Shown: positions 1 through 64,000 of the stretch, in pieces
How the letters are laid out: every line of letters starts with the position of its first letter
How positions within the stretch are numbered: position 1 is the stretch's first letter
Assembly (NCBI GenBank): GCA_025351385.1
Contig: JANXWA010000028.1
Location: 1-64,000, forward strand
Origin: Acidimicrobiales bacterium
GTDB taxonomy: Bacteria > Actinomycetota > Acidimicrobiia > Acidimicrobiales > RAAP-2
Length of the DNA stretch: 64,000 bases
Reading direction: 5' to 3'
Notes under the pieces: generated by a model
What the model saw: the letters and a program-made list of their open reading frames with translations, nothing else
The model's database searches: none
Told to the model about the DNA's origin: nothing
Position numbers and translations under genes: made by a program

Positions 1-468
1 CACGCTCTCGTCGGTGGCGTTCCTTTGCTGGCTACTGCTGGCTCGGCGCACTCGAATCGCCCGGAGGGTCTAAGGCAGGATCCGTCACGATCAAAATGGT
101 TCGAGTTGAGGGAGGTTCTCGTGTCAGTCAGGCGTCTGAGCGCGAAACTCAACCGAAACGTGCACATGTTCTACCTGATGAAACGGGGGTGTAAGGGGGT
201 TCGAACATAGTCCCGTTACCTCCACTAAATTTCGCTGTGAGGATTCGGTTCCTGGCACAAGTGTCTGCTTTCTCACCTGAAGCATGAGCAACATGGTGAG
301 CAATTCGAAGTGTGGTTTCAGATCGGGGGCCCGACGTCGCAGAAGTGCAACCTCGCATTGGCTTGGTTAGACCGTGTGGGTCCGCGACTGTGGACCAACA
401 CCGCAGGAATGCCACCATCCAGTGGCGACTCGAAGCTTCTTATGCCTGACAGGTGGCTGTTGCTTGAT
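1..468. other. No gene recognised (AT-richer left end)
   Basis: Only short overlapping open frames with no recognisable protein features are present on either strand. Base composition is visibly more AT-rich than the window from about 3.4 kb onward. No tRNA-like cloverleaf or convincing repeat was seen. The stretch ends at the candidate promoter of the PadR-type regulator. Confidence 0.5.
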
Positions 469-497
469 GTGACAAACTAACGTCACTATTACATTAT
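469..497 (+). promoter_or_regulatory. Candidate promoter with overlapping inverted repeat before the padR-like gene
   Basis: GTGACA (469-474) and CATTAT (492-497) are separated by 17 nt, a plausible -35/-10 pair. The -35 is part of an inverted repeat GTGAC-N8-GTCAC (469-486). PadR-family repressors commonly bind dyads in their own promoter, so autoregulation is a reasonable inference. The repeat has only 5-bp arms, so chance occurrence is possible. Confidence 0.35.
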
Positions 498-530
498 CTG
501 ATATAGTTCGATCTGTCGCGAGGAGATCCG

Positions 531-848
531 ATGGCTGTTCGAGGCTGGCAGAGAGCGCAGGACCCCGCACTCTTAGTATTGACGTCATTGGCGGCTGGTC
601 CTATGCATGGTTACGCCCTCATTCGTGACATCTACGAGATCACGGGGATGACAATTGGTCCAGGAACCCTCTACGGCGCATTGGCCCGATTGGAAGAGGA
701 CGGTCTGGTCGAGCCGATCGCTTCGCTGGACCGTCGCCGACCGTACCGAATTACGGGCGCCGGGTCGGTGGCGCTACGCGAACGACTTCTCGCCAACGTG
801 AGCGTGGCTCAAGTCGGTCTTCGTCGCCTCGGACTGTCGCCCGCATGA
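531..848 (+). CDS. PadR-family transcriptional regulator
   Basis: A 105-residue protein that is almost entirely a PadR-type winged helix. Residues about 10-60 read as the helix-turn-helix (ALLVLTSLAAGPMHGYAL, then TIGPGTLYGALARLEEDGLV), followed by the wing. It would act as a small cytoplasmic dimeric repressor. An AGGAG ribosome site (gaggag) lies 6-7 nt before the ATG. Its stop overlaps the next ATG (ATGA at 845-848), so the two were translationally coupled. In many bacteria this pair is a PadR repressor plus a membrane protein whose N-terminus has a YPxxWRxRYGDE motif. That partner is broken here, so this may be a residual regulator. The family call is solid; the target is unknown. Confidence 0.85.
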   Translation: MAVRGWQRAQDPALLVLTSLAAGPMHGYALIRDIYEITGMTIGPGTLYGALARLEEDGLVEPIASLDRRRPYRITGAGSVALRERLLANVSVAQVGLRRLGLSPA

Positions 849-1775
849 CACGGTCATCGAGGATTGTCTTACTGGTGCTGCACACATATCCGCAATGGTG
901 GCGAGTCCGCTACGGCGACGAAATGGATGCGGTAATCGAAGATCTCATTGAAACCGGCCAATCGTCCATAAGAATTGCGCGCGACCTGTTGTCCGGTTCG
1001 TGGCGAGCGCGAATGCTGGGAAGTGACGCGCCCGCGACTCGCGAATTCTAGACCGGTCGTACCCGTACGTCGCTCCTTGTGGCGACACTTCCGTGGTTTG
1101 GGTTAATCCCGCTGTTCGTGGTCACCGATGAGCCAAGTCAGCAAGCTTGCGCTGTATTCGCAACTTCTAGCGGACGCGCTTTTCCTCCTAAGCTTCTGCG
1201 TCGTCATGTTTGGCTGGATCAGCCTTCGTGATGCGCTCGATGAGCAATGATCCTCCACACGATGGCAGCGAGCGTGCAAGTGGATTGTCGTTTCGGGATT
1301 TGGTCTGATTGTGGGAACGCTCGTTCTCGGCGCAAAGTCGTGGACCGTGTGTCGCTCGGGTAGCACAGGAGCGACGAACGTCTGCTCTCGTGCAGCCCAC
1401 GGAAGCTCGTTTCCAGTTGTGGGGGCGTACATCGGAGTCGCGGTCCTTCTGATCGCGTGGGCCGTTATGCCATTTTCCATCTCACGATCTGTTCGAAGTA
1501 CCGACCTGTCAATCCGTTCACTCGACACCGGGTCCCGTGTCGCCCAGATGCTGACCGCGATACTGACGTCGATCACGATTCTTGTGCTGGTCTTTGGCGC
1601 GACAATCGTGGCGCAGCCAGCACGCGTGAAGCACACTAACTACCTGGTGATCACTTCTACGCTCGGCCCCTGGTTCATAGCAGTCTCCTCTGCGCTCATA
1701 GTGATCAGCGGCATCAGTTTGCTGGGGACGCTCGCGGCACGACGCGCGTATTGGCGAGCTCTTGTCCTATCCTGA
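845..1775 (+). pseudogene. Decayed PadR-linked membrane protein gene
   Basis: The first 68 codons (845-1051) carry YPQWWRVRYGDEMDAVIEDL, the hallmark N-terminus of PadR-associated multi-pass membrane proteins, then stop at TAG 1049-1051. Reading on in the same frame gives a hydrophobic helix (SLLVATLPWFGLIPLFVVT). Near 1128 the reading shifts to another frame, where the 40 codons from 1128 encode a second helix (LLADALFLLSFCVVMFGWISL) before TGA 1248-1250. The same frame continues after that stop with further helices to 1775 (GFGLIVGTLVLGAK, AYIGVAVLLIAWAVMPF, ITILVLVFGATIVA, FIAVSSALIVISGISLLGTL). Two nonsense codons and one frameshift within one multi-helix protein indicate a pseudogene. 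The segment 1311-1775 could still be expressed as a 154-residue fragment. Confidence 0.65.
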
Positions 1776-2533
1776 TCAGAACCACCGATTGCGCTCAGAC
1801 TTGCACCGCAGATTCTGTCTTCTGACAGGACGTACGCTGATTACCTATCAGACCGATTCATAACGGTGCTGGAATACCCCAGATGCCGTGAAGAACCGAG
1901 TGATGGGTTAGCTAACTAACTGACCCTCGCCGGGTTCAGTGAATTTGTCTAAATGGATCTCAACACCGCATCATCTTCCGTCACCACGGCTTAACTACAA
2001 TGAGCACCCGATCACCACGGAGATCGTCGCTGGCCCGACGCAACAGTTCTGCAATCGAGCACTGCCGACTCAACGTAACTGAAACCTCCGACCTAGTCGT
2101 TGTCGAGGTCATCAACAACGGCTGCTGGGAGTCGTTTCTGGACAGGGTTTGAAAGCCGTTCCTTTTCTTCATTAGATACGACCGATTTGTCGCGGAGATC
2201 CTGTTTGGGGACCTCGTGCGAGACATTGCGAGAAGGTTGAGCAACCTCAGACCCCTGTAAAATAGGGCTTTTCACTGCCTCAGAAGGGTTTGAAAGTCGT
2301 CCCATAAGGTCCACCGACCTGAATAGTAAGTGGTGACTGGCGCGGCGAACTCGCCGGCTCTCCAAAGAGGGGACCGATCCCTGTCCGATCTCCCGATGTG
2401 ACGCAACAATCCCTTGTCGCTCGCGCTCGATATCCGGCGTGGCCGGTCATGTCATGAGTCGTCGGTCTCCGAGCGACGACGCGACGTCGTTGCTCCAACG
2501 TTTTGCTGTCGCACGTTGTCGCTCAGATCGTCC
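1776..2533. other. No gene recognised
   Basis: About 760 nt with no open frame showing recognisable motifs, a signal peptide or codon bias. Several short overlapping frames occur on the minus strand near 1980-2500, but none has a convincing ribosome site. It looks like decayed or non-coding AT-richer sequence between the PadR remnant and the receiver gene. Confidence 0.45.
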
Positions 2534-2971
2534 TTAGCGCAGAGCGTTGGCGTGCAGCGGAGGGAAGTCAGAGAGGTAGTCGTCGATGAGGCCCAAGAGG
2601 CGCATGACGTCGAACGGTTTGACCAGGAACTGGTCGGCGCCAGCGGCCAAGCATCTGTCGCCGTGCGCACTGTTCGCATCGGTCGACAGCACGATGATGG
2701 GCGTTTTCGCCGTTCGCGAGTCGGCTCTCAGTTCGTCGAGAATCTCGTGGCCGTTCGCCCCGGAGGGCCGGACGTCAAGCAGGATGAGATCCGGTTCTGG
2801 CCGAGGGAAGAATTCGGTGGCCTCACCGTGGATCATCGGATAGAGACTGTAATTGGGTCGACGTGACACCAGATGTTCGATGAGTTGACAGTGGAAGAGG
2901 TCGTTGACGATGTACTCGATCGTTTTTCGCACGATCGGGCACGGCGCTTTCGATTCGCGATGATTTGACAC
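2534..2971 (-). CDS. Single-domain response-regulator receiver, degenerate
   Basis: A 145-residue protein made of one CheY-like receiver domain. The phospho-acceptor is D66 (LILLDVRPSGANGHE), the switch serine is S96 (IIVLSTDA) and the conserved lysine is K118 (QFLVKPFD). The usual acidic pair after beta-1 (YVEDN in close relatives) reads Y20-I-V-N-D, so both Mg-binding acids are replaced (V22, N23). The overall pattern resembles the C-terminal receiver of hybrid histidine kinases rather than an OmpR- or NarL-type regulator, and no output domain follows. A GTG start is preceded by AAGGGG at a good distance. It may be an orphan receiver or a fragment of a larger sensor gene. No kinase is nearby. 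Confidence 0.6.
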   Translation of the reverse strand: MSNHRESKAPCPIVRKTIEYIVNDLFHCQLIEHLVSRRPNYSLYPMIHGEATEFFPRPEPDLILLDVRPSGANGHEILDELRADSRTAKTPIIVLSTDANSAHGDRCLAAGADQFLVKPFDVMRLLGLIDDYLSDFPPLHANALR

Positions 2972-3298
2972 GTTGTTCTACCCCTTGTCAGATGACGTCT
3001 TCGGAGTTCCGAATTGGAATCGGTCTGTAGTGGCTGAGCGCCCCTGCGGCTACGAGGCTGTCAGACCTCTCCGATGCTGTTACTCAACGGTACCGAGGTG
3101 AATTGTGGATTTGCTGTGAAACCTCGAGTAATTGCATGTGTATACATTCCGCGCCGGTTTGCGGACCCGTGGCGAGTCATTGAATCACTCCGGGAGTGGT
3201 TGAGTCCAAGAGTGTCAGGGTCCAATCGCAGAGGTGTGTGCCTCTTACCTTACGGCAACGTTCTGTTGGTCGCCCTTCGATACGGCGAGAGTGGTCTC
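2972..3298. other. No gene recognised
   Basis: About 330 nt upstream of the receiver gene and downstream of the gamma-lyase gene. A plus-strand frame beginning at 3074 runs into the 3' end of the lyase gene but has no family resemblance and is not called. No hairpin terminator was seen. Confidence 0.4.
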
Positions 3299-4435
3299 CT
3301 ACGCTCTGGGGGAGAGCGCCTCGTGAAGGTCCGCGAGCAAGTCGTCCGCGTCCTCGATGCCAACGCTGAGGCGAACGAGATTGTCGGGCACCTCCAGGAG
3401 TGACCCGCTCGTCGAGAGGTGGGTCATGAGGGCCGGCACCTCGATGAGACTCTCGACCCCACCGAGCGACTCGGCCAGAGTGAAGACCATTGTCCCTTCG
3501 GCGAACTGTCGCGCGGCCTGCGCTCCACCGACGAGCTCGATGCTCACCATTCCTCCGAAGCCCCTCATCTGGGACTTGGCGATCCCATGGTTCGGGTGCG
3601 AGGTCAGCCCCGGGTACCAGACACGCTCAACCTGCGGGTGGGCGCACAGCATCTCGACCACCTTGGCGGCGTTCTCCTGGTGACGATCCATCCGGACGCC
3701 GAGTGTGCGGATGCCCCGCATGACCAGATAGCAGTCGAGCGGTCCCGGCACGGCACCGACGGCGTACTGCAGGAACTTCACCCGCTCGGCCACGTCCGGG
3801 TCGTTCGTGACGACCGCACCACCGATCACGTCGGAGTGTCCGCCGAGGTACTTGGTCGTTGAGTGCACGACGATGTCGGCGCCGAGGGTGAGCGGCGTCT
3901 GCAGGTACGGCGTCGCGAACGTGTTGTCGACGACCAGTTTCGCCCCGTTCTCGTGCGCCAGCGCCGCGACCGCTGCGATGTCGACGATGCGCAGGAATGG
4001 GTTGCTCGGCGTCTCCACCCAGACGAGCGCCGTGCCTTCGCGCCAGGAGGACTTCACCGCGTCGATGTCCGAGATGTCGACGATGTCGGTGTGGATGCCC
4101 CACGCGCCGAAGACCTTGGTCAGCATCCGGTAGGTACCGCCGTAGGCGTCGGTCGACATGAGCACGCGGTCGCCCGGCGTGAGAGTGCGGATCACGGCGT
4201 CGACGGCCGAGAGGCCCGAGGAGAAGGCGACGGCGAACTGCGCCTCCTCGAGGCTGGCGAGGACCGTTTCCAGCGCCGCGCGCGTGGGATTGTCGCCGCG
4301 CGCGTAGTCGGCGAACTTGACCTTGCCCACGGCCTCCTGGGCGTAGGTCGAGGTGAGAAAGACCGGGACGTTGACCGCTCCCGTCATCACTTCGGGGTCC
4401 TGTCCGGCGTGGATGGCTCGGGTCGAGAAGTTCAC
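3299..4435 (-). CDS. Cystathionine gamma-lyase / gamma-synthase family PLP enzyme
   Basis: A 378-residue fold-type I PLP enzyme of the Cys/Met metabolism family. The N-terminus (STRAIHAGQDPEVMTGAVNVP) and the PLP-lysine segment DIVVHSTTKYLGGHSDVIGG are diagnostic. FLTSTYAQ and YARGDNPTR are further family blocks. A GTG start at 4435 follows AGAACGGAG, 17 nt after the stop of the upstream beta-synthase gene, so the two form an operon. With a beta-synthase partner the expected role is cystathionine gamma-lyase, converting cystathionine to cysteine, 2-oxobutyrate and ammonia (reverse transsulfuration). A gamma-synthase role cannot be excluded from sequence. Cysteine from this route could feed the mycothiol pathway represented by mshC at 46 kb. 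Confidence 0.9.
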   Translation of the reverse strand: MNFSTRAIHAGQDPEVMTGAVNVPVFLTSTYAQEAVGKVKFADYARGDNPTRAALETVLASLEEAQFAVAFSSGLSAVDAVIRTLTPGDRVLMSTDAYGGTYRMLTKVFGAWGIHTDIVDISDIDAVKSSWREGTALVWVETPSNPFLRIVDIAAVAALAHENGAKLVVDNTFATPYLQTPLTLGADIVVHSTTKYLGGHSDVIGGAVVTNDPDVAERVKFLQYAVGAVPGPLDCYLVMRGIRTLGVRMDRHQENAAKVVEMLCAHPQVERVWYPGLTSHPNHGIAKSQMRGFGGMVSIELVGGAQAARQFAEGTMVFTLAESLGGVESLIEVPALMTHLSTSGSLLEVPDNLVRLSVGIEDADDLLADLHEALSPRA

Positions 4436-4452
4436 CGCGTGCTCCGTTCTCT

Positions 4453-5832
4453 TCAGTGGTCGGTGGTCGGGGAGGAAAGGAATCGCAGGACGTCCGACGC
4501 GGTGATGACCCCGCGCGGTCGTCCGTCGGCGAGGACCAGTAGGGCCGGGGTGGTCGCCAACCGACGCGTGACCGACTCGAGCGGCTCGCCGACGCCGATC
4601 GTGTCGAGGACCGGCCCCATCACCTCTTCGATGGGACGGGTGAGCATTCCCGGGTCCTTGGATCCCAGCTCCATGAGTTGCAGCTCGAACGCGGTGCCCA
4701 CGACCTCCTTGGCCGCGAGCGGCAGTTCGTCGGTCACCGAGATGATGACCTGGGAGACGCCTCGTTCGCGCATCAGCTCGGCGACCTGCGCGGCGCTCTG
4801 GTCGACGCGCGCGAGGATCAGGTCGCTGGCGCTCGCTCCCTTGACGTCGAGGATGTCGCCGGCGTTGGCCCCGGTCGACGTCGTGAGGAATCCGTAGTCG
4901 CGCATCCAGGTGTCGTTGAAGACCTTGGAGAGGTAGTTGCGTCCCGAGTCCGGGACGAGCACGACGACGCGCGAACCGGCCGGTGCACTCTCGGCGACGC
5001 GAAGCGCCACCACCACCGCGGTCCCGCCCGAACCGCCGATCAGCATGCCCTCCTCGCGGGTGACCCGCCGCGCCATCGCGAAGGCCTCGGCGTCGCTCAC
5101 GGCGATGACCTCGTCGACCAGGTCGCGGTCGTAGTTCTCGGGCCAGAAGTCCTCGCCGACGCCCTCCGTGAGGTACGGTCGGCCGGCGCCGCCGGAGAAG
5201 ACCGATCCCTCGGGGTCGGCGGCGATGATCCGGATGGCGGGGTTCATCTCCTTCAGGAACCTGGCGACGCCACAGATCGTGCCTCCGGTGCCGGCACCGG
5301 CGACGAAGTGCGTGACCGTGCCCTCGGTGTCGCGCCAGATCTCGGGCCCGGTCGTCTGGTAGTGGGCCAACGGATTGGCGGGATTGGAGTACTGGTCCGG
5401 TCGGAAGGCGCCGGGGGTCTCGCGGGTCAGTCGCTCCGCCGTCGAGTAGTAAGAGGTCGGGTCCTCGGGGGCGACGGCGGTCGGACAGACGATGACCTGC
5501 GCACCGTAGGCCTCGAGGAGGGTGACCTTCTCGGGCGCCATCTTGTCGCTCATGACGAAGATGCACCGGTAGCCCCGTTGGGCCGCGACGATCGCGAGGC
5601 CCACCCCGGTGTTCCCGCTCGTCGGTTCGACGATGACCCCGCCGGGCTTCAAAAGCCCGTCGCGCTCGGCGGCGTCGATCATCGTGAGTGCCGGTCGGTC
5701 CTTCGAGCTGCCCCCCGGGTTCGTCGTCTCGAGCTTCACGACGACGTCGACGTCCGGCGGCGTCGCCAGCCGATTGAACCTGACGAGTGGGGTCTCACCA
5801 ATGAGATCGAGCAGGGAGTCGGCTATGCGCAT
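4453..5832 (-). CDS. cbs: Cystathionine beta-synthase
   Basis: A 459-residue enzyme condensing serine (or O-acetylserine) with homocysteine to cystathionine. The N-terminal fold-type II PLP domain shows the lysine K44 in GGSSKDRPA, the phosphate-contacting SGNTGVGL (72-79) and the glycine loop GAGTGGTICG near residue 180. The last ~130 residues are a CBS-domain pair, as in full-length beta-synthases and unlike shorter CysK proteins. It is first in an operon with the gamma-lyase. No Shine-Dalgarno precedes the ATG. Instead TATGGT sits exactly 6 nt upstream, suggesting a leaderless mRNA. The upstream intergenic region holds a perfect 10-bp inverted repeat. Confidence 0.92.
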   Translation of the reverse strand: MRIADSLLDLIGETPLVRFNRLATPPDVDVVVKLETTNPGGSSKDRPALTMIDAAERDGLLKPGGVIVEPTSGNTGVGLAIVAAQRGYRCIFVMSDKMAPEKVTLLEAYGAQVIVCPTAVAPEDPTSYYSTAERLTRETPGAFRPDQYSNPANPLAHYQTTGPEIWRDTEGTVTHFVAGAGTGGTICGVARFLKEMNPAIRIIAADPEGSVFSGGAGRPYLTEGVGEDFWPENYDRDLVDEVIAVSDAEAFAMARRVTREEGMLIGGSGGTAVVVALRVAESAPAGSRVVVLVPDSGRNYLSKVFNDTWMRDYGFLTTSTGANAGDILDVKGASASDLILARVDQSAAQVAELMRERGVSQVIISVTDELPLAAKEVVGTAFELQLMELGSKDPGMLTRPIEEVMGPVLDTIGVGEPLESVTRRLATTPALLVLADGRPRGVITASDVLRFLSSPTTDH

Positions 5833-5838
5833 AGGTAC

Positions 5839-5844
5839 ACCATA
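5839..5844 (-). promoter_or_regulatory. Leaderless -10 hexamer of cbs
   Basis: TATGGT on the minus strand, then 6 nt (GTACCT), then the cbs ATG at 5832. No ribosome-binding site is possible in that gap. It matches the TANNNT-N6-start pattern repeated across this window. Confidence 0.55.
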
Positions 5845-5864
5845 TTTCGACGCACCGCACCGCG

Positions 5865-5906
5865 GTGAGCCCGGGGCCGAGCATGGCTGGGACCTGCCGG
5901 GCTCAC
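5865..5906. repeat. Perfect 10-bp inverted repeat between cbs and the divergent gene
   Basis: GTGAGCCCGG (5865-5874) and CCGGGCTCAC (5897-5906) flank a 22-nt spacer. The element lies just upstream of the cbs -10 hexamer and 80 nt before the divergent plus-strand gene. It could be an operator near the cbs -35 or an RNA hairpin in a plus-strand leader. No U-tract follows on either strand, so it is not a typical intrinsic terminator. Confidence 0.55.
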
Positions 5907-5985
5907 TGCCTTCGCGCGATCCGTTCGGTCATCAGGTGATCGTCGCTCGCGGACCGGCCCGTCGCACTGGGCCTGGCAATCGGTC

Positions 5986-6303
5986 GTGCCGCGTGGCATA
6001 GTGAGCCGAAGCCTCGTCGAAAGGACACCCTGCACGATCGGCATCTACATCGAAGCTGACGGCATGACCATCGAGCAGCACGCCGAGGGCCGCCGGCGCC
6101 TGGCCGAAGCCGGAGTCTCGGAGGCGGCGATGAAGCTCCACTCGGTCTTCGGCGAGGAGGGGCACCTCATGGTGTTCGACATCTGGGAGAGCCAAGAGGC
6201 GTGGGAGGAGTTCCTCACCCATCTGCTGCCGATTCTCCTGGACCTGGGCGTCACCCTGAAGGAGCCCCCGACGATCATGCCGATCGTCGACCTGGCGATG
6301 TAG
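5986..6303 (+). CDS. Small alpha/beta-barrel (ABM-like) protein
   Basis: At most 105 residues. The pattern IGIYIEADGMTIEQHAEGRRRLAEAG, then KLHSVFGEEGHLMVFDIWESQEAWEEFLTHLLPIL, is that of dimeric ferredoxin-like proteins related to antibiotic-biosynthesis monooxygenases and stress-responsive barrels. These are small cytoplasmic dimers with varied functions. The true start is uncertain. GTG 5986 or GTG 6001 are possible, but the best ribosome site (AAGGA at 6021-6025) points to a later, non-standard start near 6034. Divergent from cbs. No catalytic assignment is possible. Confidence 0.6.
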   Translation: MPRGIVSRSLVERTPCTIGIYIEADGMTIEQHAEGRRRLAEAGVSEAAMKLHSVFGEEGHLMVFDIWESQEAWEEFLTHLLPILLDLGVTLKEPPTIMPIVDLAM

Positions 6304-6358
6304 GACGGCGCCACGGCGCCAGTCGTCAGGTGGTGCGGACCTCAGGAGGCCGGTGTTG

Positions 6359-6949
6359 TCACTTCTTCGCGGTGCGGTCGACCAGTCGCCACGCCGATGG
6401 CAGCGCGACGCCCGCGATCCCCGACTTGATGAACTCGCCGATCACGAACGGCGTGAAGCCGTACGCGATGGCCTTGGAGAGCGAGACGTGCAGGGCGAAT
6501 CCCAGCCACGGCACGCCGACGAGGAAGATGACGGCCTCGCCCACGACCATCGAGGCGACGGCCCTCGCGACGTTGCGGTCGTTGCCCCTCGACGCCAGCC
6601 AGCCGAGCAGCGGGCCGGCGATGACGAAGCCGATGAGGTAGCCAAAGGTAGCCAATACGTAGCCGCTGGAGTGGTCGGCGAACCACGGCACGCCGACGAG
6701 ACCGGCGACGACGTAAAGAGCCATGGACAGCCCGGCCCGCCGCCAACCGAGCGCCGAACCGGCCAGGATGACGCCAAGCGTCTGACCGGTGACCGGCACC
6801 GGCGTGAAGGAGAGGGGGAACGAGACCTGGGCGAGTAGCCCGACGAGGGCCGCGGCCCCGACGACGAGCACGGCATCGGCAACGAGCGACGCCGGCACAA
6901 GATCGGCGAGCACTCGGCGGGGCTGGGCTGAGACTGCGACGGTCGACAT
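6359..6949 (-). CDS. bioY: Biotin transporter BioY
   Basis: A 196-residue integral membrane protein with about six hydrophobic helices. Family motifs are PLSFTPVPVTGQTLGVILAG near residue 50 and GYLIGFVIAGPLLGWLA, then KAIAYGFTPFVIGEFIK near the C-terminus. BioY is the substrate-binding S-component of an ECF-type biotin importer and can sometimes work alone. No ECF ATPase (BioM) or BioN is adjacent, so it must share a general ECF module or act solo. The ATG at 6949 follows GAGGAG. No biotin-repressor operator was recognised upstream. Confidence 0.9.
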   Translation of the reverse strand: MSTVAVSAQPRRVLADLVPASLVADAVLVVGAAALVGLLAQVSFPLSFTPVPVTGQTLGVILAGSALGWRRAGLSMALYVVAGLVGVPWFADHSSGYVLATFGYLIGFVIAGPLLGWLASRGNDRNVARAVASMVVGEAVIFLVGVPWLGFALHVSLSKAIAYGFTPFVIGEFIKSGIAGVALPSAWRLVDRTAKK

Positions 6950-7101
6950 GACGGACTCCTCAATAGCGGTTCCTCGCAACCCTAGGTGACCGACATCGCC
7001 GTCGACGTACTGACGGGTAGGAGTTGCGACCCGTGGCGTGTCGCAGCGACCCCGCTGCCCACGCTGTTCGGCTCGTAGACCGCAACGGAGTCTCTCCGCA
7101 T

Positions 7102-7134
7102 CGAATGATGGGCTCTCGAACTGCCCATCATTCG
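7102..7134 (-). terminator. Hairpin just after the enoyl-CoA hydratase-like gene
   Basis: CGAATGATGGGC (7102-7113) and GCCCATCATTCG (7123-7134) form a perfect 12-bp stem with a 9-nt loop, starting 5 nt past the stop codon of the minus-strand gene. No T-run follows, as is common for actinobacterial terminators. It may also stabilise the mRNA end. Confidence 0.6.
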
Positions 7135-7139
7135 CACCG

Positions 7140-7946
7140 TCAACCGAGAGGATCGACCTGCTCGGGATTGGCCCGTGTCCACGACGGCGGGCGCTTCTCG
7201 ATGAACGCGGCGATCCCCTCCTGCGCGTCATCGATGAGGCTCGCTGCCGCCATCACTTCGGCGGCGTAGTCGTAGGCCGCCGACTGCTCCAAGCCGATCT
7301 GGGCGTAGAAGGCCCGCTTGCCGATGCCCATGGACGCGGGACTGCCGCGCGTGACACGACGAAGGAGCTCGCTGGTCGCGTCGTCGAGTTCGGCCATGGG
7401 CACCACCTTGTTCACGAGTCCCCACGACTCGGCTGTTCGGGCGTCGATCGGATCGCCCGTCATCGCCATCTCGAGGGCCCGTTTGCGTCCGACGGACCGT
7501 CCAACCGCGACCAACGGGGTCGTGCAGAAGAGTCCGCCGCGGCCGCCGGGAGTGCAGAACGAGGCCTCCTCGGCCGCCACGGCCAGATCGGCGGTGGCGA
7601 CCAACTGGCAACCGGCACCAGTGGCGAGCGCGTGGACTCTCGCGACGACGGGCTGGGGTACTGCTTGGATTGATTCCATCATCCGGGTGCAGACATTGAA
7701 GAGGTGCCGAACGCTCGCGAGGTCTTGACTGGCCATCTCGGTGAAGTCGTGCCCCGCGCAGAACAGCCGTCCCTTCGCCGCGAGCACGACACCGGTCGCG
7801 TCACTCCGGCCGGCCTCGGTGATGGCCTGGATTAACTCCTCCATCATGGAGAGCGTCAGCACGTTGAGTCGGTCCGGTTGGTTCAACCAGATGGTGACGG
7901 TGTCACCTTCACGTTCGCTCAGAATGCACCGGTACTCTCGCTGCAT
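7140..7946 (-). CDS. Enoyl-CoA hydratase/isomerase family protein (ECHDC3-like)
   Basis: A 268-residue crotonase-fold protein. The oxyanion-hole segments are GRLFCAGHDFTEM near residue 62 and ALATGAGCQLVATADLAVA near 108. The stretch FCTTPLVAVGRSVGRKRALEM and the ending EGIAAFIEKRPPSW resemble the ECHDC3 subgroup more than classical FadB-type hydratases. The segment CTPGGRGGLFCTTP occupies the region that holds a catalytic glutamate in true hydratases, and no obvious glutamate is seen there. The reaction on a CoA thioester is therefore uncertain. The ATG has a GAGAGGAG ribosome site. Monocistronic, ending in a strong hairpin. Confidence 0.85.
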   Translation of the reverse strand: MQREYRCILSEREGDTVTIWLNQPDRLNVLTLSMMEELIQAITEAGRSDATGVVLAAKGRLFCAGHDFTEMASQDLASVRHLFNVCTRMMESIQAVPQPVVARVHALATGAGCQLVATADLAVAAEEASFCTPGGRGGLFCTTPLVAVGRSVGRKRALEMAMTGDPIDARTAESWGLVNKVVPMAELDDATSELLRRVTRGSPASMGIGKRAFYAQIGLEQSAAYDYAAEVMAAASLIDDAQEGIAAFIEKRPPSWTRANPEQVDPLG

Positions 7947-8048
7947 CGCGACTCCTCTCGTCCCTCAGTCCGAGCGCAGTGTGGTCCGGGAACTATCGAA
8001 CAGACCGGACTCCAGACCGCCAGACCGCCACGTCTTGAATGGCAGTGG

Positions 8049-8189
8049 CTAGCTCTTCGGAGCGTTCGGATCGATCTCGTTCTCGGGAACCTGATAGGTC
8101 TTTCGAACCACGTTCTCGAACGTCTGCGCCTTCGCCTTGACCTTCGACTTCTTGGGCTTCTTGGCTTCTCTGCCTTGCGGATTCTTCAC
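8049..8189 (-). CDS. Small lysine-rich protein, 46 codons
   Basis: A GTG at 8189 opens a 46-residue frame rich in Lys near the start (REAKKPKKSKVKAKAQ), followed by an acidic and proline-containing tail (TYQVPENEIDPNAPKS). TAGGAT lies exactly 6 nt upstream of the GTG, matching the leaderless start signal used elsewhere in this window. That supports a real gene despite its size. The basic N-half suggests nucleic-acid or ribosome contact, but no family was recognised. Confidence 0.55.
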   Translation of the reverse strand: MKNPQGREAKKPKKSKVKAKAQTFENVVRKTYQVPENEIDPNAPKS

Positions 8190-8195
8190 GAGACA

Positions 8196-8201
8196 ATCCT
8201 A
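8196..8201 (-). promoter_or_regulatory. Leaderless -10 hexamer of the 46-codon gene
   Basis: TAGGAT on the minus strand, 6-nt gap TGTCTC, then the GTG at 8189. It fits the TANNNT-N6-start pattern. Confidence 0.5.
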
Positions 8202-8241
8202 GGTCCCGGGGAGACCGCTGTCGCCGATGAATGAATATTCT

Positions 8242-8643
8242 CTAATACGTCGATCGCAGCACGCAGGTCTCGCCGGTCGTGAGGTTCCGCGCCCGGAAGG
8301 CCACGTGGTTCGTCCCGACCGTCGGCGCCACGTAGTGCGAGATGCTGAACGACCCGTCCTTCTGTGTTGCGGTGGTCACCCGGTCGACGACGTGACCGTT
8401 GGCGGTCACGGTCACCCGCCACGGCACCCCGGCGTGGTGCAGCGCCATGTCGACGCCGACATCAATGCTGAGGCGACCGGAGTCCTCACGCTGAATCTGC
8501 AAGTTGCTCACACTGGCCTGGCTGCAGGACCCGCTGACGTTGACCGGCGAGGTGGCGGCACCGGCGGCCGTGACCCCGACGGCCACGGTACTTAGCGAGA
8601 GTGCGCCGGCGAGAGCGCCGATCGTGAGTGTTCGAGTGTTCAT
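8242..8643 (-). CDS. Small secreted protein of unknown function
   Basis: 133 residues with a clear Sec signal peptide (NTRTLTIGALAGALSLSTVA, ending near AGAATS). The mature part is a compact beta-rich domain with two cysteines (GSCSQA near the start, ETCVLRS near the end) that could form a disulfide. The ATG at 8643 follows AAGGAGAAGACC. The signal peptide resembles those of the secreted proteins at 38.6-40.2 kb (GALAL...GVTAAGAA). No enzymatic motif was seen, and Ig-like or adhesive function is only a guess. Confidence 0.7.
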   Translation of the reverse strand: MNTRTLTIGALAGALSLSTVAVGVTAAGAATSPVNVSGSCSQASVSNLQIQREDSGRLSIDVGVDMALHHAGVPWRVTVTANGHVVDRVTTATQKDGSFSISHYVAPTVGTNHVAFRARNLTTGETCVLRSTY

Positions 8644-9582
8644 GGTCTTCTCCTTGCCTTGGAAGAGCAACTGCCCTCACGTCACTGTGGTGTAGCGACA
8701 TGAGGCCCGCGCAAGACTCGGCTAAGAATCGTGCGTTGTGCTGACGTACGGGCCCGGTGGGACGTCCCCTCCGGGCCGATCGTCCGGCGCCTCACGGATG
8801 TGGCACCGCACGATTCCGTCCAGCACGACTCGTGAAATAGTTCCCAATGCGACTCTCCCGTCATTCGATCACTGTCGTCATTGGTGAGTATTCGACGTTC
8901 GGCGGGTGACGATCCGCATCACGAATCGGACACGTGAAATTCGTGATCGAAGCTCCGCGTGGTCCCCTAATCTCAATTTTGACGGACCCGCGGCTGACTG
9001 AAGATTTGGAGTTTGACACGAGCTCGCCGGGAGAGGACGGGTGTGGGCGCATGGAGGAACAGCGAAGGTCGACCGACCGGAACCTGACCTTGCGCTGATG
9101 TCTTTGTCGGTCTAGCGATCAAGACAGTGCGACCACGCTCGTCATCTCCGACGACGCCCAGCTCTCCGAGCGGCCGGGTCGACGTACTTGCTATTGGCCT
9201 GCCCTGAGTCTTCGAGGCAACGTCGTGGTCGAGCTGTTCGTGCCTACTTGCGGCGATTCAACTCCGTGCGGTGCAGTCCGTAGGTCTAGAGGTCGCACAC
9301 CCTGGTGGCCGCGTCCGAATGGCACGAGATCTCGGACTCCAACACCTTTCCTCCGCGCTTCACGTCGCGATCTCGGTTCGGGCACTCCCGGCGACGGTAC
9401 CCGTCGACGCTCAAGGCGTCACGCGCTCATATGGTCACGTGGGCCTCCTTCACCCTCGGCCGTTCGAAGGACGGGGTGCTGGCGAGCCAGGAGGAGGCGC
9501 GTCGTGACGGGCCGCCGAGTCGAACGTCCGATGCGTACGTCGGCCCGATCGCTTGACGGACCTCATGGGCCATACTTGGGTG
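8644..9582. other. No gene recognised
   Basis: About 940 nt with only short overlapping frames. Both strands were read for tRNA-like arms, transposase motifs and signal peptides without a convincing hit. It may be a decayed gene, since several frames are briefly open around 9220-9500. Confidence 0.4.
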
Positions 9583-10362
9583 ATGGATCTCCTATCGCGA
9601 GCAGAGAGTTGGCTCTGCGATATGGACGGCGTGCTCATTCGCGACGGCGCGATGGTCGAGGGCGCGGACCGGTTCCTCGCCCGCCTCCGCTCGACGGGAC
9701 GTCCGTACCTGATCCTCACGAACAACTCCCTGTACACCCCCCACGAGATAAGTAAGCAGTTGTCGTCGATGGGCCTGGACGTGAACGAGGCGCAGCTGTG
9801 GACCTCGGCCCTCGCCACCGCCAAGTTCGTCAATTCGCAGCGACCATCGGGGACGGCCTTCGTCATCGGCGAACAGAGCATCCACGTCGCACTGGCCGAC
9901 GTGGGCTACCGCGAGGACGATCAGCGGCCCGACTACGTCGTGCTGGGAGAGACCCAGGACTACTCCTTCGACGAGATGGCGACCGCGGTGCGACTAATCG
10001 AATCGGGGAGCCACTTCGTCGCGACGAATCCCGAACCAACCGGTCAGTCACCGAATGGATCGCTGCCCGGGGTCGGGGCGTTGGCAGCGATGATCCAGAG
10101 CGCGACCGGCGTCGCGCCATACTTCGTTGGCAAACCCAATCCGGTCATGATCCGCGAGGGCCTCAATATCCTCGGCGCGCACTCCAAGACAACCGTCATG
10201 ATCGGCGACCGCATGGACACCGACATCCAGGCCGGGGTCGAATCAGGTCTCGGGACCATCCTCGTGCTATCGGGGGTGGCGCGCATCGGCGAGATAGAGC
10301 ACTTCCCGTTCCAGCCATCGCGAATCGTGAACTCGGTCGCTGACCTGATCGACGAACTCTAG
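9583..10362 (+). CDS. HAD-superfamily phosphatase, NagD-like
   Basis: 259 residues. HAD motif I is LCDMDGVLIRDG (nucleophile aspartate about residue 13), motif II is LILTNNS, the motif III lysine lies in YFVGKPNPVMIREGL, and motif IV is MIGDRMDTDIQAGVESGLGT. The large cap between motifs II and III is typical of NagD/4-nitrophenylphosphatase-type enzymes, which hydrolyse small phosphate esters. The ATG at 9583 is chosen because the HAD core begins just after it. CATACT lies 6 nt upstream, a near-match to the leaderless pattern. It is convergent with otsA and their stop codons overlap (10359-10362). No OtsB is seen in the window, so a role in trehalose-6-phosphate removal is worth testing, though it is not an OtsB-type HAD. 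Confidence 0.85.
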   Translation: MDLLSRAESWLCDMDGVLIRDGAMVEGADRFLARLRSTGRPYLILTNNSLYTPHEISKQLSSMGLDVNEAQLWTSALATAKFVNSQRPSGTAFVIGEQSIHVALADVGYREDDQRPDYVVLGETQDYSFDEMATAVRLIESGSHFVATNPEPTGQSPNGSLPGVGALAAMIQSATGVAPYFVGKPNPVMIREGLNILGAHSKTTVMIGDRMDTDIQAGVESGLGTILVLSGVARIGEIEHFPFQPSRIVNSVADLIDEL

Positions 10363-11864
10363 GGGGCGGAGGGCGCCTCTGCGGCCGCCGAGGCCTGTCC
10401 CGCTTGTTGGAGGGCCGTCAAGAAGCCCCTCGCCCAGTCGTAGACGTCGCGCCGGAAGGTGGCGCGACGCATACGCGACATCCGGTCGCGCGTCTCCTTC
10501 GGTCCCGCGTTCATCGCCAGCAGGATGGCCTCCTTGATTCCGTCAAGGTCGTGGGGGTTGACCATGAACGCTCCGCGCAACTCGGCCGCCGCCCCGGCAA
10601 ACTCGCTCAGGACCAGCTTGCCGGTCATGTCGGACCGGCACATCACGTACTCCTTGGCGACCAGGTTCATCCCATCACGAAAGGGCGTCACCATCATGAT
10701 GTCCGCCGCCAGGTAGAGCGCGATCAGCTCGTCGAAGGGAAGGTTCTTGTGGAGGTAGTGGATCGCCGGGTTCCCGACGAGGCCGTACTCGCCGTTCACC
10801 TCGCTCACGAGCCGCTCGAGATCGTGACGTTCCTGCTCGTAGTGGGCATCGGACTCGCGGCTGGGCACGGCCACCTGGACCATGACTTGGCGCTCCGCCG
10901 AGAGGGTCCCGTCGGTGAGCATCTCGGCCACCGCCCTGATCCGTTGCTGGATGCCCTTGGTGTAGTCGAGGCGGTCCACGCCGAGCAGCACGAACTCGGG
11001 ATTTCCGAGGCCTTCGCGGATCTCCTTGGCCCGGGCCCGGATCGCGGGGTCGGCCGCCATTGTCACGATCTGGTCGCAGTCCACCGAGATGGGAAAGGCG
11101 CCGACCCGGATCGCCCGACCCTCGAAGGTCAGCCCCGAGTCGGTGCCCACCGCACCGGTCAGGCGTCGAGCGAGACGCGAGAAGTTCGACGCCCCGGAGT
11201 GGAGCTGGAATCCAATGAGGTCGGCGCCGAGCAGTCCGGTCAGGATCTCGCGCCGCCACGGCAACTGCATGAAGAGCTCGCTCGGCGGGAAGGGGATGTG
11301 GAAGAAGAATCCGATCACCACGTCCGGACGGAGCTGGCGTAGCAGCTGGGGGACGAGTTGGAGCTGGTAGTCGTGGATCCACACGGTGCCGCCCGGCGCC
11401 ACGCTCTCGGCGATCGCCTCAGCGAAGCGCAGGTTGACGTCGCGGTAGGTGTGCCACCAGGAGCGGTGAAAGGTCGGGGATCGGATTGCGTCGTGGTAGA
11501 GCGGCCAGATCGTGGCGTTGGAGAAGCCCAAGTAGAACTCCTCGTACTCCTCGGGGCTGATCTCGACGGCCTTGAGGCCGATTCCCTCGAAGGTTGGGGG
11601 AGGCGCGTCGTAGTCCGACGCTCCCGGCCAGCCGATCCACAGTCCGTTCTGGTTTTGGAGGATCGAGGTGAGGGCCGAGACGAGTCCACCCGGACTCGGC
11701 ATCCACCCCTCGTCGCCGGGCGACGACGAGGGACGAACGGGGAGCCGATTGGCGACGACCACCAACTCCGCGCCCGGCCCTGGCCGTGAAGGATCCGAAG
11801 GGGTGATGAGGGCTGATGGCTCCGATCCAGCCGGCGCGAGGTTGTGGATGGAGGGCGATGTCAT
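10359..11864 (-). CDS. otsA: Alpha,alpha-trehalose-6-phosphate synthase
   Basis: A 501-residue GT20 enzyme transferring glucose from UDP- (or GDP/ADP-) glucose to glucose-6-phosphate. Visible family blocks are VVVANRLPV and PGGLVSAL near the N-terminus, WIHDYQLQLVPQLLR, GFFFHIPFPPSE, GVDRLDYTKGI, and the C-terminal GMNLVAKEYV and LVLSEFAGAA. The N-terminal ~30 residues are a Pro/Ser-rich extension. The ATG at 11864 is preferred (GAAGG 8 nt upstream) over a TTG five codons earlier. The GH15 hydrolase gene lies nearby on the same strand, giving synthesis and likely turnover of trehalose, a stress solute in actinobacteria. Confidence 0.93.
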   Translation of the reverse strand: MTSPSIHNLAPAGSEPSALITPSDPSRPGPGAELVVVANRLPVRPSSSPGDEGWMPSPGGLVSALTSILQNQNGLWIGWPGASDYDAPPPTFEGIGLKAVEISPEEYEEFYLGFSNATIWPLYHDAIRSPTFHRSWWHTYRDVNLRFAEAIAESVAPGGTVWIHDYQLQLVPQLLRQLRPDVVIGFFFHIPFPPSELFMQLPWRREILTGLLGADLIGFQLHSGASNFSRLARRLTGAVGTDSGLTFEGRAIRVGAFPISVDCDQIVTMAADPAIRARAKEIREGLGNPEFVLLGVDRLDYTKGIQQRIRAVAEMLTDGTLSAERQVMVQVAVPSRESDAHYEQERHDLERLVSEVNGEYGLVGNPAIHYLHKNLPFDELIALYLAADIMMVTPFRDGMNLVAKEYVMCRSDMTGKLVLSEFAGAAAELRGAFMVNPHDLDGIKEAILLAMNAGPKETRDRMSRMRRATFRRDVYDWARGFLTALQQAGQASAAAEAPSAP

Positions 11865-11981
11865 GGCTGTTACCTTCAAGGAATCCTAGGGGCGACGCCC
11901 AAGAGTCGGGTTGGTGCAGCGATCGTCAGGCCCGCGAGACCTCTGGACGATCATTGATTCACCAGTGGGGCGGCACGTCAG

Positions 11982-12632
11982 TCAGCCGGCGGCGCTCGTC
12001 AATAGCGACCACGTCCGGCCGAGGTCCTTCGAACGGTAGTCCGCGTGACGCGTGGGCGATGAGGAGCCCGAGACTCGGACCACGATCGTCATCCGGGTGG
12101 TGCGCGAGGCGGGAGTCGACGTTGGTGAGCCGGTGACTGACGTGACGTTGCCGGGCATCCACGCACGGAACCAGGTACGTCCCGCGTTCGACGTGAGGTC
12201 GAAGTTGTTGGTACCGACGCCGTAAGCCACGACAAGCGTCGGCGTGAGCGGCTCGATCACGTCGACGAACGGCGAGAGGTCGCCCGCGGGAATGGTGAAG
12301 AAGTCGCCTCCGACCAACCAAGTCCGGCCGTGATTGGTGCTGAACTCGGGATACTCGGCGCAGCCGATAATCCCGAGAGCCCACCCGACGTCACCGAGGT
12401 ACGACGTCGCGAACCTCGAGTCGTGACATCCGGAGTGGCGCACGTTGCTCGCGATGGTGGAATGGTAGGGCACGGGTTTGACGATCGACGGGTCCCACGT
12501 CCACGAGGGGGCGCGATAGAAGGAGGGCCACGCGGTGACGACCGTGGCACCCGACGAGGGAATCGCGACGAGCGGAAGCAGTCCCGCGGCCACGGTCGCC
12601 AGTGCGACACCCGATCGGCGTAGACGGTTCAC
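11982..12632 (-). CDS. Secreted protein with BNR/sialidase-like repeats
   Basis: 216 residues from GTG 12632, with a signal peptide (RLRRSGVALATVAAGLLPLV, ending near SSGAT). Two short repeats, PEFSTNHGRTWLVGG and LTSNAGRTWFRAW, and a final YRSKDLGRTWSLL show the S-x-D/N-x-G-R-T-W Asp-box pattern of beta-propeller proteins. The protein is too short for a full propeller, so it may be a fragment or a small repeat protein. The start is supported by TACCGT 7 nt upstream. An alternative GTG lies at 12662. It may be extracellular. Function unknown. Confidence 0.6.
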   Translation of the reverse strand: MNRLRRSGVALATVAAGLLPLVAIPSSGATVVTAWPSFYRAPSWTWDPSIVKPVPYHSTIASNVRHSGCHDSRFATSYLGDVGWALGIIGCAEYPEFSTNHGRTWLVGGDFFTIPAGDLSPFVDVIEPLTPTLVVAYGVGTNNFDLTSNAGRTWFRAWMPGNVTSVTGSPTSTPASRTTRMTIVVRVSGSSSPTRHADYRSKDLGRTWSLLTSAAG

Positions 12633-12639
12633 TGGTTCC

Positions 12640-12645
12640 ACGGTA
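12640..12645 (-). promoter_or_regulatory. Leaderless -10 hexamer of the Asp-box protein gene
   Basis: TACCGT on the minus strand with a 7-nt gap to the GTG at 12632. No ribosome-binding site is obvious. Confidence 0.4.
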
Positions 12646-12698
12646 TCGGCGCCGGGCGTCACGGCGCTGCCCCTCGGTCAATGGTCGAGGGACCCGGG

Positions 12699-14807
<2,109 letters not shown>

Positions 14808-14997
14808 TGTCGTGTCGCCACCCTTCCCTCGCAGGTGCGATCCGTCAGACCGCAGTGGGCTAGTTGCGGACCAAACGACCCTCGTAGACGCTCAGACCCC
14901 GTGTTGCTTCCACTTCAGCGTAGTGAGGTCGCGTCCGGATTGGTACTCAGCGGTCCGATCCCGGTTGCGGTCGACTTCTCGGGCGAGCGGCGCGAAC

Positions 14998-15528
14998 CTA
15001 AGAGTCGGATGCAGCGGCGTCCAACAGCGACTGGGCCCATCTCTTCGCGTGCCTGTCCTCGCCGCTGATCAAGTGGTTGCGCTTGTCGACGACGAAACTC
15101 TCCGGTTCGACGATCTCGCGGAACTTGTGGTCGTGCAGGCGCCGACTGATCGAGCGCGCGGCTCGACCGGTCAGGATGGGCGCGCTGTCGAGTCGGGTGT
15201 CGAAGGCGGCGGCGGCCACGCCGTCCACCATCGTGAGGGCGAGGAACCAATCACGCAGGCCCGGACCCTCGGCGTCGGGATCGACCTCGAGTTCGTCGCT
15301 CTTCTCGGCGGCCTGAATCGCCGATCGTCGAGTGCTGGGCCACGACATGCTGTGGGCGTGGGTCGGTCCACCGACGATCACGAGATCGGCGCCGTCGATC
15401 GACGCCGACGAGGCGTGGCTCGCCGCAATGAGCTCGACCGGCCCGCCCTGGCAGAGGACCTCGGCCATCTCCTCGGCCACGTGGTGCGTGTTGCCGAACA
15501 TCGACTCGTAGATGATCACTGTCTTCAT
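14998..15528 (-). CDS. Flavodoxin-like protein
   Basis: 176 residues. The N-terminus KTVIIYESMFGNTHHVAEEMAEVL is a flavodoxin FMN-phosphate loop (S/T-x-F-G-N-T). GADLVIVGGPTHAHSMS is the second FMN loop. It would carry FMN and transfer electrons, or act as an FMN-dependent regulator. Partner enzymes are not evident in the neighbourhood. The ATG at 15528 has a GAGGAGATCTC ribosome site. The C-terminal ~60 residues (GRAARSISRRLHDHKFREIVEPESF) resemble those of stand-alone actinobacterial flavodoxins. Confidence 0.85.
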   Translation of the reverse strand: MKTVIIYESMFGNTHHVAEEMAEVLCQGGPVELIAASHASSASIDGADLVIVGGPTHAHSMSWPSTRRSAIQAAEKSDELEVDPDAEGPGLRDWFLALTMVDGVAAAAFDTRLDSAPILTGRAARSISRRLHDHKFREIVEPESFVVDKRNHLISGEDRHAKRWAQSLLDAAASDS

Positions 15529-15888
15529 GAGATCTCCTCGTCCGTCTTCATCGTCCATCGGCCGAGGGTGCGGACGGCAGAGTCGAAAGTCACGAATTCA
15601 CGCATCACTCTCGAACGCCGGGCGGGGACTCCACGTGTGGCGTCCCATTGGCCAGAGAGCCAAGGGTGCGCTGGAGAAGTGGCGCGCAGTCCCTCGCCCC
15701 GGACGTCGCCGTCACGGCGTCAGCCACGGGCGCACGATGAACCGTCGTAGGCTGGGCGGTGACGAAATTCGTCGAAATCGAGGGACGTGAATCGAGTCAC
15801 CGTGGCGGCCCATCGTCGATACCGGAGTGGTGGGGTGACCTCAGGCACACCCGGTCGTCGGACGTCACGAGGTACGAGGCGACGGGCG
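15529..15888. promoter_or_regulatory. Divergent intergenic region
   Basis: A stretch of 360 nt between the flavodoxin gene and the first SGNH hydrolase gene. A TAGGCT hexamer at 15748-15753 is followed 5 nt later by a GTG that opens an unrelated frame. This could be the -10 for the hydrolase transcript or a short leader ORF. No long gene is supported. Confidence 0.35.
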
Positions 15889-16794
15889 ATGAAGCGGGTG
15901 ACGCGAACGGCGCTGCTCCTGATCGTGCTCACCCTCCTGGGACTGGGTGTGCAGTTCTGGTCGAACTCGACCTGGCTCTCGGGCGCGGCCGGTAACCCGC
16001 CGACGAAGGTCACCGGCTTCTACCTCGCGATCGGCGCGTCGGCGTCGCTCGGCACCCAACCCAACGGAATCCCGTCCCACAACGGCTATCGGTCGAAGAC
16101 GGGCTACACGAACGACGTGGTCGCAATCGAGGCCAGCAAGGGCGTCGCGCTCGACCTCGCCCCGATCGGGTGCCCGGCCGAGACGGCGCAGTCGATGTTA
16201 AGTAGCACCGACAAGTGCTACAAGCCACCCAGCCGCCAGATGACCGTCGCGACGAAGTACCTGCACGAACACGCCACCAAAGTGGGACTGGTGACCATCG
16301 ACCTCGGCTTCAACAACGTTCGACCGTGCCTCTGGCCGACGGTCGACCAGGCCTGTGTCACCTCGGGCATCGCGATGGTCCAACGGAGCATGCCCGGTGT
16401 GTTGAGTCAGTTGAAGGCCGCGGCCGGCCCCCACGTGCACTTCATCGGTCTGCTCTACGGCGACCCCTTCCTCGCCAGCTACGTTAACCACCTCGCCGGC
16501 GCCGCGACCGCGACCGCGAGCCTCGCGGCGATGACCGCGCTCAACCAGGTCCTGACCGTCGCCTTTACCGCGGCCAACGTACCGTCGGCCAACATCCCCG
16601 GTGCCTACCAGAGCGATAACCTGACGCCCGTGTCGACCGCCAAGTTCGGCACGGTGCCCACGAACGTCGCCGTCGCGTGCAACCTGTCGTGGATGTGCGC
16701 CGCTTCGCCGTTCGGACCCGACGACCACCCGAACAACGCCGGCTACCTCGTCATCGCGAAGGAAGTGGTCGCGAAGTTGCCCAAGCAGTGGTAG
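15889..16794 (+). CDS. Secreted SGNH/GDSL-like hydrolase (paralogue 1)
   Basis: 301 residues with an N-terminal signal or anchor helix (RTALLLIVLTLLGLGVQF). SGNH blocks: nucleophile region FYLAIGASASLGTQP, block III glycine/asparagine in TIDLGFNNVRPC, and the C-terminal histidine block FGPDDHPNNAGY. The family hydrolyses esters, typically lipids or acylated polysaccharides, and the protein is probably outside the membrane. Cysteine pairs (GCPAE, KCYK, PCLW, QACV, ACNLSWMC) are shared with a paralogue at 25.6-26.6 kb. The ATG at 15889 is preferred because it immediately precedes the signal helix. GTG 15787 is an alternative. Confidence 0.82.
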   Translation: MKRVTRTALLLIVLTLLGLGVQFWSNSTWLSGAAGNPPTKVTGFYLAIGASASLGTQPNGIPSHNGYRSKTGYTNDVVAIEASKGVALDLAPIGCPAETAQSMLSSTDKCYKPPSRQMTVATKYLHEHATKVGLVTIDLGFNNVRPCLWPTVDQACVTSGIAMVQRSMPGVLSQLKAAAGPHVHFIGLLYGDPFLASYVNHLAGAATATASLAAMTALNQVLTVAFTAANVPSANIPGAYQSDNLTPVSTAKFGTVPTNVAVACNLSWMCAASPFGPDDHPNNAGYLVIAKEVVAKLPKQW

Positions 16795-16917
16795 AGGTCG
16801 CTTGTTGAGCTCGCGCACTCGGGCGACGTCCCCGAGGTGGGGTCCGGTCAGGACCGGCGCTCCGCCACTGGCGCGATGTGCGCCATTATTGGGTGACGCC
16901 GCGCGAAGGAGCGAACC

Positions 16918-18417
16918 ATGACGATGCAAGAGCGACTCTCGATCCCGACCTCCTCCTACGCCGACGGCGGCGTGAAACGGATGCTGATCGATGGCCAGTT
17001 CATCGAGGCGGTCGCCGGCGCGACCTTCGAAAGTCGCAATCCCGCGACCGGTGCGCTGCTCGCTCACGTCGCCGAGGGCGACGGGACCGACATCGACCGT
17101 GCCGTCGCCTCGGCGCGACGGGCCTTCGACGACGGACGATGGTCGCGGATGAAGCCCTTCGACCGTCAGACCATCCTCAGCCGTTTCGCCGACCTGGTCG
17201 AATCGCGTCACGAGGAGATCGCCTGTCTCGACACCCTCGACATGGGTTCGCCGCTCGTGCGCACGCTCGGCAACCGGCGCCGGGCCGTCGGAATGGCCCG
17301 CTTCTACGCGGGGCTGACGACGGCGCTGCGCGGTGAGACCATCGACAACTCAATCCCCGGTGAGTTCTTCACCTACACCCTGCACGAGCCGGTCGGCGTC
17401 GTGGGGGCCATCATCCCGTGGAACAACCCCCACATCGCATTCATCTGGAAGGTCGGCGCCGCCCTCTCGGCCGGGTGCACCGTCGTGTTGAAGCCGGCGG
17501 AGGAGGCTTCGCTGACGGCGCTGTTGTTGGGCGAGATGCTGCTCGAGGCCGGACTTCCGGCGGGAGTCGTCAACGTCGTGCCCGGTCGTGGGGAGGTCGC
17601 CGGTGCGGCCCTCGCCCAACACCCCGACGTCGACCAGATCGCCTTCACCGGCTCGACGGCCACCGGTCAGGCGATACTTCGCGCCTCTGCCGGGAACCTG
17701 AAGAAGGTGACGCTTGAGCTCGGAGGCAAGTCGCCGAACATCGTCTTTTCCGACGCCGACCTCGAGCGGGCGGTGCCGGGAGCGGCGATGGCGGCGTTCG
17801 TGAACTCCGGTCAAGTCTGCAGCGCGGGCACGCGACTCTTCGTGGACCGTTCGATCTACGAGGAGTTCGTCGAGCGGGTGGCCGAGTTCGGTCGGAGCCT
17901 TCTGATCGGCAACGGCCTCGATGAGGAGACCCAACTGGGGCCGGTGGTGTCCCAGGCCCAGCTCGATCGGGTGACCGGCTACTTCACCATCGGCCGCGAC
18001 GAGGGTGCGACCGTGCTCTCGGGCGGCGTGCGGCTCGTTGAGGGCGAACTGGCCCAGGGCTACTTCGTCGCGCCCACGGTGTTCTCCAACGTGCGCGACG
18101 AGATGCGAGTCGCGCGCGATGAGATCTTCGGTCCGGTGATCTCAGCGATTCCCTTCGACGGGTCGGACGACCTGATCGCGCGGGCCAACGCCACGACATT
18201 CGGGTTGGGCGCGGGGCTCTGGACCAGGGACATCGGCCGGGCTCACACGTTCGCCCGAGCGATCCGTTCGGGCTCGGTCTGGATCAACTGTTACAACCAG
18301 ATGGACCCCGCCGTGCCCTTTGGCGGATACAAGATGAGCGGGTACGGGCGCGAGGGCGGCGTGCGCCACGTCGAGGAGTTCCTCAACATCAAGTCCGTCT
18401 GGATCCGCACCGACTGA
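16918..18417 (+). CDS. NAD(P)-dependent aldehyde dehydrogenase
   Basis: A 499-residue ALDH-superfamily enzyme oxidising an aldehyde to the acid. The Rossmann/active-site blocks are visible: IIPWNNP, VLKPAEEASLTAL, FTGSTATGQ, the catalytic glutamate in LELGGKSPN near 265, and the catalytic cysteine in NSGQVCSAGTR near 300. FGGYKMSGYGREGG is near the C-terminus. The block IPWNNP resembles betaine- or general aldehyde dehydrogenases, but the substrate is not assignable. The ATG follows AAGGAG. It stands alone, between the SGNH hydrolase and comA-like genes. Confidence 0.93.
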   Translation: MTMQERLSIPTSSYADGGVKRMLIDGQFIEAVAGATFESRNPATGALLAHVAEGDGTDIDRAVASARRAFDDGRWSRMKPFDRQTILSRFADLVESRHEEIACLDTLDMGSPLVRTLGNRRRAVGMARFYAGLTTALRGETIDNSIPGEFFTYTLHEPVGVVGAIIPWNNPHIAFIWKVGAALSAGCTVVLKPAEEASLTALLLGEMLLEAGLPAGVVNVVPGRGEVAGAALAQHPDVDQIAFTGSTATGQAILRASAGNLKKVTLELGGKSPNIVFSDADLERAVPGAAMAAFVNSGQVCSAGTRLFVDRSIYEEFVERVAEFGRSLLIGNGLDEETQLGPVVSQAQLDRVTGYFTIGRDEGATVLSGGVRLVEGELAQGYFVAPTVFSNVRDEMRVARDEIFGPVISAIPFDGSDDLIARANATTFGLGAGLWTRDIGRAHTFARAIRSGSVWINCYNQMDPAVPFGGYKMSGYGREGGVRHVEEFLNIKSVWIRTD

Positions 18418-18627
18418 GTCGGGTCCGCCACGGGTGCGCGCTGAGCGAGTGCGGAGGGGCGGAGTGGCGGAGTCGTGATGACGAAGACTGTGTGGACCCG
18501 AACGATTCTGCGCGTTCTCTAAGTCAACGCACAGCGATTTCACAGAGTCGTCTGCCACGATCGAAAGTAGTCAGTCTGCGGTCGGCCAAGTACCGGGCGC
18601 GCCGAGGAACGATAGGGGCCCCAACTC

Positions 18628-19473
18628 ATGATCAGTCGAAGCTACCTGCAGTTGCCCACTCGCACCGAGAAGCCGCGCACGACCGGCTTCACGATGGCCA
18701 TGGACAAGGGGATGCCCCAGCGCCAGTTCGCGGACGTCGTGGAGAGCGCGAGCGACTACCTTGACTTCGTGAAGTTCGGCTGGGGTACCTCGGTCGTCAC
18801 CAAGAACCTCAATCAGAAGATCGCCACGCTGCGTGCCGAGGGGATCGACTACTACTTCGGTGGCACGCTCTTCGAGAAGTTCGTGCTCCAGGACCGCTTC
18901 ATGGAGTTTCGGGACATGTGCCACTGGTACGGCTGTGAGTACGTCGAGGTCTCCAACGGGACCATCGACATGAGCGACGCGATCAAGTCCGAGTACGTGG
19001 CCGAGCTCAGTCGCGACTTCCGGGTGATCTCCGAGGTCGGCTCGAAGAACCAGATGAAGTCCGAGAACATGGCCCCGAACAAGTGGATCGGCTACATCAA
19101 CGCCGACCTCGAGGCCGGCGCAATGCTCGTCACGCTCGAGACCCGCGAGAGTGGCAAGTCGGGGATCTGCCGGCCCAACGGCGAGCTGCGGTTCGGATTG
19201 ATCGAGGAGATCCTCTCGAGCAGCATCGACACGGAGCGGCTCCTGTTCGAGGCCCCCTCGATGGAGCTGCAGAGTTTCTTCGTCTCGCGCGTGGGTCCTG
19301 ACGTCAACCTTGGCAACATCGCCACGTCCGACCTCTTGGCCCTCGAGACGATCCGCCTCGGCCTGCGCAGCGACACCCTGCTCGCCTTCGAGCCGAACAC
19401 CGTGCTGCCCTGGCTCGAGGGAATGCCCAAGGTCGAGCCGTGGCGCGACTTCCCAGTCGCGGCCGGCCACTGA
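18628..19473 (+). CDS. Phosphosulfolactate synthase-like protein (ComA family)
   Basis: 281 residues matching the ComA TIM-barrel family, which adds sulfite to phosphoenolpyruvate to give (2R)-phospho-3-sulfolactate. Characteristic segments are DYLDFVKFGWGTS near residue 43, YYFGGTLFEKF, CEYVEVSNGTIDMS, EVGSKN, and LLFEAPSMELQSFFVSRVGPDVNLGNI. In methanogens this begins coenzyme M synthesis. In bacteria, homologues relate to sulfolactate metabolism or have unknown roles. No ComB or ComC homologue is adjacent, so the pathway here is open. The start ATG is distant from a purine-rich AGGGG. Confidence 0.85.
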   Translation: MISRSYLQLPTRTEKPRTTGFTMAMDKGMPQRQFADVVESASDYLDFVKFGWGTSVVTKNLNQKIATLRAEGIDYYFGGTLFEKFVLQDRFMEFRDMCHWYGCEYVEVSNGTIDMSDAIKSEYVAELSRDFRVISEVGSKNQMKSENMAPNKWIGYINADLEAGAMLVTLETRESGKSGICRPNGELRFGLIEEILSSSIDTERLLFEAPSMELQSFFVSRVGPDVNLGNIATSDLLALETIRLGLRSDTLLAFEPNTVLPWLEGMPKVEPWRDFPVAAGH

Positions 19474-19644
19474 CACGCCGAGTCCCTTGCCCCGCCGACC
19501 GACCACCTGCGCCCATCTGTCCCACGCGACGACGATCGGTTGAGCCATGGAGTGGGTACCCGAAGCTTCACGTCGTCCGACCCCGCCCGTGTCGAAGGCA
19601 GGTCGGCGCCGCGCGCCACTCGAATCGACGTTCCGGCGCTGCGT

Positions 19645-19650
19645 TAACTT
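19645..19650 (+). promoter_or_regulatory. Leaderless -10 hexamer of the AMP-ligase gene
   Basis: TAACTT, 6-nt gap CTTCAC, then ATG 19657. No ribosome site lies in between. Confidence 0.45.
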
Positions 19651-19656
19651 CTTCAC

Positions 19657-21201
19657 ATGACGTTCCAGGAACCACGCTCGCCCCGAGCGTCGATCCGAAG
19701 CGTCATCGAGGCGCGCGTCTCATCTGATCCCGAGGGGGACTTCCTCGTCTCGGTCCAGTCCGGGACCCACGTGCGCAACGTGGAACTGATCGAGCGAGTG
19801 GACCGGTGGCGCGAGGCCCTGGCGGACTGGACCGTCGCCGAAGGCAGTCGGGCGGGACTGCTGATGTCGGACCCGATCGAGTTCTCGGTCTGCTTCGTGG
19901 CGCTGCTCGACGCCGGGCTCTGGGTCGCTCCGCTCGACCCGACGCTGGTGACCGGTGACGCCCGTCAACTGAACGGACGGCTGTCCAATCTGCGCCTGGA
20001 CCTTGTCATCTCCGACCGACCGGCACCCGACGGCGTCGACGTGACGTGGTTCGAAATCCCGCAGCCGACGTTCTCTCCGGGACCGCGATCCCACCGGGTC
20101 GCCTCGTCAGACGGCGGCGTGATCCTGGCGTCGTCGGGCACGACCGGCACCCCCAAGGTGGTCGCGCTCTCGATGGACCAGCTGTTGCACACGGCGGCCC
20201 TGATCGCCCGGCACAACGGACTCGACGAGGGCGAGCGCGGCCTCAACCCCTTGCCGCTGTGGCACGTCAACGCCGAGGTCGTCGGCCTGCTCGCCACGCT
20301 GGTCGGTGGCGCGTCGATCGTCCTCGACGATCGCTTCCACCGCACCGGTTTCTGGTCCGCCGTCGAGCGGTTCGGGGTCACGTGGATCAACGCGGTGCCC
20401 GCGATCATCTCGCGTCTGACGGCGCTGCGCGAGGGCGAGACGGTCCCCGAGGGAGTCCGCTTCATCCGTTCGGCCTCGGCCCCGCTCTCGACCGCGCTCC
20501 TGGCCAACTTCGAGCAGTCGATCGGAATCCCGGTCGTCGAGTCCTACGGGATGACCGAGGCGGCCAGTCAGATCTGCGCGAACCCCCTCGACGGCGAACG
20601 CAAGGTCGGTTCAGTCGGACGGGCCATCGGCGTCGAGCTTCGCGTCGTGCCGATCGACGACCCGTGGCCGGTCCTCGGAGCAGTGTCCGAGCGCGTGGGC
20701 CACATCGAGATTCGCGGCCGCTCGGTAATCCGCGGCTACGACGCGCCGGGCTACGAGGACCGCTTCGACGTGGAGGGCTGGCTGCGCACGGGCGACCTCG
20801 GCTACCTCGACGAGGAGGAGTACCTCTTCATCGTCGGACGCAGCGACGACGTGATCAACCGGGGAGGGGAGAAGATCTTCCCGCGCGAAATCGAGGAGCT
20901 GGTGCTCGCCATCGACGGTGTCTTCGACGCGGCGGTCATCGGCGTCGCCGACGACGTCTTCGGCGAGGTCCCGGTGCTCTACGTGCAGTTCGACGCGGTC
21001 ACCGACTCGACGCCGTCCCACGTGGTCGCGGGGCTGACGAGCCACGTCAACGTGGTCCTCGCCGCGGCGCTGGCGCGCGCGCGCCGCCCCGTCGAGATCA
21101 ACGTGGTAGCGCAGATGCCCACCCACGCGACCGGCAAGGTGCAACGCCGCTCGCTCGGCACTGGGGCCGTCGCCGTCATCTTCCAAGAGGCGCTTCGGTG
21201 A
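19657..21201 (+). CDS. AMP-dependent acyl-CoA synthetase/ligase
   Basis: 514 residues of the ANL adenylate-forming family. The phosphate-binding loop is ILASSGTTGTPKVVALS near residue 155. Motif SYGMTEAASQI lies near 295, the hinge/acceptor block TGDLGYLDEEEYLFIVGRSDDVINRGGEKIFP near 375-405, and the C-terminal lysine loop THATGKVQRRSL near 495. It would activate a carboxylate as acyl-AMP, then CoA-thioester. The stop overlaps the GTG of an acyltransferase-3 gene (GTGA), so an activated acyl group may be handed to that membrane enzyme. The substrate is unknown. Likely translated from a leaderless mRNA. Confidence 0.9.
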   Translation: MTFQEPRSPRASIRSVIEARVSSDPEGDFLVSVQSGTHVRNVELIERVDRWREALADWTVAEGSRAGLLMSDPIEFSVCFVALLDAGLWVAPLDPTLVTGDARQLNGRLSNLRLDLVISDRPAPDGVDVTWFEIPQPTFSPGPRSHRVASSDGGVILASSGTTGTPKVVALSMDQLLHTAALIARHNGLDEGERGLNPLPLWHVNAEVVGLLATLVGGASIVLDDRFHRTGFWSAVERFGVTWINAVPAIISRLTALREGETVPEGVRFIRSASAPLSTALLANFEQSIGIPVVESYGMTEAASQICANPLDGERKVGSVGRAIGVELRVVPIDDPWPVLGAVSERVGHIEIRGRSVIRGYDAPGYEDRFDVEGWLRTGDLGYLDEEEYLFIVGRSDDVINRGGEKIFPREIEELVLAIDGVFDAAVIGVADDVFGEVPVLYVQFDAVTDSTPSHVVAGLTSHVNVVLAAALARARRPVEINVVAQMPTHATGKVQRRSLGTGAVAVIFQEALR

Positions 21202-22487
21202 CGGCGCCGTCGGAGGGTCCGGTCCCCGATCCGGTCGCCGGCGGGCCGGCCGCTCCGGGCGGGGCCACGACGCCGCCCAAGGGGACCCGCAAGCGACTGG
21301 AGCACATCGACGCGATGAGGCCGGTCAAGCAGGCCGCCGTCATCTCGACCCACACGCTCGTCTACTTCGCGCCCCTGGCCACGAGTACGACGGTCGTCGG
21401 CCTCGTGATGCTGACCCGGTTCTCTCGCGACGCGTTCCTGTTCGTGTCGGCCTGCATGTTGGCCTTCAGCTACCGTGACACGGTCACGATGAAGCTCGGG
21501 TCGTACTTCAAACGCCGGTTCATCGCGGTCGGCGTCCCGTACCTCGCCTGGACCGTCATCTACTACTTCTACACGGCGCTCAGCGAGGAGCGGAGCTTCC
21601 CCTACTACGCCTTTCGGGGCTCGGGGGCCTTCTCGGTGGCGGGCCTGCACCACTTCGTCCACCTCCTGTGGACGGGTTACTATCACCTCTACTTCTTGAT
21701 CCTCATCATGGAGTTCTACGTGCTGTTCCCGTTGCTCTTGATGCTGGTGCGTCGCTACGCGCGCTGGCACTGGCGCATCCTCGCCGTGGCGGCGATCTGG
21801 CAGCTCGCCTTCGGCGTTCTCGTGAGCGCCCACTACTTCGGGTTCCAGCTGAACGGCTTCACCCAGACGCGCCTGGTGATCTCGTACCCGATCTACCTCG
21901 TCGGAGGCGTGATCGTCGCACTGCACCTCGACACGGTGCACCGGTGGATCGTGGATCACGCTCGGCTCATTATTTCGCTGACGGCCCTCAGCGCGCTCGT
22001 CGACGAGGCCCTCAGCTACCTGGGCCGCTACCCGTGGCTCCCGCCCTACGTGCGAACCGGCCCGTACGTCTTCTCGCCGATGGTCGTGCCCTTCAACGTC
22101 GGCGCGATTCTCTGCGTCTACCTCCTGGGCGTCTACCTCGTGTCACCGAACCGTGCCGTGCGCACGAGAGCGGCCGTGCAGTCGGGCTCGGACAACTCCT
22201 ACGGCGTCTACCTGTCCCAGATGCTCTGGATCCCGTTCCTGGTGCGCCTGCGCGCCAACCTGGGCTTCCACGTCTCGTGGGTCATCGCCGCCCCGCTCGC
22301 GCTCGTCACCGTCTACCTGGTCGGCTTCGTCTTCACGGCGCTGATGGCGAGGACTCCGGTCGCCAAGGCCGTGACGGGCCGCAGCCGCGTCTCGTGGGCG
22401 TCATTGAAGCCCCGGCGCTTCCACTCCGACGACGACCTGCGTGGGGACACGGGCGACGGACCGCTGGACCTCGTCCTCGAGGCCTGA
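21198..22487 (+). CDS. Acyltransferase 3 family membrane protein
   Basis: 429 residues with about ten hydrophobic helices. The N-terminal cytoplasmic tail is Pro/Gly-rich, followed by KRLEHIDAMRPVKQAAVISTHTLVYF, an acyltransferase-3 opening. SRDAFLFVSACMLAFSYRD and SYGVYLSQML are further family elements. These integral-membrane enzymes O-acylate sugars, peptidoglycan, glycans or lipids. The classical catalytic His is represented by ISTHTL. Start GTG 21198 overlaps the stop of the AMP ligase, with AAGAGG upstream. The coupling with the ligase suggests a dedicated acyl donor, which would be unusual for this family. Confidence 0.85.
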   Translation: MTAPSEGPVPDPVAGGPAAPGGATTPPKGTRKRLEHIDAMRPVKQAAVISTHTLVYFAPLATSTTVVGLVMLTRFSRDAFLFVSACMLAFSYRDTVTMKLGSYFKRRFIAVGVPYLAWTVIYYFYTALSEERSFPYYAFRGSGAFSVAGLHHFVHLLWTGYYHLYFLILIMEFYVLFPLLLMLVRRYARWHWRILAVAAIWQLAFGVLVSAHYFGFQLNGFTQTRLVISYPIYLVGGVIVALHLDTVHRWIVDHARLIISLTALSALVDEALSYLGRYPWLPPYVRTGPYVFSPMVVPFNVGAILCVYLLGVYLVSPNRAVRTRAAVQSGSDNSYGVYLSQMLWIPFLVRLRANLGFHVSWVIAAPLALVTVYLVGFVFTALMARTPVAKAVTGRSRVSWASLKPRRFHSDDDLRGDTGDGPLDLVLEA

Positions 22488-22507
22488 GGCGGCCTAGTCG
22501 ACCGGGG

Positions 22508-23563
22508 TCACTGGGCCAGCCAACGGGTCGCTGCGGTGTCGGCGAGGGCACGTCGCGACAGGTCCGCGAAGCGTCCGAGGTCGACGTCGACCTCGCTGTC
22601 CGCGTCGAAGCTCGGTGGCGTGGTGAACAGGATGATCCGGTGGTCGTCGTTGAAGCAGGCCTGACCGTCGGTCGTGGCGCCCGAGGCCAGTGATGCGGTG
22701 TCGGCGTCCTCGGGCAGTTCGGCGACGAACGCCGTGAACGACTCGACGCCCTCGCTCGCGTCGACGTAGAAGCTCAAGCAACCGGACGTGGGCACGTGGG
22801 ACCCCGGCACGACGAGGGAGAAGAACGTCGCGGCCAGCTCGGCGTGGACGATCGGTCCGGTCCGCACCTCGTTCGTGGCGTCGAGGGCGTCGGCCAGCGT
22901 CGCCGCCAGCTGAGCGAGGTTCGTCGTGGGTCGGTACTTGACGACGTTGTCGGCCTGCGGCGGAGGTCCGTAGATGGCGCCGAGGACGGTCCGGTCGCGC
23001 ACCACCATGGTCTCGACGAACCCGGTGCCGTAGCTCGTCGTGACCTCTTCGACGTGGCACTGCGAGAGGGTCGACACGCGGCCCATCGATCCGAGGGCGA
23101 CGCGGAAGCGGGCGCCGGCGCGGGGCGAGGCGACATCGGCGAAGCGCCGTCCGATCGAGTCGAGGTCGCGGCCGAGCGACCGTGCGACGAACAGGGTCCC
23201 CTTGAGCCAGCTTTCCCACGGCACGTCGTCCAGGGCCGGCACGAGGGCGAAGCCGTCGAGGGCCTCGTCGACGAGATTGGCCGACGCCCGACGACGTGCC
23301 TGGACCGTTCGGCGGATCGAGAAGAGACGAAGCGTGTCGACGCCGTCGCTGTCGACAACGACCCGCAAGGCCTCGCGGTCGGACGAGCCCAAGGCCGCCG
23401 CCTCGCGCACGAGGGCCCCGACGACGTCGTCGTTGTCGTCGTCACGGAAGCGGATGAGCTCGTAGCCCCGTGGCGCGTAGGAGGCTGCGATTAGTCGATC
23501 GCGTAGCGAAGCGATCCGCGGGTCGTTCGTCACGACCGCTTTGCGGTCAGCGGCTCGCGACAT
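22508..23563 (-). CDS. Conserved-looking protein of unknown function
   Basis: 351 residues without signal peptide or membrane segments, and no recognised domain. The N-third is charged (FRDDDNDDVVGALV), the middle holds FRVALGSMGRVSTLSQCHVEEV, and alternating hydrophobics suggest an alpha/beta protein. Its 5' end overlaps the end of the upstream histidine-phosphatase gene by 17 nt, so it is the last gene of a three-gene run with that phosphatase and the PLP lyase-like gene. A later GTG at 23533 is an alternative start. Codon use is typical of neighbours, so it is probably expressed. Convergent with the acyltransferase gene. Confidence 0.7.
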   Translation of the reverse strand: MSRAADRKAVVTNDPRIASLRDRLIAASYAPRGYELIRFRDDDNDDVVGALVREAAALGSSDREALRVVVDSDGVDTLRLFSIRRTVQARRRASANLVDEALDGFALVPALDDVPWESWLKGTLFVARSLGRDLDSIGRRFADVASPRAGARFRVALGSMGRVSTLSQCHVEEVTTSYGTGFVETMVVRDRTVLGAIYGPPPQADNVVKYRPTTNLAQLAATLADALDATNEVRTGPIVHAELAATFFSLVVPGSHVPTSGCLSFYVDASEGVESFTAFVAELPEDADTASLASGATTDGQACFNDDHRIILFTTPPSFDADSEVDVDLGRFADLSRRALADTAATRWLAQ

Positions 23564-24107
23564 CGACGGTCCAGACGCTCGCGTTGGCGACCACGTCCCA
23601 CTCGAGGCCGTCCATGGCCGTCCCGGCGCAGTAGGCCCTGATCGCGCGAATCGTCCCGCCGTGGGTGACGAGCAGCACGCGCCGGGACCCGTCTGGGTGG
23701 CGCAACTGCTCGATGAAGGCGCCGACCCGGCGTTGGAGGTCGTCGAGCGACTCGCCGTCCTGGGGTCGCGCGGTCGCGTCCACCACGACCCCGCCGCCGA
23801 TGCCGGTGACCGCGGGCGTCAACTCCTCGATCGAGCGACCCTCGCGGACGCCGAAGCAGCGCTCGCGTAGCGCCTCGGTGGCCGTGACGGAAAGCCCGAG
23901 GACCTCGGCGAAGACGGCGGCGGTCTCCGTGGCCCGTCCGAGGTCACTGGAGTAGAGGGCGTCGAAGGTTTGGCCCTCCACGCTGCGGGCCGCGTCGAGG
24001 GCCTGGGCCCGTCCGAGGTCGGTCAGACGGGCGCCGTCGGTCTGACCCTGGACCACCTTCAGCTCGTTCCACGTGCTCTCGCCGTGACGCACGAGCACCA
24101 GGGTCAT
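23547..24107 (-). CDS. Histidine phosphatase (phosphoglycerate mutase-like)
   Basis: 186 residues. The RHG motif LVLVRHGESTWNE is at the N-terminus (catalytic His about residue 8). YSSDLGRATETAAVFAEVLG is the second family block, ERCFGVREGRSIEEL holds the acid region, and VLLVTHGGTIRAI gives the second histidine. Such enzymes include cofactor-dependent mutases and broad phosphatases. Length and context fit a phosphatase. The ATG at 24107 immediately precedes the motif. An upstream GTG at 24152 would add 15 residues. It lies between the PLP lyase-like gene and the unknown 351-residue gene on the same strand. Confidence 0.88.
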   Translation of the reverse strand: MTLVLVRHGESTWNELKVVQGQTDGARLTDLGRAQALDAARSVEGQTFDALYSSDLGRATETAAVFAEVLGLSVTATEALRERCFGVREGRSIEELTPAVTGIGGGVVVDATARPQDGESLDDLQRRVGAFIEQLRHPDGSRRVLLVTHGGTIRAIRAYCAGTAMDGLEWDVVANASVWTVDVASR

Positions 24108-24182
24108 CGCCGTCGCTTGCTCGTCCCGCACCGGACTCACAGTAACGCTCACCAGTGGGTCGACTCGCCGGTTCGGCCGGCC

Positions 24183-25439
24183 TCAGGTGTAGCCAACGCC
24201 GTCGCCGTGGGTCGGACCGTGGTGCGCGACCGCGTCGGCGAGGTCGGCGAGGAACTCCTCGACGTGGGCGCCGTGCAACGGGGCGATCATCATCTGGAGG
24301 CCCGAGGGATCGTGGACGCGGTTCTGGTGCCAACCCCGGGCGTCCATGACGTCGGCGATGGCGAAGATGTCGTCGGTGGTCGACGTGAAGGCGAGCAGTG
24401 GTCCGATGGAGTGGCCGAGGATCTCGAGGCCGGGCAGTGCGGTGATGCCCTCGCGGAACCGCGCGGAGGTCTCGAGCAGGCCCCGCATGATCTCGGTGTA
24501 GCCGTCCAGGCCGAGGTAGTTGAGCAGGGCCCACGACGCCGCGACCGGGCTGGCGGCTCGCGCGCCGGCCACCGACGCGTTGCGGTAGCGCCCGACGGGC
24601 CAGACGTCGTAGTCGAAGAGCTGGTGGGTCAGCCAGTCCTCGTCGCGGTAGACAATCACCGAGGCGCCCTTGGTGACGTAGCCGTACTTGTGGATGTCAC
24701 AGCTCATCTGGGTCACGCCGGGCAGGCGGAAGTCGAAGGGCGGGACCTCGAGGCCCAGTCGCTCCATGAAGGGCAGCACGAAGGCGCCGATGCACGTGTC
24801 GGAGTGGAAGGGGATGCCCCGTTCGAGGGCGAGCGTCGAGAGCTCTTCGATCGGGTCGATCACGCCGTGGGGGAAGCCGTAGGCTGAGCCGACGACCAGC
24901 ACCGTGTTCGCGTCGACGGCGTCGGCCAGCGCCGCCACGTCGGCGGTGAAGTCGGTGGTGAGCTCCGTCGCGCGCGCCTCGAGCCTGAGGTAGAAGGCGG
25001 CCTTGGCGAAGGCCGGGTGGGCGGAGCGGGGAAAGACGATGTTGGCGTGCTCAATGCCCCGCTCGACGCGACCTCGCTCGCGACTCACGAGCACCGAGAG
25101 CAGTATCGATTCGGTGCCGCCGGCCGAGAAGCCGGCTCCGGACCGCGCCGGCGCGTTGACCAGTGAACTGACCATGTCGAGGACCTCACGCTGCATCGAG
25201 CCGAGACTCGGGAAGCGCACCGGGTTGAGGGCGTTTTCGAAGACGTAGGCGTTGTTGGCCTCGACGAGGACGCTGTCGACGTCGCTGCGACCGGTCGGGT
25301 AGACGAGGTTGAACGTTCGGCCGTTCTGCCAATCGGCGTCGGTGGTCTTTCGATCGAACATCTCGGCGAAGACCGACGCCGATGATCGACCGTGCTCGGG
25401 CATCGCGTGGCGTTCGTGGCCCGGGGATTCGATCTGCAT
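24183..25439 (-). CDS. PLP-dependent lyase/decarboxylase, sphingosine-1-phosphate-lyase-like
   Basis: 418 residues of the group II decarboxylase family. The PLP lysine is in MSCDIHKYGYVTKGASVIVYR near residue 235, which closely resembles the S1P-lyase/DHKYG pattern. GFSAGGTESILLSVL near 108 is the cofactor-phosphate loop and HSDTCIGAFVLPFM the aspartate region. SAHPAFAKAA supplies the stacking histidine. The reaction could be cleavage of a phosphorylated sphingoid base or decarboxylation of an amino acid. Substrate is inference only. ATG 25439 has a strong GGAGG. A phosphatase and an unknown gene follow on the same strand. Confidence 0.85.
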   Translation of the reverse strand: MQIESPGHERHAMPEHGRSSASVFAEMFDRKTTDADWQNGRTFNLVYPTGRSDVDSVLVEANNAYVFENALNPVRFPSLGSMQREVLDMVSSLVNAPARSGAGFSAGGTESILLSVLVSRERGRVERGIEHANIVFPRSAHPAFAKAAFYLRLEARATELTTDFTADVAALADAVDANTVLVVGSAYGFPHGVIDPIEELSTLALERGIPFHSDTCIGAFVLPFMERLGLEVPPFDFRLPGVTQMSCDIHKYGYVTKGASVIVYRDEDWLTHQLFDYDVWPVGRYRNASVAGARAASPVAASWALLNYLGLDGYTEIMRGLLETSARFREGITALPGLEILGHSIGPLLAFTSTTDDIFAIADVMDARGWHQNRVHDPSGLQMMIAPLHGAHVEEFLADLADAVAHHGPTHGDGVGYT

Positions 25440-25619
25440 GGTGACGCCTCCTGGCGGTGGCCGCGGCCCGCGGGCCCCGGGCTCGTGTGGCGAAGCCTTC
25501 ACTATCAACCTATAGCGCTCGGGTGGACCTCCCTCGTGCACGTGGTCAGGGACCGCTCGCCTCGAAGCCTGATTGGCGTCGCCCGTCGGGCCACCGTCGG
25601 TCGCTGATTCGCGAGGGGC

Positions 25620-26570
25620 CTAGAGCGTCGCAGGAAGAACTGCGGCGATGGCGTCGGCGATGGCCTCGGCGCCGGCGTCGTTGGGGTGCAGGTTCGGCCC
25701 GAAGGGAGTCGGTTCGCACATCCACGTCAGCGCACAGGATCGGGCGACGTTCGCGGGCACCGGTCCGACGTCAGGCATCTGCACGAGGCGCACGTCGTCG
25801 CCGGCGAAGGCCCGCGCGACGGCCGCGATGGGCATCGCGAATGAATGGTAGGTGTCGCGCAGTACCCGGTTGAAGCTTCGCATGGCCCGATTGGTGTCGG
25901 CGGCGAAGGTTCGGCCCTTCGGACCGAGCAGGTAGTCGGCCAGGAACGGGTTGTAGTGGCCCACGCCGACGAACGTGACGTTCGGTCCGGCGGCAGCTCT
26001 CAGGGTGGTGAGGATCTGAGCCAGCTGTTGTTGGATCAGGTCCAACTTGGTGTTCACGCAGGCGAGGTCCACGCTCAGCTGGCGAAAGCAGGGACGCAGG
26101 GTGTTGAAGCCGAGATCGATGGTCACCAGTCCGTCCTCGTGGAGGTGGGCTTGGAGGAATGCCACGGCATCGGCGAGTTGGGTGTCGGGCAGCGGGTGGC
26201 AGCGGTCGCCGCCATTGATCATCGTCATGAGCGACTCGCCCGGACACCCGAGTTGGGTCAATTGGAGGGCGACTCCCTGGGTTGCCTCGAAAGCCACGAG
26301 GGCGTTGGCGTAGCCGTGGTCGGTCCGTTGGCCGTACGGGTCGGTCGACGTCGGCTGCACTCCGACCGACACTGACGCTCCGAGGTCGAGGTAGAAGGCC
26401 GTCGACGTGGACGACGTCGTGGTGATCGAAGGGGCGGTGGAGGCGGCAATGGTGGCGGTCGATGTCGTGGCGGCGCCCGCGGCCGTCGCGGCGGCGAGGC
26501 TCGTCGTTAACGCGAAGGTGAGTGCTCCGGCGGCGCCCAGTGCGCCCAGTGCACGTCGATCGATCCTCAA
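25620..26570 (-). CDS. Secreted SGNH/GDSL-like hydrolase (paralogue 2)
   Basis: 316 residues, paralogous to the protein at 15.9-16.8 kb. Shared blocks are FYLDLGASVSVGVQP, LVTIDLGFNTLRPC, CALTWMCEPTPFGPNLHPNDAG. A signal peptide (ALGALGAAGALTFALTTSLA) is followed by a Thr/Ser-rich linker of about 25 residues, suggesting extracellular tethering. In the C-terminal histidine block the residues before His are Asn-Leu rather than Asp-Asp, so the catalytic acid may be missing or placed elsewhere. The start is TTG 26570, with GGAG eight nt upstream. Function probably esterase-like on a surface lipid or glycan, unproven. Confidence 0.8.
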   Translation of the reverse strand: MRIDRRALGALGAAGALTFALTTSLAAATAAGAATTSTATIAASTAPSITTTSSTSTAFYLDLGASVSVGVQPTSTDPYGQRTDHGYANALVAFEATQGVALQLTQLGCPGESLMTMINGGDRCHPLPDTQLADAVAFLQAHLHEDGLVTIDLGFNTLRPCFRQLSVDLACVNTKLDLIQQQLAQILTTLRAAAGPNVTFVGVGHYNPFLADYLLGPKGRTFAADTNRAMRSFNRVLRDTYHSFAMPIAAVARAFAGDDVRLVQMPDVGPVPANVARSCALTWMCEPTPFGPNLHPNDAGAEAIADAIAAVLPATL

Positions 26571-26780
26571 CTTCTCGCTCCAACTCAGTCCGCTGACTGA
26601 ACTCGGAGAGTCGATTCAGCGGGCAGTTCGTTGCCGACATCAGCAAACTGTGAATAGGCAGAGTAACAGTCGGGGTGCGGCGAATCTCTTCAGCGAGTGC
26701 GAAGATTTGTTAAGAATCGCCGATTCCAGCACTCACTCTGATGGGACCGGTCAGGCGTGTCGCCCGCCACAGAGGCGCGA

Positions 26781-27674
26781 CTAGGCCGGCTCGGTCGCCG
26801 AGGCGGTGCGCGCGTGGTCGACGATGAGCTCAACCCAGCGTTCGAAGAGCTGGGGTGGGCAGTCGTGGCCCATGCCGGCGATCACGACGAATCGGGCGTT
26901 CGCGATGCACTCGGCCGTCCGCTGCCCACCACTCACGTCGATGAGGGTGTCGCAGTCGCCGTGGACGACGAGCGCGGGCACCCGCACCGCGCGAAGCGCG
27001 TTCGCTCGGCTGCCCGAGGCGATGATGGCCGACATCTGGCGCGAGACTCCGTCCGGGCAAAAGCAGCGATCGAAGGCGGCGCCCACTCGACGGGCCACCC
27101 GGTCGTCGTCGTAGAAGGCGGGACTCGCGTAGAGCCGCTGGATCTCTTGGCTGGCGCGAATCACCTGATCGCGGTCGGACGTGCGCGGTCCGTAGTAGAG
27201 GGCGGCCACCTCGGGGGCGGTCCGTCCCACGTCACGCTCCCCGGTCGTCGACATGACCGACGTCATCGAGGTCAGTCGCTCGGGGTGGTCGATGGCGAGC
27301 TGCTGGACGATCATCCCGCCCATCGACATCCCCATTACGTGCGCCCGGTCGAGGCCCAGGGCGTCGAGCACCGCGACGGCGTCATCGGCCATGTCCGAAA
27401 GCTCGTACGCGACGTTCGGCTCCGTGCCGTCGAGCATCGCCTGCTGCACCGAGCGGACGTTGGGCTTGCACTGGTCGAACTTGGTCGAGAGGCCGACGTC
27501 GCGGTTGTCGAATCGGATGACGAAGTAGCCGCTCGACATGAACATCTCGCACAGCTCGACGTCGTAGTTGATGCATTGGCTGCCGTGTCCGTTGACGAGC
27601 AGCAGGGCCTCGTTGGTCGGACTGCCGAACGTCTCGTAGTAGAGCTCGACCGAACCGTTGTGCGCAATGGGCAT
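26781..27674 (-). CDS. Alpha/beta-hydrolase
   Basis: 297 residues. The nucleophile elbow is GMSMGGM near residue 115, the acid is in VVHGDCDTLIDV near 240, and the histidine in VIAGMGHDCPP near 268. The oxyanion loop is VNGHGSQCINY. It closely resembles the alpha/beta hydrolases that sit with methylketone or aromatic degradation genes, but the substrate cannot be inferred. ATG 27674 follows GGAGG with a 6-nt gap. It is downstream of the monooxygenase gene on the same strand, with a 69-nt gap, so co-transcription is possible. A Baeyer-Villiger enzyme plus esterase is a common pair for ketone breakdown. Confidence 0.88.
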   Translation of the reverse strand: MPIAHNGSVELYYETFGSPTNEALLLVNGHGSQCINYDVELCEMFMSSGYFVIRFDNRDVGLSTKFDQCKPNVRSVQQAMLDGTEPNVAYELSDMADDAVAVLDALGLDRAHVMGMSMGGMIVQQLAIDHPERLTSMTSVMSTTGERDVGRTAPEVAALYYGPRTSDRDQVIRASQEIQRLYASPAFYDDDRVARRVGAAFDRCFCPDGVSRQMSAIIASGSRANALRAVRVPALVVHGDCDTLIDVSGGQRTAECIANARFVVIAGMGHDCPPQLFERWVELIVDHARTASATEPA

Positions 27675-27743
27675 GTGCAACCTCCAAGTGCCGCGAGTCT
27701 ACGGGTGACGACTGTCCCGTCGGTGCCGATCGACCGGCGTCGG

Positions 27744-29246
27744 CTACTCGAAGATCAGGCAGCCGTCGTCAAGGTCGGCCTCGGGCAGCGTCGTGCGCTC
27801 CGTCCAGTAGTCCTGGCTGTGCTGCCACTCCGGAAGGTTCAGTCGGTGCGGCATCAGGTGCATCGAACGCATCATGTAGCCGGGGTTGAAGTCCTCGGGG
27901 TCCAACCACGAGAGCACGGGCGAGTCGGCGTCGCGCGCTCGCAGCCGCGCCGTCACCCGCGTGGCTTTCACGTCGTCCATGTGGGCGAGCAGCCGACAGA
28001 CGAAGTCACCGACGAGGTCGGCCCGTAGCGTCCAACTGGCCCGGAAGTAGCCGAAGATCCACACGAGGTTGGGCACCCCGGTGAACATCATGCCGCGGTA
28101 GGTGATCGTGTCGGCGAGGTTGAGGGGCCGGTCGTCGATTGAAAAGGAGATGTCGCCGAGCACGCTCAGGTTGAAGCCCGTGGCCGTGACGATGATGTCA
28201 GCCTCGAGCTCCCGGCCGGACTTCAGCAGCACGCCTCGCTCGGTGAAGGTCTCGATCTCGTCGGTGACGACCGAGGCCTTCCCCGAGCTGATGCCCTGGA
28301 AGAGGTCGCCGTCGGGCAGCAGGGCGAGGCGTTGTCGCCACGGACGGTAGTGGGGGGTGAAGTGGGTCTCGACGTCGAAGTCGGGCGGCAGCTCGGCGCG
28401 CACGGCGTCGATGAGGGCGTCGCGGGCAAACTCCGGCTCGTCGACGCAGATCTGATTGAGCACCTGCAGGTCGTGGAGGGCCTTTCGCCGGGCGATCTCG
28501 TGGATCCACTCCTCGGGGATGTCGAGCTCGCGCAGCATGTCGGCCACCTCGTTGACGTTCGGGCGCGAGATGAAGTAGGTGGGGGAGCGCTGGAGCATCG
28601 TCACGTGGGCGCAGTCGTCGGCGATCGCAGGAACGAGCGTGGCGGCCGTGGCACCCGAGCCGATCACGAGCACGCGCCGGCCCCGGTAGTCGAGCTCCTC
28701 GGGCCAGGTCTGGGGGTGCACGATCGGCCCCGCGAACCGGTCCATCCCGGGCCAGTCGGGCGTGTAGCCCTCGGCGTGGCGGTAGTAGCCCTGGCACATC
28801 CAGAGGAAGTTGGCCGTGAAGAGCGCGCTGTCACCGGAGTCGGTTCGCGTGGCGAGGACGGTCCAGAGGTTGTCCTCGCTCGACCACGACGCCGACTCGA
28901 TGTGGTGGTGGTAGCGGATGTGGCGCGCGAGGTCGTTCTCGTCGATCACCTCGCCGAGGTAGCGCTGGATCTTCTGAGCCGACGCGATGGGCTCGTCGAC
29001 CCAGGGCTTGAACCGGTAGCCGAAGGTGTAGAGGTCGCTGTCCGAGCGGATGCCGGGGTAGCGGTGCGTGCGCCACGTGCCGCCGTAGCCTCCCTGGACC
29101 TCGAGCACCACGAAGCTGCGGCCCGGTAGTTGGGTCTGGAGGTGGTAGGCCGAGCCGAGGCCCGAGATGCCGGCCCCCACGATGAGCACGTCGAAGTGCT
29201 CGGTGACGACTGCGGCGTCGCTCTCGCGTGAAACGGTCGTGCTCAT
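27744..29246 (-). CDS. FAD-dependent Baeyer-Villiger-type monooxygenase
   Basis: 500 residues. The first dinucleotide fold is VLIVGAGISGLGSAYHL, and a second follows at VLVIGSGATAATLVPAIA. The BVMO fingerprint FxGxxxHxxxW is present as RFAGPIVHPQTWPEE near residue 180. The C-terminal half (YRGMMFTGVPNLVWIFGY) resembles EthA-type monooxygenases. It would insert oxygen into a ketone using NADPH and O2, giving an ester or lactone. ATG 29246 follows GGAGGGATGGGG. The esterase/hydrolase gene downstream could cleave the product. Divergent from the MDR oxidoreductase gene. Confidence 0.92.
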   Translation of the reverse strand: MSTTVSRESDAAVVTEHFDVLIVGAGISGLGSAYHLQTQLPGRSFVVLEVQGGYGGTWRTHRYPGIRSDSDLYTFGYRFKPWVDEPIASAQKIQRYLGEVIDENDLARHIRYHHHIESASWSSEDNLWTVLATRTDSGDSALFTANFLWMCQGYYRHAEGYTPDWPGMDRFAGPIVHPQTWPEELDYRGRRVLVIGSGATAATLVPAIADDCAHVTMLQRSPTYFISRPNVNEVADMLRELDIPEEWIHEIARRKALHDLQVLNQICVDEPEFARDALIDAVRAELPPDFDVETHFTPHYRPWRQRLALLPDGDLFQGISSGKASVVTDEIETFTERGVLLKSGRELEADIIVTATGFNLSVLGDISFSIDDRPLNLADTITYRGMMFTGVPNLVWIFGYFRASWTLRADLVGDFVCRLLAHMDDVKATRVTARLRARDADSPVLSWLDPEDFNPGYMMRSMHLMPHRLNLPEWQHSQDYWTERTTLPEADLDDGCLIFE

Positions 29247-29447
29247 CTTCCCCATCCCTCCGAAGTACCGTCCGTCGAGCTCTGCCGACCAGCACGCCAG
29301 GTCGTGCCAATGGCTCGTCCGAAGGGACATTAGACCCATCGGGAGGAGGCGGTCGCCACGGTACCGTCACACTCGATCGCCGTCGGTCGCGCTCCGCGCC
29401 ACGCCCGTTACTGTCGAAACGTCAGTCGCCAACAGTGGAGGTAGGCC

Positions 29448-30416
29448 ATGAAGGCAGCGGTGTACTACGAGACGGGCGCGCCGAGCGTGCTGCGCTACGA
29501 GGACGTCCCCGACCCGGCACCGGGGCCCGACGAGATGCTCGTGCGGGTCGAGGCGATCAGCGTCGAAGGCGGCGACACGCTCAATCGCCTCGGCGGTGAG
29601 CTCGCGACCGTGCCCCACGTCGTGGGCTACCAGAGCGCGGGGACCGTGCTCGAGGTCGGAGCCAACGTCCGGAACTTCGCGGTCGGGGACCGGGTGGTGT
29701 CAACCGGGGTCCACGGAAGCCACGCCGAGCTGCGCGTCGTCTACCCTTCGTTCTCCTGGAAGGTGCCCGACGGCCTCGCCATCGAAGAGGCGGCCTGCGT
29801 GCCCGTTGCCTACGGGACCGCGCACGACTGTCTCTTCGAGTTCGGACGACTCCAGGCCGGCGAGACGGTCCTGATCCACGCTGGGGCCAGCGGCGTCGGC
29901 GTCGCGGCGATCCAGATGGCCAAGCAGGCCGGAGCCCGCGTGATTGCGACGGCGTCGAGCGCGCAACGGCTGGTACGCCTGGGCGAGTTCGGGCTCGACG
30001 ACGGCATCGACTACTCCGTCAACGACTTCGTCACCGAGGTGCGCGCGCTCACCGGCGGGCGCGGCGCTGACGTCATCGTCGACTCGGTCGGCGGGAGCAA
30101 TCTGAAGAAGAGCCTGCACGCACTGGCCTACCGCGGTCGGTGCGTGACCTTCGGCGACGCCGGCCGCGAGAAGACCGCGTCGCTCGACATCTCGTCGATG
30201 CGGGGCCAGAATCAGAGCCTGATCGGCTACTTCCTCGGTGCCGAGTTGCTGATGTCGACGCGGGCCCACCCGATGATTCAGCGGATGCTCCACGACGTGG
30301 CGACCGGCGTGATCCGCGTGGTCGTCGACCGGACGTTCCCGCTGGAGAACGCCGAGGAGGCGCACGCCTACATCGAGAGCCGTCAGGCCTTCGGACGGGT
30401 CGTGCTCGTCCCGTAG
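29448..30416 (+). CDS. Quinone-oxidoreductase-like MDR enzyme
   Basis: 322 residues of the medium-chain dehydrogenase/reductase superfamily, lacking the zinc ligands of alcohol dehydrogenases. The N-terminal GroES-like fold (AAVYYETGAPSVLRYEDVPDP) precedes the cofactor loop LIHAGASGVGVAAIQMAKQAGARVIATA near residue 145, typical for NADPH-dependent quinone or enone reductases. GRGADVIVDSVGGSNLKKSL is also characteristic. A GGAGG site precedes the ATG. The physiological substrate is unknown. Its stop is 13 nt from the convergent dienoyl-reductase-like gene. Confidence 0.92.
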   Translation: MKAAVYYETGAPSVLRYEDVPDPAPGPDEMLVRVEAISVEGGDTLNRLGGELATVPHVVGYQSAGTVLEVGANVRNFAVGDRVVSTGVHGSHAELRVVYPSFSWKVPDGLAIEEAACVPVAYGTAHDCLFEFGRLQAGETVLIHAGASGVGVAAIQMAKQAGARVIATASSAQRLVRLGEFGLDDGIDYSVNDFVTEVRALTGGRGADVIVDSVGGSNLKKSLHALAYRGRCVTFGDAGREKTASLDISSMRGQNQSLIGYFLGAELLMSTRAHPMIQRMLHDVATGVIRVVVDRTFPLENAEEAHAYIESRQAFGRVVLVP

Positions 30417-30429
30417 CGCGACGGCGCGA

Positions 30430-32403
30430 CTAGATGTCGCTCGCGGCGGTGAGCCCCTCGAGGACCGCCTCCTCGACGGTGCGCGGCGCGAGGCAGTCGC
30501 CGATCCCGACGACTGCTCGGCCGGTCGACCTCAAGGCGACCAGGAGCTCGGACTCGGGCACGTGGCCGCAGGCGAGCACCAGCGCGCCCGTACCGACGAG
30601 GATCGCCTCGCCGGTGAGAACGTGCTGGAGATACACAGTGTCGTCGTCGACGCCAAAGAGGCGAACGAGGGGCAGGACCTCGACGTGGTCCTTTCGCAGG
30701 GCCCGCAACTGCGTGTCGCGCACGTACTGTTGGAGCGATTCTCCCGCTGCGTACGTGTTGACCGCGAGGGTCACCTGAGAGCCTCGCGCCGCGAGGACGC
30801 GCGATACCCCTATACCGACCCAGTCGCTCCTCCAGTCGACGACGACGACGGGACCGCTCGGCACTGGCTCGCCGAACAGCACCTCCCAGGCGTCCACGAC
30901 CACCGGAGCGCCGATCGTCTCGATCGCCGGCCGGTAGGGCCGGGCCCCGGTCGCCACGATGACCACGTCGGGTGCGTCACGGTCGACCATCGCCGAGTCC
31001 ACCCGACTGTGTAGGACGATCTGTGCCCCGGCGCGGGTCGCTTCTCGTAGGAGGTTGCCGGCCGCTCCGCCGAACTCCTCGCGGCCAGGGATCCGCTGAG
31101 CCAAGAGCACCTGGCCCCCGACGTTGCCGGAGGCCTCATGGAGCGTGACCGTGTGTCCGCGCTCGGCGGCGACCGCGGCGGCCTTCAGGCCGGCCGGTCC
31201 GGCGCCCACGACCATCACCTTCTTGGGGTGGGCCGCGAGACGGCGGACGCCGAAGCGGAGCTCTCTGCCGGTCTCGGGGTGCTGGATGCACGAGATCGGA
31301 TAGCCGGCGTGGAAGTGCCCGATGCAGGCCTGGTTGCAGCCAATGCAGGCGCGGATGTCGTCGAGGAGACCCGACCGGGCGAGGCGCGGCATCAAGGGAT
31401 CGCAGATCAGGGCCCGCGTCATCACGCAGGCGTCGGCGTCTCCGGCCTCGAGGAGGCGCTCGGCCTCCTGGGGCTGGTTGATCCGCCCCGCGACGATGAC
31501 CGGAATGTGAACGACCTCTTTCACCTGTCGCGCCATCGGCGCCACGTAGGCGTGGGTGAACTCCATGTCCGGTGCGATGTGGTCGGACCCGGCGAGCGAC
31601 GCCGACGTCCCGGTCGTGACGCTCACGTAGTCGATTAGACCCTGTTGTGCCAGAGTGACGACCGTCTCCAAGGCGACCTGCTCGGTCAGCCCGAAGGGGT
31701 CACGCTCGTCGATCGAGATCCGCAGTCCGATGGCCATCGCCGGGTCGGTGCGCTCGCGCACCGCGACCAACACGTCGGTGAGGAAGCGTCGACGTCCCGC
31801 GGGCGTTGCGCCGTACTCGTCGTCGCGCAGGTTGACCAGTTCGTTGAGGAATTGGCTCGGCAGATAGCCGTGGCTGGCGACCACTTCGACGCCGTCCAGT
31901 CCCGCTTGGCGCAGCCGAAGGGCCGCGGCCGCGTAGCCGTCGACGATCTCTTCGATCTCCGAGGTGTCGAGGGCCCGGGGCATGACGTGGAAGCGCTCAC
32001 TGGGTACCGCCGACGGTGCGACGGCGACCGGCAGACTGCCGTCGAGCGACTCCATCACCTCGCGGCCCGGATGGAAGAGCTGGCCGAAGAGCCGAGCGCC
32101 GTGGGGCCGGACCGCCTCGGCGAGCCGCGCGTAACCCGGGATGCACGAGTCGTCGACCGCCATGAGCGTGTGACTCGTGTAGCGGGCGGTCTCGTGCACG
32201 CCCGCGACTTGCACGACAATGAGTCCGACACCTCCGGCGGCGCGCGCCTCGTGGTACGCCACCAGCTGGTCGGTGATGGCGCCGTGATCGACCATGACGG
32301 TGTCGTGGCCCGACGAGACGATCCGATTGGGTACCGTAACGTGGCCAATCGCGAACGACGAGAACAGTCGGGGGAACGGTACTGGGTCAGGCAATGACGT
32401 CAC
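30430..32403 (-). CDS. FMN/Fe-S/FAD oxidoreductase, 2,4-dienoyl-CoA-reductase-like
   Basis: 657 residues with three parts: an old-yellow-enzyme TIM barrel (residues about 1-350, VVVASHGYLPSQFLNELVNLR), a 4Fe-4S cysteine cluster (CIGCNQACIGHFHAGYPISC near 340-365), and an FAD/NAD(P) domain beginning VMVVGAGPAGLKAAAV. This is the architecture of FadH and trimethylamine-dehydrogenase-type enzymes. It could reduce 2,4-dienoyl-CoA or another unsaturated or methylated substrate. GTG 32403 is preferred because homologous proteins start close to the barrel. A GTG at 32442 is an alternative. Confidence 0.9.
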   Translation of the reverse strand: MTSLPDPVPFPRLFSSFAIGHVTVPNRIVSSGHDTVMVDHGAITDQLVAYHEARAAGGVGLIVVQVAGVHETARYTSHTLMAVDDSCIPGYARLAEAVRPHGARLFGQLFHPGREVMESLDGSLPVAVAPSAVPSERFHVMPRALDTSEIEEIVDGYAAAALRLRQAGLDGVEVVASHGYLPSQFLNELVNLRDDEYGATPAGRRRFLTDVLVAVRERTDPAMAIGLRISIDERDPFGLTEQVALETVVTLAQQGLIDYVSVTTGTSASLAGSDHIAPDMEFTHAYVAPMARQVKEVVHIPVIVAGRINQPQEAERLLEAGDADACVMTRALICDPLMPRLARSGLLDDIRACIGCNQACIGHFHAGYPISCIQHPETGRELRFGVRRLAAHPKKVMVVGAGPAGLKAAAVAAERGHTVTLHEASGNVGGQVLLAQRIPGREEFGGAAGNLLREATRAGAQIVLHSRVDSAMVDRDAPDVVIVATGARPYRPAIETIGAPVVVDAWEVLFGEPVPSGPVVVVDWRSDWVGIGVSRVLAARGSQVTLAVNTYAAGESLQQYVRDTQLRALRKDHVEVLPLVRLFGVDDDTVYLQHVLTGEAILVGTGALVLACGHVPESELLVALRSTGRAVVGIGDCLAPRTVEEAVLEGLTAASDI

Positions 32404-32540
32404 GCGGGTCGCTTGCGCTGGCACCCGCAGCGGTCGCGCCACGGGCCGCAGTTCAGTGGTCGCTCCATGATGCCAATACTGTCACCCGGCTCGATCGATC
32501 CGTACGACGACGTGGTCGCCGTACGGGCGAGGGCCGTGAC

Positions 32541-32810
32541 CTAACTCGACGAGTCGGTGCCGTCCAATTCGCCGAACTCGGCCTCGTAGGCTTTCAGACT
32601 TTCGACGTAGCCCGCGATGTCACTCTCGGTCGTGCCCTTCGCCCGCTCGGTCTGCAGGAGGTAGGCCGCAAGGCCCAACTGGCGCAGTACTCCGTCGGCC
32701 GCCCGCTTCGCCTGGACCTCACCGACCTTCGCCTGGCCCTTTTGGGCCGCATCCTTGGCGGCCGCGGCCGCAACCGATGCCTGTTCTTTCACCTTGTCCA
32801 TGAATCCCAT
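32541..32810 (-). CDS. Small alanine/lysine-rich helical protein
   Basis: 89 residues. The N-terminus GFMDKVKEQASVAAAAAKDAAQKGQAKV is a likely amphipathic or coiled helix, followed by AKRAADGVLRQLGLAAYLLQTERAKG and an acidic, helical tail ending in serines. This pattern is common in actinobacterial small proteins of unknown role. No signal peptide or membrane helix. ATG 32810 has a strong AAGGAGG. Monocistronic. Confidence 0.75.
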   Translation of the reverse strand: MGFMDKVKEQASVAAAAAKDAAQKGQAKVGEVQAKRAADGVLRQLGLAAYLLQTERAKGTTESDIAGYVESLKAYEAEFGELDGTDSSS

Positions 32811-33000
32811 GGGATCCTCCTTGGGGTCGCCTACTTTCACCATACCGCTTCGGCTCGTGGCCCAGTCGAGAGGCGAGACGCGTCGCTCGAGCAACATGAC
32901 CTGCGCTCGAGCGTCGCAAGGACGTAGTCGACCGTAGGGCCGAAGGTCACATATGGCCGGTCGACGAGGTCGGTTGGGACGTCGCGCATTTCGCCCGTCG

Positions 33001-33006
33001 TAGACT
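33001..33006 (+). promoter_or_regulatory. Leaderless -10 hexamer before the malic-enzyme leader ORF
   Basis: TAGACT, 6-nt gap TCAGTC, then ATG 33013 of a 20-codon ORF. It would be the promoter of the malic-enzyme transcript. Confidence 0.5.
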
Positions 33007-33012
33007 TCAGTC

Positions 33013-33075
33013 ATGTCCTGCGTCAACGTCGTCGCCGTCCTTTGCGCGACCGGCGGCGGGCATATCGACCAGTAA
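33013..33075 (+). CDS. 20-codon leader ORF upstream of the malic enzyme
   Basis: The frame runs from an ATG that sits exactly 6 nt after TAGACT and ends TAA 13 nt before the malic-enzyme ATG. The peptide is 20 residues, with two Cys (MSC near the start, VLC at residue 11) and a Thr-Gly-Gly-Gly stretch. Its stop lies by AAGGA, the ribosome site of the malic-enzyme gene, so its translation could gate that gene. No homologue is recognised. Confidence 0.45.
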   Translation: MSCVNVVAVLCATGGGHIDQ

Positions 33076-33088
33076 GGACCAGATTTCC

Positions 33089-34474
<1,386 letters not shown>

Positions 34475-34512
34475 CCGGCCTCTTCGCACTCGAGGAGCCG
34501 CAGGCCCGTAGG

Positions 34513-34518
34513 TAGGCT
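34513..34518 (+). promoter_or_regulatory. Leaderless -10 hexamer of the MMPL gene
   Basis: TAGGCT, 6-nt gap GCAGCG, then ATG 34525. No ribosome site. Confidence 0.5.
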
Positions 34519-34524
34519 GCAGCG

Positions 34525-36690
34525 ATGCTCGAACGATGGACACGGGCGGTAGTCCACTACCGCGCCGTCGTGATCGCCGCCTGGGTGCTGGTGGTGGTCC
34601 TGGGACTGCTCTCGGGGTCGCGACTGACCGGACTTCTCTCGACGTCGCTGTCGGTGCCGGGGAGTGGGTCGGCCCAGGCCGACGCGATCCTGGCGCAACA
34701 CTTTGGCGAGAACGTCGAAGGGACCTTCACCGTGGTCCTCGTGTTCAACCGGGCGTCCGAACCTCAGATCCGGGGCCTCGAGGCGAGCATCGACGCCGCC
34801 GCGAGTGCAATACCGACGGCCCACGTCATCGCCGAGAAGGCCGTGGGCGGAGTGCTCTACGTAAACATCGCCACGTCACTGAACCTCATTCACGCTTCGG
34901 CCCAGACCGGACCGTTGCGCGATGCCTTGTCGGCTCAGCACCTGCCTAACGCGCTCGTCACCGGCCCGCCAGCGTTGAACCACGACCTCGCCCCGGTGCT
35001 CTCGGGTGACCTGCGCCGAGGTGAGGCCGTCGCGTTGGGGCTGGCGTTGGTGCTCCTGATCGCCGTACTAGGCCTCTGTTGGGCCGTCCTGGTCCCCTTC
35101 CTCGTCGCCGGAGCCACAGCCGCCGGGTCGATCGCGATCGTCTACCTATTGGCCCAGCACTTCCTCATGGTGCTCTACATCCCCAACGTGATCGAACTGA
35201 TCGGGCTCGGCCTGGCGATCGACTACTCGCTCCTCATCGTCCATCGCTTCCGGGGCGAGATCGCCGTCGACGGCGTCACCGTCGAGAACGCCGTCGTCGC
35301 GACGATGGCGACCGCCGGGCGCACGATCTCCCTCTCATCGCTGACGGTCGCCATCGGCCTCGCCACGTTGTTCCTCGTCCCGGTGACCTTCGTTCGCTCA
35401 CTGGGTGCGGCCGGTCTCGTCGTGCCCCTCGTCGCGCTCTGCGCGGCACTCACCCTGCAGCCGGCCCTGCTCTCACTGCTCGGGCGACGTGGCGTGCGAC
35501 CGGTCGGGGTGAAGGGCTTACTGGGAGGGCGTGACTCGCCCGGGGGGATGTGGACGGGGATCGTCCGTTTCGTGCTTCGCCGACCGGTCGCGGTTCTCGC
35601 CACGTCGACCGTGGTGCTCGCCCTCGGCGCCACGTCGGCCCTGTGGCTGCAACTGACTCCCGGCTCGGTCGTGGCGGTGCCCCAGTACCTCGAGTCGGCC
35701 CACGCGCTCTCGGTGGTCGCGAACCGCATCGGACCGGCGCTGATCACGCCCAACGAGGTCGTCGTCGACCTGGGACGCGCGCACCTCGCCAACCGTCCGG
35801 CGATGAAGGCGGCGAAGCTGAAGCTGGCCGAGGCGATCCTGCACTACCCCGAGGTGTTCGCCGTCGCCATCGACACGAAGCCCCCCTTCGTCGACGTGAC
35901 CGGTCGCTACGAGCAGATCTTCGTCTTCGGTCGTCACGAGTTCGGCGCCGCGGCCTCCCAGCAACTCGTCCACGCGCTTCGCGAGACTTACCTCCCGGCC
36001 TCAACGTTCCCGCCGGGCACCCGGATCTTTCTCGGGGGGCCGGCGGCCCAGGGGGTCGACTTCCTGCGCACCGTCTACGGGGTCTTTCCGTGGCTGGTGT
36101 TGCTCGCGCTCGCGCTGGCCTACCTCGTGCTCGTGCGGGCCTTTCGCTCGGTGCTATTGGCCCTGGTCGCCGTGGTGCTCGACCTGGTCTCGGTCGCTGT
36201 CGCCTACGGCCTGATGGTGGTGGTCTTTCGCTTCGGCGTCGGATCGGCGCTCGTCGGGTCGTATCACGTCAGCCAGATCGAGGGCTGGGTCCCGGTCTTC
36301 CTCTTCGCCATGCTCTTCGGACTCTCGATGGACTACGAGGTCTTCATTGTCGCGCGGATGCGCGAGTCATGGGACGCCGGCGCGCGCAACCACGAGGCCA
36401 TCACGGCCGGTCTGGCCCACACCGGGGGAGTGGTCAGCGCGGCCGCCGTCATCATGGTGGGGGCGCTAGGAGGTCTGGTCTTCGGTCACGTCGCGGGACT
36501 GCAGGAACTGGGCGTGGGCCTCGCCCTGGGGGTGCTGATCGACGCGACGATCGTGCGAGGACTGCTGTTGCCCGCGGTGATGGCCCTGCTCGGCCGTTGG
36601 AACTGGTGGCTGCCCGCGACGGTGGCCCGACTGGTCCACGCAAAAGCCTCGCCCCTCGAGGAACGAGGGGCGAGGCCAGTGCTGAGTTGA
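34525..36690 (+). CDS. MMPL-family RND transporter
   Basis: 721 residues with 11-12 hydrophobic helices in the MMPL pattern: one helix near residue 20 (VIAAWVLVVVLGLLSG), an extracytoplasmic domain, a five-helix block from about 170 (VALGLALVLLIAVLGLCWAV), a second soluble domain, and a second helix block from about 515. The motif GLGLAIDYSLLIVHRFRGE and its C-terminal counterpart FGLSMDYEVFIVARMRESW are the paired D-Y segments that carry the proton-relay residues in this family. It likely exports a lipid or lipid-linked molecule. Leaderless start. The last codons encode a GC-rich hairpin shared with the converging gene. Confidence 0.92.
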   Translation: MLERWTRAVVHYRAVVIAAWVLVVVLGLLSGSRLTGLLSTSLSVPGSGSAQADAILAQHFGENVEGTFTVVLVFNRASEPQIRGLEASIDAAASAIPTAHVIAEKAVGGVLYVNIATSLNLIHASAQTGPLRDALSAQHLPNALVTGPPALNHDLAPVLSGDLRRGEAVALGLALVLLIAVLGLCWAVLVPFLVAGATAAGSIAIVYLLAQHFLMVLYIPNVIELIGLGLAIDYSLLIVHRFRGEIAVDGVTVENAVVATMATAGRTISLSSLTVAIGLATLFLVPVTFVRSLGAAGLVVPLVALCAALTLQPALLSLLGRRGVRPVGVKGLLGGRDSPGGMWTGIVRFVLRRPVAVLATSTVVLALGATSALWLQLTPGSVVAVPQYLESAHALSVVANRIGPALITPNEVVVDLGRAHLANRPAMKAAKLKLAEAILHYPEVFAVAIDTKPPFVDVTGRYEQIFVFGRHEFGAAASQQLVHALRETYLPASTFPPGTRIFLGGPAAQGVDFLRTVYGVFPWLVLLALALAYLVLVRAFRSVLLALVAVVLDLVSVAVAYGLMVVVFRFGVGSALVGSYHVSQIEGWVPVFLFAMLFGLSMDYEVFIVARMRESWDAGARNHEAITAGLAHTGGVVSAAAVIMVGALGGLVFGHVAGLQELGVGLALGVLIDATIVRGLLLPAVMALLGRWNWWLPATVARLVHAKASPLEERGARPVLS
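36646..36676 (-). terminator. Intrinsic terminator of the TIG-repeat gene inside the MMPL coding end
   Basis: GCCTCGCCCCTCG (36646-36658) and CGAGGGGCGAGGC (36664-36676) form a perfect 13-bp stem with loop AGGAA. On the minus strand it is followed by TTTT, so it terminates the gene whose stop is at 36701. It overlaps the last codons of the MMPL gene on the plus strand. Confidence 0.8.
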
Positions 36691-36700
36691 GACCGGCGGG

Positions 36701-38407
36701 TTACTTGACGATGGTGATCGCCAGTCGGATGGACGGAACCTGGTAGCCGAGCGCCAGTGCCGGCTCGTCGTTCGCGTAGGAGAGTACGGGAAGCATGCCG
36801 TAGGGGGTGTTCGCGAACGAAGGCTGGTTCGTGTAGAGCATCGGGTAGAGGTCGATGATGTGCGTGCCCGGTGCCCCGGTGGCGTGCATGTGGATCACGG
36901 TGTAGCCACTGGAGTTGAATCCACATCCGTAGCCGACGAAGCTGTTGTCGTAGGTGACGGCCAGCGTGTTGTCGAACTGGGTCCAGCCAACGCCGTCCAG
37001 GTTGATCGTGAACTCCTGACCAGCCTTGAACTTGTACGTGGGGGTGCCGACCTGCTGGGCGTGGAAGCCGCTGGTCGCAATCGCCGTGGCGCTTGCGACG
37101 TTGTCGGGGCGCTCAATGCCCACGGTCGCGACGGAGCCGTCATTCTTGTAGAAGGTGATGATGCTCTCCTTCACGTAGAACGCGACCTGCGCCTCAACCA
37201 ACGCACCGTTCATCACCTTGACCGCATGCCAGCCACCGAGTCCGTCGGGGATGGTGATCGGAGCGCTGAGCGCGCCGTTGGTGACGGTGGCCGAACCGAG
37301 GGACACGGGTTGGGTGAGCCAGCAGGTTCCCGAGCAGTTCACTCGACTGCCGACCACGGTCGACCAGACCAGGGTGGCCGTGCCCGTCATCGGAAGTCCG
37401 GTGACGGCGAGGGTCGACTTAGTGTTGACCGGACCGCTCGACGGCGAGAGTGTGGCGACCGCGGTGCTCGCTGGGTCGAGGCCGACGTTGCCGAGCGTGG
37501 TGACCTGCGTGACGGTGGGAGTCACCGTGGCCGGGAACACGATCGATGGCTTGGGCGGCCCGTTGTCCTTGGTGGTGTGGAAGATCGCGGTGAAGCCTTC
37601 CGCGTAAGGCAGGGGCGACTGCATGATGTTCAAGTACTGAACGCCAATGGCGTCGGCCACCGTAATCACGTGGTTGCCCACCGGGCCCGCCGCGCGGATC
37701 GTGACGCTGGCCGTCCCGCGGGTCCAGTGACCCATCAACTCACCGGTGTTGTGGTTGTCCCACAGCAGCGCGGCGCCACCGGGGTACAGGCTGGCGCCCA
37801 GGCCGGTGTAGGTGATGGTGATCGGCGTGCCGATCGGGCCACTCTTGGGCGTCACGGTCATGGTGCGAAGGATCGTGAAGCCGGCGTGGGCCACGGCTGC
37901 GCCACCCGTCACGGCGTAGATGTCGTGCGTACCGCCGAAGTCGGTGGGCACGGTGGTGGCGAAGGAGAAGTTGCCGGACCCGTCAGTGGTGACGGTGGCG
38001 AGGACCACGTTCAACTTCGAGTACGAGTCGCCCATGTAGTTGGCTGTCGTCGGCTCGATGTCGGCGACCCAGGTCGCCTTGCTCGTGGCCCACGTCAGGG
38101 TGAGGCTGGTGTTGGCCGCCAGGCCGGTACCCGCGATGGTCATCGGGGTGCCGGGCACCGAGCTGTTGGGGGTGACCGTCAGATTGGCGTACGTCAAGGG
38201 GACGGTGAAGGCGAGCGCCGTGGTGCCGGTGAACGGCATGGCGGGCACTCCTGGCAGGTCGCTCGGCGCGACGAGGTTGAGCGGTGTGATGGTCGGCGTG
38301 TCGGCGCTGCTGCTCGGCACCGCGATGGCCATCGAGAGCATGACCGATGCTGCGATCACACTGGTGGAGAAGGATGCCAGACCCTTCTTGGATCGTAACT
38401 TCGTCAT
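36701..38407 (-). CDS. Large secreted protein with IPT/TIG-like Ig repeats
   Basis: 568 residues with a signal peptide (FSTSVIAASVMLSMAIAVPS). Three repeats start with a TVTPxSGPxGTPxTI pattern: LTVTPNSSVPGTPMTIAGTG near residue 76, MTVTPKSGPIGTPITITYTG near 183, and ATLSPSSGPVNTKSTLAVTG near 317. This is typical of IPT/TIG Ig-like domains. A distinct C-terminal region near 440-568 (YKFKAGQEFTINLDGVGWTQF) may be a binding domain. Probably extracellular, surface or released. ATG 38407 has an AAAGG site. A strong terminator follows its stop, and another separates it from the gene upstream. Confidence 0.78.
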   Translation of the reverse strand: MTKLRSKKGLASFSTSVIAASVMLSMAIAVPSSSADTPTITPLNLVAPSDLPGVPAMPFTGTTALAFTVPLTYANLTVTPNSSVPGTPMTIAGTGLAANTSLTLTWATSKATWVADIEPTTANYMGDSYSKLNVVLATVTTDGSGNFSFATTVPTDFGGTHDIYAVTGGAAVAHAGFTILRTMTVTPKSGPIGTPITITYTGLGASLYPGGAALLWDNHNTGELMGHWTRGTASVTIRAAGPVGNHVITVADAIGVQYLNIMQSPLPYAEGFTAIFHTTKDNGPPKPSIVFPATVTPTVTQVTTLGNVGLDPASTAVATLSPSSGPVNTKSTLAVTGLPMTGTATLVWSTVVGSRVNCSGTCWLTQPVSLGSATVTNGALSAPITIPDGLGGWHAVKVMNGALVEAQVAFYVKESIITFYKNDGSVATVGIERPDNVASATAIATSGFHAQQVGTPTYKFKAGQEFTINLDGVGWTQFDNTLAVTYDNSFVGYGCGFNSSGYTVIHMHATGAPGTHIIDLYPMLYTNQPSFANTPYGMLPVLSYANDEPALALGYQVPSIRLAITIVK

Positions 38408-38500
38408 AGTGAACCTTTCGTGATTTGGTACTGCACTGGTGATTTCTGAGGGACTTACTACCTGGACCAATTGCTCTATTTCGCTTTGTGTTTTTCGAAA

Positions 38501-38538
38501 GCCCGGGCGAACGATCCGCTTGACTCGTTCGCCCGGGC
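38501..38538 (-). terminator. Intrinsic terminator after the second secreted gene
   Basis: GCCCGGGCGAACGA (38501-38514) and TCGTTCGCCCGGGC (38525-38538) form a perfect 14-bp stem with a 10-nt loop. On the minus strand it is followed by TTTC. It lies about 30 nt past the stop of the 38571-39530 gene, separating it from the TIG-repeat gene. Confidence 0.8.
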
Positions 38539-38570
38539 CCTCGTGACGTGCTATTCGATGACGACCTTGC

Positions 38571-39530
38571 TCAGTGGGTCGCGTTGAGCGTCAGTACCGA
38601 CGACGGCGTGAAGTTCGACTGCCAGGTACCGGTGGCACCAGCGACGGCCGGGGTGACGATCACTTGCTTCAGGTAGCGGACCATGTGGTACACGACCTTG
38701 TGGTTCACGACTACGTGCTTGCCCTTCTTCATGACGGGGACGTACCTTTGGGCCACCACGTTCTTGGTGACGGCAGGAACGGCAATCGTGTTGAAGGTCA
38801 CCTTGTAGTTGATGACGCCCAGCGTGTTGTACTGACCAGCAGCGCTTCCGGTCTGGAGAGTGGCGGTGTAGAAGGCCAACGCCCCGTGGGCTCCGTAAGT
38901 CAAGGGGAGCGGCGTCGTGACGCCAGAGACGGTCACGGTGGCACTCGAGACGTTCTTCGGAGTCAGGACAGCCCCGCCGAGGTCCGCGTCATTGCCGTAT
39001 ACCCGAAAGACAATCAGCTGACCGACGAGGAACTCGTTGGCGATCGAGCACGTGCCCAAGGGGTAGCTCGGAGTGGCTGCACCGGTTGCCCCGCCACCGA
39101 TCACCGTGTCGACGTAGAGCGATATGGGTGAGGGAGTCTGACCCTGGACCGGTAGCGCGATGATGAGGCTCAAGGTGTTCGAGCTCGCCGCCGTGAAGTT
39201 GGTCGTGTCGGTGGGGGCGAACGTCGCGGCGACCGCGAAGGTGCCGGCTGCTGTCGCCGTGTACGGGCAAATTGCGACGAATGGCGTAGCCGTGGTCGTG
39301 GCAACAGTGGTGCAGCCATCGATTGCACTGCCGTTCGCCGTGAAGGAGACCGCACCTGGGGCGTTGGTCGTCGCGGTGATGCTTGACGGCGATCCGTAGA
39401 GCGCGGGCGCCTTACCGGTCAACACGACGGTGGAAGTGGTGGCAGCAGCTCCTGCGGCGGTCACTCCAAGCGTGGCAACACTGGTAAGGGCGAGCGCCCC
39501 TACAGCGATGCTTGACATAAGTCGTTTCAT
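38571..39530 (-). CDS. Secreted Ig-like domain protein
   Basis: 319 residues. The signal peptide (SIAVGALALTSVATLGVTAA, then GAA) is followed by an Ig-like domain of the Big_3/bacterial-Ig type (LTGKAPALYGSPSSITATTNAPGAVSFTANG, then CPYTATAAGTFAVAATFAPTDTTNFTAASS). The rest is beta-rich with a basic segment (PVMKKGKHVVVNHKVVYHMVRYLK) near residue 265, perhaps for polyanion binding. A GGAGG site precedes the ATG. It is separated by 28 nt from the upstream secreted gene, so these two are an operon. Not an enzyme by any motif. Confidence 0.75.
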   Translation of the reverse strand: MKRLMSSIAVGALALTSVATLGVTAAGAAATTSTVVLTGKAPALYGSPSSITATTNAPGAVSFTANGSAIDGCTTVATTTATPFVAICPYTATAAGTFAVAATFAPTDTTNFTAASSNTLSLIIALPVQGQTPSPISLYVDTVIGGGATGAATPSYPLGTCSIANEFLVGQLIVFRVYGNDADLGGAVLTPKNVSSATVTVSGVTTPLPLTYGAHGALAFYTATLQTGSAAGQYNTLGVINYKVTFNTIAVPAVTKNVVAQRYVPVMKKGKHVVVNHKVVYHMVRYLKQVIVTPAVAGATGTWQSNFTPSSVLTLNATH

Positions 39531-39558
39531 TTCGTACTTCCTCCTATTTGGTTGTTGA

Positions 39559-40233
39559 CTACTTGACTTTCAGAGTGCCGACGAGCGTGGCCGTGAAGGC
39601 GTCGCTCTCGTTGGATCCGGCCGTGGTGGACTGGATTGCGAACGAGCCGGTGACCTTCAGGGTTCCGGTGGCACCGGCGAACTTGCCGGTCCCGCCCGTG
39701 ATGAGGGCCGTGCCGTTCGAGATGGTCACCGTGGTCGGTGCGGCCCCGGCGGCGCCGCAGGCCGTGGTGGACTTCATCGTGAGCTTCAGGGTGCTACCGC
39801 CACCGCTGAGGGTCCCCACGCCACTGATCGGGTCGCACTGGCTTGACGGCGCAGCCGATCCGGTGCCGCTGACGGCCGTGAGACCGAGGTCGGTGCCCGT
39901 GCCCGTGCCGCTCAGCGAGGTGACCTTTACGTCACTCGAACTCCACAGCATGGCGATCGTGCCCTTGTAGGTCGCCGAGAAGGCCACGTTGTGGAAGGCG
40001 GCGGGCTTCTTGGTGGACCAGCCGGCGGGGCACTTGGGGTGCACGGCGACGACACGCTTGACGGCGGTGCCCTTGTAGCAGCGGAGCGTCTTCTTCGCCA
40101 CGTGGGCGGCGAGGGTGTGGCCGGTCGAGGTGTGGCCGGTCGTGGCGGCGCCGGCGCCCGTGAGTCCCGACATGCCGAGGACTGTCGCCAGGGCTAGCGC
40201 CCCTACGATTCCTGAGTTCTTGAGAGTCTTCAT
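39559..40233 (-). CDS. Small secreted Ser/Thr/Gly-rich protein
   Basis: 224 residues with a Sec signal peptide (NSGIVGALALATVLGMSGLT, ending near GAGAAT). The next 50 residues are basic with a cysteine pair (LRCYKGTAVKRVVAVHPKCPAGW). The remainder is a Ser/Thr/Gly-rich beta protein with a further cysteine pair (QCDP, TACG). No domain was recognised. First gene of the two-gene secreted operon. The start has GGCGGAAGT. Signal peptides of this, the neighbour and the 8.2 kb gene are similar, as in paralogous exported proteins. Confidence 0.7.
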   Translation of the reverse strand: MKTLKNSGIVGALALATVLGMSGLTGAGAATTGHTSTGHTLAAHVAKKTLRCYKGTAVKRVVAVHPKCPAGWSTKKPAAFHNVAFSATYKGTIAMLWSSSDVKVTSLSGTGTGTDLGLTAVSGTGSAAPSSQCDPISGVGTLSGGGSTLKLTMKSTTACGAAGAAPTTVTISNGTALITGGTGKFAGATGTLKVTGSFAIQSTTAGSNESDAFTATLVGTLKVK

Positions 40234-40412
40234 ACTTCCGCCTATCCGATTGGTCTTTTGTTGTCGTTAGGTCCAGTATCGTCTCGAATATAAGAAAGTT
40301 CTTAGGGTCGAAAGTCATAGATAGAACCCTGTGAAAATGGCCTTGCCGACCACTTATCCGGCCTTCTGGACCCCTGGATCGGCCCGAACTGACGACTAGC
40401 GTGGCTTCGACC

Positions 40413-41063
40413 ATGCAGCTCAGCCACAAGATCCCCGAGACCCCGTGGCGAGCGACAGGCCCGTGGGCCGTGCGGCCCCGGATGGCGCTGCCGTTGGTCC
40501 TCGGCCTCGCCATATTCGGCTTCGGCGAAGGCCTGCTCGTCCAGTCCCATTGGGGGGCGACGCCGTGGACCGTCTTCGCCCAGGGGATCTCGCGTCACGT
40601 TCACATCTCGCTCGGGTGGTCGACGGCGTTGATCAGCGTGGTCGTGCTGCTCGCCTGGTTCCCCTTGCGCGAGCGTCCCGGGTTCGGCACGCTCGCCAAC
40701 CTGATCGTCATCGCCTACGTGCTGAACCTGACGACCTTCGTGGTGGCGGTGCCCCAGGGCGCGGCGCTGCAGACGCTCTATGTCGTGGGCGCCGTCGCGG
40801 TGATCGGCGTCGGCAGCGCGCTCTACCTCACGACCGGCCTCGGACCGGGCCCCCGCGACGGACTGATGACCGGCCTGCACCGACGATTTCACGTGAGCGT
40901 CGTCTACGTCCGACTCACTTTGGAGGTGATCGTGCTCTGCGTGGGATGGCTACTCGGCGGGACGGTCGGCGTCGGCACGGCCTTCTTCGCGACGACCATC
41001 GGCTTCAGCATCGGAGCCAACCTCCACCTCCTCGATCGGATGGTCCGTAGGGTGCAGCAATGA
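40413..41063 (+). CDS. YczE/YitT-like membrane protein
   Basis: 216 residues with five to six hydrophobic helices. LGLAIFGFGEGLLVQSHWGATPW near residue 35 and ALYLTTGLGPGPRDGLMTGL near 140 are hallmarks of the YczE/YyaS family, small integral membrane proteins of unknown function sometimes linked with transporters. Its stop overlaps the LysE-like gene start (ATGA), so the two form an operon. A GTG at 40401 is an alternative start. Confidence 0.75.
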   Translation: MQLSHKIPETPWRATGPWAVRPRMALPLVLGLAIFGFGEGLLVQSHWGATPWTVFAQGISRHVHISLGWSTALISVVVLLAWFPLRERPGFGTLANLIVIAYVLNLTTFVVAVPQGAALQTLYVVGAVAVIGVGSALYLTTGLGPGPRDGLMTGLHRRFHVSVVYVRLTLEVIVLCVGWLLGGTVGVGTAFFATTIGFSIGANLHLLDRMVRRVQQ

Positions 41064-41701
41064 TCAGCGGCAGTCAGCTCGTCGCCTTCTTTGCGGCCTC
41101 GATCGCGATCATCATGGTGCCGGGTCCGAGCGTCCTGTTCACGCTCGCTCGCGGCGTCGCCTGGGGTCGCGCGGTCGCGGTACTGACGGTGCTGGGCAAC
41201 AGCTTCGGCACGCTCGTCCTCTCGATCATCGTGGCCATTGGCCTCGGCCCCCTGCTCGCGCACTCCAAGGCTTTTGCGGTCGTGCTCCAACTCGCCGGCG
41301 GCTGCTACCTGCTCTGGCTCGGTCTCGACGCGCTGCGCCACCGCCACGAGCACGCCCAGGCCATGACCAAGCGCGAGGGCGAGCGACCGAGGAACCTGCG
41401 CGTCGTGCGTCAAGGGTTCACGGTCGGCATCCTGAACCCGAAGTCGCTCGTCTTTTTCGCCGCAGTCTTCCCGCACTTCGTCGACCGGACCAAGGGCAAC
41501 GTCACGGTCCAGCTGTTGATCCTGGGCTGCATCTTCTCGGTGATGGCCTTCCTCAGCGACTCCACCTGGGGGCTCATCGCCGGCACCGCGCGCGAGTGGC
41601 TGTCCGGATCCGCGCACCGGCTCGTGGTGCTGCGCACGATCGGCGCCTGCGTAATGATGGGATTGGGCGTCCTCATCATCGTGAGCGCGATCACGTCGTA
41701 G
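41060..41701 (+). CDS. LysE/RhtB-family amino-acid exporter
   Basis: 213 residues with six hydrophobic helices. SIAIIMVPGPSVLFTLARGVAWG near residue 12 is the family signature, followed by GGCYLLWLGLDALR near 80 and FTVGILNPKSLVFFAAVFPHFV near 125. It exports amino acids or related metabolites. Starts in ATGA overlap with the membrane protein gene upstream. Substrate unassigned. Confidence 0.9.
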   Translation: MISGSQLVAFFAASIAIIMVPGPSVLFTLARGVAWGRAVAVLTVLGNSFGTLVLSIIVAIGLGPLLAHSKAFAVVLQLAGGCYLLWLGLDALRHRHEHAQAMTKREGERPRNLRVVRQGFTVGILNPKSLVFFAAVFPHFVDRTKGNVTVQLLILGCIFSVMAFLSDSTWGLIAGTAREWLSGSAHRLVVLRTIGACVMMGLGVLIIVSAITS

Positions 41702-41717
41702 CGTCACACCCCGTTCG

Positions 41718-41723
41718 TACGCT
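41718..41723 (+). promoter_or_regulatory. Leaderless -10 hexamer of the 41.7 kb gene
   Basis: TACGCT, 6-nt gap GGGGTC, then ATG 41730. Confidence 0.5.
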
Positions 41724-41729
41724 GGGGTC

Positions 41730-42251
41730 ATGGGGAAAGTCCACGTCACCGGATCCGCGAATGGGGTTCTGTCGAGTGTCGAGTCGTTCGTCGCGAACCT
41801 GCCCGAGCTGCTCGGCGCCATGGCCGTCGACCCGCGCTGCCTGGTGGCGGTGTGCGACTTCACGGACGGGCGTTACGTCCAATTCTGGGTGCAAAGCGAC
41901 GGGACGGTCATCAGCGAGGTGGTCTCGAACACCAACATCGGCGACGCCGTGGCACTGAGCGAGCACGACGAGGACGAGTTGCGCGCCATGGGCTGGGTCG
42001 AGCCGTCGCCGGGACCGAACCCGAACTGGCGCTACGAAAGCAGCGACGTCGTGGGGCTGATCCGCTCCGTCGACATGGTCCGTCGCGCGGTCTTCGAGGT
42101 GCTGGGAGAGCGGCCGGCGAACTCGGTGTCGACGCGGACGTGGTCCGTCAACGAGCCAGGGGAGTTGACGGCCGACCAACAGCGCGTCTTCTCCCGGGTT
42201 CACTTCCAAGAGGCGCTGGCCGAGATCGAGCGGGACCTCGAGGGGGAGTAG
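41730..42251 (+). CDS. TY-Chap/YbjN-like protein of unknown function
   Basis: 173 residues, cytoplasmic. The pattern of an N-terminal helix (LSSVESFVANLPELLGAMA), then RCLVAVCDFTDGRYVQFWVQSDGTVISEVVSN and MGWVEPSPGPNPNWRYES, resembles the chaperone-like TY-Chap/YbjN fold found in actinobacteria. The identity is only tentative. Leaderless start signal. Followed 50 nt later by the ABC exporter gene, perhaps with its own promoter. Confidence 0.6.
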   Translation: MGKVHVTGSANGVLSSVESFVANLPELLGAMAVDPRCLVAVCDFTDGRYVQFWVQSDGTVISEVVSNTNIGDAVALSEHDEDELRAMGWVEPSPGPNPNWRYESSDVVGLIRSVDMVRRAVFEVLGERPANSVSTRTWSVNEPGELTADQQRVFSRVHFQEALAEIERDLEGE

Positions 42252-42303
42252 CGCTTGTCGGCATCCATCGCGTTCCTACACTGCATGGGGCAATGGAGAC
42301 ACG

Positions 42304-44193
42304 ATGAGCATGCACGGCGGCGGAGCGATGGCCGGGGGAGGCCGCATGGGCCTCCGCTCGATGCGCCAGGACCGCACGATCCTCGAGCACCGTATTCGCA
42401 AGGGGACCCTGCCGAGGATCCTCGTCTTCGCGCGTCACTACAAGGCAATGCTCATTGTCTTTCTCGTCGCGGTCGTTCTCGACGCTGTCACGAGCTCCGT
42501 CACGCCCCTCCTGCTGAGGGCCATCATCGACAAGGGGATCTACCATCACCGCCAGGGACTGATCATCGGCCTGGCGCTGCTCACTGCCGGTCTCGCGATC
42601 TTCGACGCGGTGCTCTCGCTCTTCGAACGTCGCATCTCGGCGGTGATCGGCGAGGGGTTGATCTACGACTTGCGCGCGAGGGTCTTCAGCCACATCCAAG
42701 AGATGCCGATCGCCTTCTTCTCGCGCACCCAGACCGGAGCACTGATCAGCCGGCTGAACAACGACGTCATCGGGGCCCAGCAGGCCTTCACCGACCTCTT
42801 CTCCAACGTCGTGGGCAACGTGATCCTGGTGGCGATCGTGCTCGGCGTGATGTTCACCTTGAGTTGGCAGATCACGCTCGTGAGCCTCGTCCTGTTGCCG
42901 GTCTTCTTGTTGCCCGCTCGACGAGTCGGACGCCGACTCGGCACCCTCTTCCAGCGCGGCATGGAGCTCAACGCCGAGATGAACATGGTGATGACCGAGA
43001 GGTTCAACGTCTCTGGCGCCATGCTCGTGAAGCTGTTCGGCCGTCCCCAGGACGAGCTGCACCACTTCGAGCGTCGCGCCAGCCAGGTCCGCGACATTGG
43101 CGTGCACCAGGCGACCTACCAGCGCTTCTTCTTCATCGCACTGTCGCTGACGGCGTCCCTGGCGACGGCCTTCGCTTACGGTTTCGGCGGCGTCGCGGCA
43201 GTCCACGGCACCCTCGCCGTGGGCACCGTCGTCGCGCTGACGCTCTACCTCACCCGCCTCTACGGGCCGCTCACGCAGCTCTCGAACCTCAACATCGACT
43301 ACATGTCGGCGATGGTCAGCTTCGAGCGGCTCTTCGAGATCCTCGACCTCGAGCCGATGATCAAGCAGAGTCCGGACGCTCGACCGATCCCCGACGGGCC
43401 GGCCGAGCTGCGCTTCACTCACGTCGACTTCTCCTACCCCGGAGCCGGGGAGGTCTCACTCGCCTCACTCGAGGCGGTGGCACGCCTCGACGACACGCCC
43501 CGCACCGACGTCCTGCACGACGTGTCGTTCGTCGTCGAGCCCGGGACGATGACCGCGCTCGTCGGCCATAGCGGCGCCGGCAAGACGACGATGTCGATGC
43601 TGGTCTCGCGCCTCTACGACGTCGACCGCGGAGCCGTCACGATCAACGGCGTCGACGTGCGCGACGCGACGACCGCCTCGCTCAACGCCGTGGTCGGCGT
43701 CGTCACCCAGGACCCCCATCTGTTCCACGACTCCCTCCGGGTCAACCTGGTCTTCGCCAAGCCCGACGCCACGCCCGTCGAGATCGAAGCGGCGCTTCGC
43801 GCGGCCCAGATCTGGGAGCTCGTGGAGTCCCTACCACTCGGTCTCGAGACGGTGGTGGGCGAGCGGGGCTACCGCCTGTCGGGTGGCGAGAAGCAGCGCG
43901 TCGCCCTGGCCCGTCTGCTGTTGAAGGCGCCTCGCCTCGTGGTCCTCGACGAGGCGACCGCCCACCTCGACGCCGAGAGCGAGGCGGCCGTGCAGCGGGC
44001 CCTCGACGAGACGATGTCGACGCGCACGTCGCTGGTCATCGCGCACCGCCTGTCCACGATCCGTAACGCCGACCAGATTCTGGTCGTGGAGAACGGCTCG
44101 ATCGTCCAGCGGGGCACCCACGCCGAACTGCTGGTCGCCGGCGGTGTGTATCACGACCTCTACGAGACCCAGTTCGCCCAGCAGGAGCGTTAG
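42304..44193 (+). CDS. ABC exporter (fused permease and ATPase)
   Basis: 629 residues. Six transmembrane helices lie in residues about 45-340. The ATPase domain follows: Walker A GHSGAGKTTM near 422, Q-loop VTQDPHLF, signature LSGGEKQRVALARL near 525, Walker B LVVLDEATAHLDAE near 548, H-loop IAHRLS. The half-size architecture (TMD-NBD) requires a dimer. Ligand unknown, likely drug or lipid. The N-terminus is a Met/Gly-rich tail (MSMHGGGAMAGGGRMGLRSM). ATG 42304 follows ATGGAG. Confidence 0.93.
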   Translation: MSMHGGGAMAGGGRMGLRSMRQDRTILEHRIRKGTLPRILVFARHYKAMLIVFLVAVVLDAVTSSVTPLLLRAIIDKGIYHHRQGLIIGLALLTAGLAIFDAVLSLFERRISAVIGEGLIYDLRARVFSHIQEMPIAFFSRTQTGALISRLNNDVIGAQQAFTDLFSNVVGNVILVAIVLGVMFTLSWQITLVSLVLLPVFLLPARRVGRRLGTLFQRGMELNAEMNMVMTERFNVSGAMLVKLFGRPQDELHHFERRASQVRDIGVHQATYQRFFFIALSLTASLATAFAYGFGGVAAVHGTLAVGTVVALTLYLTRLYGPLTQLSNLNIDYMSAMVSFERLFEILDLEPMIKQSPDARPIPDGPAELRFTHVDFSYPGAGEVSLASLEAVARLDDTPRTDVLHDVSFVVEPGTMTALVGHSGAGKTTMSMLVSRLYDVDRGAVTINGVDVRDATTASLNAVVGVVTQDPHLFHDSLRVNLVFAKPDATPVEIEAALRAAQIWELVESLPLGLETVVGERGYRLSGGEKQRVALARLLLKAPRLVVLDEATAHLDAESEAAVQRALDETMSTRTSLVIAHRLSTIRNADQILVVENGSIVQRGTHAELLVAGGVYHDLYETQFAQQER

Positions 44194-44218
44194 CGAAGGA
44201 CGCGACGGCTTCGCGGGT

Positions 44219-44419
44219 TCATCCTCGCTCGCGTCGCGCGGATCGCTCGCGTCTCGCTCGCCTGGTGCCGGGCATCTCGGTGAGGACACTGATGTCGTGA
44301 CGTAGCGCCCAACGCCACAGCGGGGACTGGCACCAGAGCTTCGTCAGGCCCGTCGTCAACGGATTGAAGGTGCGGCGAATCGCCCTCTCGAGTCCCGTCA
44401 CCCGTCCACCCTTCGTCAT
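44219..44419 (-). CDS. Short basic protein, doubtful
   Basis: A 66-residue frame beginning 19 nt after the FabI stop. The N-half (GLERAIRRTFNPLTTGLTKLWCQ) looks protein-like. The C-terminus is a run of Arg/Ala/Glu arising from repetitive GC-rich DNA. No family recognised. It might be the truncated start of a longer gene or a spurious frame. Confidence 0.3.
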   Translation of the reverse strand: MTKGGRVTGLERAIRRTFNPLTTGLTKLWCQSPLWRWALRHDISVLTEMPGTRRARRERSARRERG

Positions 44420-44438
44420 CCGACCATCGATGGCCGTC

Positions 44439-45218
44439 TCAGCCCATGGCGTGGTAGCCGCCGTCGACGTGGATGATCGACGCGGTCGTGGCGCGCATCA
44501 GGGGCGACAGCATCGCCATCGCCGTGTCGGCCACGGCGCTCGAGTCGTAGACGTCCCAGCCGAGTGGAGCCTGCTCGCCCCACGCGTCCTCGAAGAGCGC
44601 GAAGCCCGGTATCGACTTGGCGGCGACCGTGCGGATCGGGCCGGCGGCGAGCATGTTCACCCGGATGTGGTCGGGGCCGACCTCGCGCGCCAGGTAGCGA
44701 CCGAGCGACTCGAGACCGGCCTTCATGACACCCATCCAGTCGTACTGCGGGTAGGCCCGCGAGCCGTCGAAGTCGAGTGCCACGACCGAGGCCCCGCCCG
44801 GGACCACGCTCTTTTGTAGCAGCGGCCGGAAGGCACCGACCAGCGAGGCGAGAGAGTAGGTCGAGATCTGCATCGCGACGGCGACGTCCTCGAAAGGCGC
44901 GGTGAACATCCCGCTGCCCAGGCACGTCGCGGGCGCGTAGCCAATGGCGTGGACCAGTCCGTCAAGCCGTCCGAATCGCGACTCCACTTCATCGGCAGCC
45001 GCCGCGATCTGGGCCGAGTCGGTGACGTCGAGCTCGATGATCTCGCCCACGTCGCCGAGCTTGCGGGCCGTGCGACGGGTCAGCGACGTGCCCCGTCCCG
45101 CGCCCGAAAGAGCGACGGTAGCCCCCTCCTCGAGGGCCCGCCGGGCGATCCCGAATGCCAGTGAGTCGTCGGTCAGAACGCCGGTGACGAGGATTCGGTG
45201 ATCATTCAGTAGTCCCAT
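44439..45218 (-). CDS. fabI: Enoyl-[acyl-carrier-protein] reductase, FabI/InhA type
   Basis: 259 residues of the short-chain reductase family. The start GLLNDHRILVTGVLTDDSLAFGIAR resembles InhA. VHAIGYAP near 90 and the active-site pair Y/K in YDWMGVMKAGLESL (about 155 and 162) are diagnostic of FabI/InhA rather than FabG. RVNMLAAGPIRT also fits. It catalyses the last NADH-dependent step of fatty-acid elongation and belongs to the triclosan/isoniazid target family. It is divergent from fno with 43 nt between starts. No ribosome site, but TACGCT 6 nt upstream indicates a leaderless start. Confidence 0.92.
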   Translation of the reverse strand: MGLLNDHRILVTGVLTDDSLAFGIARRALEEGATVALSGAGRGTSLTRRTARKLGDVGEIIELDVTDSAQIAAAADEVESRFGRLDGLVHAIGYAPATCLGSGMFTAPFEDVAVAMQISTYSLASLVGAFRPLLQKSVVPGGASVVALDFDGSRAYPQYDWMGVMKAGLESLGRYLAREVGPDHIRVNMLAAGPIRTVAAKSIPGFALFEDAWGEQAPLGWDVYDSSAVADTAMAMLSPLMRATTASIIHVDGGYHAMG

Positions 45219-45224
45219 CTTGTT

Positions 45225-45230
45225 AGCGTA
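45225..45230 (-). promoter_or_regulatory. Leaderless -10 hexamer of fabI
   Basis: TACGCT on the minus strand, 6-nt gap AACAAG, then ATG 45218. TTGAAA lies 14 nt further upstream, within the 43-nt spacer to the divergent gene. Confidence 0.55.
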
Positions 45231-45261
45231 CTTCTCAACTCCTATTTCAAAGGCGACGACG

Positions 45262-45906
45262 ATGGCGACAGTGGGCATTCTGGGCGGTACCGGTCCGGCC
45301 GGACGCGGGGTCGCGGTGCGGTTGGCGAGTTCGGGCTACGCCGTCGTGATCGGTTCTCGCGACGCCGAGCGAGCGAAGTCGATCGCGCGTGACGTCGTGC
45401 CGCGCGGGGAGGGCACCGTCGACGGCGGCACCAACGAGGAGGCCGCCGCCTGTGACATCGTCGTCGTGTCGACCCCGTGGGACTCGGCGGTCGCCACGGT
45501 GAGCGCACTGCGCAAGGAGCTCGCCGGCAAGACCGTCGTCTCGATGGTGAACGCCCTAGCGCGCGAGGGCCGTGAGATGGTCCCGATCTATCCGCCGCGA
45601 GGCTCCATGGCAGCGCAGATCGCCTACGCCCTTCCCTCGAGCACCGTCGTGGGAGCGTTCCACCACCTGCCCGCCGCGCAGATGGAGGACCTCGATAGCG
45701 GTCTCGAGGCCGACGTCATCGTCTTCTCCGACGACGACGACGCGCGACGCCAGGTCGCCGCCATCGTCGACGCGATGCCGGGTCTGCGCGCGGTGATTGC
45801 GGGATCGATGTCGCTCGCGAGCGCGATCGAGGCCTTCACGGCGGTGTGCATCTCGATCAACATCCGCCACAAGGCCCACAGCTACGTGAAGATGGCCGGG
45901 CTGTAG
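45262..45906 (+). CDS. fno: F420-dependent NADPH reductase
   Basis: 214 residues. The N-terminal NADP fold is TVGILGGTGPAGRGVAVRLA, then VVIGSRDAERA, and the C-terminal block (GAFHHLPAAQMED, ASAIEAFTAVCISINIRHKAHS) matches F420:NADPH oxidoreductases. It shuttles hydride between NADPH and the deazaflavin F420, so the organism is likely to use F420. ATG 45262 follows AAAGGCG. The stop is 4 nt before the mshC start, so it forms an operon with it. Confidence 0.88.
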   Translation: MATVGILGGTGPAGRGVAVRLASSGYAVVIGSRDAERAKSIARDVVPRGEGTVDGGTNEEAAACDIVVVSTPWDSAVATVSALRKELAGKTVVSMVNALAREGREMVPIYPPRGSMAAQIAYALPSSTVVGAFHHLPAAQMEDLDSGLEADVIVFSDDDDARRQVAAIVDAMPGLRAVIAGSMSLASAIEAFTAVCISINIRHKAHSYVKMAGL

Positions 45907-45910
45907 CTGC

Positions 45911-47032
45911 ATGCGGCTCTACGACACCGCGCGCGAGGGGCTGTTCCCGCTCGACGTCGGCCATACGGTGACGATGTACAGCTGCGGGATTACTCCCTAC
46001 GACGCGGCGCACCTCGGCCACGCCTACGTGTACCTCACGTTCGACCTCCTGCAGCGACGCCTGCGCGACGCGGGCCACGAGACGCGCTGCGTGCGCAACG
46101 TCACTGACGTCGACGACGACATCCTGCGCAAGGCCCGTGAGCTCGGCGTCAACTACCTTGACCTCGCGGCCCAGGAGATGGCCAAATTCGAGCGTGACAT
46201 GCAGCTGATCAACCTGTTGCCGGTCTTCTCCGAGCCCCGGGCCACCGGCGCGATCCCCGAGATCCTCACGCTGATCGGCCAGACCTTCGACCAGGGCCTG
46301 GCGTACGAGGTCGACGGCTGGGTCTATTTCGAGGTCTCGAAGTTCCCGCGCTTCGGCCAGGTAAGCCACGCGAGCCGCGAGTTCATGCTCGAGCTGGCCG
46401 CCCTCCACGGTGGTCGGCCGGACGACCCCAACAAGCGCGACCCCCTCGACTTCGTGCTGTGGCAGCCGTCGCTCGACGACGAGCCGGCCTGGGAGTCGCG
46501 CTGGGGGGCCGGACGGCCGGGCTGGCACATCGAGTGCTCGGCGTTGGCGCTGCGCGAGCTGGGCGAGACCATCGACGTGCACGGCGGCGGTCGCGACCTC
46601 GCCTTCCCCCACCACGAGTGCGAGGCGGCCCAGAGCGAGGCGGTCACCGGCGCGCCGTTCGCCAAGCACTGGATGCACGTCGGGCTGGTGGGACTCGACG
46701 GCACCAAGATGTCCAAGTCGCTGGGCAACCTCGTCTTCGTGCACGAGCTCGCCGGTCGGGCCGAGCCGACGGCCGTGCGCCTGGCGCTGCTCGACCAGCA
46801 CTACCGCGTCGACTGGGAGTGGCGCGACGAGCTGCTGTCCTTGGCCCAGTCACGTCTCGCGACCTGGCGCTCGACGTTGATCACGGGACGGGCGAGCTCG
46901 GTCCTCGACGACGTGCGCGCTGCGCTCGACGACGACCTCAACAGCCCGGCGGCGCTTCGCGCAATCGACGACGCCGCGCTCGCGGGCTTCGGTGTCGCTC
47001 CCGCCGCGGCATTGCTGGGCATTACCCTGTAG
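45911..47032 (+). CDS. mshC: Cysteine:1-D-myo-inosityl 2-amino-2-deoxy-alpha-D-glucopyranoside ligase (MshC)
   Basis: 373 residues of class I cysteinyl-tRNA-synthetase fold. The N-terminus MYSCGITPYDAAHLGHAYVY is the MshC variant. CysS would read CGPTVYD. Zinc ligands are the Cys of SCGIT, the Cys in GWHIECSAL, and His/Glu in FPHHECE. GTKMSKSLGN is the KMSKS loop. The enzyme ligates cysteine to GlcN-Ins, the third step of mycothiol synthesis. It lacks the extended C-terminal domain of CysS. Located between fno and thrS. Confidence 0.87.
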   Translation: MRLYDTAREGLFPLDVGHTVTMYSCGITPYDAAHLGHAYVYLTFDLLQRRLRDAGHETRCVRNVTDVDDDILRKARELGVNYLDLAAQEMAKFERDMQLINLLPVFSEPRATGAIPEILTLIGQTFDQGLAYEVDGWVYFEVSKFPRFGQVSHASREFMLELAALHGGRPDDPNKRDPLDFVLWQPSLDDEPAWESRWGAGRPGWHIECSALALRELGETIDVHGGGRDLAFPHHECEAAQSEAVTGAPFAKHWMHVGLVGLDGTKMSKSLGNLVFVHELAGRAEPTAVRLALLDQHYRVDWEWRDELLSLAQSRLATWRSTLITGRASSVLDDVRAALDDDLNSPAALRAIDDAALAGFGVAPAAALLGITL

Positions 47033-47048
47033 GGAGCGAAAGGCCACG

Positions 47049-49031
47049 ATGTCCGACCTCGAAGTCCTACTCCCTGACGGCACCAGCCGCACTCTCGCGG
47101 CGGGCTCGACGGCCCTCGACCTGGCCGGGGCGATTGGCAAGCGCCTGGCGAAGGACGCTCTGGCCGCCGAGGTGGACGGTACGTTGACCGATCTCGGGGT
47201 GGCATTGCCGAACGGGGCGAAAGTGTCGATCGTGACGCCGGCGAGCGCGCTCGGGCGCGAGGTGCTTCGCCACTCCACGGCCCACGTTCTCGCCCAGGCG
47301 GTGACCCGTCTGTGGCCCGGAGCCCACTTCGCCATTGGTCCGGCCATCGAGAACGGCTTCTACTACGACTTCGACCTGCCGGGAGGGGACCGGTTCAGCG
47401 ACGACGACCTGGGGCGCATCGAGGACGAGATGCGCGCCATCGTGAAAGAGGACCAGCCCTTCACCCGTTCGGAGCACTCATTCGACGAGGGTCTCGAGCT
47501 CTTCAAGGACCAGCCCTACAAGGTCGAGATCATCAACGCCGTCGCCCAGGGCGCCAACGACGACGAGGACCTCGGGGAGGTTGCGAGCGCCTCGGTCGTG
47601 TCGGCCTACTCGAACAGTCCGGCCTTCACCGACCTCTGTCGAGGTCCCCACGTACCCTCCACGTCGAGGCTCGGCCACTTCAAGTTGATGCGCGTCGCGG
47701 GCGCCTACTGGCGCGGCGACGAGAAGCGACCCCAACTCCAGCGCATCTACGGCACGGCCTGGGAGTCCGACGCGGCGCTCGAGGCGCACTTGACCCAGCT
47801 CGTCGAGGCCGAGAAGCGCGACCACCGCAAGTTGGCGGTCGAGCTCGACCTCTTGAGCTTCCCCCAGGAACTGGGCGGCGGACTCGCAGTGTGGCACCCC
47901 AAGGGCGGCATCGCGCGCAAGCAGATGGAGGACTACTCGCGCGATCGTCACCTTCACGGGGGCTACCAGTTCGTCGTCACCCCGCACCTCGCCAACGCGA
48001 GGCTCTTCGAGACGTCGGGCCACCTCGGGTTCTACAGGGACGCCATGTACCCGCCGATGGAGCTGGACAACGGCTCGTACTACATGAAGCCGATGAACTG
48101 CCCGATGCACTGTCTCATCTTCAAGAGCCGACCGCGCAGCTACCGCGAGCTGCCGTTGCGGCTGTTCGAGCTCGGCACGGTTTATCGCTACGAACGGGCC
48201 GGCACGCTCCACGGCCTCATGCGCATCCGCGGCTTCACGCAGGACGACAGTCACATCTATTGCACCGAGGACCAGCTGGCCGACGAGATCGCCTCACTGC
48301 TGGAGTTCGTGATGAGCGTGCTGCGCGCCTTTGGATTCACGGACTTCACGGCGAACCTCTCGACGAAGGACCCCAAGAAGTACGTGGGTAGCGACGAGAT
48401 CTGGGAGAAGTCCACCGAGGCGCTGCGCTGCGCGCTCGAGAAGTTCGGCCTGGCCTACGAGGTGAAGCAGGGCGACGCCGCCTTCTACGGACCCAAGATC
48501 GACATCGATGTGCGCGACGCGATCGGGCGCACGTGGCAGCTCAGCACGATCCAGTGCGACTTCAACCATCCGGCGAGGTTCGACCTCGAGTACGTCGGCG
48601 CCGACAACCAGCGACACGCGCCGATCATGCTCCACCGGGCCCTCTTCGGCTCGATCGAGCGCTTCTTCGGCGTGGTGCTCGAGCACTACGCCGGCAACCT
48701 GCCCACGTGGCTCAGCCCCGAACAGGTCCGGGTGCTGGGCGTGCGCGACGACCACGACGCCTACGCGCTCGAGGTCGCCGCCGCCCTCGCCAACGACGAC
48801 GTGCGCGTCGCGGTGGAGGAGGCGAGCGAGCCGCTCGGCTCCAGGATCCGTCGGGCCAAGTTGGAGAAGGTCCCCTACATCCTCGTGGTCGGCGACGACG
48901 ACGTGGCCTCGGGCACGATCGGCGTCAACGCCCGGGGCTCGAGCGACCCCGAACGCGGCGTCACCCTCGCGACGTTCCGCACGCGCCTCGTGGCCGAGAT
49001 CGCCCAGCACGGCTCGCCCGAGGACCGCTAG
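47049..49031 (+). CDS. thrS: Threonyl-tRNA synthetase
   Basis: 660 residues. A TGS domain (1-64) precedes the editing-type domain with HSTAHVLAQAV. The class II core contains YMKPMNCPMHCLIF (zinc cysteine), GTVYRYERAGTLHGLMRIRGFTQDDSHIY (motif 2), and APIMLHRALFGSIERFFGVV (motif 3). The anticodon domain fills the last ~100 residues. Charges threonine on tRNA-Thr. ATG follows GGGAG/AAAGG. Stop overlaps the HIT gene start. Confidence 0.96.
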   Translation: MSDLEVLLPDGTSRTLAAGSTALDLAGAIGKRLAKDALAAEVDGTLTDLGVALPNGAKVSIVTPASALGREVLRHSTAHVLAQAVTRLWPGAHFAIGPAIENGFYYDFDLPGGDRFSDDDLGRIEDEMRAIVKEDQPFTRSEHSFDEGLELFKDQPYKVEIINAVAQGANDDEDLGEVASASVVSAYSNSPAFTDLCRGPHVPSTSRLGHFKLMRVAGAYWRGDEKRPQLQRIYGTAWESDAALEAHLTQLVEAEKRDHRKLAVELDLLSFPQELGGGLAVWHPKGGIARKQMEDYSRDRHLHGGYQFVVTPHLANARLFETSGHLGFYRDAMYPPMELDNGSYYMKPMNCPMHCLIFKSRPRSYRELPLRLFELGTVYRYERAGTLHGLMRIRGFTQDDSHIYCTEDQLADEIASLLEFVMSVLRAFGFTDFTANLSTKDPKKYVGSDEIWEKSTEALRCALEKFGLAYEVKQGDAAFYGPKIDIDVRDAIGRTWQLSTIQCDFNHPARFDLEYVGADNQRHAPIMLHRALFGSIERFFGVVLEHYAGNLPTWLSPEQVRVLGVRDDHDAYALEVAAALANDDVRVAVEEASEPLGSRIRRAKLEKVPYILVVGDDDVASGTIGVNARGSSDPERGVTLATFRTRLVAEIAQHGSPEDR

Positions 49032-49531
49032 TGGCGCTCGAGCGGTTCTCGGCGGCCTGGCGTGAGGACTACGTCACGAGCGTCGGGGCGGCCGAGCACG
49101 ACGTGGACGACGGGCCCTGCGTCTTTTGCGCCCTGGCCGGCGAGCCGGTCGACGAGTCGACGGGAGTGCTGGCGAGAAGCGATCTCAGCTTCGTCGTGCT
49201 GAACGCCTTCCCCTACGGGTCCGGCCACCTGCTTGTCTTGCCGCGCCGCCACGTGGCGACCCTGCAAGAGATGAGCGACGACGAGTACGAGGACTTCTCT
49301 CTGCTGGTGCGCACGACGGTGGTGGCCCTCGAGAAGGCCTACGGGCCCGACGGGATGAACGTCGGCATGAACCTGGGTCAGGCGGCCGGCGCCGGCATCC
49401 CCAAGCACCTCCACGGCCACGTGCTGCCCCGCTGGAGCGGGGACACCAACTTCATGACCTCCATCGGCGAGACCCGAGTACTGCCTGAATCCCTGCAGTC
49501 CACGTGGCAAAAGGTCCACGCCCACCTCTAG
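49031..49531 (+). CDS. HIT-family nucleotide hydrolase/phosphorylase
   Basis: 166 residues. The histidine triad HxHxHxx is HLHGHVLPRW near 139. A two-cysteine motif GPCVFCAL near 33 is typical of the bacterial Ap4A-phosphorylase/HIT type. GTG 49031 overlaps the thrS stop. It lies in the same place as in mycobacteria, where its homologue is Ap4A phosphorylase Rv2613c. Confidence 0.9.
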   Translation: MALERFSAAWREDYVTSVGAAEHDVDDGPCVFCALAGEPVDESTGVLARSDLSFVVLNAFPYGSGHLLVLPRRHVATLQEMSDDEYEDFSLLVRTTVVALEKAYGPDGMNVGMNLGQAAGAGIPKHLHGHVLPRWSGDTNFMTSIGETRVLPESLQSTWQKVHAHL

Positions 49532-49584
49532 GGACCGTCGCAATAGCGGTTCGATATACTTTGCGTAGAAGATCCGGAGGATCG

Positions 49585-50250
49585 ATGCTCGACGGAAACT
49601 TTAGGAAGTCGGTGGAAACGGTGACGCTGCCGGCCGGCCGCTGGCTCGTGAGAATCGGATTCTCCGCCGACGTTCTCACGTCATCGGGACTCGTCTTCTC
49701 GTGCGCGACGGCGTGGGCGATCGCCTCGGGTCACCACTGGATCGCCGCCGTGCTGTTGACTCTGACGGGCTTTCACGACCTGTTCGACGGTCCCGTCGCC
49801 AAGGCCTCCAAGCGCGCCAGCCAGCGCGGCAGCTTCTTCGACTCGGTCGTGGACCGCATCACCGACTCGATGCTGCTCGGGGGCGTTGCCTACTACCTGA
49901 CCGCGCACCACCACGGCCAGTTGGTGCTGCTGCCCTTCGCGATCCTCACGACCACCTTCATGATCTCCTACCAGCGCTCCAAGGCCGAGAGCCTCGGCCT
50001 CGCGGCCAAGGGCGGCCTGATGGAGCGGGCCGAGCGGATGATCCTGCTCGGGGTGGGTCTGCTCGCCAAGCCGATCTTCATCCCGATCCTGTGGGTCATG
50101 CTGGTGCTCACGGCCATGACCGCGGCCGGGCGCTTCTGGCGGGTGTGGCAGATCGCCGCGAGCCCCGAGCCACCACTGATCCAGCCCGGACGGATCCACC
50201 ACCACTCGAGTCGGATCCGTCGAGGGGTGAGCCGCACCTCGCGTCAGTAG
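49585..50250 (+). CDS. CDP-alcohol phosphatidyltransferase, probable phosphatidylinositol-phosphate synthase
   Basis: 221 residues. The CDP-alcohol signature is FDGPVAKASKRASQRGSFFDSVVDR near 67-92, with the D-x2-DG-x2-A-x9-G-x3-D-x3-D spacing and Lys in place of the usual Arg after Ala. Six helices. In mycobacteria, the neighbouring gene in this order is pgsA1, which makes phosphatidylinositol phosphate. It would seed PIM lipids made by the next genes. ATG has GGAGG. TATACT lies 24 nt upstream. Confidence 0.85.
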   Translation: MLDGNFRKSVETVTLPAGRWLVRIGFSADVLTSSGLVFSCATAWAIASGHHWIAAVLLTLTGFHDLFDGPVAKASKRASQRGSFFDSVVDRITDSMLLGGVAYYLTAHHHGQLVLLPFAILTTTFMISYQRSKAESLGLAAKGGLMERAERMILLGVGLLAKPIFIPILWVMLVLTAMTAAGRFWRVWQIAASPEPPLIQPGRIHHHSSRIRRGVSRTSRQ

Positions 50251-50252
50251 CG

Positions 50253-51140
50253 GTGTCCTCTCAGGCGCGCGTCGCGCTCTTCAAGTCAATGGGGGCCCTG
50301 ATGGAGGCGCTTCCCGAGCGCGTCGACGTCGCCATCGCGCAGTTCGCCGCCGCGGCCTACGGGCGACGCTCGAAGGAGGCGCGCTCCCACCTGCGGCGCA
50401 ACCTCGCCCACGCGCTGCGTCCGGAGGGCGGCGATGTCGACGACGTTCTACTGGACCGGTTCGTGGAGCGGGCCTTCGCGAGCTACGGCCAGTACTGGGC
50501 CGAGGGCGCGAAGCTGCCCGGCATCGAGCCGAGGAAGGTCTTCGAGCGATTCCGCATCGGCGAGGGACTCGAGCACCTCTACGCCGCCAAGGAGCGCGGG
50601 ATGGGTACCGTGATCGCACTGCCCCACGTCGGCAGCTGGGAGTGGGGTGGCTCGTTCCTCAACTCGCTGGGTCTCGGCATGACCGCCGTAGCCGAGGACC
50701 TCGAGCCGCCCGAGCTGTTCGCGTGGTTCAAGCAGAAGCGCGAGTCGATCGGCATCCGGATCGAGCCGCTCGACGAGCACGCCGGCACGGTGCTGCTCCA
50801 AACCCTGAAGGGCGGCGGAGTCGTCGGGCTGCTCTGCGACCGTGACATCCAGGGCAACGGCGTCGAGGTCGAGTTCTTCGGCGAGCGCGTCAAGATCCCC
50901 GCCGGCCCCGCGGCGCTCGCGCTGCGCACCGGAGCGACGCTCGTGGCGGCCGGCTGCTACGCCGGGCCCGGGCGCGATCACTTCGCGGTCATCACGGCGC
51001 CGATCCCGGCCGAGCGGACCGGGCGGCTGCGCGACGACGTGACCCGGGTCACCCAACTGGTCGCCGTCCAGCTCGAGGGACTGATCCGACGGGCCCCCGA
51101 GCAGTGGCACGTCCTGCAGCCACGCTTCGCAGGGGACTGA
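50253..51140 (+). CDS. PIM acyltransferase-like (PatA/lauroyl-acyltransferase family)
   Basis: 295 residues. The catalytic dyad is IALPHVGSWEWGG near 120 (HX4E), followed by the substrate loops GVVGLLCDRDIQGNGVEVEFFG near 190. It would acylate the inositol or mannose of a phosphatidylinositol mannoside at the membrane. Synteny with Rv2611c supports this. GTG start, two nt after the previous stop. Confidence 0.85.
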   Translation: MSSQARVALFKSMGALMEALPERVDVAIAQFAAAAYGRRSKEARSHLRRNLAHALRPEGGDVDDVLLDRFVERAFASYGQYWAEGAKLPGIEPRKVFERFRIGEGLEHLYAAKERGMGTVIALPHVGSWEWGGSFLNSLGLGMTAVAEDLEPPELFAWFKQKRESIGIRIEPLDEHAGTVLLQTLKGGGVVGLLCDRDIQGNGVEVEFFGERVKIPAGPAALALRTGATLVAAGCYAGPGRDHFAVITAPIPAERTGRLRDDVTRVTQLVAVQLEGLIRRAPEQWHVLQPRFAGD

Positions 51141-51141
51141 C

Positions 51142-52242
51142 GTGCGCGTCGCCCTGATCTCGCCCTACGCGCTGAGCGCCTACGGCGGCGTCCAGGAGCA
51201 GACCTTGGCGATGAGTCGCGAGTTGTCGCGTCGGGGCCACGAAGTGCTGGTCGTCGCCCCCGGCGGCCACGACCAATCGGCCTGTGACACGCCCGCCACG
51301 GTCGAGCGATTCGGTCGGGTGACCACGCTGCCGGCCAACGGCTCGCGAGCGCCGCTCACCCTCTCGCCGCTCGCAACGCGCCGCGCCTGGTTCACGGTCA
51401 ACCACTTCGCGCCTGACGTGGTCCACTTCCACGAGCCCTTCGCTCCCTTGATCGGCTGGGGGGTGTTGCGCACGCACCACGTCGCGGCCGTGGGCACCTT
51501 CCACCGCAATGGTGACGGCCCGGCGCTGCGTCTGACCAGGCCCCTGCTGCGCCGGCTCGCGGGCGACCTCGACGCCGTCGCGGCGGTGAGCGCCGCCGCC
51601 GCCGACACGATCGCCGCGGCGTGTGGCGTCACACCAACGGTGCTCTTCAACGGCTTCGAGATGGACCGGTTCGCGACGACGCCGCGCGAGCGCGAGGGCG
51701 CGACCCTGCTCGTGACCGTTGGACGGCTCGAAGAGCGCAAGGGCGTCGATCACGCCATCCGCGCCGTGCGCGCGCACAACGCCCGGGGCGCCGACCCGTG
51801 GCGGCTGGTCATCGTGGGCGACGGACCCCAGCGCGGAGTACTCGAGTCGCTGGCCGCGAGAGACGAAAGGATCACGTTCGCCGGCGCGGCGAGCGACGAG
51901 GAGAAGCGGGCGTGGATGCGACGGGCGAACGCGTTGATCGCGCCGGCGCTGCGTGGTGAGAGCTTTGGACTGGTCCTGCTCGAGGGGATGGCCAGTGAGA
52001 CGGTCGTAGTGGCGAGCGACATCACGGGCTACCGCGAGGCGTCAGGGGGCCACGCCTCGCTGTTCGAGCCGGGCGACGACCTCGGCCTCGAGCGCGCGAT
52101 CGACGAGGCGATGGCCCGCGAGACCGGGGGTCGGATCGCCGCCGCGAGGGCCCACGCCGCGACGTGGTCGATGGCGTCGCTAATGGACGCCTACGAGGGG
52201 CTCTACGCGACGGCCCGCGAGCGCTTCGATGCCGACCAGTAA
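51142..52242 (+). CDS. pimA: Phosphatidyl-myo-inositol mannosyltransferase (PimA-like, GT4)
   Basis: 366 residues. The N-terminal YALSAYGGVQEQTLAMSRELSRRGHEV is a GT-B acceptor loop, and LVTVGRLEERKGVDHAIRAV with GESFGLVLLEGMA carries the EX7E donor site. Position after pgsA and the acyltransferase matches mycobacteria. It starts PIM synthesis by moving mannose from GDP-mannose. GTG start immediately after the preceding stop. Confidence 0.88.
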   Translation: MRVALISPYALSAYGGVQEQTLAMSRELSRRGHEVLVVAPGGHDQSACDTPATVERFGRVTTLPANGSRAPLTLSPLATRRAWFTVNHFAPDVVHFHEPFAPLIGWGVLRTHHVAAVGTFHRNGDGPALRLTRPLLRRLAGDLDAVAAVSAAAADTIAAACGVTPTVLFNGFEMDRFATTPREREGATLLVTVGRLEERKGVDHAIRAVRAHNARGADPWRLVIVGDGPQRGVLESLAARDERITFAGAASDEEKRAWMRRANALIAPALRGESFGLVLLEGMASETVVVASDITGYREASGGHASLFEPGDDLGLERAIDEAMARETGGRIAAARAHAATWSMASLMDAYEGLYATARERFDADQ

Positions 52243-52245
52243 CCT
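52240..52245 (+). promoter_or_regulatory. Leaderless -10 hexamer at the pimA stop
   Basis: TAACCT overlaps the pimA TAA stop. A 6-nt gap TTATCC leads to GTG 52252. Confidence 0.45.
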
Positions 52246-52251
52246 TTATCC

Positions 52252-53154
52252 GTGGCCACCAAGCAACGTTCCCGTTCACGCCGGTCCGGCCCGTCGAGGG
52301 ACCGCGCCCCGCGCTACGTCGCGCCCGTGCTCGACCCGACCTGGCAGAGCCCCTACGCCCCTACGAGCGCCGAGAAGCACGCCAACCACCGCGCGGTGCG
52401 GATCTTCGCCCTGCGCAAGAAGCTCCCCCTCACCATCGCCGCGGGCGTCGTCGCGGTAGCCCTCGTCATTGCCGTCGTCGTGTCACCGTGGCTCCCTCTC
52501 GTCGGCGTCGCGGTCGCGGCCCTCTACGCGTGGGACCTGCGCCGGGCGCTCGTGCGCTACGAGCGACGGGGCCGTCTGCTCGGCAACCTCATGCTCGACC
52601 AGTTCAAGGCCGGAGGCACCGCGACGGACCGCCTGCGACTGACGACCGTGCTCGACCGTCTGGCGGCGACCTTCGGCGTCGACACGGTCACCACGTTCAT
52701 CGTCGAGGACTCCGGCTACAACGCCGCGCTCGTGCCCAACGGAGCGGGCCACTCGCTGTTCGTGACGAGCGCGATGATGGGCGACTTCGAACTGATCGAG
52801 CTCGAGGGCGTCGTCGCGCACTGCCTGGCGCGCCATCGCCTCGGACTACTCACTCGCCAGAGCGTCGCGGCCGTGTCGAACCTCAGCGACGACGCCCGGC
52901 GCACGCTCGCCGGCACCGGCACTGCGTACCGGGCCGACGAGGTCGCCGCCGCGGCCATCCGCTACCCCCTCGGGATTGCCGGAGCGCTGCGCAGGTGCCA
53001 GCACCAGGTGACGCCCCCGTCCTCGTTCTTCGCCTCGGCGACCTATGGCCAGTGGCGCTGGATCTGGTTCGACGTCTGGGCCGACCGACGCGAGTCGGAC
53101 CTCGCGGACCTCGACGACGTCGAGTTGCGCGCCCTCGCCCTCGAGGAGTGGTAG
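52252..53154 (+). CDS. M48-like membrane protein lacking the zinc site
   Basis: 300 residues. A basic N-terminal tail, then two membrane helices (60-95). The soluble part resembles M48 metallopeptidases in LFVTSAMMGDFELIELEGVVAHCLARH, but the HExxH site reads H190-C-L-A-R194, so the Glu and second zinc His are gone. Possible pseudopeptidase. Located between pimA and pdxS. Start fits the leaderless pattern. Confidence 0.65.
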   Translation: MATKQRSRSRRSGPSRDRAPRYVAPVLDPTWQSPYAPTSAEKHANHRAVRIFALRKKLPLTIAAGVVAVALVIAVVVSPWLPLVGVAVAALYAWDLRRALVRYERRGRLLGNLMLDQFKAGGTATDRLRLTTVLDRLAATFGVDTVTTFIVEDSGYNAALVPNGAGHSLFVTSAMMGDFELIELEGVVAHCLARHRLGLLTRQSVAAVSNLSDDARRTLAGTGTAYRADEVAAAAIRYPLGIAGALRRCQHQVTPPSSFFASATYGQWRWIWFDVWADRRESDLADLDDVELRALALEEW

Positions 53155-53168
53155 TCGCGGTAGGCAGT

Positions 53169-53174
53169 TAGGCT
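53169..53174 (+). promoter_or_regulatory. Leaderless -10 hexamer of pdxS
   Basis: TAGGCT, 6-nt gap GACGTC, then ATG 53181. A second TAGGCA occurs 9 nt earlier. Confidence 0.55.
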
Positions 53175-53180
53175 GACGTC

Positions 53181-54077
53181 ATGAGTTCATCGCACGACCC
53201 CTCGACCATCGGGTCCGCGCTGGTGAAGCGCGGGCTCGCCGACATGCTGCGCGGCGGCGTCATCATGGACGTCGTCAACCCCGAGCAGGCCAAAATCGCC
53301 GAGGACGCCGGCGCGGTCGCGGTGATGGCCCTCGAGCGGGTCCCCTCGGATATCCGCCGCGACGGCGGCGTCGCACGAATGAGCGACCCCCAGATGATCC
53401 AGGAGATCCAGGCGACCGTGACGATCCCGGTGATGGCCAAGGCCCGGATCGGCCATTTCGCCGAGGCCCAGATCCTCCAGGCCCTAGACGTCGACTACAT
53501 CGACGAGTCCGAGGTGCTGACCCCGGCCGACGAGGAGAACCACATTGACAAGTGGGCCTTCACCGTGCCGTTCGTGTGCGGCGCCACCAACCTCGGCGAG
53601 GCGCTGCGGCGCATCGGCGAGGGGGCGTGCCTGATCCGCTCCAAGGGTGAGGCCGGCACCGGCAACGTCGTCGAGGCCGTGCGGCACCTGCGCACCATCA
53701 ACGCCCAGATACGCCGGCTCGCGAGCGCCGACGCCTCGGAGTTGTTCTCCCTCGCGAAGGACCTCGGTGCGCCACTGCCCCTCGTCCAAGAGGTCGCCCG
53801 CACCGGCAAGCTGCCGGTCCCGCTCTTCTGCGCCGGCGGCATCTCCACCCCGGCCGACGCCTCGCTGGTCTTGCAGCTCGGCGCGGAGGCGGTATTCGTC
53901 GGATCAGGCATCTTCAAGAGCGACGACCCCGTACGCATGGCCGAGGCGATCGTCGAAGCGGCGACCCACTACCTCGACGCCGGCGCCGTGGCCAAGGTCT
54001 CCACCGGCCTCGGAGCCGCGATGAAGGGCCTCGAGACCGCCTCACTGGAACAGCGACTCGCCGAGCGCGGTTGGTAG
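53181..54077 (+). CDS. pdxS: Pyridoxal 5'-phosphate synthase subunit PdxS
   Basis: 298 residues, a TIM barrel that makes PLP from ribose-5-phosphate, glyceraldehyde-3-phosphate and ammonia supplied by Pdx[21 protein letters not shown] near 12, [13 protein letters not shown] near 45, the lysine in [13 protein letters not shown] near 85 and [12 protein letters not shown] near 153 are diagnostic. Twelve-mer with PdxT. Stop overlaps the pdxT start. Confidence 0.96.
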
Positions 54078-54655
54078 TGCGCCGCGTTGGCGTACTCGCC
54101 CTTCAGGGCGACGTGCGCGAGCACATCTCGATGCTCGAGGGTCTCGGCGTCGAGGCCGTGGCCGTTCGTCGGGCCGAGCAACTGGAAGGTCTGGACGGCC
54201 TGGTCTTCCCGGGCGGCGAGTCGACGACCATCGCGCGACTCCTCACCACGTCGGGGATCCGTCCGGTGCTGGCGGACAAGCTCGACCAAGGATTTCCCGT
54301 CTTTGGCACCTGCGCGGGGCTGATCCTGCTCAGCTCCGCCATCCTCGACGGGCGAAGCGACCAGTGGAGCTTCGCGGCGCTGCCGGTCGAGGTTCGGCGC
54401 AACGGCTACGGCCGCCAGATCGCGAGCTTCGAGACGCCCGTAGAGGTCGAGGGCCTCGGGACGGTGCCGGGAGTCTTCATTCGCGCGCCGAAGATTGAGA
54501 CGTGGGGGAGCGACGTCACGGTGCTCGCGGTGCACGACCACGGCGACGGGGACCATCCGGTGTTCGTACGCTACGGCCCGGTCTGGGGCTGCTCCTTCCA
54601 CCCCGAACTGACCAACGACGACCGCATCCACCGCCTCTTCGTCGAGTCGCTATGA
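54077..54655 (+). CDS. pdxT: PLP synthase glutaminase subunit PdxT
   Basis: 192 residues. GVLALQGDVREHISML begins the fold, FPGGESTTIARLL the oxyanion loop, GTCAGLILLS holds the catalytic cysteine and FHPELTND the His-Glu pair. It hydrolyses glutamine for PdxS. GTG start overlaps the pdxS stop by one nt. Stop is 42 nt before yebC. Confidence 0.95.
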   Translation: MRRVGVLALQGDVREHISMLEGLGVEAVAVRRAEQLEGLDGLVFPGGESTTIARLLTTSGIRPVLADKLDQGFPVFGTCAGLILLSSAILDGRSDQWSFAALPVEVRRNGYGRQIASFETPVEVEGLGTVPGVFIRAPKIETWGSDVTVLAVHDHGDGDHPVFVRYGPVWGCSFHPELTNDDRIHRLFVESL

Positions 54656-54697
54656 GAATTCGGTACTCTTACTAAGCCCCGTGGGGCAGGAGGAACA

Positions 54698-55447
54698 ATG
54701 TCCGGCCATTCGAAATGGGCAACGACCAAGCACCGCAAGGGTGCCAAGGACAGCGCCCGCGCCAAGGTCTTCGCCAAACTCATCCGCCAAGTGGAAGTGG
54801 CCGCCCGCGAGGGCGGCAGCGACCCCAACACCAACGCCTCGCTGCGCACGATGTACCAGAAGGCCCGAGAGGCCTCGGTGCCGCTCGACACGATCGAGCG
54901 CGCGATCAAGCGCGGCACCGGTGAGCTCGAGGGCGTGCGCTACGAGGCGATCAGCTACGAGGGCTACGGCCCCGACGGCGTCGCCGTCATCGTCGAGACC
55001 CTGACCGACAACCGCAACCGCACCAGCGCCGAGATCAAACACGTCTTCGCGCGCAACGGCGGCACGATCGCCGAGCCCGGGGCGGTCTCGTGGCAGTTCG
55101 ACCGCAAGGGGATCATCGAGGTGAAGGGACCGGTCGACGAGGACCAGCTCCTCGAGTGGGTGATGGAGGCCGGCGGCGAGAACTTCGAGGCGAACGGCGC
55201 CGACTACACCATCACGACCGAGCCCCACGACGTGGGCAGTGTCCGCGACGCCCTCGAGGCCCACGGAGCCAAGGTCCTCTCGGCCGAGCTGACCCTCGTC
55301 GCGCAGAACACCATCCCGGTCGAGACCGAATCCGAGGCGAAGAAGATCCTGCGCCTGATGGACGCTATCGACGACCACGACGACGTCCAAAACGTCTTTT
55401 CGAACTTCGACATCCCCGACGAGATGCTGGCCGCCTACGAGGGTTGA
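54698..55447 (+). CDS. yebC: YebC/PmpR-family protein
   Basis: 249 residues. SGHSKWATTKHRKGAKDSARAKVFAKL is the family start. The rest (GYGPDGVAVIVETLTDNRNRT, GGTIAEPGAVSWQF) forms the three-domain YebC fold. Described as transcriptional regulators or as ribosome-associated factors that ease polyproline stalls. AGGAGG precedes the ATG. Next to ruvC, its usual neighbour. Confidence 0.95.
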   Translation: MSGHSKWATTKHRKGAKDSARAKVFAKLIRQVEVAAREGGSDPNTNASLRTMYQKAREASVPLDTIERAIKRGTGELEGVRYEAISYEGYGPDGVAVIVETLTDNRNRTSAEIKHVFARNGGTIAEPGAVSWQFDRKGIIEVKGPVDEDQLLEWVMEAGGENFEANGADYTITTEPHDVGSVRDALEAHGAKVLSAELTLVAQNTIPVETESEAKKILRLMDAIDDHDDVQNVFSNFDIPDEMLAAYEG

Positions 55448-55474
55448 ATTCCACCTCTAGGCCGGTTCGGGCAT

Positions 55475-55480
55475 TAGTAT
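55475..55480 (+). promoter_or_regulatory. Leaderless -10 hexamer of ruvC
   Basis: TAGTAT with a 7-nt gap to ATG 55488. Confidence 0.4.
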
Positions 55481-55487
55481 CGAACAC

Positions 55488-56000
55488 ATGTTCGTACTCG
55501 GGATCGACCCCGGACTCACGAGGTGCGGCTACGGCCTGGTGGAGGGCTCATTCCTTGGCGTCGAGTCGTTCCGGGCCGTGCGGGCGGGCACCATCGAGAC
55601 CGACCACGAGACGCCGGTGGAATTACGACTCGGCCAGATCCTCGTGGAGTTGCGCCAACTCCTCGACGAGACCAAGCCCGACGCCGTCGTCGTCGAGCGA
55701 GTCTTCTACCAGCGAAACGCCAAGACGGCCATCCCGGTGGCCCAGGCCAGTGGCGTGGCGGTCGCCCTCGCGGCCGCCGGCGGACTGCCGGTGCGCCAGT
55801 TCAACGCCCAGGAGGTGAAGTTGGCCGTCACGGGTTACGGCGCGGCCAGCAAGGTCCAGGTCCAGGGGATGGTCGCGCGCCTGTGCGGACTGGCCGAGGT
55901 ACCCAAGCCGGCCGACGCCGCTGACGCCCTGGCGCTCGCCATCACCTACTTCATGGTCGTGCGCAGCGAGCGCAAGTATCCCGCGTCGAGCCCCGCATGA
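55488..56000 (+). CDS. ruvC: Holliday-junction endonuclease RuvC
   Basis: 170 residues. The acidic active site is spread over FVLGIDPGLTRCGYG (Asp 7), VVVERVFYQRNAKTA (Glu about 66), and KPADAADALALAI (Asp about 145-148). It resolves Holliday junctions in complex with RuvAB. The stop overlaps the ruvA ATG (ATGA). Confidence 0.95.
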   Translation: MFVLGIDPGLTRCGYGLVEGSFLGVESFRAVRAGTIETDHETPVELRLGQILVELRQLLDETKPDAVVVERVFYQRNAKTAIPVAQASGVAVALAAAGGLPVRQFNAQEVKLAVTGYGAASKVQVQGMVARLCGLAEVPKPADAADALALAITYFMVVRSERKYPASSPA

Positions 56001-56569
56001 TCGGCTGGCTACACGGGACGGTCCTGCACCACCACGCCAGCGGCGCCGTCGTGCTCGACGTTCACGGCGTGGGCTACGAGGTGCACGTCGCATCGTTCGA
56101 CGAGTACCGGATCGGCGACGTGGTCGAGCTGTTCATCTACACGATCGTGCGCGCCGACGCGATCCTCCTCTACGGATTCGCCTCCTACGAGGACCGAGAG
56201 TTCTTCGAGCTGCTGCTCGCGACGCCCGGCGTCGGCCCCTCGACGGCGCTCGCCGCCCTACGCACGATGACCACGGGAGAGTTGGCGACGGCAATCGAGA
56301 ACGGCGACGCGAAGGTCGTCGCCTCGATTCCCGGAATCGGCGCCAAGACCGCCAGCCGGATCGTGCTCGAGCTGAAGGGCAAGGTCATGGTGCCGGGCAC
56401 GTACGTCGCGATGGCGACATCGAAGTTGGAGAACGACGCCATCGAGGACGCCTTGCGGGGACTCGGCTACACGACCCAGGAGGTCCGCCAGGCTCTGGCC
56501 GGCGTCACGCTGCCCGACGATGAGTCGGCGGCCCTGCGCCAAGCGCTTTCGCTCCTGAGGCGTCAGTGA
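55997..56569 (+). CDS. ruvA: Holliday-junction protein RuvA
   Basis: 190 residues. An N-terminal OB fold (IGWLHGTVLHHHASGAVVLDVHGVGYEVHV), two helix-hairpin-helix motifs (TPGVGPSTALAALR and IPGIGAKTASRIVLEL), and a C-terminal domain (DALRGLGYTTQEVRQAL) that contacts RuvB. Tetramer on the junction. Seven nt separate it from ruvB. Confidence 0.96.
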   Translation: MIGWLHGTVLHHHASGAVVLDVHGVGYEVHVASFDEYRIGDVVELFIYTIVRADAILLYGFASYEDREFFELLLATPGVGPSTALAALRTMTTGELATAIENGDAKVVASIPGIGAKTASRIVLELKGKVMVPGTYVAMATSKLENDAIEDALRGLGYTTQEVRQALAGVTLPDDESAALRQALSLLRRQ

Positions 56570-56576
56570 GGCGACG

Positions 56577-57617
56577 ATGAGCCGCCACGAGATTGACGTC
56601 GAGCAGTTGTCACGCGGCATCGTGGCCCCGGTCGCCGATGAGCAGGAACGTCGCGCCGAAGTGTCGCTTCGACCGAGCACCTTGGCCGAGTTCATTGGCC
56701 AGCCCGAGCTGGTGCGACATCTCGAGATCGTGCTCGGCTCGGCCCGGGCCCGCAACCAGACGGCCGACCACCTGCTCTTCGCCGGCCCTCCGGGCCTTGG
56801 CAAGACGTCGCTCGCCAGCATTGTCGCGAGCGAGATGGGCGCGGGGTTTCGCATCACCTCCGGTCCGGTCCTCTCGCGCCCGGGGGACCTCGCGGCGCTG
56901 CTGACCGATCTGCAGGACGGCGACGTGCTGTTCGTCGACGAGATCCATCGGCTCAGCCGCGCCGTCGAGGAGGTCCTCTACCCCGCGATGGAGGATCGAC
57001 GTCTTGACGTGATGATCGGTCGGGGACCGTCGGCGCGAGCGATCCGCCTCGACTTGCCCAACTTCACCCTCGTCGGGGCGACCACGCGCACAGGACTGGT
57101 CGCAGCGCCATTGCGTGACCGCTTCGGCTTCGTTGGTCAGCTCGACCTCTACGACGTGGAGGAGCTGTCCGTGATCGTCACCCGCTCGGCCGGACTGCTG
57201 GAGGTGAAGCTCGCGGGCATCGCCGCCAAGGTCATCGCCGGACGCAGTCGCGGTACGCCGAGAGTCGCGAACCGGCTGCTGCGTCGAGTTCGCGACTTCG
57301 CGGCCGTGGGGGGATACCGGGTCGTCGACGAGTCGGTCGCCGTCGAAGCATTGGCGCTCTTCGGGATCGACGAGTACGGGCTCGACAAGATCGACCGGCG
57401 GATCCTCACCCTGCTCTGTCAGCAGTTCGCGCACCAGCCGGTCGGACTCTCGACGCTGGCCCACGCCTGCGGGGAAGAGACCTCTACCATCGAGGATGCC
57501 TACGAGCCGTATTTGCTGCGCGAGGGGCTGCTCATCCGCACGCCGCGCGGTCGCGTCGCCACGGAGCGGGCGTTCCATCACCTGGGGATCACGCCGCGCG
57601 GCGGGGGTCTGGTCTAG
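56577..57617 (+). CDS. ruvB: Holliday-junction helicase RuvB
   Basis: 346 residues. AAA+ ATPase with Walker A GPPGLGKTSLA near 65, Walker B LFVDEIHRL near 120, sensor LVGATTRTG near 165, arginine region LRDRFGF, and a winged-helix end (QQFAHQPVGLSTLAHACGEE...). Hexameric motor driving branch migration with RuvA. Confidence 0.97.
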   Translation: MSRHEIDVEQLSRGIVAPVADEQERRAEVSLRPSTLAEFIGQPELVRHLEIVLGSARARNQTADHLLFAGPPGLGKTSLASIVASEMGAGFRITSGPVLSRPGDLAALLTDLQDGDVLFVDEIHRLSRAVEEVLYPAMEDRRLDVMIGRGPSARAIRLDLPNFTLVGATTRTGLVAAPLRDRFGFVGQLDLYDVEELSVIVTRSAGLLEVKLAGIAAKVIAGRSRGTPRVANRLLRRVRDFAAVGGYRVVDESVAVEALALFGIDEYGLDKIDRRILTLLCQQFAHQPVGLSTLAHACGEETSTIEDAYEPYLLREGLLIRTPRGRVATERAFHHLGITPRGGGLV

Positions 57618-57672
57618 CGAGAGTCGTCCCAGCGAGTAGGGTTTCTTGGGTCTATTGACGGAGGAACTACAT

Positions 57673-58011
57673 ATGTTGTTGGCCAAGGCGGGCGGCGGTA
57701 CATCGTCGATTCTCATCATCTACGTCATCGTTTTCGGGGCTCTGTACTTCTTCTATCTCCGCCCCCGCTCGAAGAAGCAAAAGGCGGCCCGTTCCCAGGC
57801 CCGCAAGGTCGAGGTCGGCGAGCGGGCCCAGACCATCGGCGGCTTCGTGGGCATGGTGATCTCCATTGACAACGACCTGGTGACGCTGCGCGGCGCGAGC
57901 GGCGTCGAGTTGGACTTCGTCCCGACGGCCATCGCGCGACGATTCGACCCCCCGGCCGTCGAGGAGACGACCGACGACGAGCACGAGCACGAAGAAGGCG
58001 ACAAGCAGTAA
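57673..58011 (+). CDS. yajC: Preprotein translocase subunit YajC
   Basis: 112 residues: one membrane helix (SSILIIYVIVFGALYFFYL), a basic stretch RPRSKKQKAARSQ, then a small domain with GERAQTIGGFVGMVISIDND. The tail is acidic (EETTDDEHEHEEGDKQ). Forms the SecDF-YajC complex. ATG with GGAGG. Stop overlaps secD ATG by one nt. Confidence 0.93.
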   Translation: MLLAKAGGGTSSILIIYVIVFGALYFFYLRPRSKKQKAARSQARKVEVGERAQTIGGFVGMVISIDNDLVTLRGASGVELDFVPTAIARRFDPPAVEETTDDEHEHEEGDKQ

Positions 58012-59516
58012 TGGCCCAGCAGGTTGGCTCACGGCGGTCGATGGCCGTCAGTCTCATCCTCACGATCGTGATCGCGTTCGGATCGTTGCTGGCGACCATG
58101 TCGCTCGGCTGGGGTCCCAAGTTGGGCCTCGACCTCGCCGGTGGTCTTTCGGTCGTCTACAAGCCCGTGGGGACGGCGACCAACGCCAACATGAAAGAGG
58201 TCGTGACGATCCTCACGAACCGCGTGAACGGACTGGGCGTCTCGGGCGCCAAGGTCAACCTCCAAGGGAAGAACGTGGTCGTGAGCGTGCCCGGCGTCAC
58301 CGACGCGCGCGCCGTTCTAGCGGCCGTCGGCCAGACCGCGCAGCTACTCTTTCGCCCGGTGATGTGCCAAGTCACCCAGGCCAAGAAGACCCAGCAGGTC
58401 ACTGGAGCCCTTCCCCCCTGCGGGTCGCAGTACCTCCTCTCGGCCGCCAACTTGAACATCAACATCACGACCGGCAGCCCGACCAACGCCATTCAGCCCG
58501 ACCCCAAGTACGCGAAGGTCGCCTCGACTCTGCCCGCGAACGACAGCTCCAAGGATTCGGTCATTCTGCCGGTCCTCGGCCAGCCCAGCGTGCGTTATCT
58601 GCTCGGCCCGGCGCAGATGACGGGCCAGTCGGTCTCCAAGGCCTTCGCCCAGCAGGATCAGGTGGGCGCCTGGGTCGTCAACTACAACCTGACCTCGACA
58701 GGTAGCCCCCTCTGGGACAACGTCGCACGTCAGAACTTCCACCAGCAGGTCGCCATCGAACTCGACGGCGTCATCCAGTCGGCACCGTTGATCCTCCCGA
58801 ACCAAGCGGCCTTCACCAGCTTCGCCGGCGCGGGTCAGATCTCGGGCTCGTTCACGCAAGGCTCGGCCAAGAACCTGGCCCTCGCGATGGAGTTCGGTTC
58901 CCTGCCGGTGCGGCTCGTGCCCCAAAACACCGTGACCGTGTCACCGACCCTCGGCCACAGCTCGCTCGTGGCGGGCCTCGGCGCGGGCCTGGTCGGACTC
59001 GCCCTCGTTCTGCTCTACACGATCCTCTACTACCGTGCGCTCGGCCTCGTGATCGTGCTCGGACTCATCGTGACCGCGGCGCTGCTCTGGGCGATCATCT
59101 CGGCGCTGGGCCACACCGCCTTCGCGCCGAGCTTCGACCTGGCCGGCGTCACCGGTCTGATCGTCTCGATCGGCATCACGGTCGACAGCTACATCGTCTA
59201 CTTCGAACGATTGAAAGACGAGGCCCGAGCAGGGCGCTCGGTGAGAACCTCGGTCGACCGGGGCTTTCGCTCCGCGTGGCGCACCGTCCTGGCGGCCGAC
59301 TCGGTCAGCCTGCTCGCCGCCGTGCTGCTCTACATCATCGCGGTCGGCGACGTGCGGGGCTTCGCCTTCTTCCTCGGCCTCTCCACCCTGATGGACGTCT
59401 TCATCACGTGGTACTTCACACGGCCCCTCGTGGTGCTGCTCGGACGACGCGGCACCCAGGGCACCTCGGCGCTCTCGATGGTTGCCGGCCTGTACTCGGG
59501 GGGCCAGGGTGAGTGA
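58011..59516 (+). CDS. secD: Protein-export membrane protein SecD
   Basis: 501 residues. First helix near 15, then GLDLAGGLSVVYKP, the periplasmic P1 domain, and five helices in the C-terminal ~190 residues with FDLAGVTGLIVSIGITVDSYIVYFERLKDE. Uses the proton gradient to help protein translocation. Cotranscribed with yajC and secF. Confidence 0.95.
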   Translation: MAQQVGSRRSMAVSLILTIVIAFGSLLATMSLGWGPKLGLDLAGGLSVVYKPVGTATNANMKEVVTILTNRVNGLGVSGAKVNLQGKNVVVSVPGVTDARAVLAAVGQTAQLLFRPVMCQVTQAKKTQQVTGALPPCGSQYLLSAANLNINITTGSPTNAIQPDPKYAKVASTLPANDSSKDSVILPVLGQPSVRYLLGPAQMTGQSVSKAFAQQDQVGAWVVNYNLTSTGSPLWDNVARQNFHQQVAIELDGVIQSAPLILPNQAAFTSFAGAGQISGSFTQGSAKNLALAMEFGSLPVRLVPQNTVTVSPTLGHSSLVAGLGAGLVGLALVLLYTILYYRALGLVIVLGLIVTAALLWAIISALGHTAFAPSFDLAGVTGLIVSIGITVDSYIVYFERLKDEARAGRSVRTSVDRGFRSAWRTVLAADSVSLLAAVLLYIIAVGDVRGFAFFLGLSTLMDVFITWYFTRPLVVLLGRRGTQGTSALSMVAGLYSGGQGE

Positions 59517-60675
59517 CGAGACCATGATTAGCGACGTCGCACCGGCCGAGGTCAAGGCCCCGGGACACTTCGGGCGCCTCTACCAAGGCCTCACCACGAT
59601 CGACTTCGTCGGACGCAAGAGGACCTGGTTCACCATCTCGGTGATCATCATCGTCATCGGGCTCGGCTCACTCGCGATCCGGGGCTTCAACCTCGGCATC
59701 GACTTCAAGGGCGGCAGCTCGTGGGAGGTGCTGGCCCCGCACACGTCGATCCAGGCGGTGACGACCGCGGTCAACAACGCCGGGCTCTCCAACCCGATCG
59801 TCGAGAAGCTCGGCAGCGAGACCTACCAGGTCAGCGCCGACTTGAACGCGCTCTCGGCGTCGGCGCAGCTGGACCTGACCAACAAGGTCGTCGACGCGAT
59901 GGCCAAGGTCGCCGGTAAGAACGTCAACCAGGTCTCCACGAGCGCCGTCGGGCCGACCTGGGGCGGCCAGATCACCAACCGGGCCCTCGAGGCCCTGATC
60001 GTCTTCTTCATCGCGGTCGTGGCGTACATCAGCATCCGCTTCGAGCCCAAGATGGCGCTCGCCGCCTTCATCGCGATGGTCCACGACCTCCTCGTCACGG
60101 TCGGCGTGTACTCGCTCTTCGGCTTCCAGATCACGCCAGACACCGTCATCGCGATCCTGACGATCCTCGGTTACTCCCTCTACGACACCGTCGTCGTGTT
60201 CGACCGAGTGCGTGACAACACCGGCACGGTGCTGAAGAGCGGCGACATGAGCTACGGCGACATGGTCAACCTCTCGATGAACCAGACGCTGGCCCGCTCG
60301 ATCAACACCTCGCTGGTGGCGATCCTGCCGGTCTTCTCCGTGCTCGCCGTCGGCGCCTACATCCTCGGCGCGACGACCCTGCAGAACTACGGTCTGGCGC
60401 TCTTTGTCGGGCTGATGAGCGGGGCCTACTCGTCGATCTTCATCGCCAGCCCGCTACTCGCGGTGATGAAAGAGCGCGAGCCCCGTTTCCGCGAGTTGGC
60501 CCTGCGCGCCGCCGCCCGCGGTGACCACGCCGTGTTGAGCGCGAACGCCGCCGCGAAGCTGTCGGGCGAGAGCGCGCAACGCCAGCGCCGCTCGACGGCA
60601 TCGGGCCAATCGTCCTCGACGTCGGCCACGGGCTACGCCATCCAGGCCCGCGCGCGCAAGCCCAAGAAGCGATAG
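59509..60675 (+). CDS. secF: Protein-export membrane protein SecF
   Basis: 388 residues. First helix near 45 (TISVIIIVIGLGSLAI), GIDFKGGSSWEVL, a small exterior domain, and five helices with TILGYSLYDTVVVFDRVRDN. The C-terminus is Ser/Arg/Lys-rich. GTG 59509 overlaps secD. ATG 59524 is an alternative. Confidence 0.94.
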   Translation: MSDETMISDVAPAEVKAPGHFGRLYQGLTTIDFVGRKRTWFTISVIIIVIGLGSLAIRGFNLGIDFKGGSSWEVLAPHTSIQAVTTAVNNAGLSNPIVEKLGSETYQVSADLNALSASAQLDLTNKVVDAMAKVAGKNVNQVSTSAVGPTWGGQITNRALEALIVFFIAVVAYISIRFEPKMALAAFIAMVHDLLVTVGVYSLFGFQITPDTVIAILTILGYSLYDTVVVFDRVRDNTGTVLKSGDMSYGDMVNLSMNQTLARSINTSLVAILPVFSVLAVGAYILGATTLQNYGLALFVGLMSGAYSSIFIASPLLAVMKEREPRFRELALRAAARGDHAVLSANAAAKLSGESAQRQRRSTASGQSSSTSATGYAIQARARKPKKR

Positions 60676-60683
60676 TCGACCGG

Positions 60684-60689
60684 TAGGCT
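60684..60689 (+). promoter_or_regulatory. Leaderless -10 hexamer of rel
   Basis: TAGGCT, 6-nt gap GACCCC, then ATG 60696. Same hexamer as pdxS and the MMPL gene. Confidence 0.55.
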
Positions 60690-60695
60690 GACCCC

Positions 60696-62909
60696 ATGGT
60701 CAGTCTCACGTCGAGGTCCTCGGCCGATCCCGCACTGATCGGCTCGATCGAGCGTCTCATCGGGCGTTTCCTCGAGCACCACGAGCACGGCGACGTCGAG
60801 CTGATCCGTCGGGCCGGCCTCGCGGCAATCAACGCCCACGAGGGCCAACTGCGCCGCACCGGCGAGCCCTACGTCACCCACCCCATCGCCGTGGCGGACA
60901 TCGCGGCCGACCTCGGCCTCGACGAGGTGACGATCACGGCCGCGCTCTTGCACGACGCCGTGGAGGACACCGGCATCACCAAGGAGTGGCTGGCCCAGGA
61001 GTTCGGCGACCAGGTGTCGGCCGTCGTCGACGGGGTCACCAAGCTCGATCGTCTGGAGTTCGACTCCAAGGAGGAGCAACAGGCCGCGACCATCCGCAAG
61101 ATGTTCATCGCCATGGCCCAGGACTGGCGGGTGCTGCTCATCAAGTTGGCCGACCGGCTGCACAACATGCGCACCATCTCGGTCATGCCCATGGCGCGTC
61201 AGCGCTCCATCGCCCAAGAGACCCTCGACGTCTACGCGCCGTTGGCTCACCGCCTCGGTGTCCAGCAGGTCAAGTGGCAGCTCGAGGACCTCAGTTTCGC
61301 CACGCTGCACCCCAAGCGCTACGCCGAGATCGAGCAGATGGTCGCCGCGCGCCAGCCCGAGCGCGAGGCCTACCTCGGCGAGGTCATGACCACGCTCTCG
61401 GCCAAGCTCGACGAGTTCGGCATCAAGGCCGAGGTGCGCGGACGGCCGAAGCACCTCTGGAGCATCTACGAGAAGATGGTGATCGGCGGGAAGGAGTTCG
61501 ACGACATCTTCGACCTGGTGGGGCTGAGGGTCATCGTCGACGAGGACCGCGACTGCTGGGCGGTGCTGGGCGCCATCCACGCGCTCTGGTCCCCGGTCCA
61601 GGGCCGCTTCAAGGACTTCATCAACTCGCCCAAGTTCAACCTCTACCAGTCCCTGCACACGACGGTCATCGGTCCGCGGGGCAAGTCGGTCGAAGTCCAG
61701 GTGCGCACCTACGAGATGCACCGGCGCGCCGAGTTCGGCGTCGCGGCGCACTGGGGTTACAAGGAGAACGCCTCCAACAAGGAGGTCGCCTGGATGCAGC
61801 GCCTCGTCGACGTGGAAGAGGAGGAGAACGACCCGATCGCCTTCCTCGAGGCGCTGAAGCTGGACCTCGGCCAGGACGAGGTCTACGTCTTCACCCCCAA
61901 GGGCCGGGTCATCCCGCTGATCGAGGGGGCGACCACCATCGACTTCGCCTACGCCGTGCACACCGAGGTCGGCCACCACTGCGTGGGGGCCAAGGTGAAC
62001 GGACGGCTGGTGCCGCTCGACACGGTGCTGCGCTCGGCCGACGTCGTGGAGATCGTGACCTCCAAGAGCGAGGCCGCGGGGCCGTCGCGCGACTGGCTGG
62101 CGATCGCGCAGTCCTCGAGGGCCAAGTCCAAGATCCGCCAGTGGTTCCAGCGCGAGCGACGCGACGACGCCATCGAGGGCGGTCGCGAGGAGCTCACCAA
62201 GGCCCTTCGTCGCGAGGGGCTGCCCATCGCCACCTCGCTCTCCTCGAGCGCGCTCGACGCGGTCATCGCCGCGATGAACCTCGAGGACCTCGACGCGCTG
62301 TTCATGGCCATCGACTCGGGCCAGATCTCGGCCCACGCGGTCGTCCAGCGGCTCGACCGCGAGTTGCGCGGGGGCGGCGACGCCGAGCAGATGCCCACGA
62401 CCGTCACCAAGATGCCGCGCTCGAACCGCACGACGCGGCGCTCGGCCGGCGTCTACGTCGAGGGCCTCGACGACGTCATGATCCACCTGGCGCGGTGCTG
62501 CTCTCCGGTCCCGGGCGACAGCATCATGGGCTTCATCACCCAGGGCCGGGGGGTCTCGGTGCACCGCGACGACTGCTCGAACGCGGTGGCCCTCGCGCAA
62601 CGCCTCGGCGAGCGGATCATCGACGTCGAGTGGGACGGCTCGGTGAGCGGCCAGTACCGCGCGGTCCTCGAGGTGATGGCCTTCGACCGCTCGAGGCTGC
62701 TGCTCGACGTCTCCAAGGTCGTCGCCGAGTACCACCTGAACATCATCTCGTCGAGCTCGTCGACGTCGGGGTCACGGATCGTGCGGATGGTCTTCGACGT
62801 CGAGCTCGCCGACCCCACGCACCTCAGTAGTCTCTTGGCAGCCCTCAAGGGGGTTGACGGGGTGTTCGACGCCTTCCGCCAGCTCCCCGGACAGAACAAG
62901 ACCTCATGA
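60696..62909 (+). CDS. rel: Bifunctional (p)ppGpp synthetase/hydrolase Rel
   Basis: 737 residues. HD hydrolase domain with ALLHDAVEDTGIT near 85, the synthetase domain with LVGLRVIVDEDRDCW and GRFKDFINSPK (RFKD, the bifunctional type) near 270-310, TGS (VYVFTPKGRVIPL) near 395, and a C-terminal ACT domain. Makes and degrades the stringent-response alarmone. Stop overlaps hisS ATG. Confidence 0.95.
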   Translation: MVSLTSRSSADPALIGSIERLIGRFLEHHEHGDVELIRRAGLAAINAHEGQLRRTGEPYVTHPIAVADIAADLGLDEVTITAALLHDAVEDTGITKEWLAQEFGDQVSAVVDGVTKLDRLEFDSKEEQQAATIRKMFIAMAQDWRVLLIKLADRLHNMRTISVMPMARQRSIAQETLDVYAPLAHRLGVQQVKWQLEDLSFATLHPKRYAEIEQMVAARQPEREAYLGEVMTTLSAKLDEFGIKAEVRGRPKHLWSIYEKMVIGGKEFDDIFDLVGLRVIVDEDRDCWAVLGAIHALWSPVQGRFKDFINSPKFNLYQSLHTTVIGPRGKSVEVQVRTYEMHRRAEFGVAAHWGYKENASNKEVAWMQRLVDVEEEENDPIAFLEALKLDLGQDEVYVFTPKGRVIPLIEGATTIDFAYAVHTEVGHHCVGAKVNGRLVPLDTVLRSADVVEIVTSKSEAAGPSRDWLAIAQSSRAKSKIRQWFQRERRDDAIEGGREELTKALRREGLPIATSLSSSALDAVIAAMNLEDLDALFMAIDSGQISAHAVVQRLDRELRGGGDAEQMPTTVTKMPRSNRTTRRSAGVYVEGLDDVMIHLARCCSPVPGDSIMGFITQGRGVSVHRDDCSNAVALAQRLGERIIDVEWDGSVSGQYRAVLEVMAFDRSRLLLDVSKVVAEYHLNIISSSSSTSGSRIVRMVFDVELADPTHLSSLLAALKGVDGVFDAFRQLPGQNKTS

Positions 62910-64000
62910 GCGATCCAGTCACCACCTTCAAGGCCCCCATCGGGACCCACGACGTCCTCGGCCCGGCGTCGGCCCAGTGGGAGGGGCTCGTGGCGACCTT
63001 CGCCCAGTTCGCCTTTCGCTACGACTTCGAGCTGTGCATCACCCCGATGTTCGAGGACGTCGGGGTCTTCAATCGTGGCATCGGCGAGCACAGCGAGGTG
63101 GCGAAGAAGGAGATGTACGTCTTCGCTGACCGCTCGCAGCGACACTACGCGCTACGCCCCGAAGGCACCGCTCCGGTGGTGCGCGCCTTCGTTCAGCACC
63201 ACCCGACCGTCCCGTGGAAGGCGTGGTACGTCACGCCGGCCTTCCGCTACGAGCGGCCCCAGGCCGGCCGGTACCGCCAGCACCACCAGTTGGGCGTCGA
63301 GGTGCTCGGCACGGACGATCCGGCCGTCGACGTCGAGGTCATCTCGCTCGCGCAGCGCTTCTACGAGGCGATTGGACTGCGACGGTTCCGTCTGCTGGTG
63401 AACTCGATGGGCCACGACGTGTGTCGCAGCGCCTACGTGGAGAAGCTGCGTCGACACCTCCTCGCGAACGTCCCGGGTCTGTGCGTCGACCACCGCGACG
63501 TCTGGCACGAGAACCCCCTGCGGGTGCTCGACTGCAAGAAGCGCAGCTGCATCGCGGTCACCGAGCAGGGGCCGATGCTGATCGACCACATCTGCGCCGA
63601 CTGCCGGGACCACTTCGACCGAGTCGTCGCGGGGCTCCTCTCGATCGGCATCCCCAGCACAATCAACCCGCGTTTGGTGCGCGGTTTCGACTACTACACA
63701 CGCACGACGTTCGAATTCGTCTCGGACGCGCTCGACGGCGCCCAGAACGCCATCGGTGGGGGAGGGCGCTACGACCGGCTCGCCGAGCAGCTCGGCGGCA
63801 AGCCTACGAGCGGCATCGGATTTGGCAGCGGCATCGAGCGGCTCCTGCTCGCGCGCGACGCCGAGGACGTCCAGCCGCGCGACCTCATCAACCGCACGCT
63901 CGACCTGTTCGTCATCGACACGACGGACCTCGACGTGGCGACCGAGCTGGTCGACGAGCTGCGCTCGGCCGGCTTCGCGACCGGGCGCTCCTACGACCGG
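62906..64000 (+). CDS. hisS: Histidyl-tRNA synthetase (3' end beyond window)
   Basis: First 365 residues. FKAPIGTHDVLGPASAQWEGL begins the class II core. ALRPEGTAPVVRAFV, motif 2 AFRYERPQAGRYRQHHQLGVEVLG, LVRGFDYYTRTTFEF and GGGGRYDRLAEQLGG follow. The anticodon-binding domain is beginning as the window ends (LDLFVIDTTDLDVATELVDELR). Frame is open to base 64000. ATG overlaps the rel stop (ATGA). Confidence 0.94.
   Translation, partial: MSDPVTTFKAPIGTHDVLGPASAQWEGLVATFAQFAFRYDFELCITPMFEDVGVFNRGIGEHSEVAKKEMYVFADRSQRHYALRPEGTAPVVRAFVQHHPTVPWKAWYVTPAFRYERPQAGRYRQHHQLGVEVLGTDDPAVDVEVISLAQRFYEAIGLRRFRLLVNSMGHDVCRSAYVEKLRRHLLANVPGLCVDHRDVWHENPLRVLDCKKRSCIAVTEQGPMLIDHICADCRDHFDRVVAGLLSIGIPSTINPRLVRGFDYYTRTTFEFVSDALDGAQNAIGGGGRYDRLAEQLGGKPTSGIGFGSGIERLLLARDAEDVQPRDLINRTLDLFVIDTTDLDVATELVDELRSAGFATGRSYDR

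Follow-up and report, generated by a model that had tools for sequence, protein, structure and literature searches.

Organization of the malic enzyme locus

The analysis of the window, i.e., the whole stretch of 64,000 nucleotides, disclosed a malic enzyme gene preceded by a short open reading frame, hereafter micro-ORF (Table 1). The start codon of the malic enzyme gene, at 33089, is the first ATG, GTG or TTG in its frame after the preceding stop, and the gene has its own Shine-Dalgarno-like (SD) site. The micro-ORF opens six bases after a putative -10 box; a 292-kb sample of this genome shows an enrichment of this spacing at gene starts (see below). Its stop codon (TAA, 33073-33075) is located within the TAAGGA ribosome site, and 13 nt (33076-33088) separate it from the malic enzyme ATG. 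The geometry described by the sequence-only reading (TAGACT-N6-ATG, 20 codons, a stop in the ribosome site, 13 nt to the malic enzyme ATG) proved to be exact, and the two cysteines and the TGGG motif that it had pointed out are present in the peptide. By size and placement, the micro-ORF belongs to the ORFs of 5-50 codons that stop upstream of the following gene or right at its start; it has no RTGA overlap with the malic enzyme start, its stop codon beginning at -16. A strict sigma-70 scan of the region 32700-33300, which requires a -35 hexamer, did not find a promoter, so that the promoter is called from the -10 box by itself. No RNA families or tRNAs were found in the window.

The gene following the malic enzyme is an MMPL gene, whose own ATG is preceded by a TANNNT at N6. 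On the + strand of the window, predicted genes at 34525, 41060, 41730, 53181, and 60696 have a TANNNT exactly six bases before the ATG, and their mRNAs are likely to be leaderless.

Table 1. Features of the malic enzyme locus (window coordinates).
Feature	Position	Strand	Basis
-10 box TAGACT, malic enzyme promoter (predicted)	33001-33006	+	TANNNT in all 30 clade leaders
N6 spacer, -10 box to ATG	33007-33012	+
Transcript start, A of ATG (predicted)	33013	+	Spacing
Predicted leaderless micro-ORF, 20 codons plus TAA, MSCVNVVAVLCATGGGHIDQ	33013-33075	+	ORF reading
AAGGA Shine-Dalgarno-like site of the malic enzyme gene	33074-33078	+	Overlaps the micro-ORF TAA
Malic enzyme gene, 461 aa	33089-34474	+	Pfam PF00390 (malic) and PF03949 (Malic_M)

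Leaderless signal in the genome

The 292-kb sample, roughly 13% of the genome, was made up of the window and 12 other stretches and contained 255 genes predicted with a home-made codon-score script. A TANNNT precedes the candidate gene starts at N6 in 31/255 cases and at N7 in 7/255, the other spacers accounting for 0-7 each; with so strong a signature at gene starts, leaderless initiation looks common in the sampled part of the genome. The level of chance was evaluated by counting the short ORFs that open after a TANNNT and stop within -20 to +4 of a candidate gene start. The same 292 kb and 255 genes contained a single such ORF at N6, which is the malic enzyme micro-ORF itself, and none at N7; the counts for the other spacers were 0-4. 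Judged from its own genome alone, the window micro-ORF is not above chance. The idea of a common device of this genome found no support, with one case among 255 predicted genes in the 13% sample.

Recurrence of the start codon in related leaders

A malic enzyme match was present in 70 of the 99 genomes of the genus, that of the window included. The sequences upstream of 68 of these genes (leaders, numbered L) were used, leaving out a distant match (G104) and a leader with only 16 nt of upstream sequence (L131). A -10 box could be assigned in 61/68 leaders, i.e., in all but L027, L124, L139, L142, L143, L144, and L151. The boxes were hand-picked from a scored list: in L016 and L121, TTACAT was chosen over the better-scoring TACATT, which would put a GTG at N6, and in L123 the upstream one of two equal boxes was taken. 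For L016 and L121, the malic enzyme start was likewise a manual choice, the ATG lying two codons further upstream being taken. In a protein tree obtained with a quick method, the window (L001) falls in a crown clade of 31 rows, which without L139 gives 30 leaders. A TANNNT was assigned in all of them (TTACAT in two), its first and last T being invariant.

Two kinds of column counts were made, one with row-wise offsets, which lean towards the start codon, and the other anchored at the -10 box and unadjusted. In the latter, 18 of the 30 clade leaders, window included, carry an ATG or GTG at N7 (14) or N6 (4); the best pair of adjacent offsets containing neither N6 nor N7 reaches 7/30. Over all 61 leaders, the ATG/GTG counts were 14 at N7, seven at both N4 and N13, five at both N8 and N19, and four at N6. 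A neutral simulation was run on the tree with an RTG fixed at the root, one offset, equal base frequencies, and no indels. The probability that at least 14 of the 30 tips retained it was 0.0008 at scale 5 and 0.0001 at scale 7, and 18 tips were reached in 0 of 20,000 runs at either scale. At the slower scale 3, the probability was 0.038 for at least 14 tips and 0.0054 for at least 18. Fitch steps numbered 10.85 in the observed leader, compared with simulated means of 9.0 (scale 5) and 11.5 (scale 8); the real leaders thus evolve faster than at scale 3 and slightly faster than at scale 5. These comparisons indicate that, across the genus, the start codon recurs above chance in the clade of the window.

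In a weighted set of 11 rows, all free of length changes and not including L024 (L146, with GTG, and L006, with AGC, being printed but unweighted), the start-codon columns showed A/G/T at the first position, T at 0.95, and G at 1.0, while many leader columns were at about 0.5; three further single columns, at -40, -19, and -5, were fully conserved.

Twelve of the 30 leaders lack an ATG/GTG at N6/N7. Five of them (L003, L112, L113, L114, and L116), forming a subclade close to the window, have GCG at N6, and L115 has GTA there; at N7, GAG is found in L120, GCG in L006, and ACG in L024; the remaining ones are L004, L010, and L146. In nine of the 12, a single substitution would give an ATG or GTG at an offset chosen by the author, which fits a loss of the start codon without proving it. 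L010 (TTG at N5) and L146 (GTG at N4) have a start 86 nt before the malic enzyme ATG and open to an ATGA; both were kept out of the 18 ORFs. Outside the clade, a GTG at N8 occurs in L126, L127, L149, and L150 with varying endings, and it looks incidental.

At larger distances, scanning for a start at TANNNT-N6/N7 gave no such ORF in any of 80 malic enzyme loci from genome contigs (the best 80 of 593, one of which, L051, is congeneric), nor in any of 12 loci from other families of the order; in the latter scan, L161 was left out (no upstream sequence) and L029 and L030 were judged by eye only. In 6 of 14 same-order genomes from other families (L029, L030, L152-L160, and L162-L164), it is a malic enzyme start codon that follows a -10 box at N7, and the gene may be leaderless there.

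Probable coupling to the malic enzyme start

The relationship between the micro-ORF and the malic enzyme gene takes different forms in the 18 ORFs. Thirteen end in an ATGA overlapping the malic enzyme start (L002, L007, L008, L009, L011, L012, L013, L014, L016, L119, L122, L123, and L147), and that of L125 ends in a TAATG at the same place, which brings the overlap to 14/18. The stop codon (TAA) lies inside the SD site in the window and in L111, the ORF of L121 has an early stop, and that of L005 continues in frame into the malic enzyme. In 25 chosen leaders, the stops in the three phases numbered 28, 7, and 24, the lowest value being that of the coupled frame; the count excludes L003, L004, and L112-L116 of the clade and includes the outsiders L128 and L132. 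An open frame is unsurprising in each leader taken individually (shuffle probability 0.21-0.73), and the low count in the coupled phase is supporting evidence only, the frames being short and likely and the rows related.

The alignment of L001, L002, and L111 has kept the -10 box, the start-codon TG, the identical segment GTAAGGACC, and most of the malic enzyme start region, the leader between these parts being largely diverged; relative to the window, L002 has a 2-nt gap just before GTAAGG. L014 and L125 show by eye no clear SD site before the malic enzyme start, though their micro-ORFs overlap it (ATGA and TAATG, respectively), and reinitiation may be the main route to the malic enzyme in these two genomes. 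The malic frame of L009 (draft genome G028) contains one internal TAG by the count of the search tool, which may be an assembly error or mark a pseudogene.

Proposed mechanism and alternative explanations

We consider it, on balance, probable that the malic enzyme mRNA begins at or near the ATG at 33013 and that the micro-ORF is translated as a leaderless ORF and aids the initiation of the malic enzyme. The 5' end of the mRNA would coincide with this ATG or lie within a base or two of it; a 70S ribosome could bind this bare end directly and translate the micro-ORF as far as the TAA embedded in the SD site of the malic enzyme, 13 nt before its ATG. By terminating there, it would favor initiation either by reinitiating or by raising the local ribosome density. 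The form found in the window probably descends from an ancestor with the ATGA/TAATG overlap, still present in most of the relatives bearing the start codon. What appears to have been kept is the leaderless start, the spacing, and the frame that delivers ribosomes to the malic enzyme start, rather than the peptide. The geometry, the recurrence of the start codon, the variable peptide, and the overlap in relatives can be read in the sequences; from them we infer the transcript start, the translation, the coupling, the direction of change, and the persistence of function in the window's copy. In particular, the step from translation of this copy to an effect on the malic enzyme would follow by extension.

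The sequence-only reading had proposed either translational coupling or attenuation. Leaderless initiation with coupling is supported by the comparison, in which the start codon, the distance separating it from the -10 box, and, in 14/18 ORFs, the malic enzyme overlap recur, and by the strong leaderless signature in the sampled part of the genome. Attenuation by the peptide is not supported, the peptide of the nearest relative L002 (MSSVGIAVVRSTSDPRLYNVRTRLL) having neither cysteines nor the TGGG. On the available alignments, the micro-ORF peptide is not conserved: the conservation of the leader has no codon-position pattern (0.61/0.66/0.58 bits, 11 rows), the peptides fail, by eye, to align across clades, and that of the window has no Pfam match. 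When an alignment with relatives was searched for the frame-disrupting changes against which the sequence-only reading was to be judged, these were found for the peptide; the architecture stood in part, its strict form being absent in 12/30 leaders. It is very improbable that the peptide is itself a functional small protein. An excess of synonymous changes is seen in some close pairs, namely L012/L122 (pS 0.42 against pN 0.15, with 8 synonymous and 9 nonsynonymous changes), L013/L122 (0.37 and 0.17), and L009/L147 (0.16 and 0.08), but nonsynonymous changes dominate in L007/L119 (0 synonymous/6 nonsynonymous), L147/L120 (1/10), and L014/L125 (2/9). Peptide-level selection was discarded, the eight close pairs, mutually non-independent, showing no consistent synonymous excess. 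Harder still to credit is a cysteine-sensing attenuator like the polycysteine leaderless ORFs of mycobacteria, even if the leaderless geometry and the two Cys codons of the window recall it. The 18 peptides contain 0-2 cysteines each, none of them contiguous (the L005 count covers the stretch ahead of the malic enzyme start), and those of L002 and L111 contain none; malic enzyme, moreover, is not a cysteine gene. No terminator-like site, and hence no terminator hairpin separating the leader ORF from the gene, was found in 32700-33300, and the window leader folds no better than its shuffles (z 0.44), as is the case for 6/6 leaders tested (z from -0.41 to 1.07). With no terminator, no unusual structure, and no conserved cysteines, the attenuator was dropped; since none of the six folds reveals a leader structure, structure does not explain why coupling would be needed.

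The two other alternatives concern the nucleotide sequence and its history. In the lineage of the window, the ORF might be a decayed, neutral remnant, the malic enzyme being now made from its own SD site. We regard this as unlikely, although it deserves appreciable weight: in the nearest clade, only 4/11 rows have an ATG/GTG at N6/N7 and three different endings coexist (stop in the SD site in L001 and L111, ATGA in L002, in-frame fusion in L005), the two nearest leaders differ by the 2-nt gap, and the single-genome control is at chance. Against it, the start triplet and the spacing from the -10 box are intact in L001, L002, and L111, in leaders otherwise much diverged. The conserved TG could otherwise be part of a promoter element or an operator located where the transcript starts, the ORF being incidental. 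The G at the third position is indeed kept also in the GCG, ACG, and GAG variants, and some leaders look constrained at the nucleotide level, those of L012 and L013 differing at 2/78 sites against a malic enzyme synonymous value of 0.49; yet the first base of the triplet is G, A or T and never C in the 30 row-wise adjusted rows, as in start codons, and stops are scarce in the coupled phase, so that we hold such an element to be improbable. Some other constraint on the start triplet is nevertheless possible, given the G kept in these variants and the three other conserved columns. The likeness of the L012 and L013 leaders (about 90 nt before the malic enzyme ATG) might reflect either nucleotide-level constraint or leader exchange; by eye, the sequence upstream of their -10 box has diverged.

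A further extension of leaderless translation of the micro-ORF, quite unlikely in our opinion, is that in this clade the malic enzyme receives most of its ribosomes by leaderless loading, its output following how initiation is divided between the leaderless and the SD-led mode. This division would reflect growth versus stress, with no peptide code involved, and the micro-ORF would preserve the leaderless mode of malic enzyme expression of the order in a genus where the promoter is located further upstream.

Comparison with known systems

In Mycobacterium smegmatis, leaderless initiation reportedly requires an RTG at the transcript start, which is also sufficient for it, and in mycobacteria small ORFs coupled through RTGA are over-represented and the coupling can persist without conservation of the peptide (PMC4633059). 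The combination of leaderless loading and coupling proposed here follows the interpretation given there for mycobacteria. In Mycobacterium tuberculosis, most newly found ORFs are reportedly outside purifying selection (PMC9094748), and the window's copy may be translated by chance.

The mycobacterial leaderless small ORFs (Shell et al. 2015, PMC4633059) share with the present ones an RTG at the 5' end (here predicted) and a placement that is kept while the peptide is not; the window ORF, which stops before the gene, resembles their uORF class, and the RTGA overlap in 13/18 ORFs their coupled class. They differ in that the present ORFs belong to another actinobacterial group, have a malic enzyme target, are known from sequence alone, and form a series of 30 leaders with different endings, fusion, and absence. 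The polycysteine leaderless attenuators (Canestrari et al. 2020, as cited in PMC9031893) are, according to that citation, also short leaderless ORFs preceding a metabolic gene; unlike them, the micro-ORF has no contiguous or conserved Cys codons and no cysteine gene downstream. Strict coupling was reported for 13/14 overlapping gene pairs tested in an archaeon and Escherichia coli (PMC6728339); to the termination-reinitiation at ATGA/TGATG overlaps treated in that work corresponds the ATGA of 13/18 ORFs, but here a leaderless ORF of 25-29 codons takes the upstream place, and the window copy has no overlap.

By title or opening of the abstract, none of the literature matches listed, from a collection covering few subscription journals, concerns a leaderless ORF at a malic enzyme; similarly, a search for leaderless transcription start sites in Acidimicrobi gave no match within a coverage outside which most subscription journals lie. 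This kind of device is known from mycobacteria, and what is new is only the gene, a malic enzyme, and the group. If the proposed mechanism is true, a mycobacterial translation device extends to a central-carbon enzyme and to another actinobacterial genus, seen here in draft genomes. The relatives offer a natural series (coupled, with the stop in the SD site, fused, or absent) in which the start codon and the frame recur while the peptide drifts, making it testable that the act of translation, and not the peptide, is selected.
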